A stretch of 64,000 nt of DNA from Murdochiella vaginalis. Lineage in GTDB: Bacteria > Bacillota > Clostridia > Tissierellales > Peptoniphilaceae. The stretch is taken from assembly GCF_900119705.1 (NCBI RefSeq), contig NZ_LT632322.1, forward strand, positions 1,240,001 to 1,304,000, given 5' to 3'. The notes beneath the pieces are model-generated. The model was not told the origin of the DNA. It was given only the letters and a program-made list of their open reading frames with translations, and made no database searches. A program made the translations under genes and the position numbers. Below, one piece after another: positions 1-64,000 of this stretch (its first letter is position 1; the number at the start of each line of letters is the position of its first letter).

Positions 1-905
1 AACTCTCCGCGTTCAAAATCCGATTTGAGAAGTGCCTGTTGCTGATACGCTTTCACTTCCTCGTCGTTTTCGATAGAAGCCGCATACTTTGTCAGAAGCG
101 GATGTTCCGGAGCCACAACCATATACGTCGCGCCGAACATGGTATCCGGACGCGTCGTATATACGGTTAAGACATCGTCCGTCTCTTTCCCGTCAACAAG
201 CACCGCAAAGTCGGCTTCCGCACCGTGAGAACGGCCAATCCAGTTGATCTGCTGCTGCTTGATGCGCGGTGAATAATCCACTTCTTCCAAATCGTCAATC
301 AAACGATCCGCGTATTCCGTGATCTTGAGCATCCACTGATTCTTTACGCGATGTTCCACCGGGGTTCCGCAGCGCTCACATTTTCCGTCCACCACTTCCT
401 CGTTGGAAAGCCCCACGAGGTCATGCGGACACCAATTGATGGGCACTTCTTTCTTATACGCCAGACCATGCTTATAAAGCTGAATAAAGATCCATTGTGT
501 CCAGCGATAATATTCCGGATCTGTCGTGTTCACCACGCGATCCCAATCGAAGGAGAAGCCGATCGCATCCAACTGATCCTTAAAATGTTGAATGTTTTTT
601 CGCGTGACTTCCGCCGGATGAATTTTATGTTGAATGGCATAATTCTCTGTCGGCAGCCCGAACGCATCAAAGCCCATCGGATAGAGGACGTTATAGCCCT
701 GCAAACGGCGTTTGCGCGCAACGATATCCAATGCGGTGTAGGGACGCGGATGGCCAACATGAAGCCCCTGTCCGGACGGATAGGGAAATTCAACCAGCGC
801 ATAATATTTCTTTTTCGTGGGATCCAACGTGGCATGAAAAACATCGTTCTTCTGCCAGAAGGCTTGCCACTTTTTTTCCAGGACGGCGGGATTATAGGTT
901 TCCAT
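1..905 (-). CDS. leuS: Leucyl-tRNA synthetase, N-terminal ~301 residues (runs off window)
   Basis: Class I aminoacyl-tRNA synthetase that charges tRNA-Leu in the cytoplasm. The reverse complement starts with ATG at 905, preceded by AGAAGGG as ribosome binding site. The HIGH-type signature appears as HVGHPRPY at residues 49-56. A Cys-containing segment with NWCPHD and later CERCG (about residues 165-190), typical of LeuRS, is present. The start of the editing region, with [12 protein letters not shown], also lies inside the window. The 3' two thirds, including the KMSKS loop, lie outside. The gene follows asnS after 87 bp on the same strand, so the two are probably co-transcribed; the gap is too short for a T-box leader. 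Identity is secure; only the C-terminal part is unseen. Confidence 0.96.
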
Positions 906-992
906 GTACACCCTTCTTCTCTTCTTCACGTATTTCTCGTTCGTTTGGTCAATCGTCTGCTCTGTCACAACCCTTAGAGTCTTTCGGCATCC

Positions 993-2372
993 TTACCGTA
1001 ATGTGTTGACGGTACGCGGATACGGCAGTACGTCGCGGATATTGGCCATGCCGGTCATGTACATCACGCAGCGTTCAAAGCCAAGACCGTAGCCGCTGTG
1101 TACGCATCCGCCAAAACGACGAAGATCCGTATACCACTGATAGTCTTCTTCTTTAATGCCTTTCTCCCTCATTTGCGCAAGAAGCACCTCTTCGCGTTCT
1201 TCACGCTGAGAGCCGCCGATGAGCTCGCCGATGCCCGGAACCAACATGTCCGCACAGGCGACGGTCTTGCCGTCATCATTTAATCGCATATAGAAAGACT
1301 TGATCTCCTTCGGATAATCCGTCACAAAAAGCGGCCCCTTAACCACTTCTTCTGTCAGGAAACGCTCGTGCTCCGACTGTAGATCACTTCCCCAATGCAC
1401 AGGGAAGGTAAAGCGCGCGTTTTCTTTTTCTAAAAGCGCAACCGCCTCGGTATAAGTCATGCGGGCAAAATCTGCCTTACGCACCAGATTCAGGCGTTCC
1501 AGTAAACCCTTGTCAATCCACCGATTAAAGAAATCCATCTCTTCGGGAAGACGCTCGATCACGCGATTGAGGATATGCTTCATCATCGCTTCGGCTAAGT
1601 CCATCATGTCGGTCAGATCACCGAACGCAATCTCCGGCTCGATCATCCAAAATTCCGCCGCATGACGCGTGGTGTTGGAATGCTCTGCGCGGAAGGTCGG
1701 CCCGAATGTATAGACATTTCGGTGACTCATGGCAAAAGCTTCCAATTCCAACTGGCCCGAAACAGTAAGATGCGCCGGAACACCGAAGAAATCCTCACGG
1801 TAATCCACTTTTCCCTCTTCCGTTTTCGGCACATTGTTCAGATCCAGCGTCGTCACCTGGAACATTTCGCCCGCACCTTCTGCATCCGAAGCGGTAATTA
1901 ACGGCGTGTGCACATACGTGAAGCCGCGTTCGTGAAAGAATTCATGAATGGCGAAAGCAATCTCGCTGCGCGTGCGAAATACGGCATTAAACGTATTCGT
2001 ACGCGAACGAAGATAGGGATATTGGCGGAGAAATTCCATGCTCTGACGTTTATTTTGGATGGGATAATCCTCCGCATTAGCACCAAGCAAGGTGACGGTT
2101 CTCGCTTCCAACTCAATCGGCTGTGGTGAATCCGGCGTGATCTTGAGTATCCCTTCCACCGCAATGGCGCTTCCCACAGCAAAGTGCGATACATTGCTGT
2201 AGTTTTCTAAATCGGGCGTAATCACAACTTGGAGAGGACGGAAAAATGTGCCGTCATTCACCATAAAAAAGCCGACATTTTTGGAAATGCGCGACTGCCG
2301 AATCCATCCCTGAATCGTAATCTTTTCGTTTGCGTGCTTTTCCGCATCGCGATAACATACTTTAATTTCCAT
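993..2372 (-). CDS. asnS: Asparaginyl-tRNA synthetase
   Basis: Class IIb synthetase that charges tRNA-Asn in the cytoplasm; 459 residues, normal length. An N-terminal OB-fold anticodon-binding domain (about 1-110) opens with ITIQGWIRQSR. Class II motif 2 is seen as FRAEHSNTTRHAAEF and motif 3 as GYGLGFERCVMYMTG near the C-terminus. The lack of an AspRS GAD insertion and the match of the C-terminal block DVLPYPRT to AsnRS support Asn over Asp. An AAGGAG site lies upstream of the ATG, and the gene begins 9 bp after rarA ends, so it is translationally close to rarA and followed by leuS. Confidence 0.96.
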   Translation of the reverse strand: MEIKVCYRDAEKHANEKITIQGWIRQSRISKNVGFFMVNDGTFFRPLQVVITPDLENYSNVSHFAVGSAIAVEGILKITPDSPQPIELEARTVTLLGANAEDYPIQNKRQSMEFLRQYPYLRSRTNTFNAVFRTRSEIAFAIHEFFHERGFTYVHTPLITASDAEGAGEMFQVTTLDLNNVPKTEEGKVDYREDFFGVPAHLTVSGQLELEAFAMSHRNVYTFGPTFRAEHSNTTRHAAEFWMIEPEIAFGDLTDMMDLAEAMMKHILNRVIERLPEEMDFFNRWIDKGLLERLNLVRKADFARMTYTEAVALLEKENARFTFPVHWGSDLQSEHERFLTEEVVKGPLFVTDYPKEIKSFYMRLNDDGKTVACADMLVPGIGELIGGSQREEREEVLLAQMREKGIKEEDYQWYTDLRRFGGCVHSGYGLGFERCVMYMTGMANIRDVLPYPRTVNTLR

Positions 2373-2381
2373 GTTTTCTCC

Positions 2382-3728
2382 TTACTGACGGTCCTCCTCA
2401 GCGGCAGGTCTTTCTTGTTTGGGCAGGCTCTCAAGGTACTGTTTAAGTCGTGCTTCGCCGCCGCGATCGACCGGATGATAAAAGGTCTTTCCCATTATTT
2501 CATCCGGCAGATAATTCTGCAAGACATAGCCGGAAGGATCATTATGTGGATACCGATATGTCAATCCCCTTCCCAATGCTTTGGCACCACTGTAGTGGGC
2601 ATCTTTCAAATACGGCGGAATATCTGCCGGAGGATTCTCTCGAACCGTGCGCAAGGCTTCGTCAATAGCCAAATAGGAAGCATTGCTTTTCGGCGACGAA
2701 GCTAAAAAGGTCGTCGTTTGCGCCAATAAAATGCGCGCCTCGGGCATGCCAATCTGTGAAACACCCTGATAGCAGCTTACCGCCTGCACCAAGCCCAGCG
2801 GCTGCGCATTTCCGATATCCTCGCTGGCCAGGATTACCAGACGCCGAGCAATAAAGAGCGGATCTTCTCCCCCTGCCAGCATGCGTGCAAGATAATAGAT
2901 GGCCGCATCGGGATCGGAACCGCGCACCGATTTGATGAAAGCTGAAATCGTGTTGTAATGCTCTTCCTCGCCTTTATCGTATTGAATGCGTTTCTTTTGC
3001 ATGCTTTCGGCCATGTCCTCTTTCGTCAACCGGATACGACCGTTGACGGGCGGCGTCGACAGTACTGCGATTTCCAAAGAATTCAGCAACACGCGCGCAT
3101 CCCCTCCGGAAGAGGCAAGAAGCAAGGCTCGGGCATCCGCATCCAATGTGACCGCATACATGCCGAGCCCCCTCTCCGTATCCGAAAGAGCACGATCAAG
3201 TACTTTTTCCAATGCTTCCGTGGAAAGCCACGTCAGCTCCACCACCTGACAACGGGAAAGCAACGCTTTATTTACTTCAAAAAACGGATTTTCCGTCGTT
3301 GCCCCGATGAGCGTAAGCGTGCCGTCTTCTACGTGCGGAAGCAGGGCATCCTGCTGACTCTTGTTAAAGCGATGAATCTCGTCAATAAAGAGAATGGTGC
3401 GCACCTGGTCATAAAGCAGAGCCTGTTTCGCTTCCTCTACAACCTCCCGCAATTCTTTAACGCCGCTGGTCACGGCGGATAATTTGCGAAAGGCGCGGTT
3501 CGTATGTTCGGCAATCACATGCGCAATCGTAGTTTTTCCGGTTCCCGGCGGGCCAAAAAGTATCAGTGATGGCACACGATCCGCTTCGATCAGGCGGCGA
3601 AGAGGTTTGCCGGGCGCAAGGACCGCATCCTGCCCCACCACGTCCTCTAAGGATTTAGGGCGCAGACGATCCGCAAGAGGTGCATGTTTTTGTTGTTGTT
3701 TTTGCTGCTGTCTCTGCAATAAATCCAT
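2382..3728 (-). CDS. rarA: Replication-associated recombination protein A (RarA/MgsA) AAA+ ATPase
   Basis: AAA+ ATPase related to clamp loaders and RuvB that acts at stalled replication forks; 448 residues. Walker [10 protein letters not shown] is at residues 59-67, and Walker B with the family motif [17 protein letters not shown] follows. The C-terminal tetramerisation/MgsA part (about 250-430) includes YHPVDRG. The first 14 residues are almost all Gln and Lys (QQQKQQQK), an unusual low-complexity leader. The start has a GCGGAGGAAAC ribosome binding site. It lies just past the strong terminator closing the division cluster, so it needs its own promoter or read-through; I saw no convincing promoter in the short gap. 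It heads a rarA-asnS-leuS group. Confidence 0.94.
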
Positions 3729-3743
3729 GTTTCCTCCGCCGCG

Positions 3744-3772
3744 AAAAAAAGCAGGCGATCCTATGGATCGCC
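3744..3772 (-). terminator. Rho-independent terminator after nrdR, closing the division cluster
   Basis: On the minus strand an 8-bp perfect stem GGCGATCC / GGATCGCC with a 3-nt loop is followed by TGC and seven T. It sits 7 bp downstream of the nrdR stop and ends the mraZ-to-nrdR unit. Confidence 0.9.
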
Positions 3773-3778
3773 TTTGCC

Positions 3779-4255
3779 TTATTCTTCTGTTCTGTCTTCT
3801 TCCTGCTCGTCGGTCAGGTTGTTCAATTCCTTGTAAAAACTGTCCACATCCTGAAATTCACGATAAACCGACGCAAAGCGCACATAGGCAACTTTATCGA
3901 TGGCTTTGAGCTGGTCCATAACCAGTTCTCCGATATAGGCGGTAGTCACCTCGCGCTGGTTAAGATGGTTAAGCTGGGTTTCGATGGCGTCCGCTGCCTT
4001 TTCTAAGCGCTCCACCGTCACCGGCCGTTTTTCCGCGGAACGGATCATGCCGTTAAGAATCTTGGAACGAATGAACGGCTCGCGTGTCTCGTCTTTTTTA
4101 ATCACCACAATCGCCTGATCCTCGTAGCGCTCGTACGTGGTAAAGCGTTTCTTGCATTTCAGACAGGCGCGGCGGCGGCGAACCGCCTCATTGTCTTCGG
4201 TTGGACGAGAGTCGATGACCTTCGTATCGGGAAACCCGCAATACGGACATTTCAT
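3779..4255 (-). CDS. nrdR: Transcriptional regulator NrdR
   Basis: Zinc-ribbon/ATP-cone repressor of ribonucleotide reductase genes; it binds NrdR boxes when loaded with ATP/dATP. From ATG at 4255 the protein is 158 residues, the normal length, with zinc ligands Cys3, Cys6, Cys31 and Cys34 (MKCPYC and CLKC). The ATP-cone starts around residue 46 (VVIKKDETREPF). A longer in-frame reading exists upstream, but it overlaps ftsZ and has no family similarity, so the MKCPYC start is preferred. The gene begins one base after the ftsZ stop and is the last gene before the terminator. The C-terminus is acidic (DEQEEDRTEE). Confidence 0.95.
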   Translation of the reverse strand: MKCPYCGFPDTKVIDSRPTEDNEAVRRRRACLKCKKRFTTYERYEDQAIVVIKKDETREPFIRSKILNGMIRSAEKRPVTVERLEKAADAIETQLNHLNQREVTTAYIGELVMDQLKAIDKVAYVRFASVYREFQDVDSFYKELNNLTDEQEEDRTEE

Positions 4256-4256
4256 A

Positions 4257-5342
4257 TTAACGGTACTTTCTGAGGAATTCCGGAATGTCCATATTATCCG
4301 CATCCGAAGACGAGGAGGCCGAAGAGGAATCTTCATTCATACGAGCCTCGCGACGATCCAGTCCGTCCTCGTTGGCGGAAACCTTGCGGTTGTCAAAACC
4401 GGTGGCAATCACCGTAATCTTAATGTCGTCGCCAAGAGACTCATCCACACCCGCGCCGAAGATGATATTGGCATCCGGATCAACCGCCTCGCGGATCATT
4501 TCAATCGCTTCATTGGCTTCGAAAATGCCAAGGTCGGCAGCCGTCACGTTGACCAATACCGCTTTGGCTCCATCAACACTGGTTTCCAGAAGCGGGCTCT
4601 TGACCGCCGCCTTCGCCGCGTTGACGGCACGGTTCTCGCCATTGGCAATGCCGATGCCCATGTGCGCAATGCCCTGATCCTTCATGATGGATTCGACATC
4701 CGCAAAGTCTAAATTGATGATGTTCGGTACCGCAATCAGATCCGAAATACCCTGAATACCATTCATCAGCACTTGATCGGCCATGCCGAAAGCTTCCACC
4801 ATGGAGGTGCGACGTTCTGCGACCTGTAACAGGCGATCGTTCGGAATGACAATGAGGGTATCCACTTTATCTTTTAATTTATTGATGCCGCTTTCGGCTT
4901 GGCTCTGGCGTTTGCGTCCTTCAAAGCCAAACGGCTTTGTGACTACGCCAACCGTCAGGATGCCCATGGAACGCGCCGCTTCTGCAACAACAGGAGCCGC
5001 ACCGGTACCCGTTCCACCGCCCATACCGGCGGTAATAAAGACCATGTCGGTGTTTGCAAGCAATTCGGTGATATCGCTTTTGGATTCTTCCGCCGCTTTC
5101 TCACCCACATCCGGATTTCCGCCGGACCCGAGACCGCGCGTCAGCTTGACGCCAATTTGCAGCTTTTTGTCGGAATCCACAACCTCAAGAATCTGACGAT
5201 CGGTATTGACGGCGATAAACTCTACGCCTGCTAAACCGTGTTGTTTCATGCGGTTCAACGCGTTGTTTCCGCCTCCGCCGACGCCAAGTACCTTGATTTT
5301 TGCCAGACCGTCGTTGTTTACTTCCATGTCGAATGTGTTCAT
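4257..5342 (-). CDS. ftsZ: Cell division protein FtsZ
   Basis: Bacterial tubulin homologue that polymerises with GTP into the Z-ring at mid-cell. Length is 361 residues. The nucleotide-binding tubulin signature GGGTGTG is at residues 108-114, with an N-terminal [12 protein letters not shown]-type loop around 19-30 and the T7 loop [11 protein letters not shown]. The C-terminal linker is short (roughly 35 residues, Ser/Asp rich), and the conserved C-terminal peptide [10 protein letters not shown], used for FtsA/SepF/ZipA-type contacts, is intact. GAGGGGGAG precedes the ATG. It follows ftsQ with no ftsA between them, which is unusual for Firmicutes. Confidence 0.98.
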
Positions 5343-5351
5343 GACTCCCCC

Positions 5352-6284
5352 TCAGTTTCCTTCTGTTCCTTTTTTCGGTTCCGTCGCACCGGGCGTCGTT
5401 TGTCGCCCGTTACCGGTAACCACGATCGGATTCTGTCCTTCGTTCAAAATGATCTCTTGCGCTTTTACGCCTTTGTTCTCGATTTCGCGGAGCACAGCCG
5501 CTAAGTCGGTAAGCTTATGAATGATGTCATTCGGTTCCCCGAAACGTATGACGATATCATTATACATTATAACAATGCCTTGTGACTTTTCAAAACGAAC
5601 TTTCGTCACGCCTTCCACCAGTTGTGTGCTTTGCAAAGTGGATAAAAAAGCAAGCTGGCGGGCATCCGAAAAATAGTTTTCCCCGATGCCGATTTTTTCC
5701 ACTTCTTTTTCCAAAGCAATCGGCTTAATTCGGTTCTTTTCCGGTACAAAACGGTCGGTGATTTTTCCTTGCTCGTCCACATAATAAGGGCGGCCGGCCG
5801 ATTCAAAAACGCCCAGGACGAAGTTTTCTTTAATCCGAACCACTAAGCGATTGGGCAATTCACGAGAGAATTCCACTTCTTCAATTCCTTCCAGTGAATG
5901 CAGGCGTTCCTCCCAGCGCTTCGTCGGAAAGGTAAAGATGTTGCTGTCTACATCGCCAAGGGCATTCATCACCTCTCGATCCGTCAGAACCGTATTGCCT
6001 TCGACGCGTACCGACTGAATGCGGAAAAAAGGAGCGTGCGTCAGGAACAGAGCAACCAATATTGACAGGATCAGCAAACCGAAAAGAAAAGGTAGCCATT
6101 TTTTTCGTCGTTGCAGACGCACGCGGCGTTGCCGACGTTCCACCTGTTTTAGGCTGCTTTGCGGTGAAAGGGCCTTGGTACGGGCGGCAGAATGCCGTTC
6201 CTCCCGTTTTTTCGGCTTGGAAGTGCGTAATGCATTCGGCTGCAAAGGGCGTTCGTTTCTTTTTTCATGCTCGTCGCGCTGCAT
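5352..6284 (-). CDS. ftsQ: Cell division protein FtsQ/DivIB
   Basis: Bitopic divisome protein that partners FtsL and FtsB/DivIC. It has 310 residues: a very basic, Arg/Lys-rich cytoplasmic N-terminus (1-62), one membrane helix (about 63-83), and an extracytoplasmic POTRA domain starting near residue 88 (RIQSVRVEGNTVLTDREV). The FtsQ beta-domain follows. The C-terminal tail is short and hydrophilic. The gene sits between ftsW and ftsZ with 9-bp gaps on both sides and a strong AGGAGGGGG site, so it is tightly coupled within the dcw operon. Confidence 0.9.
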   Translation of the reverse strand: MQRDEHEKRNERPLQPNALRTSKPKKREERHSAARTKALSPQSSLKQVERRQRRVRLQRRKKWLPFLFGLLILSILVALFLTHAPFFRIQSVRVEGNTVLTDREVMNALGDVDSNIFTFPTKRWEERLHSLEGIEEVEFSRELPNRLVVRIKENFVLGVFESAGRPYYVDEQGKITDRFVPEKNRIKPIALEKEVEKIGIGENYFSDARQLAFLSTLQSTQLVEGVTKVRFEKSQGIVIMYNDIVIRFGEPNDIIHKLTDLAAVLREIENKGVKAQEIILNEGQNPIVVTGNGRQTTPGATEPKKGTEGN

Positions 6285-6293
6285 ACCCCCTCC

Positions 6294-7421
6294 TTACTCG
6301 TCTCGAGAGATGTTCAGCAGAATACCGATCATCATGCTCATGACCAAGAGTGAGCTTCCGCCATAGCTGATAAACGGTAACGTAATGCCTGTCGTCGGGA
6401 CAAGACCGATGGATACGCCGATATTCACCATGGCCTGAAAGCAGATTAAAAAGGTGAGGCCAAGCGCCAGCACCTGGCCGAATCGCGTCTTTGCATTGCG
6501 AGCAATGCGTATTCCGCGAACGGCCAAAAAGCAAAAGCCCGCAATGACGAGTAATGCCCCGATAAAGCCCAGCTCTTCGGAAATGACTGCAAAGATGAAA
6601 TCGTTGTGCGGTTCATCCGCAAGATAATCAAATTTCTGAACACTTTTCCCGAAGCCGACGCCAAAAAAGCCTCCGGATGCTACCGCATAAAGGGACTGCA
6701 ATAGTTGCCATCCGCTTCCGGACGGATCCCGCATCGGATCAAAAACCGTTAAAAGACGTTCCAATCGATAATTGCCCGGTTTCGGCCAAAACGCATAGGC
6801 GAGGCCGACAAGGGCAATGCCCGTCATCGGCAAAAAATGCCATAAATTCATACCGTATATGAAATAGACAAAGAGCAGCACAGCGGAAATCACGATAACG
6901 GCCGAAAAATTCGGTTGCACATAGATGGGCAAAATGGTGAAGCCGATGAACAGCATGATTGCAAGAAAGGTTGCCGGTGTTCCCCGCTTTTCCGGCGGCT
7001 TTCGTGTCAGAAGAGCGCTTAAAAGAAGAAGCGATGCCACTTTTAAGCCATCGGAAGGCATGTATGTCAGGGGGCCCAAATGAATCCAGCGATGGGCGCG
7101 ATTCACAGGATAGGCAATGCCCGGTACCCAAACCAGGAGGCAGGAAAGGATCGCGAGGATGTAGATTAGCGGAGCAAAGCGACGGTAAATACGGTAGTCT
7201 ATGTGCGAAACCGCCCACATAATCCCCACTCCCAGAATGGTAAATATGAAATCTCGTTGGAAATAATATTTTGCATCGCCAAATTGCTTCAGCGCATAAG
7301 GAGCACTGGCACTGAAAACCATCAATACGCCGAAAAAAGACAACACGAGTACAAGGAGAAACAGAACACGATCCATCGTGCCCTGCCTTCTTCTTGTATC
7401 CCGTTTTATGTCCTTTCGCAT
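6294..7421 (-). CDS. ftsW: SEDS peptidoglycan polymerase FtsW
   Basis: Integral membrane SEDS glycosyltransferase that polymerises lipid II at the septum together with its cognate class B PBP. It has 375 residues with about ten membrane helices. Family hallmarks are present: the periplasmic loop AHRWIHLGPLTYMPSDGLK, the segment AVISEELGFIGALLV, and the C-terminal GITLPFISYGGSSL. The chosen ATG has GGAG about ten bases upstream; a start at MDRVLFLL (7376) is possible and would only drop a basic leader. The nearby PASTA-type PBP gene suggests the FtsW/PBP2B pair. SpoVE is a paralogue, but no sporulation genes are seen here. Confidence 0.93.
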   Translation of the reverse strand: MRKDIKRDTRRRQGTMDRVLFLLVLVLSFFGVLMVFSASAPYALKQFGDAKYYFQRDFIFTILGVGIMWAVSHIDYRIYRRFAPLIYILAILSCLLVWVPGIAYPVNRAHRWIHLGPLTYMPSDGLKVASLLLLSALLTRKPPEKRGTPATFLAIMLFIGFTILPIYVQPNFSAVIVISAVLLFVYFIYGMNLWHFLPMTGIALVGLAYAFWPKPGNYRLERLLTVFDPMRDPSGSGWQLLQSLYAVASGGFFGVGFGKSVQKFDYLADEPHNDFIFAVISEELGFIGALLVIAGFCFLAVRGIRIARNAKTRFGQVLALGLTFLICFQAMVNIGVSIGLVPTTGITLPFISYGGSSLLVMSMMIGILLNISRDE

Positions 7422-7446
7422 ATCGCCCGTATCTCCTCCGTCTGCT

Positions 7447-8787
7447 TTATTCGTTCTTTTCTTTCCAAGCCTTCACCAAAGCGCGAAATTCTTCTCCTCG
7501 CTCTTCAAAATGTTCGTATTGTCCCCAGCTCGCGCTTGCGGGCGAAAGCAAAACCAAGTCTCCTTTTTCCGCCAGGGATGTCGCAAGCTCCATCGCTTTT
7601 TTCAAGGTTTCAGCGATGATCACACGATCTCCGAGCCCCTTTTCCTGGGCTTCCTTCGCAAGCTTTTCTGCAGTTTGGCCGATCAGCAGCAGCTTTTTTC
7701 CTTGCGGGCGAAAAGCTTCAAAGAAAGCATCAAAGCAGACATGCTTGTCATAGCCCCCCGCAATTAGCAAAATGGGTTGATGAATGCCGGAAAGTGCCTT
7801 GACTGTGGCATCGACATTAGTTCCCTTTGAGTCATTAATATACCGCACGCCCCGCACCGTGCCGACATCTTCCATGCGGTGTTCAATGGGGCGAAAGGAA
7901 GAAAGCGCTTGTTTTATCACCTCTTCTGCAACGCCCAAATCTTTGGCTATTTCGACGGCAACAGCCGCGTTTTGTACATTGTGCTCACCCACTAAGTGCC
8001 AGCCAATTCCTTGGCGAAGCTCTTCCATCAAAGGAGTGTGAAGGTCTACCAGATGAATAGTAGCATGGGTGCCCACCTGATCGATTGCATCCCGAGCGAC
8101 CGTATCGCCCGGCAACAGCCACAGGCTGTCCCGTGCGCTCTGGGCATGGGCAATGGCTGCTTTCGCCTTGGCATAGGCTTCAAAGGATCCGTGCCATTCC
8201 AGATGATCTTCCGTGATATTCAAAATCGCGGCGCGGTGCGGTGCGAATTGCTCCACCGCTTCCAACTGAAAGCTGGAGCATTCCGTGACAAAAAGCGTAC
8301 CTTCTTCCGCTTCGAACATCGTTGAGAGAATCGGAAGACCGATATTGCCGCAGGCAATGGCCTTTTTCCCCGCATGGTTCAAAATCCATTCGATAAGCGA
8401 CGTTGTAGTTGTCTTTCCATTCGAGCCGGTGATGGCGATGAGGTTCTCACCGCCGAAAAGACGATAGGCGATCTCCAAATCGGTATATACCGGTTTCCCC
8501 TCACGATGAGCTCGCTCCACCAAAGGTGTCGCGAAGGAGATGCCGGAGCTGCGCAGAACAAAGGCAAAGGGCTCCAAGGGCAAGTTCTCTGCATCCTCGA
8601 TAATAGTGATGTCCTTCGAGTGGGGCAACGCGGCAATAAAAGCCTTATCCTCATCGCTCAAACCACCGTCCACATAAAGCGAGAGACGACAGCCTGCGGC
8701 GGGAAGTGTACGCAGCACCGAGCGTCCCGTGACACCCATGCCATAAACAAGAACGTTTTTTCCATTAAAAGTAGTTTTAAAATTCAT
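7447..8787 (-). CDS. murD: UDP-N-acetylmuramoyl-L-alanine--D-glutamate ligase MurD
   Basis: Cytoplasmic Mur ligase that adds D-Glu to UDP-MurNAc-L-Ala using ATP. It has 446 residues, normal length. The N-terminal Rossmann-like domain begins VLVYGMGVTGRSVL. The ATP-binding P-loop GSNGKTTTT lies at about residues 118-128, and the central domain contains NITEDHLEWHG. The C-terminal domain carries YINDSKGTNVDAT and LLSPASASWGQYEHFEERG, both typical of MurD rather than MurC/E/F. It lies between mraY and ftsW. murE, murF, murG and murC, usual neighbours, are missing from this cluster. Confidence 0.96.
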   Translation of the reverse strand: MNFKTTFNGKNVLVYGMGVTGRSVLRTLPAAGCRLSLYVDGGLSDEDKAFIAALPHSKDITIIEDAENLPLEPFAFVLRSSGISFATPLVERAHREGKPVYTDLEIAYRLFGGENLIAITGSNGKTTTTSLIEWILNHAGKKAIACGNIGLPILSTMFEAEEGTLFVTECSSFQLEAVEQFAPHRAAILNITEDHLEWHGSFEAYAKAKAAIAHAQSARDSLWLLPGDTVARDAIDQVGTHATIHLVDLHTPLMEELRQGIGWHLVGEHNVQNAAVAVEIAKDLGVAEEVIKQALSSFRPIEHRMEDVGTVRGVRYINDSKGTNVDATVKALSGIHQPILLIAGGYDKHVCFDAFFEAFRPQGKKLLLIGQTAEKLAKEAQEKGLGDRVIIAETLKKAMELATSLAEKGDLVLLSPASASWGQYEHFEERGEEFRALVKAWKEKNE

Positions 8788-8814
8788 TGTTAATCCTTTC
8801 CGGCAATTCGCAAG

Positions 8815-9783
8815 TTACCAGATCCAAACCGTCAGCAGGCACAGTAAAATGCTCACGAGTGAAAATGCCGCAGTGACTTTCTGTTCTGGAAATCCCTTCA
8901 ATTCAAAATGATGATGAATGGGACTCATGAGAAAAATCCGTTTCCCTCCCGTACGTTTGAAATACGCCACCTGAAGGATCACGGAAAGTGCCTCCATAAG
9001 ATAGATTCCTCCCAAGACAATTAAAAATGGCAAGCGATTCATTACCATCAATATGGCAGTGAGTGCACCGCCGATCGCCATGGAGCCGGTGTCTCCCATG
9101 AAGAGAGAGGCCGGATGGCTGTTAAAAAAGAGAAATCCAACCAGCACGCCGGCGAAGAGAATCGAGGCGAGTCCGGCCCGCTCCTGCCCTAAGACAGTTT
9201 GCTGGCTGAGAAAGGCCAGCGTGAGAAATACCGGAAGAGAGACACCGGCGCAAAGGCCATCCAGTCCATCCGTCAAATTCACCGCATTGACCGTACCTAC
9301 CATGATGAAGGCCAACAAAGGGATGCTCAGCAAGCCGATATGCCATTGCCAGCCGAAAAAAGGAATGCGTTGTATGGCCATCTCCGGTGTGAAAAAGTAA
9401 TGAATGCTCAGCAAAACGACCGCAAAAGCAAACTGGAGTATCAATTTTTGCCGCGGCGTCAAGCCTTCACTTTCCCGTTTTTTCACCTTCTCAAAATCAT
9501 CTAAAAAGCCGATCGCTCCGAAGCCCAGCGTGCAGATGGCGATAAGCAAGGTTGCCACATTTCCTTTTCCGCAAAACAACAGTAAAAGGAGAAACACCGC
9601 GGTAAATGCGACACCGCCCATCGTGGGAGTCCCTTTTTTCTTATAATGTGCCTTATTCCCTTCCTCGCGAATTTCCTGTCCCAGCGACTCTTTTTTGGAA
9701 AAGCGAATCCAACAATAGGTTCCCGCGGCGGATACGAGCGCCGCTAATATCCCCCATGGGAAAACCGCTTGAAAAGTCTCCAT
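8815..9783 (-). CDS. mraY: Phospho-N-acetylmuramoyl-pentapeptide transferase MraY
   Basis: Membrane enzyme that transfers phospho-MurNAc-pentapeptide to undecaprenyl phosphate, forming lipid I. It has 322 residues and about ten helices. Family motifs are present: KKKGTPTMGGVAF near residue 45, GFLDDFEKVKK with catalytic-site Asp residues, NLTDGLDGLCAG, and the HHH motif in SPIHHHFELKG. The start METFQAVF (9783) is preferred over an in-frame Met 13 codons upstream because GAAGGAG lies 7 bases before it. The gene lies between the PBP gene and murD. Confidence 0.96.
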   Translation of the reverse strand: METFQAVFPWGILAALVSAAGTYCWIRFSKKESLGQEIREEGNKAHYKKKGTPTMGGVAFTAVFLLLLLFCGKGNVATLLIAICTLGFGAIGFLDDFEKVKKRESEGLTPRQKLILQFAFAVVLLSIHYFFTPEMAIQRIPFFGWQWHIGLLSIPLLAFIMVGTVNAVNLTDGLDGLCAGVSLPVFLTLAFLSQQTVLGQERAGLASILFAGVLVGFLFFNSHPASLFMGDTGSMAIGGALTAILMVMNRLPFLIVLGGIYLMEALSVILQVAYFKRTGGKRIFLMSPIHHHFELKGFPEQKVTAAFSLVSILLCLLTVWIW

Positions 9784-9852
9784 GTTTTTTCTCCTTCTCT
9801 CCTGTATTGTTTCTCCGAACAAGCGACGAATTCGACACCTGTGCAGTTTTTT

Positions 9853-12069
9853 CTATTGCCCACGTTCGGAGGTGCTCTCCGATTTTTCCTGTGCAGCAGG
9901 CTTTTCTTTCACCGTCGGATCCGCAGTAAGCACAATAGCGGTTCCCTTTTCAACAACCGTTCCCGCCTCGGGATTCTGTGAGATGATGACGCCATGATCC
10001 GCTCCGTCCAACGATACGGCGATCGTTGCCTGTTGCAGAATCGGCCTGACCTCTTCCACGGACATACCAACCAATGACGGAACTCGAAAACGTTCTTTCT
10101 CATCCGGTCGACATTCTATCACGCTTTGCAATGGGATGAGCGTTCCGGCTTCCGGAGTTTGACGCTCGATCAGCGTAAAATCGTTCATTGCGCCATAAAC
10201 GCTGAGCTTGAATCCGGCTTTTTGAAGGATTGTTCTCGCCTCGCCCACCGTCTTCTTGCAAACATCCGGCACTGTCTGCCCTTCGTCTTCGTTTTTCCTT
10301 ATATCCTTTTTAATCGCCAGAAGTCGTTCCAACATTTTGGCGCTGATTTCTCCTGCCACTTCATTGCCCATGCTTTTCGTCTTGGGATTATGGATCACCA
10401 CAAAGAGTGCCTCTTCCGGTTTTTCTGCCGGATACACACTATAAAGCGAGGCAATGGTCTTATTCGTATATTCTCCATTTTCCATAACCGTCGTCGTACC
10501 GCTTTTCGATCCCACTTCCATTTCTTTTATGCGCTCGACCTTCAAATGCGATACATGCGTAGTGCTGATCAAATACCGTCGCATCGTCTCCACTGTTTCC
10601 TGCGAAAAAATGGGATCCATGACGCTTTCACGAAATTGGGAAAGCACCTTTCCATCCTGTGCGGAAGAGGTGGCAAACAGATGTGGTGTACGGTAATAAC
10701 CGCCGTTGATGACCGTGTTGACCGCGGTCATCATCTCCAACGGGGTTAAGGAGATGCCATGGCCATACGACATGGTTTGCATCTGGATGCTTTGCAGCTT
10801 CTCTACGTTTTCCGGGAAAAGAGAAGCCTGCTCGCCCGGCAAATCGACCCCTGTTTTGCCCCCCATGTGCAAGGATTGTAAATAGGAAAAAAAGTTATCC
10901 GGGCCTATGTCGCGCACCACTTGCACAAACGCCGGATTGCAGGAATGATTAAGAGCCTCTTCCAATGTTTGTGAACCGTGCGGGTGATCGTGACGCCAGC
11001 ATTGAATCCACACGCCGGGCGCCAACTCTATTTTTCCCTTGCATATATAGCGCGATTCCGGAAGAGAAGATTTGGTCTCCAAAGCAATGGCGGAGGTAAG
11101 CGTTTTAAACACCGATCCGGGCTCATAAATCGTAGAGACCGCGGGGTTTTTCCATCGGGAATACAGCAGAGAAAGACGTTCCTCGTCACTCATGGCTTTC
11201 CAAGCGGCTTCCTCCACCCCGCTCGCTGTCGCGCGCGGAGTATTCGGATTAAAAGAGGGATAGCTTTCCATGGCCAGAATCTCACCCGTATTGGGATTCA
11301 TCAAAATCGCCGTACCGGAATCCGCCTGAAAATCATTGATCCCTTTTCGTAATTCTTCCGATAGAACTCGTTGCGCATCCAGATTCACGGTCAGATGCAA
11401 ATTTTGTCCTTCTTCCGACGCGTAACGTTCCACAGCTTCGGTGGGGATGATGTTGCCGCCTAGGTCACGGGAGAGCCTCATCTGCCCCCCTTTTCCGCGC
11501 AAAAGCTCGTCATACTGTGCCTCTAGGCCATAGGCTCCTTTCCCCTCATCATTGACGAAGCCCAATCCCTGCGCCATCAAATCCTGGTTGGGATAATACC
11601 GTTCCGCCTCTTGCACCACGCGATAGGCACGAAGCCCGGAGCTCTGAAGCTGCTCCATTTCTTTTGGTGTCAGTTTTGTCTTTAACGCCACATCGTAGCG
11701 AGAGGAGGCAAAGGCTTGTGCCACCTTTTCCTTCTCCATATGAAGAATATACGAAAGCAGCTCGATCGTTTCCTTTTTATCCTTCTCTTCCACTTCCCGA
11801 GGAAAAACATAGATCGTGTTCACCATGACCGAAACGGCCATCGGCCGATTGGCCGAATCAAAGATGGTACCGCGTTTCGGCTTCACCTCAATAGTTCGAC
11901 GACGCTGTGCCAATGCCGCTTCTTTGAAAGGTTGCCCTGCCAGCACCTGTAAATAGAAAAGCCGAGCCAGAAATCCAATTGCGATGAGCAATGCGACAAT
12001 AAAAACGAATCGCACGCGCGCGATCGGATGAACTCGTCTCGGCGTATTGTTCTTTTGTGTTGTCTTCAT
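9853..12069 (-). CDS. Class B PBP (PBP2B/SpoVD type) with two PASTA domains
   Basis: Septal DD-transpeptidase that cross-links peptidoglycan, the expected partner of FtsW. It has 738 residues: one N-terminal membrane helix (about 23-44), a PBP dimerisation domain, then the transpeptidase with SxxK as SVFK (about residue 315). NHSCNP supplies the SxN motif and KSGTT (about 521) the KTG motif. Two PASTA modules follow (about 598-665 and 668-720; TVPDVCKKTV and RVPSLVGMSV). The C-terminus is Glu/Ser rich. It occupies the pbpB/spoVD slot between ftsL and mraY. The ribosome binding site is weak (GGGGTGAAAAACGC). PASTA domains also occur in spore-specific SpoVD, but context favours the vegetative role. 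Confidence 0.92.
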   Translation of the reverse strand: MKTTQKNNTPRRVHPIARVRFVFIVALLIAIGFLARLFYLQVLAGQPFKEAALAQRRRTIEVKPKRGTIFDSANRPMAVSVMVNTIYVFPREVEEKDKKETIELLSYILHMEKEKVAQAFASSRYDVALKTKLTPKEMEQLQSSGLRAYRVVQEAERYYPNQDLMAQGLGFVNDEGKGAYGLEAQYDELLRGKGGQMRLSRDLGGNIIPTEAVERYASEEGQNLHLTVNLDAQRVLSEELRKGINDFQADSGTAILMNPNTGEILAMESYPSFNPNTPRATASGVEEAAWKAMSDEERLSLLYSRWKNPAVSTIYEPGSVFKTLTSAIALETKSSLPESRYICKGKIELAPGVWIQCWRHDHPHGSQTLEEALNHSCNPAFVQVVRDIGPDNFFSYLQSLHMGGKTGVDLPGEQASLFPENVEKLQSIQMQTMSYGHGISLTPLEMMTAVNTVINGGYYRTPHLFATSSAQDGKVLSQFRESVMDPIFSQETVETMRRYLISTTHVSHLKVERIKEMEVGSKSGTTTVMENGEYTNKTIASLYSVYPAEKPEEALFVVIHNPKTKSMGNEVAGEISAKMLERLLAIKKDIRKNEDEGQTVPDVCKKTVGEARTILQKAGFKLSVYGAMNDFTLIERQTPEAGTLIPLQSVIECRPDEKERFRVPSLVGMSVEEVRPILQQATIAVSLDGADHGVIISQNPEAGTVVEKGTAIVLTADPTVKEKPAAQEKSESTSERGQ

Positions 12070-12090
12070 GCGTTTTTCACCCCGGCGGCA

Positions 12091-12672
12091 CTACTCCTGC
12101 ATTTGCGGACTGGCCGCGATTGTCCTGTGCTCTACAGAGAGAGAAGCGGCATGATTCTTCATCGCAACGGCAGAATCGCCCTTCGTGGAAAGAATCTGCT
12201 CTTTCGAGGGATACTGCATACCTAAACGACGTTTCGCCAGCTCTTCAATGCGCGAAGCTTCCGTATAGGGTGCTAACTGCATCGTCAGCGTATCATATTG
12301 TGCACGAAGATTTTCCACCTGTGTTGCCGTTTCTCGAATATTCCGGTTCATTCCGGATAATTCATTATAGCGCAGGAGACTTGTGATGAGCAACAGCAGG
12401 GTTGCTGCCGTGCAAAGGACAAGGGCCGTCCAATAAAACACGCGTAGGCGAACATGCGTTTTTACCGCCGCTGATTTTCGGCTCATCGCCAGAGTTCTCT
12501 CGGAAGCCACGCTTCTCGCCCGCACATTGGTCTTGGTTCGGGAATGGGAATGAGCAGGCACGCCTTCCTGATGACGAGGTGTAACGACGGTTAAGCGCTT
12601 TCGTTTTGCAGGAAGCTTGTATGGTTGTGGGAAAGCGAATGTATCGGATTGACGTACGGTTGCGGTACTCAT
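12091..12672 (-). CDS. ftsL: FtsL-like divisome protein
   Basis: Small bitopic division protein, recognised by position (directly after rsmH) and architecture rather than by strong motifs. It has 193 residues: a long, basic, disordered N-terminal cytoplasmic part (1-105), a membrane helix around 110-132 (WTALVLCTAATLLLLITSLL), then a short leucine-zipper-like coiled coil (about 137-165). The tail RRLGMQYPSKEQI is typical of the FtsL/DivIC C-terminal motif. Its start lies 1 base past the rsmH stop with AGGAGG, implying coupling. The extracytoplasmic part pairs with FtsQ and DivIC in known systems. Confidence 0.82.
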   Translation of the reverse strand: MSTATVRQSDTFAFPQPYKLPAKRKRLTVVTPRHQEGVPAHSHSRTKTNVRARSVASERTLAMSRKSAAVKTHVRLRVFYWTALVLCTAATLLLLITSLLRYNELSGMNRNIRETATQVENLRAQYDTLTMQLAPYTEASRIEELAKRRLGMQYPSKEQILSTKGDSAVAMKNHAASLSVEHRTIAASPQMQE

Positions 12673-12673
12673 G

Positions 12674-13627
12674 TTATTCCTCCTGTTGGTGCGCGATGCG
12701 TTCCAAAACTCTCAATTTTGCCGAACGCGCTCGAGGGTTTCGCTCCTGTTCTTCCTTAGAAGCCTCAATCGGCTTTCGCGTGCAGATGCGAAAATCCGAA
12801 GCATAATCGCATGCGCGAATCGGAAGGCCTGCCGGAAGTGTCGGCCCTTCCGCCAAACGACGAAATGCGTTTTTCACTATGCGATCTTCGAGCGAATGAA
12901 ACGTGATAATGCAGAGTCTCCCATGCAATGCAAGGTGTGACGCTGCTTGTTCGAGTCCACTTTCCAATGCATCCAACTCGTGATTTACTTCGATACGAAG
13001 TGCTTGAAACACCCTTCTCGCAGGATGCTTATCCTGCATGCGCACTTTTTTAGGGATGGCTTTTTGAATGACCTTGACCAGATCGAAGGATGTTTCAAGT
13101 GGCTTCGCACCTCGTTCAACTACGATGAATTGAGCAATCCGCTTCGACCAGCGCTCTTCACCGTACCGATAGAATAGATCCGTTAACTGTTGCTCCGAAT
13201 AGGTGTTGACAATTTCTTTGGCCGTCGGCACATCCGCCTGTCGATCCATACGCATGTCCAGTGGTGCATCACTGTGATAGGAAAATCCGCGTTCTCCGGT
13301 ATCCAACTGGTGGGAAGAAACTCCGATATCCATCAAAATGCCGTCCACTTCAGGCATGTTCTGCTCCTCCAGAACGTTGCCCAGATGTCGGAAATTGCTG
13401 TGAACAAAAGTAATGTGCTCCGCCCAGGGGGCAAGCTTTGTTCGTGCTTCTGCGAGGGCTTCTTCATCCTGATCCAAGGCCAAAAGCCGTCCGCTTGCGA
13501 TCTGTTTTACAATTTCTTTCGCATGGCCGCCCCCGCCTACTGTTGCATCCACATAGCAGCCATCCGTACGAATCGCTAATGCAGAAATCGTTTCCTCTAA
13601 CAGCACCGGAATATGGAAATCGGACAT
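12674..13627 (-). CDS. rsmH: 16S rRNA (cytosine(1402)-N(4))-methyltransferase RsmH
   Basis: SAM-dependent methyltransferase that modifies C1402 in the ribosomal P site (formerly MraW). It has 317 residues. The N-terminus HIPVLLEETI and the SAM-binding block YVDATVGGGGHAKEI are conserved. ILMDIGVSSHQLD, RVFQALRIEVN and IITFHSLEDRIVK are diagnostic of the family. It is the second gene of the dcw operon, 9 bp after mraZ, with an AGGAGG site. Confidence 0.97.
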   Translation of the reverse strand: MSDFHIPVLLEETISALAIRTDGCYVDATVGGGGHAKEIVKQIASGRLLALDQDEEALAEARTKLAPWAEHITFVHSNFRHLGNVLEEQNMPEVDGILMDIGVSSHQLDTGERGFSYHSDAPLDMRMDRQADVPTAKEIVNTYSEQQLTDLFYRYGEERWSKRIAQFIVVERGAKPLETSFDLVKVIQKAIPKKVRMQDKHPARRVFQALRIEVNHELDALESGLEQAASHLALHGRLCIITFHSLEDRIVKNAFRRLAEGPTLPAGLPIRACDYASDFRICTRKPIEASKEEQERNPRARSAKLRVLERIAHQQEE

Positions 13628-13636
13628 TGCGGCCTC

Positions 13637-14074
13637 CTATAGATCAAATCCGTCATCGTTCAAGGTTTCTGTTAACGCATCCAAATCCATGGCCTCGGAG
13701 GAAGAAAAGCTGTCCCATTTCTCTTTCGACCAGACTTCAATACGATCCGAAACACCGATGATCACCACATCACGTTCAATGGAGGCGAAGGCGCGGAGTT
13801 GTGGCGGGATGAGAAATCGCCCTTGTTTGTCACAGGCGACCTCCATTGCCCCGGAATAAAACGCACGCGAAAAATTTCGCGCCGCTTTTGCCGTTAAACG
13901 GAGTTGGCTAATTTTTTCATCCATGACCTTCCATTGCTTTTGGTCGTAAATGAAAAGACAGCCCTCCATACCTCTCGTGATGATGAAAGTGTCGGAAAGA
14001 TCCTCGCGAAAACGAGAAGGAAGGGAAACCCGTCCTTTCGTATCCACACTGTGGTTGTACTCTCCGATAAACAT
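13637..14074 (-). CDS. mraZ: Transcriptional regulator MraZ
   Basis: AbrB-fold DNA-binding protein that autoregulates the division/wall cluster it heads. From ATG at 14074 it has 145 residues with two MraZ repeats: the first with MFIGEYNHSVDTKGRVSLPSRFR, the second around 80-125 with ACDKQGRFLIPPQLR. A GTG codon five codons upstream is in frame but lies inside the operator repeats. The ATG matches the family N-terminus and has GGGGG nine bases before it. The promoter and the repeat operator are directly upstream. Confidence 0.94.
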   Translation of the reverse strand: MFIGEYNHSVDTKGRVSLPSRFREDLSDTFIITRGMEGCLFIYDQKQWKVMDEKISQLRLTAKAARNFSRAFYSGAMEVACDKQGRFLIPPQLRAFASIERDVVIIGVSDRIEVWSKEKWDSFSSSEAMDLDALTETLNDDGFDL

Positions 14075-14075
14075 T

Positions 14076-14102
14076 CCACTTTCCCCCACTTTTTACCACT
14101 TT
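14076..14102 (-). promoter_or_regulatory. MraZ operator: three direct repeats at 10-bp period
   Basis: On the minus strand the heptamer AAAGTGG occurs three times at exact 10-bp spacing (plus-strand copies at 14076-14082, 14086-14092 and 14096-14102), ending two bases before the mraZ ATG. Known MraZ boxes are direct GTG-containing repeats with helical spacing (AAAGTG(G/T)N3 in Mycoplasma), so this is the probable autoregulatory site. It overlaps the ribosome binding region. Confidence 0.88.
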
Positions 14103-14118
14103 CTGCCTTCTTGATACC

Positions 14119-14147
14119 ATTTTAGACAACTGGACCGCTTTTGGCAA
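14119..14147 (-). promoter_or_regulatory. Sigma-A type promoter for the mraZ division operon
   Basis: On the minus strand TTGCCA (plus 14142-14147) and TAAAAT (plus 14119-14124) are separated by exactly 17 bases. The expected start site is just upstream of the MraZ repeats. It lies between the lgt-side terminator and mraZ, where a promoter is required. Confidence 0.75.
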
Positions 14148-14161
14148 GGCAAGAAACAAAA

Positions 14162-14205
14162 AAAAGACACAAAATCATCAAAATAATGATGATTTTGTGT
14201 CTTTT
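14162..14205 (-). terminator. Strong terminator hairpin after the lgt operon
   Basis: A perfect 19-bp inverted repeat (14162-14180 and 14187-14205) with a 6-nt AT loop; on the minus strand it runs into a T-rich tract. It separates lgt from the mraZ promoter. The stretch 14206-14303 between this hairpin and the lgt stop shows no gene. Confidence 0.85.
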
Positions 14206-14303
14206 GTGGATCGCGTGAAAATAGCCGCAAGAAATTGGAGTACTTCTTGTCGGCGAACCGTTATTCTGCACCTGTTGCAAGTCAATGAACCCGCTAATTG
14301 CCG

Positions 14304-15086
14304 TTAGCGCTCCGGATGCTTTCCTTTGTCTGCATTAAGTGATTTTTCTCCCTTTTTGGAAAGCACAACATAGCCGAGCAGACCAAGGAGCATTCCCCCA
14401 ATCGCTAAAAGCTGTGCGACACGCAGTGCCCCAAAATAGAGGCTGTCTGTACGAAAGCCTTCGACGATAAAACGCAAAATACCGTAAAAAACGAAGTACA
14501 GAGAAGTGGTCTGTCCATCCACCTTGGTGCGTTTTCGCAGAAAATACCAGAGAAAAAGAAAAAGCAGAAAATCGCCTGCCGATTCATAAAAGAACGTCGG
14601 ATGGTGAGGTTTTCCATCGATGAGCACCGCCCACGGAATGTTTGCGGCATACCCGTAAGCTTCATTGTTGAAAAAATTTCCCCATCGTCCGATAGCCTGC
14701 GCCAAAGGCAGAAACGGAATAATACAATCCGCTACACGCAAAAACGAAATATTGCGGCGGTGCAGATAGATCCAACTCACCAAAAGGCCGACCATTACGC
14801 CACCTTGAATTGCTAGACCCCCGGAACGCAGATTGATCACATCCCACAGGGAGGAAAAGCGCTGCGGTTCAAAAAGTACATACCAAAGACGAGCTCCAAT
14901 TACCCCCAAAGGAAGCACCCACAGGGAAAGATCGTAGACGATATCTTCAGGCATTCCCTTTCGTTTGACTTCGCGGCTACTGAGCAATACTGCAAGAAGC
15001 ATCCCCGTAACAATTAAAACGCCGTACCAGCGCACTTCCAAGCCAAAAAGCGTGATAGCCACGCCATTTCCGGTATATTCAAACAT
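14304..15086 (-). CDS. lgt: Prolipoprotein diacylglyceryl transferase Lgt
   Basis: Membrane enzyme that moves a diacylglyceryl group from phosphatidylglycerol onto the lipobox Cys of prolipoproteins. It has 260 residues with about seven helices. The signature GRWGNFFNNEAYG is complete, the HHPTFFYES motif includes the usual catalytic-region residues, and GVIGARLWYVLFEP lies upstream. The ATG has GGAGAAAAGG before it. It overlaps the end of the preceding TIGR01906-type gene by 8 bp, so the two are co-translated. Confidence 0.95.
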   Translation of the reverse strand: MFEYTGNGVAITLFGLEVRWYGVLIVTGMLLAVLLSSREVKRKGMPEDIVYDLSLWVLPLGVIGARLWYVLFEPQRFSSLWDVINLRSGGLAIQGGVMVGLLVSWIYLHRRNISFLRVADCIIPFLPLAQAIGRWGNFFNNEAYGYAANIPWAVLIDGKPHHPTFFYESAGDFLLFLFLWYFLRKRTKVDGQTTSLYFVFYGILRFIVEGFRTDSLYFGALRVAQLLAIGGMLLGLLGYVVLSKKGEKSLNADKGKHPER

Positions 15087-15750
15087 CCTTTTCTCCTTTC
15101 GGCATGCCCTTCTTTGCCGAGATAAGGTGCCGTCCGGCTAACGTCCACAGTCCTTGTCCCAGAAGCGTCCCCACCACAAAGCGAAGAGCGATCCCCTTTG
15201 CCATTGCCATGAAAAAGGGGGCTGGCATCATTTGAATCATCAGGTCTGTGTCCACATTGAGAATCCATAGATCATTGCGAAAAAAGACGTGATGAAAGGT
15301 CGTAAAGACCGTTTCCCAAGATTGCGTCGCCAAAAAAGCAACCCCTGCCAGCAAAACGAAGACAGCGCCCTGGGTCAGCCACGCTACATATGCCGCTTGC
15401 GGATGTTGATCCCGACAACGCGCCACCAAGAATGCCGAGGCTCCGGCGATGCCGATCAGGCTTACCACACGAGCTAAAGAGAAAAGCCCAAATACATCCT
15501 CCATATGAGCGCATTCCCGCTCGCCAAAATGATCACTCATCCTTGAAGGCTCCCCCGTCTGAAGGTAGAGCACGATATCACGATTGACGATATCCAACTC
15601 CTGCTGCGTCTTTCCGGTCGCCTCCTCAATATTAAATCGTTGCTGAAACGCATGATAATCCGCCGTATTATACGCAACCGAAAAAATAGAAAAGCCGAGA
15701 CTGCACAGGGAAAAAAGGAGGGTAAAGAGAACGCCGCTTAGCCGCTTCAT
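15079..15750 (-). CDS. Integral membrane protein of the TIGR01906/DUF1461 type
   Basis: A 223-residue membrane protein of unknown function. It has an N-terminal helix (about 5-27) and an extracytoplasmic segment of some 70 residues. That segment contains NRDIVLYLQTGEP and FGERECAHMEDVFGLF, which fit the HM-DV motif I associate with this family. Three further hydrophobic segments follow (about 95-115, 127-148 and 180-205). It is embedded between yebC (4-bp overlap) and lgt (8-bp overlap). Family assignment is from motif memory; no reaction can be assigned. Confidence 0.72.
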   Translation of the reverse strand: MKRLSGVLFTLLFSLCSLGFSIFSVAYNTADYHAFQQRFNIEEATGKTQQELDIVNRDIVLYLQTGEPSRMSDHFGERECAHMEDVFGLFSLARVVSLIGIAGASAFLVARCRDQHPQAAYVAWLTQGAVFVLLAGVAFLATQSWETVFTTFHHVFFRNDLWILNVDTDLMIQMMPAPFFMAMAKGIALRFVVGTLLGQGLWTLAGRHLISAKKGMPKGEKDV

Positions 15751-16472
15751 TCCTGTTCCCAGTTGGTGTAGACATCCTGCACGTCATCATCGTCTTCCAT
15801 CACGTCCACCAAGGTCTCCATCAATTTCTGATTTTCTTCATCCTCAATGCGGACCGTGTTTTTCGGCAAATAGCCGGTTTCCGCGACACGGAACACGTAG
15901 CCTTTCTCGACCAACGTATCATTAACCGTCGAAAACTGTGCCGGATCCGTCAGCAAAATATAACTGCCCTCTTCATGGCGCACATCCTCCGCACCGGCAT
16001 CCAGAGCATCCATCATGACGGTATCTTCCTCTTTGCCCTCGTCGTCCGTTACCAGAATGCCTTTATAGTCAAACTGAAACATGACCGATCCGCTTGTGCC
16101 GAGATTTCCGCGGTATTTATCAAAATAATGGCGCACGTTCGCTGCGGTGCGGTTCTTGTTGTCCGTCAGACAGGAAACGATCACTGCCACGCCTTCGGGT
16201 CCATACCCTTCATAGACGGCATGGCTGTACTCCTGACCGTCCAAGTCGCCTAAGCCTTTTTTGATGGCGCGATTAATGTTGTCGTTAGGCATATTTTCAG
16301 CCTTGGCCTTCTCAATCGCCATCTTTAGGGAGGCATTATAGTCCGGATCACCGCCGCCTTCGCGTACTGCCACCATGATCATGCGACTGATCTTCGTAAA
16401 CGCGCTGGCGCGCTTGGCATCTTCCTTGCCCTTTACGTTTTTTACCTTACTCCACTTATTATGTCCTGACAT
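15747..16472 (-). CDS. YebC/PmpR family protein (TACO1-like)
   Basis: Widely conserved cytoplasmic protein reported as a transcriptional regulator in some bacteria and as a translation factor for polyproline-type stalls. It has 241 residues, standard length. It begins MSGHNKWSKVKNVKGKEDAKR and contains the conserved block NMPNDNINRAIKKGLG, YEGYGPEGVAVIV and NRTAANVRHYFDKYRG. An AGGAAG site precedes the ATG. It is followed with overlap by the TIGR01906-type membrane gene. Family identity is secure; the exact role is not. Confidence 0.93.
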   Translation of the reverse strand: MSGHNKWSKVKNVKGKEDAKRASAFTKISRMIMVAVREGGGDPDYNASLKMAIEKAKAENMPNDNINRAIKKGLGDLDGQEYSHAVYEGYGPEGVAVIVSCLTDNKNRTAANVRHYFDKYRGNLGTSGSVMFQFDYKGILVTDDEGKEEDTVMMDALDAGAEDVRHEEGSYILLTDPAQFSTVNDTLVEKGYVFRVAETGYLPKNTVRIEDEENQKLMETLVDVMEDDDDVQDVYTNWEQE

Positions 16473-16477
16473 ACTTC

Positions 16478-17122
16478 CTACTTTCGTTCTACCGGTCGTC
16501 CGATTGCATCCGTGGGAAAGGAAAACTTCTCTCCCACCCTCCAGTCTATTTGTCCACTCGTCAAATTTAACAGCGTGGATTGAATCTTGTCAATCTCTTC
16601 TTCGGGAAGCCAATAGCACACCGTCACTTTTTCCCCGTATTCACGCGATCGCTCCCGCAAGTTTCGAAGCGCATAGTCACATTTTCCCTGCACGGGATAG
16701 GCATAACGAATCGTCACCTCCCGGAAGGGGGAATAAAACACAGGCGATGCGGCCTGCAATGCATCCGTACAGACCTTAGTGTATGCGCGCACCAGCCCCG
16801 AAGCGCCCAGCTTCACCCCACCGAAATAGCGAACGGCTACAATCAGTACATCGTCAACATCTTCCCGCTGAAGAACGGCAAGCATGGGAAGGCCGGCAGT
16901 ACCTTGCGGTTCGCCGTCATCCTCCGCTTTCTGCCGAATGCCGTTTTCTCCCAGAATATAAGCGCTACAATGATGCGTGGCCGTCGGATGTGCCGTTTTG
17001 ATTTCCTCTAATGCCGTTTCTGCCTCTTCAACCGTTTGCACACGTCTGGCATAGCCGATGAAGACCGATTTCTTGATGGTAAAGCGCACTTCCGCGTCAT
17101 GCAGCAGGCTGCGATAGCTCAT
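16478..17122 (-). CDS. YigZ/IMPACT family protein
   Basis: Conserved protein of the UPF0029/IMPACT family (214 residues). The N-terminal domain carries KKSVFIGYARRVQTVEEA, HPTATHHCSAYILG, DDGEPQGTAGLPML and VAVRYFGGVKLGASGLVRAY, all hallmark motifs. A small C-terminal ferredoxin-like DUF1949-type domain follows (about 140-205). Yeast and mammalian relatives act in translational control; the bacterial function is unsettled. A GGGGAGG site precedes the ATG, and the gene overlaps the end of hflX by 4 bp, consistent with translational coupling. Confidence 0.9.
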   Translation of the reverse strand: MSYRSLLHDAEVRFTIKKSVFIGYARRVQTVEEAETALEEIKTAHPTATHHCSAYILGENGIRQKAEDDGEPQGTAGLPMLAVLQREDVDDVLIVAVRYFGGVKLGASGLVRAYTKVCTDALQAASPVFYSPFREVTIRYAYPVQGKCDYALRNLRERSREYGEKVTVCYWLPEEEIDKIQSTLLNLTSGQIDWRVGEKFSFPTDAIGRPVERK

Positions 17123-18240
17123 GTGTTCCTCCCCGTTGCCGCCGAAGTGCCGAAGAGCTGCTGCTGAATACGCTGATGCAAACGAAGAATATCCTTGTCA
17201 CAGGTAGCGCTGATGCGCAGGGTTTCCTCCGGCGGGGTGACTGCACCGTCATCTCCCAAGTCCATCTTGTTAAGCACATATAAGACGGGAATGTCCGCGC
17301 GGCATTCCTGAATACATTTTTGTACGGTTTCTATACGCTCGTTCGCTCCTTCTTCCGCAGCATCAATGACATGAACAAGCAAGTCGGCATAGCTAATTTC
17401 TTCCATCGTGCTGGCAAAGGGTGTGGATAATTTTTTGGGAAGATCATGGATAAAGCCGATGGTATCCGCTAAAAGGTACGTTCCTTTCCCCGGCTCCTCT
17501 ATACGACGCATGCTCACTTCCAAAGTCGCAAACAGGCGATCATCAGCATACACTTCTTTTTCTTTTCTTCCGAAGTGGGATAGAAGAGCATTCATAATCG
17601 TAGATTTTCCCGCATTTGTATACCCTACAAGGCCAACGATGGGGTAGGTGGATTGACGACGACGCTTGCCGGCTTCACGCTCCTGTGCAGTGATGCGTTC
17701 ACGTTGTTTACGCAGGCGTTTGATGCGCTGTTCAATGCTTCTTCTGTCCGTTTCCAGCTTCTTTTCACCCGGGCCGCGCGTTCCGATACCCCCTCCGGTT
17801 CGGGAAAGAGCTTTACCGTAGCCGCGCAGAGCGGGCAGCCGATAGGCGAGTTGTGCCAGCTCCACATCCACTTTTGCCTTTTTACTTCGGGCGCGAAGGG
17901 CGAAAATATCTAAAATTAGATCCACGCGATCCAAAACGCGACAAGGAAGCATTTCGGAAAGATGGAGTCTTTGGGCACCGGAGAGCTCCTGCTCGAAAAC
18001 GACGAGATCAATCGACTGCTCTTCTACCATCTGCGCCATTTCTTCAATTTTTCCCTTTCCCAGCAATGTTGCCGGATGGTAGCGCAGGACATTTTGCGTG
18101 ATGCAACCGATCACCTCTCCACCGCAAGAACGTACGATTTCACGCAATTCCCCGATACGACGTTTTTTTTCCTTTTCGCTCACCTGTAAAAACGCAAAGG
18201 CCAAAAGCGCGCGTTGCTTTCCTCTTGTGTTCGTCGTCAT
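17119..18240 (-). CDS. hflX: Ribosome-associated GTPase HflX
   Basis: GTPase that binds the 50S subunit and splits stalled 70S ribosomes under stress. It has 373 residues, somewhat shorter than the usual 410-430, with a trimmed N-terminus. The HflX domain contains ELSGAQRLHLSEML, RTGGGIGTRGPGEKKLE and a coiled-coil linker. The G domain follows with G1 GYTNAGKST, G3 ADTIGFI and G4 NKMD. The ATG has GAAGGAAAC upstream. A possible TATGAT -10 element lies at 18273-18278. Its neighbour on the other side is a divergent PBP gene. Confidence 0.93.
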   Translation of the reverse strand: MTTNTRGKQRALLAFAFLQVSEKEKKRRIGELREIVRSCGGEVIGCITQNVLRYHPATLLGKGKIEEMAQMVEEQSIDLVVFEQELSGAQRLHLSEMLPCRVLDRVDLILDIFALRARSKKAKVDVELAQLAYRLPALRGYGKALSRTGGGIGTRGPGEKKLETDRRSIEQRIKRLRKQRERITAQEREAGKRRRQSTYPIVGLVGYTNAGKSTIMNALLSHFGRKEKEVYADDRLFATLEVSMRRIEEPGKGTYLLADTIGFIHDLPKKLSTPFASTMEEISYADLLVHVIDAAEEGANERIETVQKCIQECRADIPVLYVLNKMDLGDDGAVTPPEETLRISATCDKDILRLHQRIQQQLFGTSAATGRNT

Positions 18241-18272
18241 ACACTGTTTCCTTCCTTCGTCTCGACTATTTT

Positions 18273-18278
18273 ATCATA
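18273..18278 (-). promoter_or_regulatory. Possible -10 element for the hflX-lgt operon
   Basis: On the minus strand TATGAT, followed by AAAAT, lies 33 bases before the hflX ATG in the divergent spacer. No good -35 hexamer at 16-18 bases is visible, so the call is tentative. Confidence 0.35.
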
Positions 18279-18436
18279 CTCCTGTCCGATGCCCTTCTCC
18301 AGGCAAGTCCCTTTGTCGACATATGGGCAAAAGGGAGAGCCTATTTCTCCCTCATCAAGGCCTGTATAAAGCTGTACGCTTTATGGTAAAATGGACAAAA
18401 CATCGATAGATCAGTGTTCTATGCAAGGAGAATAAT

Positions 18437-21397
18437 ATGGTTCAACACACCGTTTCAAACATACGCAAAATTGTCGCTATTGTCGTCCTAAGCTTTTTGA
18501 TTTTTTTAGCGATTCTTGGCGGCTACTTGGTCGGCTCCATGCTGGAAATTGCAAAAGCCGCGCCAAAAATGAATCCGGATCTGTTGCTATCGAATCTGAA
18601 AGAAAACTCGCAAATTGTCGATATGAAAGGCAATCTCATTGAGCAAATTGATACGGCAGAATACCGTAAAATCGTGCCCTACGAGCAGATTCCCAAAAAT
18701 CTGATTAACGCTTTTATCAGCGCAGAAGACAAGCGGTTCAAGTCCCATGATGGTGTGGACCTCTACGGCATCGCTGCCACGATCCGTGATTTTGTGCGTT
18801 CCGGCGATATGCGCGGAGCCTCCACCATCACCATGCAATTGGCCCGCAACGCCTTTCTGAGCAGTGACGTCAACTGGAAGCGTAAAATTCAGGAGATCTT
18901 TTTAGCGTATCAGATTGATGATCAGCTCGATAAAAAGCAAATCATGGAGTCGTATCTTAATCGAATATTCTTTGGCCAAAATGCCTACGGCGTCGAAGCC
19001 GCTTCTCAAATCTACTTCTCCAAACATGTGCAGGACCTGAGTCTGGCACAGTGTGCAACGCTTGCGAGTATCGTGCCCGCTCCTTCCCGCTATGCTCTCT
19101 ATTCCACGTATCGTCCCTCGGAGGTGACCGATGAACGTGTGTTGGATGAAACAGAAATTAACGGCGAACGATATCTGGCCGTCTACAATCCTCCTGCTTA
19201 TGAACGAGCGAAATGGGTGCTTTCCGAAATGAAGAAAAATGGCTTTATTACGGAAGCGGAATATAAAGAAGCCGTCAACACGGATGTCGCATCCACGATA
19301 AATGCGCCCGAAAAACGTGCCGAAAATCTTTCTACCTACATTACCGACCTGGTAAAAGAACAGGCCGTATGGGCCTTAATGGATTCGCAAAACATTTCCC
19401 GTCAGGAGGCAAGGCAACTTCTGATGTATGGCGGCCTGACCATTACCTGTACGGTGGACATGGAGTTGCAGCGTAAATTGCAGGATCTGGTGGCGTCGCT
19501 GACAGCTTCTGTTCATTCGCCGACCGGTCAAGTATCTCCCTTAAAATTAAATCTTCGTTATGATGAGTACGACAATATTATCGGGCGCAATGGCTCTTTA
19601 CTTTACTATCGCAAATCCAACCTGTTGGATGATAACGGCCGTGTAGTGGTACCGCAAAAGCAATTCCGAATCGATGATCAAGGCAATCTGATTGTTCAGC
19701 CCGGACGCCTGCGCGGATACAGCGGATATATCGATATCATGGATTTCTACACGTTTGACGAGAACGATGTCCTTCGGGCACACAGAGTCGGCACTATTCC
19801 CGTCGACAATAAGTATCTCACTGTCGATTCTGACGGCACCATGCACATCGCCAAGGCATTTTTCGATTCGAATACTACGCCGCTCTACACCATACGAGAC
19901 GACGGTGCCATGGTGCTCAACCGTGACTATTATGACTACGACGATGTCGGTGTAAAACAGCCTCAGGTTTCTTTTACCGTGCTGGATACGGCAACTGGTG
20001 AGGTGCGCGCCATCATTGGCGGTCGCGAACAGGATGATCGTCATTTCCTAAACCGTGCCTCCAGTTATCCCCGTCAGCCGGGCTCGTCCATCAAACCCAT
20101 TGCCGATTATACGGGCGCCATCGCCACCGGAAACAACCAAGGTGTCGCTATGGATGATGCGCCGGTAGAATTGCTGGAGGATCATCCATGGCCTGTGAAC
20201 GTCGATGGTCGCTATCGCGGCATGATGTCGATGCGAGAGGCGTTAGTACGTTCGTCCAACCCGGTCGCTATACGTTGGTTAAAGAAAATAGGCATCGATA
20301 CCTCTAAAGAATATCTGGCACGCTATGGCATCATCAACCGGGAACATCCCGACCGTGACCACTTTGTAGAGGCTGCAGAAGACAGTCAATACAATGACGA
20401 AAACTTGGCTCTGGGAATCGGTTCCATGACGCACGGTTTAACATCGCTGGATATGGCCGGTGCCTATCAAGCCATCGGAAATAATGGAACGCGCGTACCT
20501 GCGATGAGCATTTCCAAAATTACGGATAATCGTGGAAAAGTCTACTATGAGAATAAGCATGAAGGCGTAGAGGTTCTTTCCCCGCAACTGAATTATCAGC
20601 TCGCCGACGCGTTGCGTCACGTGGTGCAAGACGGATTCGCAAACGCAACGGTCCGTGGAGGTGACATGGACTTAATCGGCAAAACAGGAACCACGGATAA
20701 CAAAATGGACTTTTGGTTTGCCGCCTCCACTCCCTACTACACGACCGCCGTCTGGGTAGGACCCGACAATGCGCTTATTTCCCTAGCCGGTGACTCCCGC
20801 ACGCCTGCCAACATTTACGCCAATATTCACGCGATTCTGCACGAAGGACGCGAAGCAAAAAAATTCCCCATTCCGGAAGGCGTTTACGAAGCGGAAGTAT
20901 CCAATATGACAGGGCAGAAACCCACTGCGGCAACCGTTTCGGGCGGTGGCGTCATGCTTGTCCCCGTCAGCAAAGAAACCGAGCCGAAAAGTGAAGACAC
21001 CGCTTACGTATTTCGAGAACTCGATGCGCGTAATGATTTGCTGGCGAACGACAAAACACCGGCGCGTCTTCGCATACCGAAAGTGTTTATTGTCCGTCCT
21101 TCCGATTATGATCCTTCCAAATTCAACGGAGTGGTCCCGGAAGACTGGGGACGCCAAGTTCCTACCAAAGTATCGGAGCTCGGCAGTACCATTCCGCCGG
21201 AAACTTTTACAAAAGATGGCTTGACGACGGTGCGCGAATACAATCAAGACGATGGAAGCTACAAGGAAACTACAACACTTCCGGACGGAAGCGCCGTCAT
21301 CGTTTACTTCGACCGAACCGGCAAAGAGTTAAGTCGAACCGCTGTGCCTCCTAATGGTCATGCGTCTTCCCCGGCCGGTGGACAGTCCTCCCAGTAA
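18437..21397 (+). CDS. Class A penicillin-binding protein (PBP1a type)
   Basis: Bifunctional membrane-anchored enzyme: GT51 glycosyltransferase plus DD-transpeptidase. It has 986 residues. An N-terminal membrane helix (about 12-35) is followed by the GT51 domain, with EDKRFKSHDGVD containing a catalytic Glu, GASTITMQLARN, and the ESYLNRIFFGQNAYGVEAA block. A linker/OB-like region of about 200 residues follows. The transpeptidase has SSIK (about residue 550), SSN in VRSSNP, and KTGTT (about 749). The tail is Gly/Ser/Pro rich. AAGGAG precedes the ATG. It is followed after 90 bp by a two-component system on the same strand, suggesting the sensor may respond to wall state (inference). Confidence 0.93.
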   Translation: MVQHTVSNIRKIVAIVVLSFLIFLAILGGYLVGSMLEIAKAAPKMNPDLLLSNLKENSQIVDMKGNLIEQIDTAEYRKIVPYEQIPKNLINAFISAEDKRFKSHDGVDLYGIAATIRDFVRSGDMRGASTITMQLARNAFLSSDVNWKRKIQEIFLAYQIDDQLDKKQIMESYLNRIFFGQNAYGVEAASQIYFSKHVQDLSLAQCATLASIVPAPSRYALYSTYRPSEVTDERVLDETEINGERYLAVYNPPAYERAKWVLSEMKKNGFITEAEYKEAVNTDVASTINAPEKRAENLSTYITDLVKEQAVWALMDSQNISRQEARQLLMYGGLTITCTVDMELQRKLQDLVASLTASVHSPTGQVSPLKLNLRYDEYDNIIGRNGSLLYYRKSNLLDDNGRVVVPQKQFRIDDQGNLIVQPGRLRGYSGYIDIMDFYTFDENDVLRAHRVGTIPVDNKYLTVDSDGTMHIAKAFFDSNTTPLYTIRDDGAMVLNRDYYDYDDVGVKQPQVSFTVLDTATGEVRAIIGGREQDDRHFLNRASSYPRQPGSSIKPIADYTGAIATGNNQGVAMDDAPVELLEDHPWPVNVDGRYRGMMSMREALVRSSNPVAIRWLKKIGIDTSKEYLARYGIINREHPDRDHFVEAAEDSQYNDENLALGIGSMTHGLTSLDMAGAYQAIGNNGTRVPAMSISKITDNRGKVYYENKHEGVEVLSPQLNYQLADALRHVVQDGFANATVRGGDMDLIGKTGTTDNKMDFWFAASTPYYTTAVWVGPDNALISLAGDSRTPANIYANIHAILHEGREAKKFPIPEGVYEAEVSNMTGQKPTAATVSGGGVMLVPVSKETEPKSEDTAYVFRELDARNDLLANDKTPARLRIPKVFIVRPSDYDPSKFNGVVPEDWGRQVPTKVSELGSTIPPETFTKDGLTTVREYNQDDGSYKETTTLPDGSAVIVYFDRTGKELSRTAVPPNGHASSPAGGQSSQ

Positions 21398-21487
21398 ACG
21401 CAAAAAACAGCAAAGAGGCTTGAGGAAATGGCAGAAACAAGAAAAGAGGTGTTCTGCTTTTCCGATAACGCTATAGAAAGGGACATC

Positions 21488-22186
21488 ATGGAACAACGCA
21501 AAATACTGCTTGTCGAGGATGAAGAAGGCATCATTAATATTGAAAAGGCCTATCTGGAAAAAGCGGATTATGTCGTCGAAAAAGCGATGGATGGAAACGA
21601 AGCGCTCGAACGTTTTGCCGATTTTCAACCGGATCTGGTGGTGTTAGATCTTATGTTGCCGGGAAAATCCGGAGAAGAGGTGTTAAAGGAAATCAAAGCC
21701 CAGAGCGATACCCCCGTCATCATTGTTTCCGCCAAATCCGAAGAAGATGATCGCGTCGAAAACTTGCGCAACGGTGCGGATGATTACATGGTCAAGCCCT
21801 TTTCCGCTCGCGAGCTGGTAGAACGTGTGCGTGCCATTCTGCGCCGCCTACCTCTTAATAGTACCGGAAAAATGATACAGACCAAAGACGGACGATTGCG
21901 GATGGATACCGAATCCATGCGCACCTTCGTCAATGATCAGGAAGTCCATCTGACAAAAAATGAATTTCTGATTGTGCAAACACTGTTTACGCATCCCAAT
22001 AAAATCTATACGCGTGATGAAATCATCGAAGTGACCTTTGGAATGGACTACGAAGCATTCGATCGTGCCATTGATACGCACATCAAAAATATTCGCCAAA
22101 AAATCGAAGTAGACCCGAAGAATCCGGTCTATATTAAGACGGTGTACGGCGTAGGCTATCGTGCCGGAGGCTTTGATGAAGCTTAG
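21488..22186 (+). CDS. OmpR/PhoB-type response regulator
   Basis: Two-component transcription factor of 232 residues. The receiver domain begins KILLVEDEEG, with phospho-acceptor Asp54 in VVLDLMLPG and Lys in MVKPFSARELVERV. The C-terminal winged helix carries LTKNEFLIVQTLF and IDTHIKNIRQKIE, ending YGVGYRAGG. The start at 21488 is preferred because the protein begins exactly at the receiver and GAAAGGGA precedes it; an in-frame ATG 60 bases upstream is possible. It overlaps the sensor kinase gene by 11 bp. The target regulon cannot be read from sequence. Confidence 0.93.
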   Translation: MEQRKILLVEDEEGIINIEKAYLEKADYVVEKAMDGNEALERFADFQPDLVVLDLMLPGKSGEEVLKEIKAQSDTPVIIVSAKSEEDDRVENLRNGADDYMVKPFSARELVERVRAILRRLPLNSTGKMIQTKDGRLRMDTESMRTFVNDQEVHLTKNEFLIVQTLFTHPNKIYTRDEIIEVTFGMDYEAFDRAIDTHIKNIRQKIEVDPKNPVYIKTVYGVGYRAGGFDEA

Positions 22187-23546
22187 GACGCGACTAAGTC
22201 TTTCCATTATCATCCTTGTCTTTGTGACGATGGCGGTCATCGCCTACGGCATGCAACGTGCCTATTCGGATTCATTTTTCAATTATCTCGAAGAGGAGGA
22301 TGATGCACGTTTAAAACGCATTGTGCGGGATATCGGCACCATTGCCAGCAAGGAATCGCTGGATCTTACAAAAGATGGCATCAACGAGCAGTTGCAGAAT
22401 TATGCCCGCGATGCCAACATCAATATAACAATTATGGACAACGAGTCGGCCATCTTGGGAAATTATCGTGGTCTCGTGGAAAATGACAATGCGGATATTC
22501 AAGTGGATCAATACCAGCTGGTCGACGGACGAGGTGACAAGCGCGGATCCATGCTGCTCACATATGATCGCAGCAATCCGGCACTGACGCATGCGCTGCA
22601 AGAATTTCAACGCCGCTCACTGGGCTCCACCATGTTCGGCATTATTGCTTTCGGGCTCGTGGCCAGTATATTCAGTCATTTCTTTTCTAAACAGATTACT
22701 AATCCGATCGAAACCCTGCGCATTGCAGCGGAGCGTATTCGGAACAATCAATTTGATATTACGCTGGTGGATTCCAAGTTTGATGAATTGCAAAGTTTGA
22801 ATGCGAATATGCAGTATCTGGCTTCTTCCCTACGTCAACAGGAAGACGCTCGCCGCAGCTATGCCCAAGACATTTCTCATGAGCTACGCACGCCATTGAC
22901 AAATATGCAGTTGCATGTCGAGGCCATGAAAGACGGTATTATTCCATCGGATGAAAAAAACTGGGCGCAAATCGAAGCCAATATTGCACAGCTCACGCTT
23001 CTGGTTGAGCGCTTGAAAAACACCTTCCGCGAGGCTTCCCTGGTTGCCGCCGAAGACATTCGTTATGTCGACTGCTCGACCCTGACAGCGCGCGTCGTGG
23101 ACAGCTTTGAGCCGCGCATCGTACAAAAACACGGCATTTTCATTCGCGCCATCGACCCGGCCATCAGTTTACAAACGGATGAACGCCTGTATTCTCAGAT
23201 TCTCAGCAATCTCCTTTCCAATGCCATTAAGGCCATTGAGGAAGGCGGTCAGATTCGTGTCGCTTTAAATCAGGATCGCAAATTTGTAGTCCTTACCGTT
23301 TCGGATAACGGGATCGGCATCGCACCAAAAGATTTGGATCATCTCTTTGATCGCTTTTACCGCGTCGATTCTTCACGCAATCGCACCGTCGGTGGGCAGG
23401 GCCTCGGTCTCGCCATTACACGCAACATTGTGCAGCAATTGGGTGGTCACATTGAAGTCACCAGCAAGCTTCGAAAAGGCACCACCTTTCGCGTGCGTCT
23501 GCCCGGTGAGTTTTTTAGTTCTTTAGAAACGAACCGAAGAAGCTAA
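22176..23546 (+). CDS. Sensor histidine kinase
   Basis: Membrane two-component kinase paired with the upstream regulator; 456 residues. One helix near the N-terminus (about 8-30) and a second around 155-175 bracket an extracytoplasmic sensor domain of about 120 residues that I do not recognise. A HAMP segment follows, then HisKA with SHELRTPLTN (His about 235) and an HATPase domain with N box NLLSNAIKAIEEGG, DNGIGIAP and GGQGLGLAI. ATG at 22176 has GGAGG five bases upstream. A GTG 15 bases earlier is an alternative. The stop overlaps the convergent dus gene by 4 bp. Confidence 0.92.
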   Translation: MKLRTRLSLSIIILVFVTMAVIAYGMQRAYSDSFFNYLEEEDDARLKRIVRDIGTIASKESLDLTKDGINEQLQNYARDANINITIMDNESAILGNYRGLVENDNADIQVDQYQLVDGRGDKRGSMLLTYDRSNPALTHALQEFQRRSLGSTMFGIIAFGLVASIFSHFFSKQITNPIETLRIAAERIRNNQFDITLVDSKFDELQSLNANMQYLASSLRQQEDARRSYAQDISHELRTPLTNMQLHVEAMKDGIIPSDEKNWAQIEANIAQLTLLVERLKNTFREASLVAAEDIRYVDCSTLTARVVDSFEPRIVQKHGIFIRAIDPAISLQTDERLYSQILSNLLSNAIKAIEEGGQIRVALNQDRKFVVLTVSDNGIGIAPKDLDHLFDRFYRVDSSRNRTVGGQGLGLAITRNIVQQLGGHIEVTSKLRKGTTFRVRLPGEFFSSLETNRRS

Positions 23547-23564
23547 CGAGCCGAAGAAGCTAAC
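23534..23564. repeat. 14-bp direct duplication at convergent gene ends
   Basis: CCGAAGAAGCTAAC occurs at 23534-23547 and again at 23551-23564, 3 bp apart, spanning the overlapping stops of the histidine kinase and dus genes. No terminator is visible between the two convergent genes. Confidence 0.9.
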
Positions 23565-24556
23565 ACGCGAAATTTTTCCAATTCCTGCCGAACGGACTCC
23601 ATGTTCGTAATCGTCATAATCGCTGCTTTTGTGCGCGCCGATCCGTGAAATCCTGCCAAATAACAGGCCATGAGCTTGCGCATTTCTAAGATGGCACGCT
23701 GCTCCCCACGGCAGGCGATTTCACGCTCATAGTGATCCAATAAAACATCGAGTACCTCATCGACAGAAACCGGCGCATAAGAGCCGGTCATACGATATTC
23801 ATGAATCTGACGAAACAGAAAGGGATTGCCCATCGCACCTCGCCCGATCGCAATGCCGTCGCATCCGGTCCACGTCTCCATTTTTATTGCTTCTTCCGGT
23901 GTTGTGACATCTCCATTTCCTACCACTTGCACGTGCAAGGCGTCTTTTAAACGCGCGATGGCCTCCCAATCCGCTTTTCCGGCATACATCTGTTCCCTCG
24001 TGCGGGCGTGCAATGTAACGCGTGCAATTCCTTCTTCCTCGGCAATATGCGCAAGCGTAAGATAGTTGATGGATGACGCATCCCACCCAAGACGCATTTT
24101 GACATAGACCGGCTTTGTCGATGCCTGCACCATGGCGTGAAAAAGAGTTTGGGCCTGCTTCGGATCACGCATCAGAGCACTGCCTTCCCCATTGCGCACA
24201 ATTTTCGGAGCCGGGCATCCCATGTTGAGCTCCACCGCTTGAAAGCGGTCATCCGCATTAAAACGCGTACGGATGACTTTCGCTAATACGCAGGGATCTT
24301 TTCCGAATAGCTGCACGGTCAGCTTGCCTTCCTCCCCTTTCTCCAGCATATGCTCCGTTCGAGCACTGTCATAAAGAAGCGCCTGCGCACTGATCATCTC
24401 CGTCGTCGCTTCCTCACAGCCGTACTGAAAGCAGATTTCTCGAAAGCAACGATCGCTTACCCCTGCCAGCGGCGCCAAAGACACAAAAGCGGAAACCGGC
24501 TCCTCTCGGTGGCCGGTTTCCATGGAAAATCCCTTGTTTTGAATCGGTTCCTGCAT
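23543..24556 (-). CDS. dus: tRNA-dihydrouridine synthase (DusB family)
   Basis: FMN-dependent reductase that makes dihydrouridine in the tRNA D-loop. From ATG at 24556 it has 337 residues: a TIM barrel with LAPLAGVSDRCFR, QLFGKDP, VELNMGCPAPKIVRNGEGSALM (split by the catalytic Cys) and VTLHARTREQMY. GNGDVTTPEEA and GCDGIAIGRGAMGNP bind FMN. AAGAAGG lies six bases before this ATG; an ATG six bases upstream would overlap the coaX stop as ATGA and is also possible. It sits downstream of coaX as in Bacillus, where dusB follows the ftsH/coaX region. Confidence 0.93.
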   Translation of the reverse strand: MQEPIQNKGFSMETGHREEPVSAFVSLAPLAGVSDRCFREICFQYGCEEATTEMISAQALLYDSARTEHMLEKGEEGKLTVQLFGKDPCVLAKVIRTRFNADDRFQAVELNMGCPAPKIVRNGEGSALMRDPKQAQTLFHAMVQASTKPVYVKMRLGWDASSINYLTLAHIAEEEGIARVTLHARTREQMYAGKADWEAIARLKDALHVQVVGNGDVTTPEEAIKMETWTGCDGIAIGRGAMGNPFLFRQIHEYRMTGSYAPVSVDEVLDVLLDHYEREIACRGEQRAILEMRKLMACYLAGFHGSARTKAAIMTITNMESVRQELEKFRVLASSAR

Positions 24557-24558
24557 GG

Positions 24559-25428
24559 TCATCCTTCTTGCTCGCGGTGTGATTCTTTTTCATCGCGCAA
24601 CCGTTCATTCTCTCTTGCTCTCATCGTGCGATTGTAAATGAGACGCAAGCCTAAAAGATTGAGATCGCGATTGACACCATCAACATATTTTGAATTCTGG
24701 GAAAGAAGCGTTGAAAAGCCGCCCGTAGCAATCACACGTGGCTTTTTATCGGTCTGTTCTTTCAGTTCAGCTAAGATGCCTTCTGTAATGCCGTCAATTA
24801 AGCCGATAAAGCCCCGAACCAGTCCGGCCTGCATGGCATTGACAGTATTCGTCGCAATGATTTTTTCAGGCTGCATCAGCTCAACACGAGGCAGTTTGGA
24901 AGTGCCGTGCGTTAAAGCAGCAGCTGCAATGCGAATTCCCGGCGCAATCGTGCCGCCGATGTATTCACCGTGCGCATTGACGACTTCATGGGTAATGGCG
25001 GTTCCGATATCAATGATGATCAACGGTCCGCCATATAGCGCATATCCGGCGACCGCATCGGCAATGCGATCGGAGCCGACTTCGCGAGGATTATCCACGC
25101 GCAACGGCAATCCGGTCTTCGTCCCCTCACCAACAATTATCGGCGTAAGCTTTAAAAAGCGTTCGGACATGGCACTCATCTGGTGCACCAACTCCGGCAC
25201 AACGCTGGAAAGAATAACGGCGCAAATCATTTCCCGATTGTAATGAAAATGACGCAGAATCTGTTCCAGTTCAATGCCGTATTCATCGGACGTTTTTTCG
25301 CTGTCGGATTGGATGCGCCATTGATGAACGAGGTCTTCGCTATGAAACAGACCAAAAGTGATGTTGGTGTTTCCTGCATCAATAGCCAACAGCAGCGAAC
25401 GACTTTTCGGTTGATCCGCCTTTTCCAT
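24559..25428 (-). CDS. coaX: Type III pantothenate kinase
   Basis: First step of coenzyme A synthesis: phosphorylates pantothenate. It has 289 residues. The ASKHA fold is shown by the phosphate-1 motif LLAIDAGNTNITFGLF, by DNPREVGSDRIADAV and by IIDIGTAITHEVV with the catalytic-region Asp residues. GTIAPGIRIAAAALTHGTSKLP is also typical. The C-terminus carries an unusual charged tail (RARENERLRDEKESHREQEG). A GGGAGGAAA site precedes the ATG. The upstream ECF S component is probably its vitamin supplier. Confidence 0.95.
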   Translation of the reverse strand: MEKADQPKSRSLLLAIDAGNTNITFGLFHSEDLVHQWRIQSDSEKTSDEYGIELEQILRHFHYNREMICAVILSSVVPELVHQMSAMSERFLKLTPIIVGEGTKTGLPLRVDNPREVGSDRIADAVAGYALYGGPLIIIDIGTAITHEVVNAHGEYIGGTIAPGIRIAAAALTHGTSKLPRVELMQPEKIIATNTVNAMQAGLVRGFIGLIDGITEGILAELKEQTDKKPRVIATGGFSTLLSQNSKYVDGVNRDLNLLGLRLIYNRTMRARENERLRDEKESHREQEG

Positions 25429-25442
25429 GACATTTCCTCCCG

Positions 25443-26066
25443 TTAGGCTTTGTTCGATGTCTCTTCCTCCTGCGCATCGTTAAGCGGCTTACGGTGTTCT
25501 CGCTTTTCTAATATGCGCGCAATGGGCGTCGAAACCACTGCGGCCAAAATCGCTTCCGGAATGCCGTTGGCTACAACGGTTGTGAGCACCATGGCGCCCA
25601 CCGCTTCGGATGTGATGTTGCGCACTTCGGCAACGCGAGCGGCATACACCAGATAAAGTGTCCCCATCACCATCAACGTATGCATCACCGTGCCGATGAT
25701 AGCCGGCAACGAATAACGAATGATCACATTCTTATTACGCCAAATCGTAGCAAGGTAGCCCACGATCACGCCAAAAAGCACGCGAGGCAGAACGCTGATT
25801 AGCGGATTGGCAAAAGCAAAAGACAACGGACCGGAAAGTCCCTGTAATGCGCGAAGCATGGAATTGAGCCCAAACGCCAATCCTAAAATAAATCCATAGG
25901 GAACACCGCCGATAATGGCTCCTAATACGACCGGAATGTGCATGGTCGTTACCTGAATCGGTCCGATGAGGATGTAGCCGATGGGCAAAGCGCTCAATAC
26001 CAGCATTAGGGCGATCAAAACACCTAAGCGTGCGAGATTCCGTCCGTTAAAAAATTTGTTTTTCAT
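25443..26066 (-). CDS. ECF transporter S component, probably pantothenate (PanT-like)
   Basis: Small integral membrane substrate-binding subunit of an energy-coupling factor transporter; 207 residues with about five or six helices. The N-terminal LARLGVLIALMLVLSALPIGYILIGPIQVTTMHIPVVLGAIIGG block is typical of the S-component superfamily (shown here only by its general form). The start MKNKFF at 26066 is chosen over an upstream in-frame Met because GGAGG lies directly before it. Substrate is inferred only from its place 14 bp ahead of coaX. The C-terminus is cytoplasmic and charged. EcfA/EcfT modules are not in the window. Confidence 0.78.
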   Translation of the reverse strand: MKNKFFNGRNLARLGVLIALMLVLSALPIGYILIGPIQVTTMHIPVVLGAIIGGVPYGFILGLAFGLNSMLRALQGLSGPLSFAFANPLISVLPRVLFGVIVGYLATIWRNKNVIIRYSLPAIIGTVMHTLMVMGTLYLVYAARVAEVRNITSEAVGAMVLTTVVANGIPEAILAAVVSTPIARILEKREHRKPLNDAQEEETSNKA

Positions 26067-26129
26067 AGTTCCTCCGATCCGGCTCACTGAGGATGCCGGT
26101 CCATTCGGGGCCATGCCCCAGCTACTTTT

Positions 26130-27761
26130 TTACTTCGCGGTCGTTTTCGATGCCGATGCTTTTTCCTTTCGCTCCAAGCTGGCACGCACCAGCCCCGTAA
26201 ACAACGGATGCGGTGCATTCGGCCGTGATTTGAACTCCGGATGAAACTGTGCGGCAATGAAATACGGATGCGCAGGAATTTCTACAATTTCCATCAGGTT
26301 CTTCGCAAGTTGAACCCCGCTGAAGACCACGCCCGCCTTTTGCTCAAACAGCTCCTTGTATTTGTTGTTGAATTCATAGCGATGACGATGCCGCTCAACA
26401 ATGTTTTTCTGTCCATACAATTGATGTGCCAACGTACCTTCCATTATGGCGCAATCGTTATTGCCGAGACGCAACGTTCCGCCCAGGTCCGTTTCTTCGG
26501 ATTGTCCATCGAGGAAGGTGATGATGGGATTGGCCGAGTCGGTATGAAACTCTAACGACGAGGCATCCGTGATTCCAAGAACATGGCGCGCAATTTCAAT
26601 GCACGAAATTTGCATGCCCATGCAAATGCCCAGGAAAGGAATGTTATTTTCACGCACATAGCGCACCGTCTCAATCATGCCCTCTGTCCCCCGTGAGCCG
26701 AATGCTCCGGGGATAATGATGCCGTCATACGGAGACAGAATCCGTTTCGCGGTTTTTTCCGTTATTGTTTCGGAATCCACATAGCGCACGTCAACCTTGG
26801 CCCCCAGATGATAGCCGGCATCCCGCACTGCCTCGAAAACGGAAAGATACGAATCGCTAAGCGCCGTGTATTTTCCAACCAGCGCCACCGTCAGCTTTTT
26901 CTTGGCGGCCTTAAATGTAGCGCACATCTTCGCCCAGTCGCCCGTATGATCCTCACGCGTTTTCAGGTGGAAATGACGAAGAATATACTGATCCAGCCCC
27001 TGTGCTTTGAATACCAGCGGTACCTCATAGATGAGATCCACCGTCTTGGATTCTACGACCGCTTCTCGCGGCAAATCGCAGAAAAGACAGATCTTTTCAT
27101 ACACATCTTCCGTAATGGGCTTGTCTGCACGGAGAATGAACACATCCGGTTTAATGCCGTAGCTCATCAATTCCTTGAAGGAATGCTGCGCCGGTTTGGT
27201 TTTTAACTCACCCGTTCCCGGAATGGTCGGAATGAGCACCGTATGCAGAAACAGCACGTCATCCGAATTTTCGGAATGGATTTGACGAATGGCTTCAATA
27301 AACGGTTGAGACTCAATGTCTCCCACCGTACCACCGATTTCCGTAATGATGAAATCGGCACCGGACTCTTCCGCTACGGAATAGATTTTTTCTTTTATCT
27401 CATTGGTGACATGCGGGATCACCTGTACGGTTTTTCCCTCGTAATCACCCGCTCGCTCCTTGCGAATGACATTAGAATAGATGCGGCCGCTGGTAACCGA
27501 AGAGTTTTTCGTGAGTTCTTCGTCGATAAAGCGCTCATAATGTCCTAAATCCAGATCGGTTTCGCCCCCATCGCGCGTAACAAACACCTCGCCATGCTGA
27601 TAGGGGCTCATCGTTCCCGGATCGACATTCAGATAGGGATCAAACTTTTGCATGAATACGGAATAGCCGTTGTCTTTGAGCAATCTTCCTACACTTCCGG
27701 CGCTGATGCCCTTGCCGATGCCGGAAACGACACCACCGGTCACGAAAATAAACTTTGCCAT
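26130..27761 (-). CDS. pyrG: CTP synthase
   Basis: Glutamine-dependent conversion of UTP to CTP. It has 543 residues. The N-terminal synthase domain starts FIFVTGGVVSGIGKGI with the P-loop region, followed by DPYLNVDPGTMSPYQHGEVFV. The C-terminal class I glutamine amidotransferase has the nucleophile Cys in GICMGMQ (about residue 380) and the His/Glu pair in QFHPEFKSRP. The C-terminus has a short Lys/Ala tail. It begins 8 bp after the hypothetical membrane gene ends; no attenuator-like leader is possible in that gap. Confidence 0.97.
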   Translation of the reverse strand: MAKFIFVTGGVVSGIGKGISAGSVGRLLKDNGYSVFMQKFDPYLNVDPGTMSPYQHGEVFVTRDGGETDLDLGHYERFIDEELTKNSSVTSGRIYSNVIRKERAGDYEGKTVQVIPHVTNEIKEKIYSVAEESGADFIITEIGGTVGDIESQPFIEAIRQIHSENSDDVLFLHTVLIPTIPGTGELKTKPAQHSFKELMSYGIKPDVFILRADKPITEDVYEKICLFCDLPREAVVESKTVDLIYEVPLVFKAQGLDQYILRHFHLKTREDHTGDWAKMCATFKAAKKKLTVALVGKYTALSDSYLSVFEAVRDAGYHLGAKVDVRYVDSETITEKTAKRILSPYDGIIIPGAFGSRGTEGMIETVRYVRENNIPFLGICMGMQISCIEIARHVLGITDASSLEFHTDSANPIITFLDGQSEETDLGGTLRLGNNDCAIMEGTLAHQLYGQKNIVERHRHRYEFNNKYKELFEQKAGVVFSGVQLAKNLMEIVEIPAHPYFIAAQFHPEFKSRPNAPHPLFTGLVRASLERKEKASASKTTAK

Positions 27762-27769
27762 GTCTCCCC

Positions 27770-28402
27770 CTACGACTCCGTCGTTTCGCTCTTTTCTGTC
27801 TGTGAAGCCTGTTCTTCTTCGCTCAATGCTTTCTCCTGCGCCTTTTCTTGGAACATCGCGGATTTTTTACCAAGTTTGAATTCGCGAATGCGTGCATTGA
27901 TTTCGCTCATGTGTGTGCGGCCTATCTGCAACACCTGACGCGTCTCATTCTTGCCGAACTCTTTCGTGATGATGACCAAATTGCCCGTTTTCGTGTCCCA
28001 GGCCCATTTGCGAAGTTCCTGCCAGGGGATAAACTTATTGTCGGCAAAGAGTCCTTCCTGCGAAACAATTACCTTGTTCTTGGAAGAAAAATAAAACGTA
28101 ATGCCCAAGAACATCATCATCACACCACGGGCATATTCTTTCTGGCTCACGATGGTCATCACACCGAAAATGAAAATGATGGACATCAAGACCATGTTGA
28201 TCGACTTCGGGCGTGTCGAAAACGAGTACTTTGGCTCCTCCAGTTTGCGCTCCATCCGAATGGCTCGAACCACCTGATAGAGCAGAAAGATGAGCATGCC
28301 CAGATAGAGCAAGTCAATAATCGTTATCGTCATGCCGGCAATGTGAATGCCCGGCATTGTCGCTTGTGCATTTTGTGCCTTGCTTGCCGCTTCTGAGCTC
28401 AT
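27770..28402 (-). CDS. Membrane protein with cytoplasmic PH-like region, function unknown
   Basis: A 210-residue protein without a recognised family. Hydrophobic segments lie near 24-46 (ITIIDLLYLGMLIFLLYQVV), 69-88 and 92-108. The segment after them, with ITFYFSSKNKVIVSQEGLFADNKFIPWQELRKWAWD, resembles the bacterial PH-like fold in which a W/E-containing strand follows GL. The C-terminus is a charged Glu/Ser/Thr tail. It overlaps the end of ftsH by 4 bp and is followed closely by pyrG, so it is translated with FtsH. A role linked to membrane quality control would be guesswork. Confidence 0.6.
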   Translation of the reverse strand: MSSEAASKAQNAQATMPGIHIAGMTITIIDLLYLGMLIFLLYQVVRAIRMERKLEEPKYSFSTRPKSINMVLMSIIFIFGVMTIVSQKEYARGVMMMFLGITFYFSSKNKVIVSQEGLFADNKFIPWQELRKWAWDTKTGNLVIITKEFGKNETRQVLQIGRTHMSEINARIREFKLGKKSAMFQEKAQEKALSEEEQASQTEKSETTES

Positions 28403-30267
28403 GCGTTTGCTCCTCCCTTTTCTTCCGCCATCACTCCATAGGTCTGGAAAAGTGTTTCAAACTCTTCCGCATGCATGGTTTCTTTTTCCAAAAGGACATT
28501 GGCCAATTGATCCAGCATCTCCCGATTGCAACGCAAGATGCTCATGGCACGTTCCATCGCGTCACTCATGATGCGACGCACCTCTTCATCAATCGCTTGC
28601 GCCGTTTCTTCGGAATAGGAGCGGATCTGACCGAGGTCATTGCCTAAAAACACATTGTCCTTTCCCTCTTCGTACGTTACAGGGCCCAATTTCTCGCTCA
28701 TACCATATTTAACGACCATATTGCGCGCCATCTTCGTCGCACGCTCAATATCGTTGGAAGCACCCGTAGAGATATCATCCAGCACCAGTGCCTCCGCCGC
28801 ACGTCCGCCCAAAAAGCTGACGATTTCCGTTAACATCTCATTGCGTGACATGAATTGGCGATCATCTTCCGGTAAAAACGAAGTGAACCCGCCGGCATAG
28901 CCGCGCGGCACAATCGTAATCATATTGACTTTATCCGTATCCGGCAGTGCGCGCGTTACGATGGCGTGGCCGCTCTCATGATACGCTGTCAGCACACGCT
29001 CTTTTTGAATCACTTCGCGCGATTTTTTCTCGGGGCCGGCTACCACTTTAATCGAGGCCTCGATGAACGTATTCATATCAATCGCGCTCTTGCCCGCGCG
29101 AGCCGTAAGAAGTGCCGCTTCGTTGGCCATATTCTCCAAGTCCGCCGGAGTGAATCCCGCCGTTTGACGCGCCAAAGAAGAATAGTCAATATCCTGGGCA
29201 ACCGGTTTATTGCGCGTATGCACCTTTAAAATCGCCTCACGCGCTTTGGCATCCGGCATACCCACCATAACCTGACGGTCAAAGCGTCCCGGGCGCAGCA
29301 ACGCCGGATCGAGGATGTCTGGCCGGTTCGTTGCCGCCATAATGATGATGCCTTCGTTCTTATCGAAACCGTCCATCTCGACCAGTAGCTGATTGAGCGT
29401 CTGTTCGCGCTCATCGTTGCCGCCGCCCAGACCCGCTCCACGGCGTCGACCCACCGCATCGATTTCATCTACGAAAATGATACACGGTGCATTTTTCTTG
29501 CCTTCCGTGAACAAATCGCGTACGCGGGAAGCGCCCACGCCAACGAACATTTCGACAAAATCGGATCCGGAAATGGAAAAAAACGGCACCCCTGCTTCGC
29601 CGGCAACGGCTTTGGAAAGATAGGTTTTTCCGGTTCCCGGCGGGCCCACCAACAAGACTCCTTTGGGAATACGCGCACCCAAATCAAGGAACTTGCGTGG
29701 ATTCTTGAGGAACTCTACGATCTCAGAAAGCTCTTCCTTTTCTTCCTGTAAGCCGGCAACATCCTGAAACGTAACTTTTTCGCCTTTATCCTGATGCATC
29801 TGGGCCTTGCTCTTACCGAAGCTGTTCATGCTGCTGTTTTGCATCGCCGTACGCTTGAAGAAGCTATACATCATGAAGCCGAGCAGCCCCAAAAACAGAA
29901 TATCCGGCAGCATCGCCAAAAAGGGGTTCGGCTCCGGAATCGCCTGAAAGACCATTTCGAGATTCCCCTTCTTTACCTGCGGCGCGACATGCTCTTGGTA
30001 GAAGGTTGGAAAATATTGCTGCGGAATAATCACTTCAAAAGGCGTTTTGTCTTTGTCGTTCAACACGCCGCGCAATTTTTCACCCTGATAGACAAGGCTT
30101 TTCACATTTCCGTCATCCAATTGGGCAATCAACGCATTGTGCGTCATCGAGCTCTTCTGCGTATTATTCGCATTAAAAAACATGAAGATGAGGGCAATCA
30201 TCATCAAGGGGAGCAGATAGCTCACCAGCATGCCCAAATTGTTCCGATTGGGGGTCTTTTTGTTCAT
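28399..30267 (-). CDS. ftsH: ATP-dependent zinc metalloprotease FtsH
   Basis: Membrane AAA+ protease that degrades misfolded membrane proteins and regulators; 622 residues. Two membrane helices (about 10-27 and 110-130) flank an extracytoplasmic domain. The AAA domain has Walker [10 protein letters not shown] (about 205-213), Walker [18 protein letters not shown] and the SRH segment [20 protein letters not shown]. The peptidase has HESGH (about 430) and a downstream Asp ligand in the region [10 protein letters not shown]. It overlaps hpt by 4 bp, the order tilS-hpt-ftsH being conserved in Firmicutes. Confidence 0.97.
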
Positions 30268-30845
30268 TCCTTCGTCCTTCCCTGCTCATGACGATAATAA
30301 ATCGGGTTGAGCGTACCGATAAAAGGCAGATTGCGCAGCTTTTGGTTAAAGTCCATGCCATACCCGATCACGTACTCATCCGGAATGGCAAAGCCGACAT
30401 AGTCACCCTGAATATCCGTTACACGGCGTTCCGCCTTATCCAACATACAAGCAATCTTAACGCTGTGTGCTCCACGCGCAAGCAGGTTTTCCAACAGATA
30501 TTTTAGCGTATAGCCGGTATCCACAATGTCTTCGACAATGAGGACATTTTTCCCCATGATCGGCTGTTCTAAATCCTTAATGATTCGAACATCGCCGCTG
30601 GAAACCGTTCCTGCTCCGTAGCTGGATACCGACATGAAGTCAATTTCCACATCGAGGTCAATGTGCTTGAGCAAATCTGCCATAAAAACGGAGGCGCCTT
30701 TGAGAATGCCGACGACCAATAAATCCGCCTTCTCCTTCGCATAATCCGCCGTGATTTTGGCACCAATTTCGGCAACGCGGCGTTGAATCTCCTCTTCGGT
30801 GAATAGAATGCGATCGACGTATTGTTGTAAGTTCTCTCCACTCAT
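30264..30845 (-). CDS. hpt: Hypoxanthine phosphoribosyltransferase
   Basis: Purine salvage enzyme converting hypoxanthine/guanine plus PRPP to IMP/GMP. From ATG at 30845 it has 193 residues; the longer upstream reading has no family match. GGAGAAAAAT precedes this ATG. The PRPP-binding loop reads VLIVEDIVDTGYT (about 97-109), and the flexible loop MSVSSYG and the C-terminal DYVGFAIPDEYVIGYGMDF are conserved. It overlaps the tilS stop as ATGA and the ftsH start by 4 bp. In Bacillus, Hpt and TilS interact, and the same adjacency is kept here. Confidence 0.95.
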   Translation of the reverse strand: MSGENLQQYVDRILFTEEEIQRRVAEIGAKITADYAKEKADLLVVGILKGASVFMADLLKHIDLDVEIDFMSVSSYGAGTVSSGDVRIIKDLEQPIMGKNVLIVEDIVDTGYTLKYLLENLLARGAHSVKIACMLDKAERRVTDIQGDYVGFAIPDEYVIGYGMDFNQKLRNLPFIGTLNPIYYRHEQGRTKE

Positions 30846-32344
30846 ATTTTTCTCCAATTGATGATCACCATGTTTCGGCCGGGCTGAACGATCCGCCTTG
30901 CACTTCTTCCCAACCCAAGCACCCACAAAATATCTTCTCCATCGGTAAGGATGGGCCAATGATTGCGCAGTACGGCAGGCACATGCCAGGCATTCCACAT
31001 TTTGCGTAAAGGCTTTGAACCTCCCCCAAAAGAAACAAAGGTGTCACCCGCCCGTGCAAAGTGCCATGTTAACCCGTCCAGTTCTGTTGCATCGATTGCG
31101 CAAGAGGCCGCCGGTAAAGACGTCAGAGAGGATACGGTTGCCGAATCAACCTGTGATATACACGAAACCGTGCATCGCCCTGAAAAGATATCCTGTTGTC
31201 GTCCGTCCCGATCGGCGGAAAGCGTTAAGCATGCTTCCGATTCTCTTTCCAAAGTCTGAAAGCGCGCAAGCGATAAGACATGCACGCCTTCAAAATCAGT
31301 TAAAAACATCATACCATAAAGTGAAAGACATTTACCGCTCGGACGACGGAAATGACGTCGAATCTCTTCTTCTTCCTCGAAAGGAAGCATCGCCGCTTCC
31401 TGCTTCTCTCTAAGCCAAAATGCTCGTACCCAGTGTCGAATGATACGCCGTTGAACGGCAAGCGGTTCCGCCAAAAAAGCATCACGTCGCAGAGCGATGC
31501 TTTTAAGAAAATAGGCGTTACGAGCAAGAGAAGACGAGGAAAACGGGTCTGCTTGCGCTCCCGTTTCCGACATTCGAGAAAACGATGCCTGCGCAACCGC
31601 ATCCAGATAGGCATTATCTGCCCGTGCAATTTCCCCTAAGCGTACCAACGACTCGTCCACCGCCGGATTGATGTCGCGACGAAGCGCGGGAAAAAACAGA
31701 TTTCGAAGGCGATTGCGCGTTGCGTCCATCTCCTGATTGGTATGATCCTCACGCCATGTAAAACAGCGCGCGCGATGAAACTGTTCAATACTTTCTTTTG
31801 TAGCAGATAGTAGCGGTCTCACCAAAAAAAACGAGGAACGTTCCTCCAACTCCGCCATGCCGCTCAGCCCATCCGGCCCGCAGCCACGAAGGATATGAAA
31901 CAAAATGGTTTCTGCCTGATCCTGAAGATGATGTCCAAGAAACAGCAACGGCTTCGGTTCATCCGATGTCCATTCTTCATCTATGACACGCGTAAAAAAC
32001 GCATAGCGCAACACGCGCGCAGCCGTTTCGATGGACTCTCCGGTTTGCCGCACTCTTTCCGCTACATCCACGTGTGTGGAACAAAAACGCCATCCGTGCG
32101 TTTCCGCCCAATCGGCCACAAAGCGCTCATCGGCATCGGCATCCTCTCCGCGCAAGCCATGATGGACGTGCAACACCGTAGGTGTGGAAAGCGAAGGGCG
32201 GCCTTGCAAAGCATCCTTCAACAGCCTTGCCACTGCCATCGAATCCGCTCCACCCGACACGGCCACATAAATACGCCGCGGCGTCTCTAAAAGAGATACT
32301 ACTTCCGACGAAAAGGTCGGCATTTTCTTTGGATTACTGTCCAT
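30842..32344 (-). CDS. tilS: tRNA(Ile)-lysidine synthase TilS
   Basis: ATP pyrophosphatase that modifies C34 of tRNA-Ile(CAU) to lysidine. From ATG at 32344 it has 500 residues. The PP-motif AVSGGADSM is at residues 28-36, followed by HVHHGLRGEDADADE and FLGHHLQDQAETILFHILRG. The C-terminal domain (about 390-490) ends in RRIVQPGRNMVIINWRKI-like sequence. The start is uncertain: neither this ATG nor MPTFSS seven codons later has a clear ribosome binding site, but the 11-bp overlap with divIC allows coupling. The segment upstream in frame is Arg rich and not TilS. Confidence 0.92.
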   Translation of the reverse strand: MDSNPKKMPTFSSEVVSLLETPRRIYVAVSGGADSMAVARLLKDALQGRPSLSTPTVLHVHHGLRGEDADADERFVADWAETHGWRFCSTHVDVAERVRQTGESIETAARVLRYAFFTRVIDEEWTSDEPKPLLFLGHHLQDQAETILFHILRGCGPDGLSGMAELEERSSFFLVRPLLSATKESIEQFHRARCFTWREDHTNQEMDATRNRLRNLFFPALRRDINPAVDESLVRLGEIARADNAYLDAVAQASFSRMSETGAQADPFSSSSLARNAYFLKSIALRRDAFLAEPLAVQRRIIRHWVRAFWLREKQEAAMLPFEEEEEIRRHFRRPSGKCLSLYGMMFLTDFEGVHVLSLARFQTLERESEACLTLSADRDGRQQDIFSGRCTVSCISQVDSATVSSLTSLPAASCAIDATELDGLTWHFARAGDTFVSFGGGSKPLRKMWNAWHVPAVLRNHWPILTDGEDILWVLGLGRSARRIVQPGRNMVIINWRKI

Positions 32345-33017
32345 TATTCGATGCGGAAGATTCCGGGCTCTGCTCTGCAAGAGGCGCCGTCGAAGCGTTC
32401 GTATCTCCGGAAGCAGTCGGCTGAGTAGATGCGGATTCCGCAGCCGGTGCGGTCGAAGACGCCTGCGCCGCCTTCTGTTCCTGCTCTGCCTTATACTTTG
32501 CCAACGCATCCTGATTGATTTGCATGGTCCCGTCTCCCATATCCACCAAAATTTCATTGGGACGCAGCATGCCTAACTTTTCGTGCGCATATTTTTCGAT
32601 AAACTGATCGGTATTGACGATGTCCAACTGACTCTTCAGATCGTTCACCGAGGTCTGCAGCTCTTCACGCTGCGCTTCCAGTGAGGACTGCATAGCTTTG
32701 GTTTCGGTCAGCTGCTTGGAAGTGCTGTTGAGGGTAAGAGCCGTCGGGATGAGAATTAACAGCAAAATGACGAAAAGCGCAACGACGCCCAAACTGGAGC
32801 GATTAAAAGGCGAACGCTTACGATAGGAGCGGCCCTGCTCTGCCGCATTGTTCAAGCGTGACGCTTTTCGCACACTGCGTCCTTCCTTCTTGCGGGATGC
32901 GCGACGGGCATCAACGCGCCCACCTCTTTGCAATATTTCCTCTTCATCAGAAGATCGCTTCTGTCTGGGAGCTCCTGACGGATCCGTTTTCGGCAAAATG
33001 GATTTAAATTGGCTCAT
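32334..33017 (-). CDS. divIC: DivIC/FtsB-type septum formation initiator with extended tails
   Basis: Bitopic divisome protein partnering FtsL and FtsQ. It has 227 residues, almost twice the usual length. A basic Arg/Ser-rich cytoplasmic N-terminus (1-78) is followed by one helix (about 80-103) and a coiled coil (about 105-143; QLTETKAMQSSLEAQREEL). The FtsB/DivIC motif FIEKYAHEKLGMLRPNEILV follows, then an Ala/Ser/Thr/Glu-rich tail (about 175-227). Position next to hslR and tilS matches Bacillus divIC. The long low-complexity exterior tail is the odd point. Confidence 0.85.
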   Translation of the reverse strand: MSQFKSILPKTDPSGAPRQKRSSDEEEILQRGGRVDARRASRKKEGRSVRKASRLNNAAEQGRSYRKRSPFNRSSLGVVALFVILLLILIPTALTLNSTSKQLTETKAMQSSLEAQREELQTSVNDLKSQLDIVNTDQFIEKYAHEKLGMLRPNEILVDMGDGTMQINQDALAKYKAEQEQKAAQASSTAPAAESASTQPTASGDTNASTAPLAEQSPESSASNNGQ

Positions 33018-33265
33018 TCCTCTTCTCCTATCACACGATACATTTCCTGTGCCTGTTCCTTTCGCACAGTTTCCGGCACGGCCAGTATTTCAATTTCCAG
33101 GGTTTTATTGCCAAATGCGATTTTCATGGTATCCCCCGCAGCAACCTCGGTTCCGGCTTTCGCGGTCCGCCCGTTTACGTCAATGCGTCCGCCGTCCGCC
33201 GCTTGTTTGGCTACCGTGCGACGTTTGATCAGGCGTGCGTTTTTCAAAAATTTATCGACTCGCAA
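33014..33265 (-). CDS. S4-domain RNA-binding protein RqcP/HslR
   Basis: Small (83-residue) S4-domain protein. The YabO/RqcP relative in Bacillus works with RqcH on 50S-peptidyl-tRNA complexes in ribosome quality control. The S4 fold is visible as MRVDKFLKNARLIKRRTVAKQAADGGRI, and the loop VNGRTAKAGTEVAAGD follows. The start codon is TTG at 33265, decided by a strong GAGGAGGATAACG site directly before it and by the family N-terminus MRVDKFL. It overlaps divIC by 4 bp and leads this operon. Confidence 0.93.
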   Translation of the reverse strand: MRVDKFLKNARLIKRRTVAKQAADGGRIDVNGRTAKAGTEVAAGDTMKIAFGNKTLEIEILAVPETVRKEQAQEMYRVIGEEE

Positions 33266-33311
33266 CGTTATCCTCCTCGTTGAAAAATGAGTATATCTCT
33301 ATATTTTCCCT

Positions 33312-33343
33312 GCGATTCGCAACCATAGGCCTATGCGAATCGC
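33312..33343. other. 10-bp hairpin with palindromic loop after dut
   Basis: GCGATTCGCA and TGCGAATCGC form a perfect stem around a 12-nt loop, overlapping the palindrome ATAGGCCTAT. It lies just downstream of the dut stop and upstream of hslR. No T-run follows on the minus strand, so it is not a classical terminator; transcript stabilisation or an operator are possibilities. Confidence 0.55.
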
Positions 33344-33348
33344 CGACG

Positions 33349-33822
33349 TTAAAAGCGACCGCTTGAACCGAATCCCTCTTCGCCCCGATCGGTTTCGCTG
33401 AGCGTTTCCGTTTGCTCTAAAATTGGTTGAAGATACGGGACAACGATCATCTGTGCCACGCGTTCTCCTTGGGCCAGATGCAAGGTATCTTCCCCGTGAT
33501 AGAACAGAGGAATGCGAATTTCTCCTCGATAATCCTCATCGATCACGCCAATGCCATTGGATAACACCAGCCCTTTCATGCCCAAGCCCGAGCGAATCGC
33601 CACCAGTCCGAACGTGCCTTTCGGCAATTCCACGGAAATGCCGGTATGTACCACGCCATGGTCTCCCGGATGAAAGGTCAACCCCTCTTCATTCATAAGC
33701 GGCAAATCCAACCCCGCCGCAAACGCGTTTGAGTAACTCGGCTTTTTTCCGGTTGCACAATAGCGCATCACGATCGGTCCATTTTCTCGTGCCGTCGTAG
33801 ATGCTTTTTTCTCCTCGTTCAT
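33349..33822 (-). CDS. dut: dUTP diphosphatase (trimeric dUTPase)
   Basis: Hydrolyses dUTP to dUMP and pyrophosphate, preventing uracil incorporation and feeding dTMP synthesis. It has 157 residues with the five dUTPase motifs in order: motif 1 AAGLDLPL, motif 2 IRSGLGMKGLVLSN, motif 3 GVIDEDYRGEI, motif 4 GERVAQMIVVP, and motif 5 RGEEGFGSSGRF at the C-terminus. GAGGAGAAGG precedes the ATG. Motif 1 usually reads AGxDL, matched here. It follows the Cof phosphatase gene by 77 bp. Confidence 0.95.
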   Translation of the reverse strand: MNEEKKASTTARENGPIVMRYCATGKKPSYSNAFAAGLDLPLMNEEGLTFHPGDHGVVHTGISVELPKGTFGLVAIRSGLGMKGLVLSNGIGVIDEDYRGEIRIPLFYHGEDTLHLAQGERVAQMIVVPYLQPILEQTETLSETDRGEEGFGSSGRF

Positions 33823-33899
33823 GCCTTCTCCTCATTTTTCTCTTTTTTTGCCCAGCAGATCTGGTTCGGAACGATTCCCGGATCGGTGCCTTCGGTTCC

Positions 33900-34697
33900 T
33901 TAATCGGCAAGAACCTGCGAGATCGCTTCAGCAACTCCATTCTCTTTTGCCGAAGAAACCACGTGGTCGGCGATGGCCTTTAGCTCCTCCCGCGCATTGG
34001 CAACCGCAAAGCGCAGGGATGCCGCTTTTAGCATATCGCAATCATTTAAATAATCCCCGATCGCGGCAATTTCATCCGAACGAATGCCCAATTCCTTGGC
34101 TAAAAGACGAATCGCATTTCCCTTGGATACGCCCGCAGCAGATAGCTCCAATTTATGCCGTGACGAGGTGGTCACATAAACGCGTTCATCTTGCTCCCAT
34201 CGGTGCCAATCCGCCTCAGTAGGCTTTCCCAGCGGATAGTAATTGAATTTGGTAACCGTCCAGCCGGAGAGATCTTCGCGCTTCACACGCAAGGGCAAAA
34301 TGCCGGTTTCCCTCTGCACTAAACGGGCCAGGCCTCCCACCCCCAGAAACGGCACCCACGGTGGAAGAAAACAGCGGTCCTTTTCGTAGGCAATATAGAA
34401 GCTCTTTCGCTTGTTCGCTACCTCCAGAATGTCCTCTATTGCGTCGGTGGCAATGCCTTTCACCAACAAATCCCGTCCATCTGCGAGCGTCACCACGCTG
34501 CCGTTTGATGTAATCATGGGCACCGTAAGTCCCGCACGCGCGAGAAGCATATGCGCATTGGCCTTCGGACGGCCGCTGACCAACGCAAATACGATGCCGG
34601 CATCCTGCAAACGTCGAATCGCCCGGATATTCTCCGGTGAAATGGTGGTGTTCGGTGACAATGTCCCGTCAAAATCCGAGCAGAAAAGTCGAATCAT
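33900..34697 (-). CDS. Cof-type HAD-IIB hydrolase
   Basis: Haloacid-dehalogenase superfamily phosphatase, probably acting on sugar phosphates or similar small metabolites in the cytoplasm. From ATG at 34697 it has 265 residues; the longer reading upstream is noncoding. AAGGAGGGGGC before this ATG is decisive. HAD motif I is DFDGTL (8-13), motif II is LVSGRP, motif III Lys lies in GVSKGNAIRLLAKELG, and motif IV is AIGDYLNDCDML (usual GDxxND). The cap is of type C2. Substrate cannot be predicted. Confidence 0.9.
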   Translation of the reverse strand: MIRLFCSDFDGTLSPNTTISPENIRAIRRLQDAGIVFALVSGRPKANAHMLLARAGLTVPMITSNGSVVTLADGRDLLVKGIATDAIEDILEVANKRKSFYIAYEKDRCFLPPWVPFLGVGGLARLVQRETGILPLRVKREDLSGWTVTKFNYYPLGKPTEADWHRWEQDERVYVTTSSRHKLELSAAGVSKGNAIRLLAKELGIRSDEIAAIGDYLNDCDMLKAASLRFAVANAREELKAIADHVVSSAKENGVAEAISQVLAD

Positions 34698-34718
34698 GCC
34701 CCCTCCTTGTCTTGTTCT

Positions 34719-34724
34719 ATCATA
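34719..34724 (-). promoter_or_regulatory. Possible -10 element for the Cof phosphatase-dut unit
   Basis: TATGAT on the minus strand about 20 bases before the ATG's ribosome binding site; the -35 region is poor (ACCGAC-like). Tentative. Confidence 0.35.
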
Positions 34725-34876
34725 CCATAGTAGGGGTTCTGTCGGTTTTCGGAAAGCAGACAAAAGAGATTTGATTTTTCGCGATAACCATGAAAAAAGG
34801 GGCATAATAAAGATAATACAATTCATATCGGGGCGTTTTACCATCGCGCCAACCACAGTCAGGAAAGGGGAACAAC

Positions 34877-35746
34877 ATGAGGTGGAGAGATCGCCAAGGA
34901 AGTAGCAACGTACGAAGCGGCGGAAGGGGCACGGGAAAAATCATTGGCGGCGGTAGCCTGCTTCTGGGGCTTATCGTGTTATTACTGACAGGAAATCCCT
35001 TAGCGGCGCTGAATGTCGGTCTCAACAGCGCTCCGATCACCAATGGTTCCGTTCGACAGGAACCTCTCTCGCTTTCCGAAAAGGAAAAAGAACTGTACCA
35101 TTTTTCATCGGTTGCTTTAAAAGACACCGAAGATACCTGGCACACGCTGTTGAAACAGCAAAAGAAGGACTATCAAGAAGCGGAAATGATCATCTTTCAA
35201 CAAAAGGTCAAAACCGGTTGCGGCATTGCCGATTCCGGCACCGGCCCGTTCTATTGCGGGCGCGACCGTAGTGTGTACATGGATCTTTCGTTCTATGATA
35301 TGTTGGTCAATCAGTTCGGAGCCGAAAAAAACGAGTTCATCTTGAGTTATGTCATCTCCCATGAAATCGGACATCATGTACAAAATGAACTCGGTATTCT
35401 GGATGAAGTGAATCGTCTACGGCAGCGTGCGGGCGAAGCAGAGCGCAATGCGCTGACGGTCCGCCTCGAGCTGATGGCGGATTATCTGGCCGGGGTCGTT
35501 GCGCGCCATCAACAGGAAGAAGGATATCTGGAAAAGGGTGACTTGGATGCCGCCATCCAAAGCGCCTGGTCCATCGGTGATGACGCCATCCAAAAGCGCA
35601 TCCAGGGCCATGTAACACCGGAATCCTTCACCCACGGCAGCAGCAAACAACGCGCACGCTGGTATAAAAAAGGGTATGAAGCTGGAAATCTCGACGACTT
35701 CAACACCTTTGATCTGGACCGCTATCCCACGGTAGATTCCTTGTAA
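34877..35746 (+). CDS. Neutral zinc metallopeptidase family protein (YpfJ-like)
   Basis: Membrane-anchored putative metalloprotease of the family that includes E. coli YpfJ (PF04228 type); 289 residues. A basic, Gly-rich N-terminus MRWRDRQGSSNVRSGGRG is followed by one helix (about 22-42). The catalytic motif HEIGHHVQ sits in ISHEIGHHVQNELGI (about 158-165), and the third-ligand region reads RLELMADYLAGV. Other conserved pieces are CGIADSGTGPFYCGRDRSVYMDLSFY and the C-terminal FTHGSSKQRARWYKKGYEAGN. AGGAAAGGGG precedes the ATG. Substrates of this family are not established. Confidence 0.9.
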   Translation: MRWRDRQGSSNVRSGGRGTGKIIGGGSLLLGLIVLLLTGNPLAALNVGLNSAPITNGSVRQEPLSLSEKEKELYHFSSVALKDTEDTWHTLLKQQKKDYQEAEMIIFQQKVKTGCGIADSGTGPFYCGRDRSVYMDLSFYDMLVNQFGAEKNEFILSYVISHEIGHHVQNELGILDEVNRLRQRAGEAERNALTVRLELMADYLAGVVARHQQEEGYLEKGDLDAAIQSAWSIGDDAIQKRIQGHVTPESFTHGSSKQRARWYKKGYEAGNLDDFNTFDLDRYPTVDSL

Positions 35747-35785
35747 AATGTAAAATCCGCTTAGAAGCAATTTTTGTCGGTACGC

Positions 35786-35814
35786 TTGCATCTTCTTTCC
35801 CGGCTTGCTATAAT
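35786..35814 (+). promoter_or_regulatory. Promoter of tRNA-Thr
   Basis: TTGCAT at 35786-35791 and a consensus TATAAT at 35809-35814 with a 17-base spacer; the tRNA starts 15 bases later. Confidence 0.88.
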
Positions 35815-35829
35815 GGTCGGGTAATTCGC

Positions 35830-35902
35830 GCCGGCATAGCTCAATTGGTAGAGCATCTGAATCGTAATCAGAGGGTTGAGGGTTCAAGTCCTTTTGCCGG
35901 CT
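35830..35902 (+). tRNA. tRNA-Thr (anticodon CGU)
   Basis: A 73-nt cloverleaf: acceptor GCCGGCA/TGCCGGC, D-arm with AGCTCAATTGGTAGAGC, anticodon loop ATCGTAA giving CGU (codon ACG), and T-loop TTCAAGT. The T-stem contains two G-U pairs. The discriminator base is T, and no CCA is encoded (the next bases are TCA). It has its own promoter and terminator. Confidence 0.94.
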
Positions 35903-35904
35903 TC

Positions 35905-35946
35905 AAAAAAGCCGCTGGAAATCATGATTTCCAGCGGCTTTTTTTG
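35905..35946. terminator. Bidirectional terminator between tRNA-Thr and the cyclophilin gene
   Basis: A perfect palindrome, GCCGCTGGAAATCA and its complement, flanked by A6 on one side and T7 on the other. It can end tRNA-Thr transcription on the plus strand and cyclophilin transcription on the minus strand. Confidence 0.93.
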
Positions 35947-36042
35947 GTTCTAAGGTTTGTTTTGGTTCTAATATAAACGAAGCGATTCTGGTGCATATGA
36001 CCAACGATGCACCGCAAAGGCGAACTAAGTACTCGTCTCGCG

Positions 36043-36558
36043 TTATAACTTGTCCGGCTCCGGATAGCTCTCTCCGAATGTTTCTACGGTCACTTTGGTC
36101 ATCACGACATCGTCTTTGGGACGATCTCCCCAACCGGTTTTTACGTGCGCAATCGCATCCACCACATCCATGCCTTCGATGACTTTGCCGAAAGCGGCAT
36201 ATTCTCCATCCAGATGCGGTGCGTCTTTATGCATGATAAAAAATTGGCTCCCCGCCGAATCGGGATCCATGCTGCGAGCCATCGAAAGCACGCCCGCCTC
36301 ATGTTTCAGTGCGTTGGCAAAGCCGTTGTGCGCAAATTCTCCAGCAATAGTATAGCCGGGGCCGCCCATCCCCGTGCCTTCCGGGTCACCGCCTTGAATC
36401 ATGAATTGCGGAATGACGCGGTGAAAGATCAGTCCGTCATAGAAGCCCTTTTGCACCAGGGAAATAAAATTGTTTACCGTATTGGGTGCAATCTCCGGAT
36501 ACAGCTCTGCTTGAATTTCGCCTTGCGGCAATCTAAAAGTCACAATCGGATTTTTCAT
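36043..36558 (-). CDS. Cyclophilin-type peptidyl-prolyl cis-trans isomerase
   Basis: Cytoplasmic proline isomerase of 171 residues without a signal peptide. Conserved cyclophilin core: NFISLVQKGFYDGLIFHRVIPQFMIQGGDPEGTG with the catalytic Arg in FHRV, then SMARSMDPDSAGSQFFI, and HLDGEYAAFGKVIEGMDVVD (strings abridged as read). AAGGAGGAAAA precedes the ATG. It lies 82 bp beyond a terminator-like hairpin, so either it has its own promoter or its expression depends on read-through from the structured region upstream. Confidence 0.94.
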   Translation of the reverse strand: MKNPIVTFRLPQGEIQAELYPEIAPNTVNNFISLVQKGFYDGLIFHRVIPQFMIQGGDPEGTGMGGPGYTIAGEFAHNGFANALKHEAGVLSMARSMDPDSAGSQFFIMHKDAPHLDGEYAAFGKVIEGMDVVDAIAHVKTGWGDRPKDDVVMTKVTVETFGESYPEPDKL

Positions 36559-36653
36559 TTTTCCTCCTTATAAAAGATAGACGGCTGTTCCTTGTCTATT
36601 GAAAACAGTACAAGTCGCAGTTACAAGACAGCGAAACAAAAGACAAAAAACAA

Positions 36654-36680
36654 GGGCGCCTTCTCCAACGGAAGACGCCC
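36654..36680 (-). terminator. Terminator-like hairpin ahead of the cyclophilin gene
   Basis: On the minus strand a GC-rich stem GGGCG-CTTC / GAAG-CGCCC with one mismatch is followed by TTGTTTTTTGTCTTTTG. It ends the transcript from the surface-protein gene and structured region, or acts as an attenuator for the cyclophilin gene. Confidence 0.75.
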
Positions 36681-36698
36681 ACCGACTATTTGCTTGTC

Positions 36699-36819
36699 AC
36701 GATTCTCTCTTGCGAAAAACTCGTACGGGGAGGAACGACCAGTGAAATTCTATCTCAACAGGCCTCTGCCTGAGCTACGCCATACGCAACCAACCCATTC
36801 CTTTGCCCAACGTTTTCTT
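36699..36819 (-). ncRNA. Candidate structured RNA upstream of the terminator
   Basis: Nested complementary segments exist: CTTGCGAAA (minus, around 36819) with TTTCGCAAG (around 36709), enclosing CGTATGG with CCGTACG, enclosing CAGGC-AGAG-GCCTG. The region carries no convincing protein and precedes a rho-independent terminator on the minus strand. I could not match it to 6S, SRP, RNase P, tmRNA, T-box or common riboswitch consensus. The strand is inferred from the terminator. It may instead be part of the leader of the cyclophilin gene. Confidence 0.4.
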
Positions 36820-36872
36820 TCGCAAGCACGCATTCCGATAACGGAAAGTCCGTTTACGCTAAACCCGCAGGT

Positions 36873-36959
36873 TTATTTTTCGTGCAGCGCGTCTGAATCG
36901 CTTGTCGTCGTCTTGAGGGAATCCGGTGATTCCCTCAAGAAAGAGTGTTCTGTGCCCAA
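36873..36959 (-). CDS. Candidate 28-residue small ORF with a perfect Shine-Dalgarno
   Basis: A TTG-initiated reading frame of 28 codons ends at TAA. It is preceded, at ideal spacing, by AAGGAGGTGA, a ten-base perfect match to the 16S 3' end. The peptide (MGTEHSFLRESPDSLK then Thr/Ser/Asp rich, ending LHEK) is hydrophilic and unrecognised. Its codons include a 12-bp perfect hairpin, CTTGAGGGAATC with a 4-nt loop at 36912-36939. It may be a leader peptide for the structured region downstream. Existence as a protein is unproven. Confidence 0.35.
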   Translation of the reverse strand: MGTEHSFLRESPDSLKTTTSDSDALHEK

Positions 36960-37052
36960 GGGTCTCACCTCCTTCTTTTCTGGTATTCCTTTAGTACCCG
37001 GAAAAAGATGCTCTAAACAGGAAAACGATAATTTTTTTCGTTTTTCTCCTCA

Positions 37053-38729
37053 TTAGCGCATGGATTTCTTTTTCTTGATCGTTGCAAAACCGACGGCGGC
37101 AGCGGTAAGGCCCAGCAGGGTGATGCCCCACATGCGATTCTCCAATTCCCCGGTCCTCGGTGCTTTAGCGTTCGGTTTCTTCGGCTTCGGTGTGTTCGGC
37201 GTTTCCGGCGGCTGCTCCGGCGTCTGAGGAATGCCCGGAACAGTGCTCATCGAGTCGGAGCTTAGTGGCAGCGAGCTGCTCACGCTGGAGGAGATTGTTG
37301 GCGGGGTAGGCTTTTTCTTCCACGCGCCATAGATTATTTCGTCGGCATTGACAGGGTGGGCTTGGATGGGAGTCTTCAGTGTCTGATCTTCAAACCAACC
37401 CAAGAATGTCCATCCGGAGATTTTGTCCGGGTCTGCCGCCATGTTAAGCTGTTGCCCAACGGCATATTTCGTTGCGTCGGTCGGAATCTTCGCCTTCTTG
37501 GGATAATTGCCCACAAACTGGTAGGAAACCTGGTGATAGATCGGCTGTTTGATAAGGGTCACGTTAGCCGTTTCGCTCTTTGGCTTCGCCGGCGGAGTGT
37601 ACTTCACGCTGTCGCCGCCGATGCCTTGAATGACGCCTGTAAAATTTTCCCTTTGCGTATAGAACGTATACGTAAAGCCCGTTGTCGCGCCGGTGCTATA
37701 CATCACCCAATTATCTCGATCATCACCATCAGGGTTGCCATCATCATCCCCTTTCGCATCAAAGAATTTGTCGTTCGTTGCATCGTAGCCCAACTTCTTT
37801 CCCTTAAGAGCATTATGTGATGCAGGAGATTCCAACTTAACCGCCTGTGTAACGTCAACATCCACAAAAACAAGAATGGGAATGATGGAAATCGGCTCCT
37901 CCGTTCCATGTTTTAAAAAGTCCACTTGAATAGTGAGATCGTCGCAGGAATAGTAAATTAACGGTTTCTTCGGGTCTATATCATATGCAGAATGGTTTTT
38001 ATTGGGCTTAAGTTCGGTTTTTTTGGCTTCGCCCTTTTTATACGGTGGTGTGTGAACGAGATCAATCCTTTTAATCGTCAGCTTAAAATCAACCCATTCA
38101 CCTGTAGCGCTATCCTGCAAGACATTTGCATAGCGAAGCGTATCGCCCTCAGTCAGATAGCCAGGATTTTTAAGATTCAGCGGCGTGATTAGCGTCGACT
38201 GAGAACTCGGCGTAACCACCGATGCGGCGGACATTCTTTGCACCATTTTGGCCAACTGCATGTCCTCAGTAAGTTTTTGTTCGTCTTTCGTTAAAATAAA
38301 TTTCTGAATATCCTCAAACGACCACTCTGTCCCCTGAATGTCCTTGAATGACTCTTTCAATTTCGTTTGATACTCGGCATTATTATTCTTCTGCGCGGTG
38401 ATGGCGCCATCCAGTGCCTCTATGGAGTCCGCATTATTTTTCTCGATCTCCGTCTTAGCGTTTTCTAATGCTTTAGCATCGCGCACGTAAACGGGATCTT
38501 TCGCTTGCGGAGTAACGTTTACGGTTACGCCGAGAGCAGTGGCTTCCTTAATCTTATCCTGCAAAGCCTGCTGATTTTTAATGATCAGATTTCCCTCGGC
38601 ATCATATTGAATACCTGACGGATCGTCTACCGTTTCAGCCACAGCATTACATGGAAGCATCCCTGCCACCATGCTGACGATCAACAGCAGCGATAGTAAT
38701 ACCCTCCCCCATCGATTTTTCTTATTCAT
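37053..38729 (-). CDS. Cell-wall-anchored surface protein with variant sorting signal
   Basis: Secreted wall protein of 558 residues. The signal peptide spans about 1-32 (basic start, LLSLLLIVSMVAGMLPCNAVA). A Lys/Glu/Asn-rich helical region follows (about 40-150), then a beta-rich central part of unknown fold. Near 410-475 a module with VSYQFVGNYPKKAKIPTD and GWTFLGWFED ends in YGAWKK, resembling SHIRT/InlB-B-type repeat domains. A Pro/Ser spacer leads to the sorting signal: APRTGE, a helix (WGITLLGLTAAAVGFA) and KKKKSMR. The motif departs from canonical LPxTG. ATG at 38729 is chosen because GAAGGAG and the signal peptide follow it. No sortase gene is in the window. Confidence 0.85.
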   Translation of the reverse strand: MNKKNRWGRVLLSLLLIVSMVAGMLPCNAVAETVDDPSGIQYDAEGNLIIKNQQALQDKIKEATALGVTVNVTPQAKDPVYVRDAKALENAKTEIEKNNADSIEALDGAITAQKNNNAEYQTKLKESFKDIQGTEWSFEDIQKFILTKDEQKLTEDMQLAKMVQRMSAASVVTPSSQSTLITPLNLKNPGYLTEGDTLRYANVLQDSATGEWVDFKLTIKRIDLVHTPPYKKGEAKKTELKPNKNHSAYDIDPKKPLIYYSCDDLTIQVDFLKHGTEEPISIIPILVFVDVDVTQAVKLESPASHNALKGKKLGYDATNDKFFDAKGDDDGNPDGDDRDNWVMYSTGATTGFTYTFYTQRENFTGVIQGIGGDSVKYTPPAKPKSETANVTLIKQPIYHQVSYQFVGNYPKKAKIPTDATKYAVGQQLNMAADPDKISGWTFLGWFEDQTLKTPIQAHPVNADEIIYGAWKKKPTPPTISSSVSSSLPLSSDSMSTVPGIPQTPEQPPETPNTPKPKKPNAKAPRTGELENRMWGITLLGLTAAAVGFATIKKKKSMR

Positions 38730-38780
38730 TTTAACTCCTTCTCTCACTACAGACCTACCAAATGTTCTCTCCCCGTCCAT

Positions 38781-38792
38781 GGTCATATGACC
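38781..38792. promoter_or_regulatory. 12-bp palindrome in the surface-protein promoter region
   Basis: GGTCATATGACC is a perfect palindrome located 10-20 bases downstream of the start expected from the TATACT -10 element at 38808-38813 (minus strand). Its position suits a repressor operator; the factor is unknown. Confidence 0.45.
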
Positions 38793-38807
38793 GTAAACTT
38801 CAATTCA

Positions 38808-38813
38808 AGTATA
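38808..38813 (-). promoter_or_regulatory. Possible -10 element of the surface-protein gene
   Basis: TATACT on the minus strand; the best -35 (TTGCGC) lies 19 bases upstream, longer than ideal. Tentative. Confidence 0.4.
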
Positions 38814-38892
38814 GCATTATCATCAAAGCTATGCGCAATACAGGTAAGAAAATGCAAAGGAAATGACATGGATGAAAAAATCGGACACCCCC

Positions 38893-38921
38893 TTGTCGTG
38901 CTTACTTTCTTTCGCTATAAT
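38893..38921 (+). promoter_or_regulatory. Promoter of tRNA-Ala(GGC)
   Basis: TTGTCG at 38893-38898 and TATAAT at 38916-38921, spacer 17 bases; the tRNA begins 15 bases downstream, the same geometry as the tRNA-Thr promoter. Confidence 0.87.
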
Positions 38922-38935
38922 AGTCCCATCGCCTC

Positions 38936-39008
<73 letters not shown>

Positions 39009-39015
39009 CTAAACG

Positions 39016-39048
39016 AAAAACAGGCCGGTTTAGCCGGCCTGTTTTTTT
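39016..39048. terminator. Bidirectional terminator between tRNA-Ala and the cysteine desulfidase gene
   Basis: A 13-bp stem AAAAACAGGCCGG / CCGGCCTGTTTTT with a 5-nt loop and further T residues. It serves tRNA-Ala on the plus strand and the convergent gene on the minus strand. Confidence 0.93.
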
Positions 39049-39073
39049 CTTTGTTTGTCCATTCGTTGCAGCT

Positions 39074-40342
39074 TCAGCCCTTGTTGGTGGTAGCCAACAT
39101 TTCCTGCAAGATGACACGATCGGTTTCTGCCATGCCTTCGCGTGCAACGCGTCCGATCGAACGAATCGTCGCATCCACATCGACAGCGACCATTCCGTCG
39201 CCGGTTTTAAAGGAGCGCCCTTCTTTTGCCTGCTCATAAGCCGTGTAGCTTGCGCGCAAAGCCAAGGCGATCTTGGCGGCACAGGAGGGCTTGGCCCCAT
39301 CACAGAGCACCCCGGCAGCAGCTGCCAATGCGTTGACCACCGTTTCGGCGATCACCGCAGGAGTAGCACCATCCAGGAACGCCACACCCGCAACAGATGC
39401 GGCTGCAGCACTGACGGCTCCGCAATAGGACGAGAGACGTCCAATGTACGATTTCTGATAGGCGGCCAGCAGATTTGCAAAAAGCAACGCGCGATAGCGC
39501 CTGTCCTCATCCGCATGAATGTGTTCCGCGTGGCGGATGATGGGAAGGGAAACCGTCATACCCTGATTCCCGCTTCCGGAATTGATTACGACCGGCAATT
39601 TGCAGCCGCTCATGCGAGCGTCCGATCCGGCCGCGGCATAGGCAATTTCATCCGCCACTGTCGTTCCTTCGCGCAAAATCGCTTTGCCGATGCTGCTCCC
39701 CCACTCATGGGTAAGTCCTTCCGTGCCGATCGCCAAATTATAGCGGATCTCCTGGTCCAAAAGAGGAAGCACCGGCGTATAATCCGCTTCTTTCGCAAAG
39801 GTATAAATATCGGCAAAGGAAAACGGAGGGTAGCTCGCGGCATGATCCTGTTCTGCTTTCTCATAAAGCACTGCGCCGTCACGTTCTTTTCGCACAATAT
39901 TGGTATGTTCGCCGGAAAGAACGACGCGCGCCGAATGCTCTGCAGCATCCCAAAGCGTTAAAGAGAGATATAAGCCTTCTCGTTCCACATCATGTTCCAC
40001 ACGACAGGCCCCTTGATCCACCAAATTCTCGGCACGTTTACGTTGTTCCGGAGTGATGTGCTCCAGTACCTGTAGCTTTCGTTCCGGCTCAAGACACATG
40101 GCTCCTAACGCGGCGCTGATGGCGATTCCCCGTCGTCCGTTCGCATTCGGCACCAATACGGATTTGGCATTTTTAATCAGATTGCCGGAACAGCGTACCA
40201 GAATACGAGCCGGTTCCGCATCCAATATCGCCCGGGCCTCGCAAGCCGCATATGCCAAGGCAATCGGTTCCGTACAGCCGAACGCGGGAAGCATTTCCCG
40301 GGACAAAAACGCAAAATAGGGATGCACTTTGTTCTCCTTCAT
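39074..40342 (-). CDS. L-cysteine desulfidase (CyuA / UPF0597 family)
   Basis: Oxygen-sensitive [4Fe-4S] enzyme family related to the L-serine dehydratase alpha chain; characterised members degrade L-cysteine to pyruvate, ammonia and sulfide. It has 422 residues. The diagnostic N-terminal motif FGCTEPIALAYAA puts a cluster Cys at residue 23, and further Cys lie in GCKLPVVINSGSGNQGM and VLCDGAKPSCAAKIALAL. The start is uncertain: ATG at 40342 or TTG three codons earlier, neither with a strong ribosome binding site. It is divergent from rubrerythrin, which fits an anaerobic, redox-linked locus. Substrate assignment is by family only. Confidence 0.86.
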   Translation of the reverse strand: MKENKVHPYFAFLSREMLPAFGCTEPIALAYAACEARAILDAEPARILVRCSGNLIKNAKSVLVPNANGRRGIAISAALGAMCLEPERKLQVLEHITPEQRKRAENLVDQGACRVEHDVEREGLYLSLTLWDAAEHSARVVLSGEHTNIVRKERDGAVLYEKAEQDHAASYPPFSFADIYTFAKEADYTPVLPLLDQEIRYNLAIGTEGLTHEWGSSIGKAILREGTTVADEIAYAAAGSDARMSGCKLPVVINSGSGNQGMTVSLPIIRHAEHIHADEDRRYRALLFANLLAAYQKSYIGRLSSYCGAVSAAAASVAGVAFLDGATPAVIAETVVNALAAAAGVLCDGAKPSCAAKIALALRASYTAYEQAKEGRSFKTGDGMVAVDVDATIRSIGRVAREGMAETDRVILQEMLATTNKG

Positions 40343-40401
40343 GATCTTCAACAGTTCCGTCCGTGGTTTCCTCTTTTTCCTTCCTTCAGCATACCATGGA
40401 T

Positions 40402-40430
40402 AAAAGTATTTAGCAGGAAATATGACTTTT
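40402..40430. promoter_or_regulatory. Interrupted inverted repeat between cysteine desulfidase and rubrerythrin genes
   Basis: AAAAGTATTT and AAATATGACTTTT face each other across the divergent spacer, just ahead of the rubrerythrin promoter (ATGACT, 16 bases, TATAGT near 40443-40448). It could be a redox-regulator site; the evidence is weak. Confidence 0.3.
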
Positions 40431-40508
40431 TTCCAATTAGGGGTATAGTACCAACGTATGGATGGACGGCATTGCCGTTATGAAGGATTGAAAATAAAGG
40501 AGTGAAGA

Positions 40509-41048
40509 ATGAAAAATAAGTATGCCGGAACGCAAACGGAAAAGAACCTGCAAACTGCCTTTGCAGGGGAATCGCAGGCAAGAAACAAATATACGTTTTT
40601 TGCTTCCAAAGCAAAAAAGCAAGGCTTTGAACAGATTGCTGCGCTGTTTTTGAAAACCGCAGAAAACGAACAGGAGCATGCAAAGCTCTGGTTCAAGGCA
40701 CTTGGCGGAATCAACGATACTACCGACAATCTGAAGGATGCTGCTGCCGGCGAAAACTACGAGTGGACGGATATGTATGACGGTTTTGCCAAGACAGCCG
40801 ATGAGGAAGGCTTCCCCGAATTGGCGGAACAATTCCGTGGCGTTGCCGCCATCGAAAAGCATCATGAGGAACGTTATCGCGCTCTTCTCCACAACATCGA
40901 AGCACAACAGGTTTTCGCGCGTAGCGAGGTGAAAATTTGGGAATGCCGCAACTGTGGTCACATCGTCGTCGGCGAAAAGGCCCCGGATGTATGCCCGGTA
41001 TGCCATCATCCGCAAGCATTCTTCGAGATTGCGGCACAGAATTATTAA
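40509..41048 (+). CDS. Rubrerythrin
   Basis: Non-haem diiron peroxidase that reduces hydrogen peroxide in anaerobes; 179 residues. The N-terminal four-helix ferritin-like domain supplies Glu ligands ([34 protein letters not shown]). The C-terminal rubredoxin domain has paired Cys motifs CRNCG and CPVCHHP binding one iron. AAGGAGTG precedes the ATG. It stands alone with its own terminator and is divergent from the oxygen-sensitive cysteine desulfidase gene. Confidence 0.96.
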
Positions 41049-41070
41049 TCTGAATAGAAAAGTAGAAGAG

Positions 41071-41106
41071 AAGAGCATCCGGCCTTGGCCGGATGCTCTT
41101 TTTCTT
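41071..41106 (+). terminator. Terminator after rubrerythrin
   Basis: A 14-bp perfect stem AAGAGCATCCGGCC / GGCCGGATGCTCTT with a 2-nt loop, followed by TTTCTT. Confidence 0.93.
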
Positions 41107-41132
41107 AATTGGAATGGTAATAAAGATTTCCC

Positions 41133-41502
41133 CTCTACAGGTTCCAAGTCAGTTGTAGACCGTTTTGCGATTTTTGTCATTTCCACTCTACAGATCCTGA
41201 GCCGACAGTAGAGTTGTTTTCCCGTTTTTACTATTTCACTCTACAGATCCCGAGCCAGCGGTAGAGTTGTTTTCCCGTTTTTGTCATTTCCACTCTACAC
41301 TTTCCGAGTCAACGGTAGAGTTGTTTTCCCGTTTTTGTTATTTCACTCTACACTTTCCGAGTCGGCGGTAGAGGTTTTTTCCGTTTTTCTCATTTACACT
41401 CTACAAAAACTGAGCCCACTGTAGAGTGGATTTCCCGTTTTCTCATTTACACTCTACACTTTCCGAATCAGCGGTAGAGTTGTTTTCCCGTTTTTGCCAT
41501 TA
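41133..41502. repeat. Seven tandem 53-bp hairpin-forming repeats
   Basis: CTCTACA starts seven units at 41133, 41186, 41239, 41293, 41346, 41399 and 41452 (steps 53, 53, 54, 53, 53, 53). Each unit has CTCTAC, about 16 variable bases, GTAGAG (GTAGAC in the first, decayed unit), then a T-rich stretch like TTGTTTTCCCGTTTTTG. The outer arms are invariant in units 2-7. An inner CCG/CGG pairing becomes CTG/CAG in unit 2, a compensatory change. It lies between the rubrerythrin terminator and the convergent rRNA operon. Period and absence of spacers rule out CRISPR. Confidence 0.93.
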
Positions 41503-41646
41503 TGCCTCGCTCACCGCGCGCCCTGCGCGCTTCGCGCTTGGTCTTGCGGGAGCTCTGGCAATCCCACGGCGCTTTCGCCTCTGGATGCCTCGCTCACCGC
41601 TCGCCCTGCGCGCTTCGCGCTTGGTCTTGCGGGAGCTCTGGCAATC
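41502..41646. repeat. 62-bp direct duplication
   Basis: Copies at 41502-41563 and 41585-41646 differ by about one base and are separated by 21 bp that can form a small GGCG/CGCC hairpin. The block is GC rich (CGCGCTTCGCGC motifs), unlike the AT-rich array beside it. A loosely similar GC-rich segment lies at about 42027-42062 in the 5S-23S spacer. Confidence 0.9.
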
Positions 41647-41679
41647 TCACCAGGTTCTCATCCTGCCCCCTACCTCTAC

Positions 41680-41715
41680 AAACAAAAGAAAAGAGCGGCC
41701 CATCGGGTCACTCTT
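41680..41715 (-). terminator. Terminator of the rRNA operon
   Basis: On the minus strand an 11-bp stem with one mismatch (AAGAG...CCC / GGG...CTCTT) is followed by TTCTTTTGTTTG. It lies 13 bases after tRNA-fMet. Confidence 0.85.
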
Positions 41716-41727
41716 CCCTTTTCTGTA

Positions 41728-41799
41728 TTGCGGGGGCAGGATTCGAACCTGCGACCTCCGGGTTATGAGCCCGACGAGATGCCACTTCTCTACCCCGCG
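41728..41799 (-). tRNA. Initiator tRNA-fMet (anticodon CAU)
   Basis: A 72-nt gene with the initiator signature: unpaired C1-A72 (CGCGGGG against CCCCGCA) and three G-C pairs under the anticodon loop (GGGCTCATAACCC). Anticodon is CAU; T-arm CGCAGGTTCGAATCCTG. No CCA is encoded (the next bases are TAC). It is the last gene of the rRNA operon. Confidence 0.96.
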
Positions 41800-41807
41800 G
41801 TATAAAG

Positions 41808-41829
41808 AAAGGACACTTCCGTGCCCTTT
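41808..41829 (-). other. Hairpin between 5S rRNA and tRNA-fMet
   Basis: A 9-bp stem with one G-U pair and a GGAA tetraloop (minus strand). It is a probable processing signal or partial terminator. Confidence 0.55.
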
Positions 41830-41836
41830 CCTTTTA

Positions 41837-41953
41837 TTTGGCGACTACCTACTCTCCCAGGCCGTTTCCAACCAAGTACCATCGGCGATGTGAGGCTTAA
41901 CTTCTGTGTTCGGGATGGGAACAGGTGTATCCCTCACGCTATCGTCACCATAT
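41837..41953 (-). rRNA. rrf: 5S ribosomal RNA
   Basis: About 117 nt. The minus strand reads GGTGACGATAGCG, ACACCTGTTCCCATCCCGAA, AGTTAAGCCTC and GAGAGTAGGTAGTCGCC, the conserved 5S blocks; the ends are estimated from terminal pairing. Confidence 0.95.
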
Positions 41954-42072
41954 TAAACATTCAATTCTTAACAATTCCGCATCTCCGTCAAAGACGCTTT
42001 CGTCTCCGACGCAGTCGATTTCTTCCGCGCGCCTTCGCGCTACGCGCTCGCCTTGCGGGAAACCGTTGCGTA

Positions 42073-42112
42073 TGAAATGGCTACCAACCGCTTCGCTTGT
42101 TGGGCCATTTCA
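42073..42112 (-). other. Processing-type hairpin in the 23S-5S spacer
   Basis: TGAAATGGC and GCCATTTCA pair, with an inner CCAAC/GTTGG, between 23S and 5S. The rest of the 41954-42131 spacer holds no gene. Confidence 0.5.
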
Positions 42113-42131
42113 CAATCTTAATAGGTATTTC

Positions 42132-45164
<3,033 letters not shown>

Positions 45165-45242
45165 AGAAATATCTATTAAGATTGAATTGTCAAGGAACAG
45201 TCTTCCTTTCGGAAATGCCGTACGACGTAGCCGTCTCCGGCA

Positions 45243-45315
45243 TGGAGATAAAGGGAATCGAACCCTTGACCCCCTGCTTGCAAGGCAGGTGCTCTCCCAG
45301 CTGAGCTATATCCCC
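45243..45315 (-). tRNA. tRNA-Ala (anticodon UGC)
   Basis: A 73-nt cloverleaf in the 16S-23S spacer: acceptor GGGGATA/TATCTCC with G3-U70, anticodon loop CTTGCAA giving UGC. No CCA is encoded. tRNA-Ile, often its companion in this spacer, is absent. Confidence 0.96.
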
Positions 45316-47036
<1,721 letters not shown>

Positions 47037-47150
47037 AAAGTTTTGAGAGCCAATATCTTGACTCTAAATTTGTTGTTTGAATTATTTTTAACTCAAAGTT
47101 TATTGATTGATTCAGTTGTTTAGGTTCGCGTCACGCGAGGTGACCTATAC

Positions 47151-47179
47151 ATACTAGCAACATCGTTTTGGTTTGTCAA
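47151..47179 (-). promoter_or_regulatory. rRNA operon promoter with AT-rich UP region
   Basis: On the minus strand a consensus TTGACA (plus 47174-47179), 17-base spacer, and TAGTAT (plus 47151-47156). Upstream, A and T tracts at about 47180-47215 resemble an UP element. The 16S leader of about 110 nt begins with a TCGCG/CGCGA hairpin. Confidence 0.93.
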
Positions 47180-47254
47180 GAAAAAAATGAGATTTTTATT
47201 TCTTTTTCTTTTCTCGGCTCCCTCACGAGTGAAGCCGTCGATAAGAATACTAAA

Positions 47255-47282
47255 GGGCGAAAGCCTTGTCAAGCCCTCGCCC
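47255..47282 (-). terminator. Possible terminator after asparaginase
   Basis: GGGCGA/TCGCCC outer stem with inner CTTG/CAAG; on the minus strand only TTTAGT follows, so efficiency is doubtful. It sits between asparaginase and the rRNA promoter. Confidence 0.4.
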
Positions 47283-47346
47283 CATTTTTTTCTTTGATTG
47301 TTTTTCACCTAAAGTTCATGCTTTTAGCCATTTTGGCTCCTTGCAC

Positions 47347-48351
47347 TTAAAACCACAGCGTATCGCGGTTGATAGGAGTTTGAAAGAGCTTTCGCGCTTC
47401 CTTTGGATCTGCCGTTTGACCCAATACCCACATGAGTTTCGTCACGACGGAAGGCAGCGACATATCATAGGCCTCCCAAAGATCAAGATCTTCTTTGACG
47501 TCACGACCAACTGCATAGACGGACATATCGCTTCCTTCATATGGTACCTGCGTAGTCATCACGATCGTTTTACCTTCCCGTAGCAGGCTCTCCACGGCAT
47601 CGCGATAATCGCCTGCCCGATACGTTGGCAAACCGCCCACACCGAACGCTTCAATGATCACAGCATGGAACGAACGACCAAAAATAGTGAGCATCTTCGG
47701 ATCAAGAGAGGGCGTCAACTTAAACAGGCCAACAGCAGGATCGAGCACGGAAGAAAAATGAGCCGGCGCGCTTTGACTCACTTTGTCATCAATATAGAAG
47801 GCGATGCGCTTCTCCTGGATCGCTGCCAGCAATGGATAATTCACGCTATCAAAGGCATTGTAGCTTTTCGTGCGCACTTTTTGTACACGCGTTCCGCAGA
47901 TAACCTTTCCCTCAAAAACGACATTGACATCATGCGCGCGCGAATCGGCCGCAAAGCGCACAGCGTCACGCAAATTGACACGTGCATCGGTATTATCGAG
48001 ATTAATCGGTTTTTGTGATCCGGTGAGCACGATGGGCTTTGGGGAATGCTGAATCAAATAGGAAAGAGCTGCGGAAGAATAGGCAAGCGTATCGGTGCCA
48101 TGGCAGAGAACGAAACCGTCATACGCGTCATAATGCTCTTCAATGGCTTTTGCCATGGCCAGCCAATGGCAAACTTCAATGTTGGTTGAGTCGAGGTTGA
48201 GCAGCTGTACAGCATCTACTTCAATAGAAGGAGATAGTTCCGGCAAATACGCTAACAGCTCTTCAGCCGTAATCGCCGGCGTAAGTCCATCTTTTGTGGC
48301 CACCGATGCAATGGTTCCGCCGGTACCCAAAAGCAAAATCTTTTTGTTCAT
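47347..48351 (-). CDS. L-asparaginase, type I (cytoplasmic)
   Basis: Hydrolyses L-asparagine to aspartate and ammonia. From ATG at 48351 it has 334 residues with no signal peptide. The nucleophile-bearing motif is LLGTGGTIAS (Thr about 13), and the second active-site loop CHGTDTLAYSSAALSYL includes the Thr/Asp pair. KPIVLTGSQKPI and RDAVRFAADSRAHDVNVVF are typical of the AnsA type. A longer in-frame upstream reading is noncoding; GGGAGGGTGAGAG before the chosen ATG is decisive. It follows the ABC exporter gene by 94 bp. Confidence 0.93.
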   Translation of the reverse strand: MNKKILLLGTGGTIASVATKDGLTPAITAEELLAYLPELSPSIEVDAVQLLNLDSTNIEVCHWLAMAKAIEEHYDAYDGFVLCHGTDTLAYSSAALSYLIQHSPKPIVLTGSQKPINLDNTDARVNLRDAVRFAADSRAHDVNVVFEGKVICGTRVQKVRTKSYNAFDSVNYPLLAAIQEKRIAFYIDDKVSQSAPAHFSSVLDPAVGLFKLTPSLDPKMLTIFGRSFHAVIIEAFGVGGLPTYRAGDYRDAVESLLREGKTIVMTTQVPYEGSDMSVYAVGRDVKEDLDLWEAYDMSLPSVVTKLMWVLGQTADPKEARKLFQTPINRDTLWF

Positions 48352-48445
48352 GCTCTCACCCTCCCAAACGCAATTTTGACGATGGATTATCCATTCGACT
48401 ACCGTTGTCTTGCCGACGGAAAGCGAACACCGAAATCCGCAGGCA

Positions 48446-49960
48446 TCATAAGGTAATAATACGATCGAAGCGAGGATCTTCTTCTGCGTGTTCGTCATGT
48501 TTCACGTAGACGAAGGTAATATCCGGGTCTTGCAAAAGAATCTCCTCGATCTCGCGCGCACTGTCTGTATCCAAGTTGGAAGTTGTTTCATCGACAAGTA
48601 TAACGTCTTTTTTGCGGATCAGTGCGCGAGCGAGGGCAATACGCTGCCGCTCGCCGCCGGAAATATTCTCGCCATGCTCCAGCAGGTTCATATCCAGGCC
48701 ATCTTGATTGACGAAGCGGTCGATCCCGACAAGATGGGCAACGCGAGCGATCTCTTCGTTCGAAAAAGTGTCGCCGAGCGTAATATTAAACCGCACCGTA
48801 TTTTCAAAAATATAATTATTTTGCGTGATATACGCCATGTTCCGCACTCCGTGATAGGGAGAAATCACGGTTCCATCAATTTGAATGGTCCCGTCATCAG
48901 GAGAATCAATGCCGAAAAGAATATTCAGTAAAGTGGTCTTACCGCTTCCGCTCGGTCCGGCAATGCGGACATTTTCTCCACGCCGAATGGACACATTCAC
49001 AGCTTGAAAAAGTGTTTTCTCTCCATACCTTTTTGTCAATCCGGAGGCGGTCAGTTCGTGTTCAAGAATCGGCTTTTCCTTATCATCCTCCGCCTCTCCC
49101 TTTGAAAGGCGCGCGTATAAAGGACGAGCGCCTTTGACTTTGCTCAGCAATTCCGGAAAGGAGGCGAGCGAATTATACAACTGACCCGTGAGATTTCCAG
49201 CGGTCAGAACCAACGAAATAGGGATGGCTCCAATAAAAATGAGTAGCGCCAAAACAAAGAGATTCACCACTTGGGCAATTACACTGGAAAGAGCGCTAAT
49301 CTGTTCCAGAACGATAGAACGATGCTTTAACGAGATCCATGCCTCGTTGAACGCACGGAACAGCGGCATATGCGCTTCCTTAAAGCCACGTGAAAAATCA
49401 AAAACTGCATACACCTTTCTTCCATTAAAAAGATCCGTAAGGTGATGAAGGAAGGTTTCGTTTGCTGCGGAATACTCTTGCACCATTCGTTCGCTATAAG
49501 GCCCCATCTTGCTGTTGGTTATAACAATGACACCGAAAAGAACCAAGCTGACACACGCGAGACGCCAATCAATCCACAATAAGGCCGCCAAAGCCATGGC
49601 AATTTGCAGCCCGTTTTCAATACTATTAAAATACGGAGTGAAAAAGTTATTTTCCAGTAAATCCATATCGCTCGTCAGATTGGATATTTCATAGCCGCTC
49701 AAGCGAGAAATTTGTATTTTACGCATTTGTAGCTGTTGATCAATGATGTATTGCGCCTGGAAAATTTTCATCGCCGCATCGGTTGCTAAAATAATGAAAA
49801 CGCCGAAAAAGTTGACGCCAACAGCCCAGATCAACCGATGAAAATCTTGTGCGATGAGCGCCTCTAAAAGCAGTGCCATGGCAAAGTTGTAGAGCACATT
49901 GGCGGCAACGTTCAACATCGTAAATAAAAGGGTGAGCCAATATGCCTTATTTTTTCTCAT
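48446..49960 (-). CDS. ABC exporter half-transporter (fused permease and ATPase)
   Basis: Membrane exporter half-unit of 504 residues. The transmembrane domain spans about 1-290 with six predicted helices and the intracellular segment TFLHHLTDLFNGRKVYAVF. The nucleotide-binding domain has Walker A GPSGSGKTT, Q-loop YITQNNYIFENTV, signature ISGGERQRIALARAL, Walker B VILVDETTSNLD and H-loop VYVKHDEH. The C-terminus ends soon after the H-loop. Two adjacent ATGs exist; the second has better spacing from GGGGAGGA. A 30-bp palindrome and a G8 tract sit directly upstream. No partner half-gene is adjacent, so a homodimer is likely; substrate unknown. Confidence 0.88.
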   Translation of the reverse strand: MRKNKAYWLTLLFTMLNVAANVLYNFAMALLLEALIAQDFHRLIWAVGVNFFGVFIILATDAAMKIFQAQYIIDQQLQMRKIQISRLSGYEISNLTSDMDLLENNFFTPYFNSIENGLQIAMALAALLWIDWRLACVSLVLFGVIVITNSKMGPYSERMVQEYSAANETFLHHLTDLFNGRKVYAVFDFSRGFKEAHMPLFRAFNEAWISLKHRSIVLEQISALSSVIAQVVNLFVLALLIFIGAIPISLVLTAGNLTGQLYNSLASFPELLSKVKGARPLYARLSKGEAEDDKEKPILEHELTASGLTKRYGEKTLFQAVNVSIRRGENVRIAGPSGSGKTTLLNILFGIDSPDDGTIQIDGTVISPYHGVRNMAYITQNNYIFENTVRFNITLGDTFSNEEIARVAHLVGIDRFVNQDGLDMNLLEHGENISGGERQRIALARALIRKKDVILVDETTSNLDTDSAREIEEILLQDPDITFVYVKHDEHAEEDPRFDRIITL

Positions 49961-49964
49961 CATT

Positions 49965-50004
49965 CCTCCCCCCCCTTGTGCATAGATAGGTATCTATGCA
50001 CAAG
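49965..50004 (-). promoter_or_regulatory. 30-bp palindrome and G8 tract at the ABC exporter ribosome binding site
   Basis: CTTGTGCATAGATA and its complement, split by two bases (49975-50004), form a perfect hairpin. Directly downstream on the minus strand are eight G, then AGGA and the start codons. No T-run follows, so it is not a terminator of the V-ATPase operon. An operator, or a structure next to the ribosome binding site, fits better. Confidence 0.65.
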
Positions 50005-50048
50005 CCATTTGATGATGCTCAAACGATGGATGCCTACTTCGGACGATT

Positions 50049-50681
50049 TTAGGCCTTTTGTTTCTTGCGCATTTTTTTCTTCTTAAGCAGTTTCAGGCGA
50101 AAAAACTCCTCGCGCTCTTTTTCTTCGAGCGATTGCGCAATGAAATCACGATATTTTTTATACTTGGGAATCTGCACCTTTTCAAGAGCATTGGCACGCT
50201 TCTGTGTTTTCAGCATCTCTCGCTGCAGACGATCCGCCGCATCGGTCACCGAGGCCAGTTCCAACAGAATGCTCTTAAACTCCTGCATGGCACCGGTTGC
50301 AAAATCAAGCGTAATGTGTACGGTGTCATAATCCAGTTCGTCCTTCGTGCTTTCCTCATAGTGCAGATGGGGTACTTCCACGCCCATGTAAGAACGACTG
50401 CTCAAGGTGATGGATTCGTCAAAGGGCATGCCGGCGGCGATGGATTCCAGGCGATAATGCCCCATGGCAACCGTGGCGTGCTTCAGCTTTTCCTTAAAAT
50501 CCGCACTCACGGTTTGGAGACGCGCTTCCAGATCCGCTTTTTTCTTCTGCTCGGCATTGGCCGCACGCAAAAGCACCACGCGTTTTTTGTCCAAAAGCGT
50601 ATAGCTGGACTCCATCAGCGCAAGCATCGCCTTCACTTTCATTAAATTGGCTTTCGTCGGCGTAATCTTAAAAAAGGCCAT
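50049..50681 (-). CDS. ntpD: V-type ATP synthase subunit D
   Basis: Central rotor-shaft subunit of the V/A-type ATPase. It has 210 residues and is almost entirely helical coiled coil. The N-terminus ITPTKANLMKVKAMLALMESSYTLLDKKRVVLL is the conserved start of subunit D, and the C-terminal half contains QREMLKTQKRANALEKVQIPKYKKY. The tail is Lys rich. It starts 3 bp after the subunit B stop and is the last gene of the operon. Confidence 0.95.
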   Translation of the reverse strand: MAFFKITPTKANLMKVKAMLALMESSYTLLDKKRVVLLRAANAEQKKKADLEARLQTVSADFKEKLKHATVAMGHYRLESIAAGMPFDESITLSSRSYMGVEVPHLHYEESTKDELDYDTVHITLDFATGAMQEFKSILLELASVTDAADRLQREMLKTQKRANALEKVQIPKYKKYRDFIAQSLEEKEREEFFRLKLLKKKKMRKKQKA

Positions 50682-50684
50682 ATC

Positions 50685-52052
50685 TCACCGCTTCAAATAC
50701 TTTTCTTTCATTTCCGGACTCACTTGGGAAAGTTCGCCATCCGGTAACAGCGAAAAGAGCTGCCATCCCAAGTCCAGCGTCTCTTCAATCGAACGGTTTT
50801 CGGTAAATTCTTGCTGCAGGAATTGCTTTTCAAATGCGTCGCCAAAAGCAAGAACTTTGCGGTCGTCTTCGCTTAAGTCGTCTTCGCCGATAATTTGTGC
50901 AAGATTACGCACTTCCTGTGCTTTCGCATAAGAGGCATAAATTTGGCGCATGACGTCGGCATGGTCTTCCCGCGTGAATCCTTCCCCGATGCCATCCTTC
51001 ATCAAACGAGACAGGCTCGGCAGAATGTCGATGGCCGGATAGATGCCGCGTCGAGAAAGTTCACGCGAAAGCACAATCTGTCCTTCCGTAATATAGCCCG
51101 TCAAGTCCGGAATGGGATGGGTGATGTCATCATTGGGCATGGAAAGAATCGGAATCAGCGTGATGGAGCCTTTCCCGGAACGAAGGATGCCGGCACGCTC
51201 ATACATGGCGGCCAAATCGGAATAGAGATAGCCCGGAAAGCCCTTGCGGCTCGGGACTTCTTCACGAAGGTTCGAAATTTCACGCAGTGCCTCGGCATAG
51301 GAAGTAATGTCCGTCAACAGCACCAAAACATGCTTATGTTCTTCAAACGCCAAATACTCCGCCGCCGTGAGCGCACACTTCGGCGTGATCAAGCGCTCCA
51401 TGACCGGGTCATCTGCCAGATTGATAAAGCTTGCGACCTGATCCTGTACGCCGGCGGCACGGAAGGTTTCTTCAAAGAAATCCGCTTCATCCTTCTGTAC
51501 GCCAATCGCCCCGAAAACAAAGCAAAAATCGTCGTCCGAATGGCGAATCTGCGATTGCCGGATGATCTGCGCCGCAATGCGGTCATGATCCAGACCGGAT
51601 CCGGAGAAAATCGGTAACTTCTGTCCGCGGATAATGGTCATCAAGCCGTCAATGGCGGAAATGCCGGTCTGAATAAAATTCTTTGGGTATTCGCGAGCGA
51701 CCGGATTCATGGCGGAACCGTTGATATTGTAGCGTTTATTGGAAAATACTGCGCCGCCGCCGTCGATGGGATTGCCCAAGCCGTCGAACACACGGCCCAG
51801 AATAGAGGCGTTAAGCGGAATAGACAGCGGATGACCTTCAAAGGTGACCACGGCGTTATCGACCCGCATTCCCGTGGTATCGCCAAAGACCTGCACCATG
51901 GCTAAATCGTCTTCAATGGCCATGACCTGTCCGGTGTATGTTTTGCCTTCGGAGGTGATGGTCACGATTTCGCCATACCCCACGTCGTTTACTTTATCGA
52001 CGGTAACAATGGCGCTTTCCAGATGCTTCAGTTTGATGTACTCAATATTCAC
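50685..52052 (-). CDS. ntpB: V-type ATP synthase subunit B
   Basis: Non-catalytic nucleotide-site subunit of the V1 head; 455 residues. It starts [19 protein letters not shown], has the degenerate P-loop region [17 protein letters not shown] in place of Walker A, and the family motif [36 protein letters not shown] and [32 protein letters not shown] are strongly conserved. It overlaps subunit A by 4 bp. Confidence 0.97.
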
Positions 52053-53833
52053 GACGCATCCTCCCCCTGATATTGCATTTTCAGCGCATCGTAATGCGAT
52101 ACGATGGCTTCTTCCAGATCATCTATGGCAGACAGATTGTCGTTCGCCACATTGTATTTCATCATAGTGACCTTCTGATACAGCGCATCATCGCGCACAA
52201 TACGAAGCGGCGCATGCAGGCGCAACAGATCTCTGCCGTTTTCATAAAGGGTGTTTATTACCTGCAGCATCCGCACCTGTTTTTTGAGCGGCACATAGGT
52301 GTCCTGTGCATGGAAGGAATTCTGCTGCAAATACCCGACACGAATAACACGAGCAATTTCCAGTACCAATCGCTGTTCATCCGGCAATACATCCGCACCG
52401 ACGAGGGAAACGATATCGTTGAGCTTGCTTTCCTCCAGAAGAATCCCCATCATCTTTTTGCGCAGCGCCATCACATCCACATCCGTACGATCCAGATAAT
52501 CGTTGGCCAACAGCTCGGTATAACCGGAATAGCTGTTCATCCAGTTAATGGCCGGATAATGGCGTGAATAGGCCAATTCCTTATCCAGGCCAAGGAAGAC
52601 TTTCACATAACGCTTCGTTGCTTCCGTCACCGGTTCCGAAAAGTCGCCGCCGGCCGGAGAAACCGCACCGATGAGCGTTACCGACCCGGTTGAAGCATTC
52701 AGGTTTTCCACGCGGCCCGCCCGTTCATAGAATTGTGCGATACGCGAGGAAAGATAGGCCGGATAGCCTTCTTCCGCCGGCATTTCCTCCAGGCGTCCGG
52801 AGATTTCTCGAAGCGCTTCCGCCCAACGCGAGGTGGAGTCGGCCATCAGTGCCACATCATAGCCCATGTCGCGATAGTATTCCGCCATGGTGATGCCGGT
52901 ATAAATGGACGCTTCTCGTGCCGCCACCGGCATGTTCGACGTGTTGGCAATCAGCACGGTACGGTTCATCAGGTTTTCTCCGGTGTTCGGATCGATCAGC
53001 TGCGGGAAAGAATCCAACACATCCGTCATCTCGTTGCCACGTTCCCCGCAGCCGATATAGACGATCACATCCGCATCGCAAAACTTCGCAATCTGATGCT
53101 GTAACATGGTTTTTCCGGTTCCAAAGCCTCCCGGAATTGCCACCGTTCCGCCTTTTGCTATGGGGAAAAACACGTCCAATACGCGTTGTCCGGTCACCAA
53201 TAAATCATTGGTCGAAAGGCGGCGAGAAACCGGACGCGGACGACGCACCGGCCAACGCTGCATCAGCGTAAGCTCGTGGCGAATCCCGTCCTGCTCAATG
53301 ACCGCCAAAACGTCATGGACGGTATAATCACCGTCCGCCACGCAGGAGACAACCTTACCTGCCATGCCATTGGGAACCATGGCACGATGCTCGATCAGCA
53401 CGGTCTCTTTGCAAGTAGCAAAGATCTGTCCCGAAGAAAGGGTATCGCCTTCGTGAACCTTCATCGACACCGTCCATTTTTTTGTGTCATCCAGCGCCGG
53501 CATCTTGACGCCGGTGGCCATGAAATCGCCATGGGCGTCCTGAATGCGTTCCAACGGACGTTCAATGCCGTCAAACATGTTCATCAGTAGGCCCGGGCCA
53601 AGAACGACGGAAAGTGGCTCACCGGTTGCATAAATCGCATCGCCAACCTTGAGTCCTTCCGTCTGCTCATAGACTTGAATGACGGCGCGGTCTTCATCCA
53701 ACGAAATGATTTCGCCGAGTCGACGATTCTCACCCACCTCGACCATTTCGTGTATGCCGAATCCATTCATGCGCGTTCCGCGAATAACCGGACCGTTGAT
53801 GGCACGAATGATGCCTTCTGCGGTCTTATTCAT
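52049..53833 (-). CDS. ntpA: V-type ATP synthase catalytic subunit A
   Basis: Catalytic ATP-binding subunit; 594 residues. N-terminal barrel [13 protein letters not shown], a non-homologous insertion (about 110-200), and Walker [10 protein letters not shown], slightly varied from the common GPFGSGKT. Walker B region [46 protein letters not shown] is unmistakable. The C-terminal helical domain is complete. It overlaps subunit E by 8 bp and subunit B by 4 bp. ATP synthesis or ATP-driven H+/Na+ pumping cannot be decided from this subunit. Confidence 0.97.
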
Positions 53834-54446
53834 GCGCTTCTCCTTCCGCTTCCTGAATTGCGCCGTTCATCAGCCAGTCGTTGAGTGCACGGCCGATTTC
53901 ATATTCATTGTCCTGAATCAAATACTGAAAGGTATGACGCGTGCGTTTTGCCTGCTGGCGATCCACAAGCACAAAACCGCCGATTTCTTCTTCCGGCATA
54001 CTTTTGATCGGCAAGTCCTCACCACAGATTTCGTGGGCCAAATCTTGATCGCGATCTAACACGTGTACTTCCGCCACGTCCATTTCTTCCAGCGCTGCGC
54101 GAAGATGCTTTTTCATCCATGCCGCATATTCCGGCGTCTGTGCAAAATCTGCAAACTTTTGTCGTATCGAGGCATTCAAGGCATCCAGGCACTTTTTCTG
54201 CGTTTCCAAAAAAACGCGTTGGTTCTCCTGCCGATGCACAACCAGTTGCTCACGCGCTTCGCGCTTTGCGCGATCCACATGTTGCTCGATATACTGCTCG
54301 CTTTCCCGTTTTAAACGGGCTTTGCGCTCCTCAATCAATTTTGAATTTTGCGTGGTAGAATCGTAAAGCATTTGCTCGGAACGACGCTTTTCCTCCGACC
54401 AGATCATGTTGCGAAACAATGCTAATTTACTCTGTAATTCAACCAT
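53826..54446 (-). CDS. ntpE: V-type ATP synthase subunit E
   Basis: Peripheral-stalk subunit; 206 residues. A long N-terminal coiled coil (about 1-100; rich in Glu, Lys and Arg) is followed by a globular C-terminal part with GGFVLVDRQQAKRTRHTFQYLI, matching the usual GGxxL strand of subunit E. ATG at 54446 is preferred because AGAAGGAG lies eight bases before it; a TTG two codons upstream is too close. It overlaps subunit A by 8 bp and starts 2 bp beyond the subunit F stop. Confidence 0.88.
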   Translation of the reverse strand: MVELQSKLALFRNMIWSEEKRRSEQMLYDSTTQNSKLIEERKARLKRESEQYIEQHVDRAKREAREQLVVHRQENQRVFLETQKKCLDALNASIRQKFADFAQTPEYAAWMKKHLRAALEEMDVAEVHVLDRDQDLAHEICGEDLPIKSMPEEEIGGFVLVDRQQAKRTRHTFQYLIQDNEYEIGRALNDWLMNGAIQEAEGEAHE

Positions 54447-54448
54447 GA

Positions 54449-54700
54449 TCAATTCTCCTTCTGTTCCGGAAGAACGACGACGATGGGCCGATGATGTTTG
54501 GCCCGAAACGTATCAATCTCTTCCTGTAAGGCTTCCGCCACATGTTTCGACAGATAGAGCACGCCCAGGTCTGTGTCCTCCACCGCCATATTCCATTCTT
54601 CGGAAAGGTCGGTGTGTTCGTCCACCTCGCGTGTCTGTATGCCGCTTAAGCGTGAGCCCAGCGCCAATTCTCTATTGTCGGTAATGAGCTTCATGTGCAT
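54449..54700 (-). CDS. V-type ATP synthase subunit F
   Basis: Small rotor-associated subunit (NtpG of Enterococcus); 83 residues, slightly short of the usual 100. MKLITDNRELALGSRLSGIQT and DLGVLYLSKHVAEALQEEID match the family (Rossmann-like fold with the ILITE-type strand). The C-terminal helix is abbreviated (VVLPEQKEN). AGAGG precedes the ATG. It lies between subunits K and E. Confidence 0.87.
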   Translation of the reverse strand: MHMKLITDNRELALGSRLSGIQTREVDEHTDLSEEWNMAVEDTDLGVLYLSKHVAEALQEEIDTFRAKHHRPIVVVLPEQKEN

Positions 54701-54709
54701 GGTCGCCTC

Positions 54710-55135
54710 TTAGCCGATCTGGCCAAGAATCATGATCGAGATAATCAAACCGTAAATTGCGATACCTTCCGCAAGGCCCACAAAGATAAGCGTCTTACCG
54801 AGGATGGATTGGTCTTCGGAAACGGCACCGAGCGCAGCAGAGCCGCAGGCGCCGACAGCAATACCGGTTCCAATGGTGGCCATGCCGGTGGAAAGTGCCG
54901 CGCCGAGATAGGCCAAGCCGCTAGCAGCATTATTTGCATTGCCCTGCGCAAAGGCGGTCGAAGGCATGAACAGGATCAGTGCCATCAGAATGCAAGGAGC
55001 AAAGCAAGTCAGATTCAACCGTAGCGCATGTTTTAAGCGTTTTTTGGACGAATCCGTATTCTTATAAAGCAAATAAATTCCCGAAGAGATGGTCAAAACG
55101 ACGATAATGGTGGATAACGTTAAAATAGGTGCCAC
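54710..55135 (-). CDS. ntpK: V-type ATP synthase subunit K (membrane rotor ring)
   Basis: Proteolipid of the ion-translocating ring; 141 residues. Two hydrophobic segments at the N-terminus (about 3-23 and 45-63, the second ending in a signal-like STAFAQG) precede a single canonical hairpin. That hairpin has SGLAYLGAALSTGMATIGTGIAVGACGSAALGAVSED and FVGLAEGIAIYGLIISIMIL, with the ion-binding Glu in GLAEG. Only one carboxylate is present per chain. This long N-terminal form is common in clostridia. The loop SEDQSILG faces the central stalk. Confidence 0.93.
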   Translation of the reverse strand: MAPILTLSTIIVVLTISSGIYLLYKNTDSSKKRLKHALRLNLTCFAPCILMALILFMPSTAFAQGNANNAASGLAYLGAALSTGMATIGTGIAVGACGSAALGAVSEDQSILGKTLIFVGLAEGIAIYGLIISIMILGQIG

Positions 55136-55168
55136 AATACTTCTCCTTTTCCGTTTTGTTACGAAACA

Positions 55169-57112
55169 CTACCGATGCAGAAACATTTTTTTTGCGTCAA
55201 TAAAGGGTTTGCCGTCGCCAACGTAATACTTGCCGAACAGCTCATAATATTCCAAACGAAGGGACTGAATAAACACGATCAGTCCTTCAAGTCCAATGAT
55301 CACGATGTTGCCAATGATGAGCATCGCCACATTTCCCGCACCGCCTATCATTCTTCCCATGGTCGAAAAGGCCATGAATAACCCAACGTGGTTGATGGCG
55401 AAGGCGCCGACACGAATGAAAGAAAGCGCGCCGGAAAAAACGGAAATGAGAGCTTCCAAAAGGGAGAATCCCGTTTCGACGTAATAATCCCCCACGGCTT
55501 GTCGATAAAGTGGCCGCTTGCGCAAAAGTACGTTGGTCAGCGGCTGCTGGAATAAGATTCCGGCTAGCGAGGCGGCAATCAGAACGGTCAATAGGCCCGA
55601 GGGAAGAACGGGCTGGACGGCAACATTCACCACGGTCAACAAAAGGGAAAGATACAGAAGAAAGCCGCATAATCCTTCTTTACCGAACCAGGCTTCTTGG
55701 TACTCCTTCCGACTCCATTTGTTCACAATGCCGAGGATGTAGGCAACGCTCGATAGAATCACGCCGAAAACAATGGCGGCTATGAGCACGGTGTTGATGT
55801 TTTCAAAGGGGCGCATGACCAGCGCCGGAATGACGGTTTCCAAGCCGAAGAAGGATCCATAAGCCAAGCCGAATACCATCGAGGCAAGGCCCATACGAAA
55901 GACCACGCCGCCCAAATTCGGATGACGCATTTTTTTCAGAAGCAAACCGAGCAGGGCAAATACTGCGCCTTGTCCCAGATCGCCGAACATCGCGCCGAAA
56001 AGAATAACATAGGTGATGGCAAAGAAGCCGGTCGGATCCAATTCCTTGTAATTCGGGGTACCGTACATGTTCACCATGGCTTCAAAGGGGCGAACGATGG
56101 CCGAATTCTTTAAGCGCGTTGGCGCTTTCTCGGAGACGTGTTCCTCATCCATGAACTGCACAAAAGTATCCTTGAAAGCGGCGATCGTGCGACGAAACGC
56201 GTTCTCCTCTTTTTCACTGACCCATCCGGTCACATAAAAGTACGATTTGCCGCGCGCAAAATACTGTTTTGCACTGTTTACCGCATCATTCAAAGACGCC
56301 GCATAATACAGGCCTTCCAAGTCTTTTTCATGACGGTCGATACGCGTCTGCTTTTCTTTTTCTAAATCTTGCAGCTGGCGTTCTTCCTTTTGGATCTCCT
56401 CTTCCATGAAGCGGATGCATTCTTCATTTGTCTTGCCTTGCGGAAAATCGGGGTGGAGCGGTTTCCAATTGAGACGGTCTTCCAACCGACGAATTTCATT
56501 TTGCACCTTGTTGGGATACACCAGAAGATAAAATTCTTCTTTTTCGATGGCGCCGAGATGCAAAATTGCCGCCGGAATTTTTTCATAGCCCGAGCGAATG
56601 GCCCGCCGTTCGATCGCCGTAAGCGTTCCAAATTCATACGCAAACTGTTCCAGACTTTGCAGGGCGGAATAAGCGATATCGTTAGCGGACAACAAACGCA
56701 GGAGGCTTAAATCCGTTTCCACCTGCTTTTGCTTTTCGCGGATTTCTTCGATATCCGCATCCAATTTCATTAAACCGGCCAGCACCGCTTCCTGTTGCGT
56801 AGTCAGCTCTGTCGTGAGATTCGGCTGGGAAAAAATATCGCCCATCTCACGGGGCTTGCGCTGCAAGTAGGTCAATGCCGCCTGCCGACGCTCCCCCGTA
56901 TCGCTTTCCTTCTCAAACTGACGCACGGTAGAAACGTCCACAGTTTTCGATAAGTTTTCTTCCGTCACCGGAATGGTGAAGGAATAATTTTCAATCCTTT
57001 TTTCCGCATCCAATAAATGCAGGCCGCCTGTGCGGAAAAGAGCAAGCACGATCGGCGAAAGTTGGTCAAGAGGCGCAACCAGCTGCATCATTTTCATTCG
57101 TTGAATCGCCAA
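55169..57112 (-). CDS. ntpI: V-type ATP synthase subunit I
   Basis: Membrane stator (a-type) subunit that carries the ion half-channels; 647 residues. The N-terminal soluble half is coiled coil rich (about 1-320), and the C-terminal half has seven or eight helices with ITYVILFGAMFGDLGQGAVFALLGLL and SFIRVGAFAINHVGLF, which contains the critical Arg. The start codon is read as TTG at 57112, because AGGAGGTGGCTC precedes it and the resulting MAIQRMKMMQLVAPLDQL matches the family start MAIxKMKK. An ATG 30 bases upstream overlaps subunit C and is less likely. Confidence 0.92.
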   Translation of the reverse strand: MAIQRMKMMQLVAPLDQLSPIVLALFRTGGLHLLDAEKRIENYSFTIPVTEENLSKTVDVSTVRQFEKESDTGERRQAALTYLQRKPREMGDIFSQPNLTTELTTQQEAVLAGLMKLDADIEEIREKQKQVETDLSLLRLLSANDIAYSALQSLEQFAYEFGTLTAIERRAIRSGYEKIPAAILHLGAIEKEEFYLLVYPNKVQNEIRRLEDRLNWKPLHPDFPQGKTNEECIRFMEEEIQKEERQLQDLEKEKQTRIDRHEKDLEGLYYAASLNDAVNSAKQYFARGKSYFYVTGWVSEKEENAFRRTIAAFKDTFVQFMDEEHVSEKAPTRLKNSAIVRPFEAMVNMYGTPNYKELDPTGFFAITYVILFGAMFGDLGQGAVFALLGLLLKKMRHPNLGGVVFRMGLASMVFGLAYGSFFGLETVIPALVMRPFENINTVLIAAIVFGVILSSVAYILGIVNKWSRKEYQEAWFGKEGLCGFLLYLSLLLTVVNVAVQPVLPSGLLTVLIAASLAGILFQQPLTNVLLRKRPLYRQAVGDYYVETGFSLLEALISVFSGALSFIRVGAFAINHVGLFMAFSTMGRMIGGAGNVAMLIIGNIVIIGLEGLIVFIQSLRLEYYELFGKYYVGDGKPFIDAKKMFLHR

Positions 57113-57122
57113 GAGCCACCTC

Positions 57123-58148
57123 CTATTCCGTCTTCCATTCAATTAAGTACTGTATCATCTGTTCCTCTTTCCATCCCAAATTGATGGCCTCCAATATGCG
57201 GCGTATTTCAGCGATTCGGCCGTTTAACATGTGTATAAAACACACCGCAGCAAGTAGACCGTCATCGGTGAGGCGGAAGATTTTTCGGCAACGTCGATAA
57301 AGATAGCGTTGCCTTGCAATGGGCAAAAAGGAATAATCCTCTTTGCCTCCTTCCACCAGACCGCGATACGGGCTGTGGCGAAGCCAAACGGTAAAAGCCG
57401 GCAAATCCATGCCCACCGCATTGTCCAGCGTTTTGCCATATAAAATCTTTCCGCCAGAAACCATCTGCATCGCTAAATACGGATCTTCCTCGCGCAAAAA
57501 GCGCTTGGTATGAACAATCCAGGTAATGTTTCGTAAGTCGATCATGGTGCCGAGAAGATCATTAAGAACCGCTGCAGTCTTGCCACCGATATCTTTTGCT
57601 TCCTTTCGCAGTCGATGAAAATACCATCGATTGAAATTTACCATGAGCGAGTCAAAATCAATCGGCCCCGTTGCAGCGTCATTGTGAACAATCGGTTCCA
57701 GAAGTCGATAGTACGGTTTCTCTTTGAGAGTCGAGAGATACGTTGGCACGCGAATGGACGTGTCCGCTGTCAGGTGAAGGGTGTCGGCGTAAATGCTGTG
57801 CTGAATAAAAAGTAGCTGCTCTTTTCGATTATCTCGCTGTAATACGCGAAGGAATCGTTGCAATTCCAACAGTTCATCTTCGATAAAGAAGCTGTGCAGG
57901 AATTGTTTCTGCTTGGCGTCCAAAAACGTCAGCAACTCGTCATTTCTTCGTCTTTTCCACGCTTCGAGACGCTGCTCGCCACCACGTACATCCTGAAAGT
58001 CGCCAAGGTCTTCTCCCACAATCTCACGGATCACGCGAAAGGCGCCCTCCAGTGTCGTTTCCTCCAACAGTCGAACGAGCTGTTGCGGGTCAAGATATTT
58101 TCCGAAGCGTCCGCGCAATTTGGTGACTAAAGCCGTATCAGATCCCAT
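57123..58148 (-). CDS. ntpC: V-type ATP synthase subunit C
   Basis: Socket subunit linking the rotor ring to the shaft; 341 residues, helical. Recognised from TALVTKLRGRFGKYLDPQQLVRLLEETTLEGAF at the start, the FDSLMVNFNRWYF segment, NDLLGTMIDLRNITWI and the C-terminal RIFRLTDDGLLAAVCFIHMLNGRIAEIRRI. This last block matches the family's usual region near EIRNIRxI. ATG at 58148 overlaps the preceding small gene by 11 bp. It is placed before subunit I, unlike the F-I-K-E-C-G-A-B-D order of Enterococcus. Confidence 0.87.
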   Translation of the reverse strand: MGSDTALVTKLRGRFGKYLDPQQLVRLLEETTLEGAFRVIREIVGEDLGDFQDVRGGEQRLEAWKRRRNDELLTFLDAKQKQFLHSFFIEDELLELQRFLRVLQRDNRKEQLLFIQHSIYADTLHLTADTSIRVPTYLSTLKEKPYYRLLEPIVHNDAATGPIDFDSLMVNFNRWYFHRLRKEAKDIGGKTAAVLNDLLGTMIDLRNITWIVHTKRFLREEDPYLAMQMVSGGKILYGKTLDNAVGMDLPAFTVWLRHSPYRGLVEGGKEDYSFLPIARQRYLYRRCRKIFRLTDDGLLAAVCFIHMLNGRIAEIRRILEAINLGWKEEQMIQYLIEWKTE

Positions 58149-58458
58149 CGCCGTCTCGCAATCGCTCAAACCATTCGGTAGCCATCTTCTCGCGATGTGC
58201 ATCAAAAAAGCGCCATATCACCGCGATTTGTTCTTCTGACGTCGATACGAGGGCGCTCTCATCCTCTTTTCGTTTTTGTTCAATAGCGTTCACTTGTTTT
58301 TCCGCTTGTTCTCGCATTTGACGGTTCGCTTCCCGTTGAAGCTCGGCCATCACCGCACGCGTGTTGTTCATTTCGGTTTCCAACACACGATCGGTGTTTT
58401 CTTTGAGCTCCCGCGTCGAACGGTCTATGTCGAGGATGGCCTGAATCGTTTCATTCAT
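58138..58458 (-). CDS. Small coiled-coil protein, V-type ATPase subunit H/G (NtpF-like)
   Basis: First gene of the V-ATPase operon; 106 residues, nearly all charged coiled coil (LDIDRSTRELKENTDRVLETE, MREQAEKQVNAIEQKRKEDE). In other genomes a protein of this kind pairs with subunit E in the peripheral stalk, so subunit G/H is inferred from size, composition and position. ATG at 58458 is set by AAGGAGGAAGCGGCA. It overlaps subunit C by 11 bp. Confidence 0.75.
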   Translation of the reverse strand: MNETIQAILDIDRSTRELKENTDRVLETEMNNTRAVMAELQREANRQMREQAEKQVNAIEQKRKEDESALVSTSEEQIAVIWRFFDAHREKMATEWFERLRDGDGI

Positions 58459-58514
58459 TGCCGCTTCCTCCTTTTCCTTTCTTCGTTCGCCCCTATGGTA
58501 CCCCTTTTTTAAGA

Positions 58515-58550
58515 TGAAGAAAAGAGACCACAATGAAAATGCGTGGCCTC
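58515..58550 (-). terminator. Terminator after the J-domain gene
   Basis: GAGGCCAC / GTGGTCTC stem (one G-U pair) with an 11-nt loop, then TTTTCTTC on the minus strand. It isolates the V-ATPase operon, whose promoter should lie in 58459-58514; no consensus promoter is obvious there. Confidence 0.8.
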
Positions 58551-58559
58551 TTCGTCGAT

Positions 58560-59405
58560 TTACCGATATTTCTTATAGCGTTCAATATTTTCCTTGGAGA
58601 GGAATTCATAGGCGGCATTGATTTCCTGAAATTTTGTCGTCGCTGCCGGATCTTTATTGATATCCGGATGATATTTTTTCGCCAACTTACGATATGCCAG
58701 CTTCACTTCGTATTCCGTCGTATCGGTTGAAACTCCCAGCACATGGCAGCTCTTTTCGTAGGTAGAACGAAATTGTTCCATCGGATTGGGTCCCGCCCAA
58801 GTATCTTGTCCGTAACCATTTTGTCCGCTTCCGTAGCCGTAACCACCATAGCTCTGACCGCCAAAGCCGGAAGAGCCGCCCGTGCGTGAACCGTATTGTC
58901 CATCCGAGCGGTAGTAAAAGCCGCCGTTGCGAAAGAATTCGTTAAAGATACGATCCCACTTTTCTTTTTCACGACGTTGCGCCTCCTCGCGCTTTCTCAC
59001 CTCTTCCTCCCACAGCTTTCGACGATACGCCGCTCCATAGCTCGAAAAATTGCGATTGGAGGATTTTCCCTGTCGCAAATCATCCGAAAGATCATAAAGG
59101 TATTCGGTAAATACATATTTTCCGTATTCCAGCATGGAGACAAAACCACGCCCCAACAGCGGGAAAAGCACTAAAATAAGGAAGATGAGCCATACCCAGG
59201 CCGGAAGCCGTATGATAGGGATGAAAAAGAAGAAAAACGGCATGGAAAACAGCATCGTTGCTAAGCACCCAACCAAGGGCGCAAAAAAAGCGCGAATCCG
59301 TTCCACCAGAGTCACTGCAAATTCCAACAAAAGAATCAGCCCCGAAAACAACAGGTCTACCCCTTTTGCTAACGCGTATAGGATATGTCCCAAGACCACT
59401 TTCAT
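58560..59405 (-). CDS. Membrane protein with C-terminal J domain
   Basis: A 281-residue DnaJ-domain protein. Two or three hydrophobic segments fill residues about 6-90. A charged helical stretch ([25 protein letters not shown]) follows, then a Gly/Tyr/Ser-rich linker (about 165-205). The C-terminal J domain (about 218-281) has the HPD motif in [13 protein letters not shown]. Such proteins present Hsp70 to membrane-bound clients. ATG at 59405 is chosen for its GAGGAAAAAC site. It is divergent from the short-chain dehydrogenase gene and monocistronic. Confidence 0.82.
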
Positions 59406-59431
59406 GTTTTTCCTCATCTTCCCTACACAGA

Positions 59432-59454
59432 AACAAAAGCTGTAAGCTTTTGTT
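59432..59454. other. Hairpin in the J-domain gene leader
   Basis: AACAAAAGC-TGTAA-GCTTTTGTT, a perfect 9-bp stem. On the minus strand T residues follow, so it could attenuate; evidence is limited. Confidence 0.45.
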
Positions 59455-59498
59455 CAACATGTGATAAAAAATTCTCACCTTACAATTATTTTTTCCAT

Positions 59499-59517
59499 GG
59501 TATCATACCCCTATAAT
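59499..59517 (+). promoter_or_regulatory. Promoter region of the short-chain dehydrogenase with embedded inverted repeat
   Basis: TATAAT at 59512-59517 is the probable -10; the -35 region is only T rich. GGTATCATACC (59499-59509), an 11-bp inverted repeat, sits directly upstream of the -10 and could be an operator. Confidence 0.5.
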
Positions 59518-59542
59518 AGAGGAAATAAAAGCGGAGGAAAAA

Positions 59543-60283
59543 ATGACATCGCATACCATTCTCATTACCGGCGCCTCGCGAGGAATTGGCCGCGCCTGTG
59601 CACTGGCGCTGGCCCGTCCCGACGTAAAATTGATCATTCATTATCATCTTCGTGCGGCAGCTGCCGAAGAGACGGCCGATCTCTGCCGCAAGAAAGGAGC
59701 GGAAGCGTTCGTCTTACAGGCGGACATCGCTTCTTCTTCCGAAGTAAATCGCCTGTTTTTACAAGCGGAACAACATTTTTCGCCTGTGGACATCGTAGTC
59801 AATAATGTAGGTGTCGCGGTATACGGTCAATTGCAGGATATTTCGGATGACGAGTGGCAGCGCGTCTTTGCGACCAATGTCAACGGCATGTTTTATTGCA
59901 CGAGAAGGGCTCTTCCCGGCATGATTTCCCGGAAATGGGGGCGCATCATTAACGTTTCCAGCATGTGGGGCCAGGTCGGTGCATCCTGCGAAGTGCTGTA
60001 TTCCGCGACCAAAGGAGCAGTGGATGCCTTTACCAAAGCCGCCGCAAAAGAGCTGGTATACTCCGGTATCACGGTGAATGCGGTTTCTCCCGGCGTTGTG
60101 GACACCGATATGTTTTCTGCGCTCGGTGAGGATACAGCACAGGATGTCGTGTCGGACATTCCACTGGGACGAACGTTACGTCCGCAGGAAATTGCTCTCT
60201 GGGTCCGTCATTTCGCGGCGGAAGAAGCGGAAGCGGTCACCGGGCAAATTCTCGGCATCAACGGCGGAATGGAAATCCACTAA
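59543..60283 (+). CDS. Short-chain dehydrogenase/reductase (FabG-like)
   Basis: NAD(P)-dependent SDR of 246 residues. The nucleotide-binding TGASRGIGRACA motif is at about residues 9-20. NNVGV replaces the usual NNAG motif. The catalytic Ser lies in NVSSMWG, and the Tyr-xxx-Lys pair in YSATKGA. The C-terminal GQILGINGGMEIH matches the FabG type. It is a single gene with GGAGG before the ATG, not inside a fatty acid cluster, so 3-oxoacyl-ACP reductase activity is possible but not shown. It ends 2 bp from the convergent addA stop with no terminator between. Confidence 0.87.
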   Translation: MTSHTILITGASRGIGRACALALARPDVKLIIHYHLRAAAAEETADLCRKKGAEAFVLQADIASSSEVNRLFLQAEQHFSPVDIVVNNVGVAVYGQLQDISDDEWQRVFATNVNGMFYCTRRALPGMISRKWGRIINVSSMWGQVGASCEVLYSATKGAVDAFTKAAAKELVYSGITVNAVSPGVVDTDMFSALGEDTAQDVVSDIPLGRTLRPQEIALWVRHFAAEEAEAVTGQILGINGGMEIH

Positions 60284-60285
60284 TT

Positions 60286-63200
60286 TTATCTTATGGTCAG
60301 TGCATCGGCGCGACCGAAGCGGATCCAATATAAGTACGCGCTTGCGACCGGCTTGTGATACGCCAACGTAAGCGCCTTCGCATACAGCGAAAGCTGCTCG
60401 CGATAGCGTTCGGGATCCGGTCTCCGGTCAGACTTAAAGTCGATGAGCAAAAGACGATCCGGTAAAACGACAAAGAGATCAATCTGCCCATCCACTGCAA
60501 TCTCCCCTTCCCCATACGGCATGCGCATGGTAAAGCTGCGCTCCCGTTGCACCGTGTCGCGGTTGGCGATAACCGCCTTGCCGAGAGAACTGTCAAAGAA
60601 TTGTCGAAGCAATCCTTCGTCCAACCAAGCGCGCTCCTGTTCGGTAAACAGAGCGCGTTTTTGCATCGCATCCAGTGCCTCGCGCATGGCCTCTTCTGTA
60701 TAGTGCTGAAGCGGCAGATTCTGTAACGCGCGATGCAATAGGGTACCGACCGTTGCCGCATCGACTCCCTGTTTTTCTGCAAGAAAGGGTGGCAAGGGCG
60801 GAAGCGCTTGCTCCTCCTGCTCGACAGCAGGCTTTGCGGAAGGCCACCAGGGCCAGTCCTGAAAATGGCCGTCTAAAATCCGATTCTTTTGGGACAGCTG
60901 TGAAACCGTCATTTTAAGCGGATGAGGCGCTGTTTCCGTTTTGGGTGTGAGATCATCCAGTATCTTCAGGGCCTTCGAGACAGAGAATGCCTCTTGCTGT
61001 ACCGTCTCCGCCGGCAAGGATAAGGGTCCACGATAGTCATCCCCCGGTGCAAGCACAACGTGCAATTTTTGTCGTGCCGGATCCATTGGATCACTTGCAG
61101 AAAGCACATCCAAAATCCAGAATAGCAGGGTTTCATCCTGATTCAAAGCATCCTGCAACGCTGTCGCGCTCGTTTTAGGCAACGTCGCCCCTTTCGGCAT
61201 TTTCCCGACAATAACCAATTTCTCCATCGCCCGAGTCATCGCTACATAGAGGACACGCACTTCCTCCGCACGGTTCCGTTGACGAATCGCCTCCAGAATC
61301 AGGCGGTGCATGACCGTTTTTCGCTGAATCAAAACACCCTTTTCGACGTGCGTATCACGTAAACAAAGTGCTATACCAACATCCTCGTCATACACCATCC
61401 AAAAGTTCTTCTCTTTTCTACTGAATTTTTTACCAGTGCCCACCAAAAAAACAACAGGAAACTGCAGTCCCTTCGCTTTATGAATGCTCATTAGGCGCAC
61501 CACATCATCTTCTTCCGATAACGGTTCCGACGGTTGCGTATCTTCCGCGTTTTCCGTCCGTTGATCCATGTACGAAAGAAAACTGGTTAAATCACTACCT
61601 TCCTTGCTCTCCCATTCTTCTGCCATTCGTACCAAAGTCATGAGATTTCGCTGCCGTTGCTCGCCATCCGGAAGTGCGGTGATATAGGCCAATAAGCCGC
61701 TTTCCTCAAAAAGCATCGTCATCCATTCGGATAACGGCATCTCGGTATAGCGTTCACGCCAAGTCTGACGTTTCGCAAAAAACCGCTCCCGTTTTTTTGC
61801 AAGCTCCGAATCGTCATCCTCGGTCAATGTCCGAACCGCCTCGTAAAAAGGTCCCTCCGGGTAGGCAATGCGCAAGCGTGCCATTTCCTCTTCGGTAAAT
61901 CCCCCGATACAGGAAAGCAGGGTGGAGAGCATGGCGACATCATGTGCGCGATTGTCCAATATACGCAGAAGATTTTTTGCCAGCAGCACCTCAATATCCT
62001 TGTTCTCCGTATTCTGCGCCTCCATATAAAATGGTATGCGGTAGTGGTGGAAAACCGTACGATAATTGATCAATGGAGCATTTTGGCGAGAAAGCACAGC
62101 ACAATCGCGATAATGTCCGCCATTTTGCACATGCTCAGCGATGGCATGCGCCACATAAAACGCCTCCGAAGAAATCGCATCCAAAAAGCCGGGTGCTTCG
62201 CCCTCATCCTCTTCTTCCTCTTCCACGCGATCCTGAAGTACACAGATGGTGACCTTTCCTTTGTCGGCATGCGGACGATTCGTGCGTGCTAAATGGCCCG
62301 GCGTGGCATAATCCACACCTCCCCGCTCCTTGGTCATCAAGGGTGAAAAAAGAAGGTTCACGAAATCGAGAATCTCCGGTTCGCTGCGAAAGTTCAGTGT
62401 AAGGTCAATGGCTTCATCCTGTTCGGACGCCCGATAAGCCTCATAACGTCGCACGAAGTTTTCCGGTAACGCCCGGCGGAAGCCGTAGATGGATTGTTTG
62501 GTATCTCCGACAAAAAACAGATTGTCTCCAGAAGAAATTTTTTCTATGATCGCCTCCTGAATGGCGTTGGCATCCTGATATTCATCAAAGAAAATCAGGC
62601 GATAACGCGCCTTAAGCTCCTCGACGACCTCCGGCAGACGAAGCAGCTTCAGCAAGTGATGTTCGACATCCGAAAAATCCATGCCGTTTTGTTCCTCTTT
62701 GCCTTCACGAAAACGTTCGGCAAAGGTCCAGGCGAGTGCCGCCAGCGGGCGCATCACCGCAAGAAGTTCAACCTGCTCCCTCGTAATGCGTTCCGGGTCA
62801 TACAAAGCAAGTGAGGCCTCCAATTTCTTCCATTCCTTTTTAATCTGATCGCGCAGGTCCTTTAAGGCATCCTTGCAGGCTACCGCTTCGGCGCCATGTT
62901 GCTTTTCGCGCACGGAAGGAAGCCGCTCGAACGAAAAAGCGATGGTATCTCCCCATAGTGCGGCAAGCTGTTCCTCTTCTTCCGCAGAAAGGCGAAGGGG
63001 ACCCTTGTCTCCTTCGCATGCTCGGAAAAGAGTATATCGAAGCGCAGCGATTTCTTTGGTAAAAAACAAGGAGGCGAATTCCGGAAGAGCCTCCCAAGGG
63101 TGCTCTTCCATCTGCCGAAGCAGGCGCTCGATCGCGAAAGCATGCGGAAAAACCAACAGCCTTAGCACGCCTTGGAAAATATGATGTTGCGTCTCTTTCG

Positions 63201-63834
63201 TAGTCAACGAGCGCAGCGTTTCCCGCATCCAGCCGATGGGATCCGTTTGGCTTTGTGAAAGCGTATACCATTGTAAAATCAGCTTTCGTATCTCTTCATC
63301 GCCTTGTCGGTTGCCATCGACGTAATTTTCTAAAAACGCGCTCACGTCTTCCGGCGGTACCGAAAAATCCAACGCGGATGTATCCAAGGCTTGTTCCTGA
63401 TATGCGGCAGAAAGGGTTTCTTCCATCGCCTCGTCCCGTAAGGCTGCCAATCTTCGTCCGGAAAGGATGTGAACGTTGGGATCCCGATCCAGCCGATCAA
63501 AATTGCGTTGCAGCACTTCCAGGCAGAAGGCATGCAGCGTTTGAATGTTGGCAGAGGAGAGACGATTGCGCTGTGCAAACAGCCATGGGCGGTCGGCGCC
63601 TTCTTTTTGCACTTCTTCCTGCAAGGCTTGCCGAATACGCGTGCGCATTTCCCCTGCCGCTTTTTTCGTAAATGTGACGATCAACATTTCCTCTATACCG
63701 ATGTGCTCTTCTACCAACTGACGGCGAATGCGCTCCACCAGAACCCCGGTTTTCCCGGCGCCGGCCTGTGCCGACACGATGCGGTTTTTGCGCTCCGGAC
63801 GCAAGGCCTGTTCCTGTTCCACAGTAAATTTCAT
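60286..63834 (-). CDS. addA: ATP-dependent helicase/nuclease subunit A
   Basis: Helicase-nuclease subunit of AddAB, which resects double-strand breaks to start recombination. It has 1182 residues. UvrD-type helicase motifs are present: motif I SAQAGAGKTG (about 21-30), Ia VTFTKKAAGEMRTRI, II IFFDEYQDAN, III FVGDTKQSIYGFR, IV region LNFRSEPEILDFV, V SIHKAKGLQFPVVF, VI RVLYVAMTRAMEKL. The C-terminal RecB-type nuclease has VDGQIDLFVV and LLIDFKSDR. Its start overlaps the addB stop as ATGA, and the pair is co-transcribed. Confidence 0.96.
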   Translation of the reverse strand: MKFTVEQEQALRPERKNRIVSAQAGAGKTGVLVERIRRQLVEEHIGIEEMLIVTFTKKAAGEMRTRIRQALQEEVQKEGADRPWLFAQRNRLSSANIQTLHAFCLEVLQRNFDRLDRDPNVHILSGRRLAALRDEAMEETLSAAYQEQALDTSALDFSVPPEDVSAFLENYVDGNRQGDEEIRKLILQWYTLSQSQTDPIGWMRETLRSLTTKETQHHIFQGVLRLLVFPHAFAIERLLRQMEEHPWEALPEFASLFFTKEIAALRYTLFRACEGDKGPLRLSAEEEEQLAALWGDTIAFSFERLPSVREKQHGAEAVACKDALKDLRDQIKKEWKKLEASLALYDPERITREQVELLAVMRPLAALAWTFAERFREGKEEQNGMDFSDVEHHLLKLLRLPEVVEELKARYRLIFFDEYQDANAIQEAIIEKISSGDNLFFVGDTKQSIYGFRRALPENFVRRYEAYRASEQDEAIDLTLNFRSEPEILDFVNLLFSPLMTKERGGVDYATPGHLARTNRPHADKGKVTICVLQDRVEEEEEDEGEAPGFLDAISSEAFYVAHAIAEHVQNGGHYRDCAVLSRQNAPLINYRTVFHHYRIPFYMEAQNTENKDIEVLLAKNLLRILDNRAHDVAMLSTLLSCIGGFTEEEMARLRIAYPEGPFYEAVRTLTEDDDSELAKKRERFFAKRQTWRERYTEMPLSEWMTMLFEESGLLAYITALPDGEQRQRNLMTLVRMAEEWESKEGSDLTSFLSYMDQRTENAEDTQPSEPLSEEDDVVRLMSIHKAKGLQFPVVFLVGTGKKFSRKEKNFWMVYDEDVGIALCLRDTHVEKGVLIQRKTVMHRLILEAIRQRNRAEEVRVLYVAMTRAMEKLVIVGKMPKGATLPKTSATALQDALNQDETLLFWILDVLSASDPMDPARQKLHVVLAPGDDYRGPLSLPAETVQQEAFSVSKALKILDDLTPKTETAPHPLKMTVSQLSQKNRILDGHFQDWPWWPSAKPAVEQEEQALPPLPPFLAEKQGVDAATVGTLLHRALQNLPLQHYTEEAMREALDAMQKRALFTEQERAWLDEGLLRQFFDSSLGKAVIANRDTVQRERSFTMRMPYGEGEIAVDGQIDLFVVLPDRLLLIDFKSDRRPDPERYREQLSLYAKALTLAYHKPVASAYLYWIRFGRADALTIR

Positions 63835-64000
63835 TGCTCCCCTCCTTTCTGTTCATACTCGTTTGCTTCGGTTGCATCCTCTGCGCTTGCGATGAGGCCG
63901 TCTTTCCAATCTTTCCAGCCGATTTTTTCGACAAATCGTTGCTGCGTGTAGTGCCTCTGCTTTTCAAAGCGGCAGACCGACTGAAATGGACAATACGCGC
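63831..64000 (-). CDS. addB: ATP-dependent helicase/deoxyribonuclease subunit B, C-terminal end (partial)
   Basis: The reverse complement is open from the window edge to TGA at 63831-63833. The last residues include CPFQSVCRFEKQRHY, which fits the C-terminal Cys cluster motif (CPxxxxCxF) of AddB that helps hold a 4Fe-4S cluster around its nuclease domain. The tail is charged. The stop overlaps the addA start. The remainder lies outside the window. Confidence 0.88.
   Translation of the reverse strand, partial: AYCPFQSVCRFEKQRHYTQQRFVEKIGWKDWKDGLIASAEDATEANEYEQKGGEQ

Follow-up and report, generated by a model that had tools for sequence, protein, structure and literature searches.

The intergenic array at positions 41133–41502 of the studied window, a stretch of 64,000 nucleotides from Murdochiella vaginalis, belongs, judging by sequence comparison, to a family of intergenic satellites that is specific to Murdochiella and dispersed over its genomes. 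This one bacterial genus carries many array families, and their repeat lengths lie near whole helical turns despite unrelated arms. Such lengths suggest DNA-bound protein scaffolds rather than RNA hairpins. We tentatively propose, at a little under an even chance, that the array is a phased lattice for a candidate DNA-binding protein and serves as a scaffold or a boundary between transcription units.

The array and its distribution

The array consists of seven CTCTAC-N16-GTAGAG boxes at 41133–41479, which follow each other in steps of 53, 53, 54, 53, 53 and 53 bp. The linkers between boxes are 25 or 26 bases long, T-rich on the plus strand and A-rich on the minus strand. The array and its neighbours are as follows (boxes were located by pattern search).

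40509–41048, plus strand: rubrerythrin gene, left neighbour
41072–41104, plus strand: strong rubrerythrin hairpin resembling an intrinsic terminator, upstream of the array, recognized by eye (the terminator scan makes no call there)
41133–41502, strand not assigned: entire array, period 53/54 bp, linkers A-rich on the minus strand
41133–41160, plus strand: box 1, family A, CTCTAC-N16-GTAGAC, one mismatch in the right arm
41186–41213, plus strand: box 2, exact CTCTAC-N16-GTAGAG
41239–41266, plus strand: box 3, exact
41293–41320, plus strand: box 4, exact
41346–41373, plus strand: box 5, exact
41399–41426, plus strand: box 6, exact
41452–41479, plus strand: box 7, exact
41728–41799, minus strand: tRNA-Met, right neighbour
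41836–47038, minus strand: rRNA operon (5S 41836–41952, 23S 42131–45164, tRNA-Ala, 16S 45515–47038)

An earlier note on this DNA had described seven units at an almost constant 53-bp step, with arms kept in units 2–7, T-rich tails in plus orientation and convergent flanks. This description holds: only one step is 54 bp, boxes 2–7 are exact and box 1 has GTAGAC as its right arm, the T-rich tails are present, and rubrerythrin on the plus strand converges with tRNA-Met and the 5S, 23S and 16S genes on the minus strand. Tandem Repeats Finder (TRF) detects the array at 41171–41501 with period 53 and 6.2 copies. The box pattern has seven matches in the window (six on the plus strand and one on the minus strand, which is box 6 reread), vs an expectation of 0.00 over 100 shuffles.

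Between the array and tRNA-Met, at 41502–41660, lies a G+C-rich repeat of 83–86 bp in two copies (gcctcgctcaccg...ggcaatc). A similar 86-bp repeat with 3.1 copies is found at L093 806–1069 in another genome of the genus (G002), which has no A box. Elsewhere in the window, at 37053–38786 on the minus strand, a surface protein is encoded whose C-terminus (PRTGE) we take to be of the sortase type.

We designate CTCTAC/GTAGAG boxes as family A, the window's own genome, Murdochiella vaginalis, as G000, and the other genomes of the genus as G001–G004. The genome of Murdochiella vaginalis Marseille-P2341 comprises 1,671,491 bases in one contig (PMC6011929). The own genome has ten loci that together contain 48 exact boxes (6, 4, 5, 1, 4, 6, 7, 3, 6 and 6 boxes), and the reversed-pattern control has no match there; three further boxes have one mismatch, and all of them lie on the lattice. 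If up to two mismatches are allowed, the own genome has 94 matches vs 48 for the reversed control, and the two-mismatch matches off the lattice are due to chance. The five Murdochiella genomes G000–G004 contain 48, 20, 0, 36 and 0 exact boxes, respectively; the control occurs once, in one genome only. The tandem A pattern is present in three of 130 genomes of the family, all from one of 39 genera, and the remaining 127 lack it. When species genomes were scanned for a pair of adjacent boxes, in a set that may omit records near the window, 11 stretches came up, only from Murdochiella massiliensis SIT12 and Murdochiella sp. Marseille-P8839. The earlier note had counted a lack of further genome copies against its own reading; many copies exist.

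The flanking genes have no common function that we could see: 20 proteins at nine loci were scanned, 17 with a Pfam match and three without one. At L024 a large serine recombinase gene (7697–9337) lies a few kb from an A array, and at L021 (2559–4183) DUF6088 and AbiEii-type genes, likely a toxin-antitoxin pair, directly adjoin an A array. The orientation of the ten arrays relative to replication was inspected by eye, and their number is too small for a trend. A viral origin was considered and rejected: the tandem A and B patterns have no match in the viral contigs searched. The possibility of a coding repeat was likewise discarded because neither 53 nor 55 bp is a multiple of 3. At L020 4728–5315 a 54-bp unit lets a long open reading frame cross the array, which could be misannotated as a repeat protein; such frames through 54-bp arrays look accidental. 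Among the matches listed for open-licence papers, no title or abstract deals with such arrays in Murdochiella. The searched text of the genome paper (PMC6011929), a species description that carries an expression of concern (PMC12918405), contains no mention of repeats, CRISPR, tandem, palindromes or intergenic sequence.

Conserved arms, fixed spacing and helical periods

Conservation was assessed on 120 distinct boxes from 25 arrays. Per-position conservation is 0.95–1.00 in the arms, a figure raised by the choice of boxes with at most two arm mismatches, vs 0.38–0.75 in the loops; the variable loop beside kept arms reported in the earlier note extends to the entire set. Loop identity is 0.62 within arrays vs 0.43 between arrays. 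In 13 pairs of related loci the nearest loops are 0.48–0.79 identical and the arms 0.93–1.00. The four-box array L041 of G001 looks like the ortholog of the window array, since its left flank matches (by eye) the window DNA between the array and tRNA-Met. In these two arrays the arms are 0.99 identical to the consensus, and the loops are 0.57 identical to each other (nearest 0.62).

The spacing is nearly invariant. In family A the R-to-F nearest distance equals 22 in 104 of 108 cases (31, 33, 33 and 38 in the others), and the F-to-R nearest distance is 31 in 41 cases, 32 in 65 and 30 in one (n=107). A second family, B, has the form GATGGTGG-N24-CCACCATC with period 55; there are 53 exact copies in G000, two in G001, 19 in G003 and none in G002 or G004. 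Its loop is 24 in all 53 copies though 17–27 were allowed by the search, its R-to-F distance is 23 in 45 of 45 cases, and its F-to-R distance is 32 in 49 of 53, the remaining four being 29. The spacing of family C is looser, with loops of 6 to 9.

In total, eleven array families with unrelated arms (A to K) were seen in Murdochiella. The families other than A and B, with arms and periods taken from TRF, are listed below.

Family C: GTCAGGG, period 43
Family D: ACGGGTCA, period 53
Family E: AGGAGCCC, period 63, one array of 2.6 copies
Family F: GCCAGGGT, period 53/54
Family G, in G002: CTAGGTA, period 64
Family H, in G002: ACATGGGG, period 64
Family I, in G002: GACCGTGCC, period 64
Family J, in G002: TACCGT, period 65
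Family K, in G002: ACTGTA, period 53

Genome-wide counts cover A, B, C and I, and families D, E, F, G, H, J and K are known from the TRF samples. There are 41, 10, 0, 8 and 0 copies of family C in G000 to G004; the 108 copies of family I are confined to G002 among the five genomes. Family C arrays at L080 18887–19600, L083 8414–9297, and L090 1394–2223 and 11894–12428 reach up to 20 copies of a 42–44 bp unit and have higher-order periods of 86 and 96 (43+53). The TRF runs covered the array loci of G000, G001 and G003 together with larger samples of the own genome (464 kb) and of G002 (398 kb); the 464-kb sample is spread, not random, and its 620–640 kb stretch was known beforehand to hold B. 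No inverted-arm array was detected in 80 kb of G004, a sample too small for a conclusion. In 36 stretches of other genera (621,403 bases from 19 genomes of 19 genera, five of them under 2 kb), no array with inverted arms of at least 7 bp was found.

The family periods cluster at 42–44, 53–55 and 63–65 bp, i.e., at 4, 5 and 6 helical turns. Among 56 TRF arrays with period 30–75 and inverted arms of at least 7 bp, seven have periods of 40–42 (five of these are the leader hairpin in tandem), 37 have periods of 53–55 and 12 have periods of 63–65; 36 of them lie at loci chosen for A arrays, the other 20 in spread stretches of G000 and G002. Two L080 arrays, with a period of 86, fall outside the 30–75 range. 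Where a tandem repeat lacks such arms, its period is anywhere from 21 to 54 (R 0.41 at 10.6 bp for 42 rows); these rows include at least five A, C or K arrays whose TRF consensus arms are 6 bp. For the eleven family periods R=0.93 at 10.5 bp, and none of 200,000 random draws from 38–68 is as high; this test is too optimistic because families in one genome may share ancestry. Reduced to the three period classes, the test gives p=0.012. No single pitch is singled out by the data because R is nearly constant, 0.91 to 0.93, across pitches from 10.2 to 11.0 bp. Period shifts of about one turn are seen inside families: from 53 to 64 in A (two related loci), from 43 to 54 in C, and from 64 to 53–55 in H. 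Steps between the classes, at 46–51 or 57–61, make up eight of 605 pooled steps (exact B counts were used, the one-mismatch B count being blurred by overlaps). Family A has one 62-bp step (+9), in L027.

A hairpin or terminator needs neither a fixed loop length nor helical periods. Because arms and spacing are fixed, loops are long and unpaired, and periods come in whole turns, we propose dimeric or cooperative DNA-binding sites. Fixed half-sites, fixed spacing and a helical repeat occur together in families A and B, family C being looser. Each unit comprises two inverted half-sites, about CCACTCTACA / TGTAGAGTGG, with arms and spacing kept while the rest drifts. Each arm family would be a putative sequence-specific site on double-stranded DNA, and an array would be a phased lattice on one helix face for a putative nucleoid-type or partner protein, and would serve locally as a scaffold or as a boundary that separates transcription units. 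The arrays may grow and shrink through block duplication, and many of them may travel or recombine as a leader-array-end composite. The earlier note had also mentioned a repeat bound by a protein: this is the better half of its guess, compared with the terminator, and agrees with the arms, spacing and periods, the binding itself being presumed from sequence features.

RNA structure and terminator signals

One reading of the earlier note was a bank of terminators or RNA-fold elements that blocks plus-strand read-through, with selection on RNA structure. More broadly, tandem hairpins could act at the RNA level by terminating or attenuating transcription or by stabilising RNA; the window array would then block read-through into the antisense strand of the rRNA operon. 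The convergent site with its T-rich tails invites this explanation, which we nevertheless regard as unlikely.

The compensatory change of an inner pair, reported as CTG/CAG in unit 2 and CCG/CGG elsewhere, is real for unit 2 and units 3, 4, 5 and 7, but in units 1 and 6 the middle pair is broken. Since the first right-arm base takes part in this inner helix, the helix competes with the outer stem. Across the 120 boxes, read in the orientation of the window, its pair 12–23 is formed 45 times vs 45.2 in shuffles, and the middle pair 13–22, which was said to covary, 45 times vs 40.3 ± 4.1, which is not above shuffles. Two pairs do exceed shuffles in these 120 boxes, which are related by descent, and speak for an RNA element: 14–21 (67 vs 48.5 ± 4.1) and the arm-side pair 7–22 (72 vs 59.2 ± 3.9). 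In the 25 array consensuses, z exceeds 3 for five of 394 position pairs, with no mirror pair among them; the best mirror pair is again 7–22, with z 2.7. Changes within the arms are biased on the T-rich strand in a way that fits a hairpin: G-T accounts for 29 cells, A-C for 10 and other mismatches for 11 (on the A-rich strand, A-C for 29 and G-T for 10). These cells are not independent, each change being counted up to twice with related boxes kept in and L059 left out. A compensated arm change, C-G replacing T-A, is seen in one distinct box of 120, in L059. RNAalifold on 126 boxes gives −1.29 kcal/mol with a covariation term of 0.06 for the T-rich strand and no structure for the other strand. 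Thus, compensatory changes along a conserved fold were not found apart from the weak signal at pairs 7–22 and 14–21, and the claim of selection on RNA structure is not sustained, with one compensated arm pair in 120 boxes and no consensus fold.

The minus strand of the window array folds at z −2.55 vs shuffles (two of 100 equally good), and the terminator scan makes one terminator-like call there inside the array, at 41430–41415; both facts could be taken for an RNA-level element. For the plus strand, to which the earlier claim referred, z is only −1.59 (seven of 100 shuffles equally good), and no site is called inside the array. The box loops are 16 nt, long and fixed in length, and the G+C-rich stem, short loop and T run of a terminator are not combined in the boxes. 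Terminator-like leader hairpins beside many arrays speak for an RNA-level element; the strong terminator that already stands upstream of the window array (41072–41104) speaks against it. The Rfam search at the window array produced no match at the gathering score and four sub-threshold matches (E up to 1) within 41040–41720.

Placement, judged by eye at ten loci, does not suit terminators either. Terminators are expected downstream of same-strand genes, and the T-rich strand follows a same-strand gene at only three loci (the window, L020 and L026). It is antisense to both neighbours at three (L021 twice, L025), and the array lies between divergent genes at two (L023, L027), so that three of ten loci fit and five do not; orientation is ambiguous at L022 and L024. 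With rare compensation, no consensus fold, no plus-strand terminator in the array and five of ten loci unsuitable, the terminator reading is not supported. We therefore rejected a terminator bank or RNA-fold element as the main reading.

Turnover, competing explanations and known systems

The main rival of the protein lattice takes the arrays for satellites that are selfish or neutral. Such modular, non-autonomous repeats would have spread through the clade and would expand by slippage or unequal exchange; their arms would stay alike via neighbour-templated repair, and they would have no host function. We consider this a serious possibility that falls well short of being probable. It fits the turnover and the modular ends. 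As judged by flanking proteins, arrays of three genomes are partly at common loci (oppF-hpf, upstream of dnaX, pepF-ABC and others). In G000, G001 and G003 an array lies between the oppF terminator and hpf, whereas in G002 the two genes are still adjacent and the array is absent; this one empty site is too diverged for defining ends, and G004 is no test, as another gene follows oppF. The number of boxes at related loci varies (1, 7 and 6 at oppF-hpf; 7 vs 4 at the rRNA locus), the order upstream of dnaX is B then A in G000 and A then B in G003, and L042 contains block duplications within the array. Since box numbers differ between genomes at related loci, they may serve as typing markers.

The modular ends, recognized by eye, are a leader of G+C-rich hairpins (GCCGCCTTCGGCGGC, CCGGCC..AGGCCGG) to the left of 17 of the 25 A arrays, L027 having two of three, and a conserved right end (TGGTTTYGC..TAATT..AAAA..AAACACGA or a close variant) at 16 of 25. 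Neither is seen at the window array, L041, L042 or the three oppF-hpf arrays. Leader hairpins also stand beside C, D and E arrays (by eye). The exact leader patterns, which miss variants and some other-strand copies, occur in the 464-kb sample only at L081, beside a B array, and are missing from the samples of G002 (398 kb), G004 (80 kb) and other genera (621 kb).

What a selfish satellite does not predict is the spacing: loop length is fixed under strong loop divergence, and helical periods with one-turn jumps recur across unrelated arms. Moreover, no Y1_Tnp transposase, the sole transposase type searched, is encoded in the own genome. The lattice, for its part, has to contend with arm families that may share an origin in one genome and hence are not independent, with a set of arrays drawn largely from A-selected loci (36 of 56) and, at 40–42 bp, mostly from the leader hairpin (five of seven), with the 62-bp step in L027, and with the loops of 6 to 9 in family C. 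Template switching between inverted neighbours could homogenise the arms without any binding, and the weak covariation at pairs 7–22 and 14–21 together with the G-T bias would fit a hairpin of the T-rich strand. A CRISPR-like or other guide array, which the regular repeats with variable 16-nt inserts might call to mind, is highly improbable and was rejected: the inserts are short and, at 0.62 identity within arrays, not the unique and unrelated spacers of such systems, and the linkers vary too.

We thus retain the phased protein lattice as the preferred reading of the window array. Its extension to a general class is more doubtful, though worth stating: helically phased palindromic satellites with lineage-specific arms (A, B and C in one clade; G, H, I and J in G002), their repeat kept at 4, 5 or 6 turns, might be selected for a protein lattice on one DNA face and so constitute a chromosome scaffold of satellite DNA. 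Read by a protein, the arrays would give bacteria an equivalent of chromosome structure built on satellites; if no protein reads them, they would show that neutral exchange is enough to hold helical spacing.

Several known repeat systems resemble these arrays in part. Mycobacterial MIRU-VNTR are intergenic tandem repeats of ~50 to 100 bp at many loci, as are the Murdochiella arrays in kind; MIRU-VNTR are not known to form an inverted half-site lattice. Leptospira interrogans likewise has non-coding dispersed long-repeat satellites at many loci of one genome (PMC6749651), with repeat lengths of 37, 46 and 69; the part of that paper considered here mentions neither inverted arms nor helical spacing. 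REP, BIME and REPIN elements are intergenic palindromic repeats in alternating orientation that form tandem arrays (PMC3733652; PMC3116915). The Murdochiella arrays are also built of intergenic palindromic units in alternating orientation, and the A arm starts with GTAG as in GTAG-tagged REP palindromes, but families B to K have no GTAG in their arms, and fixed spacing and helical periods set the arrays apart. A REP/RAYT system was rejected, since the RAYT-type Y1 transposase PF01797, the only protein searched for in the genome, is absent from the own genome (0 of 1; 5 of 14 in the control rings), an older loss being possible. In plan, many A arrays are like the pneumococcal BOX element (boxA-boxB(n)-boxC), a modular intergenic repeat dispersed in few species (S. 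pneumoniae, S. suis), in which end modules flank tandem core units of varying number (PMC3049150); the leader and right end of A arrays would be the counterparts of these modules. Unlike BOX, the Murdochiella cores consist of inverted half-sites, belong to several unrelated arm families and have helical periods, and arrays without ends exist, the window array among them.
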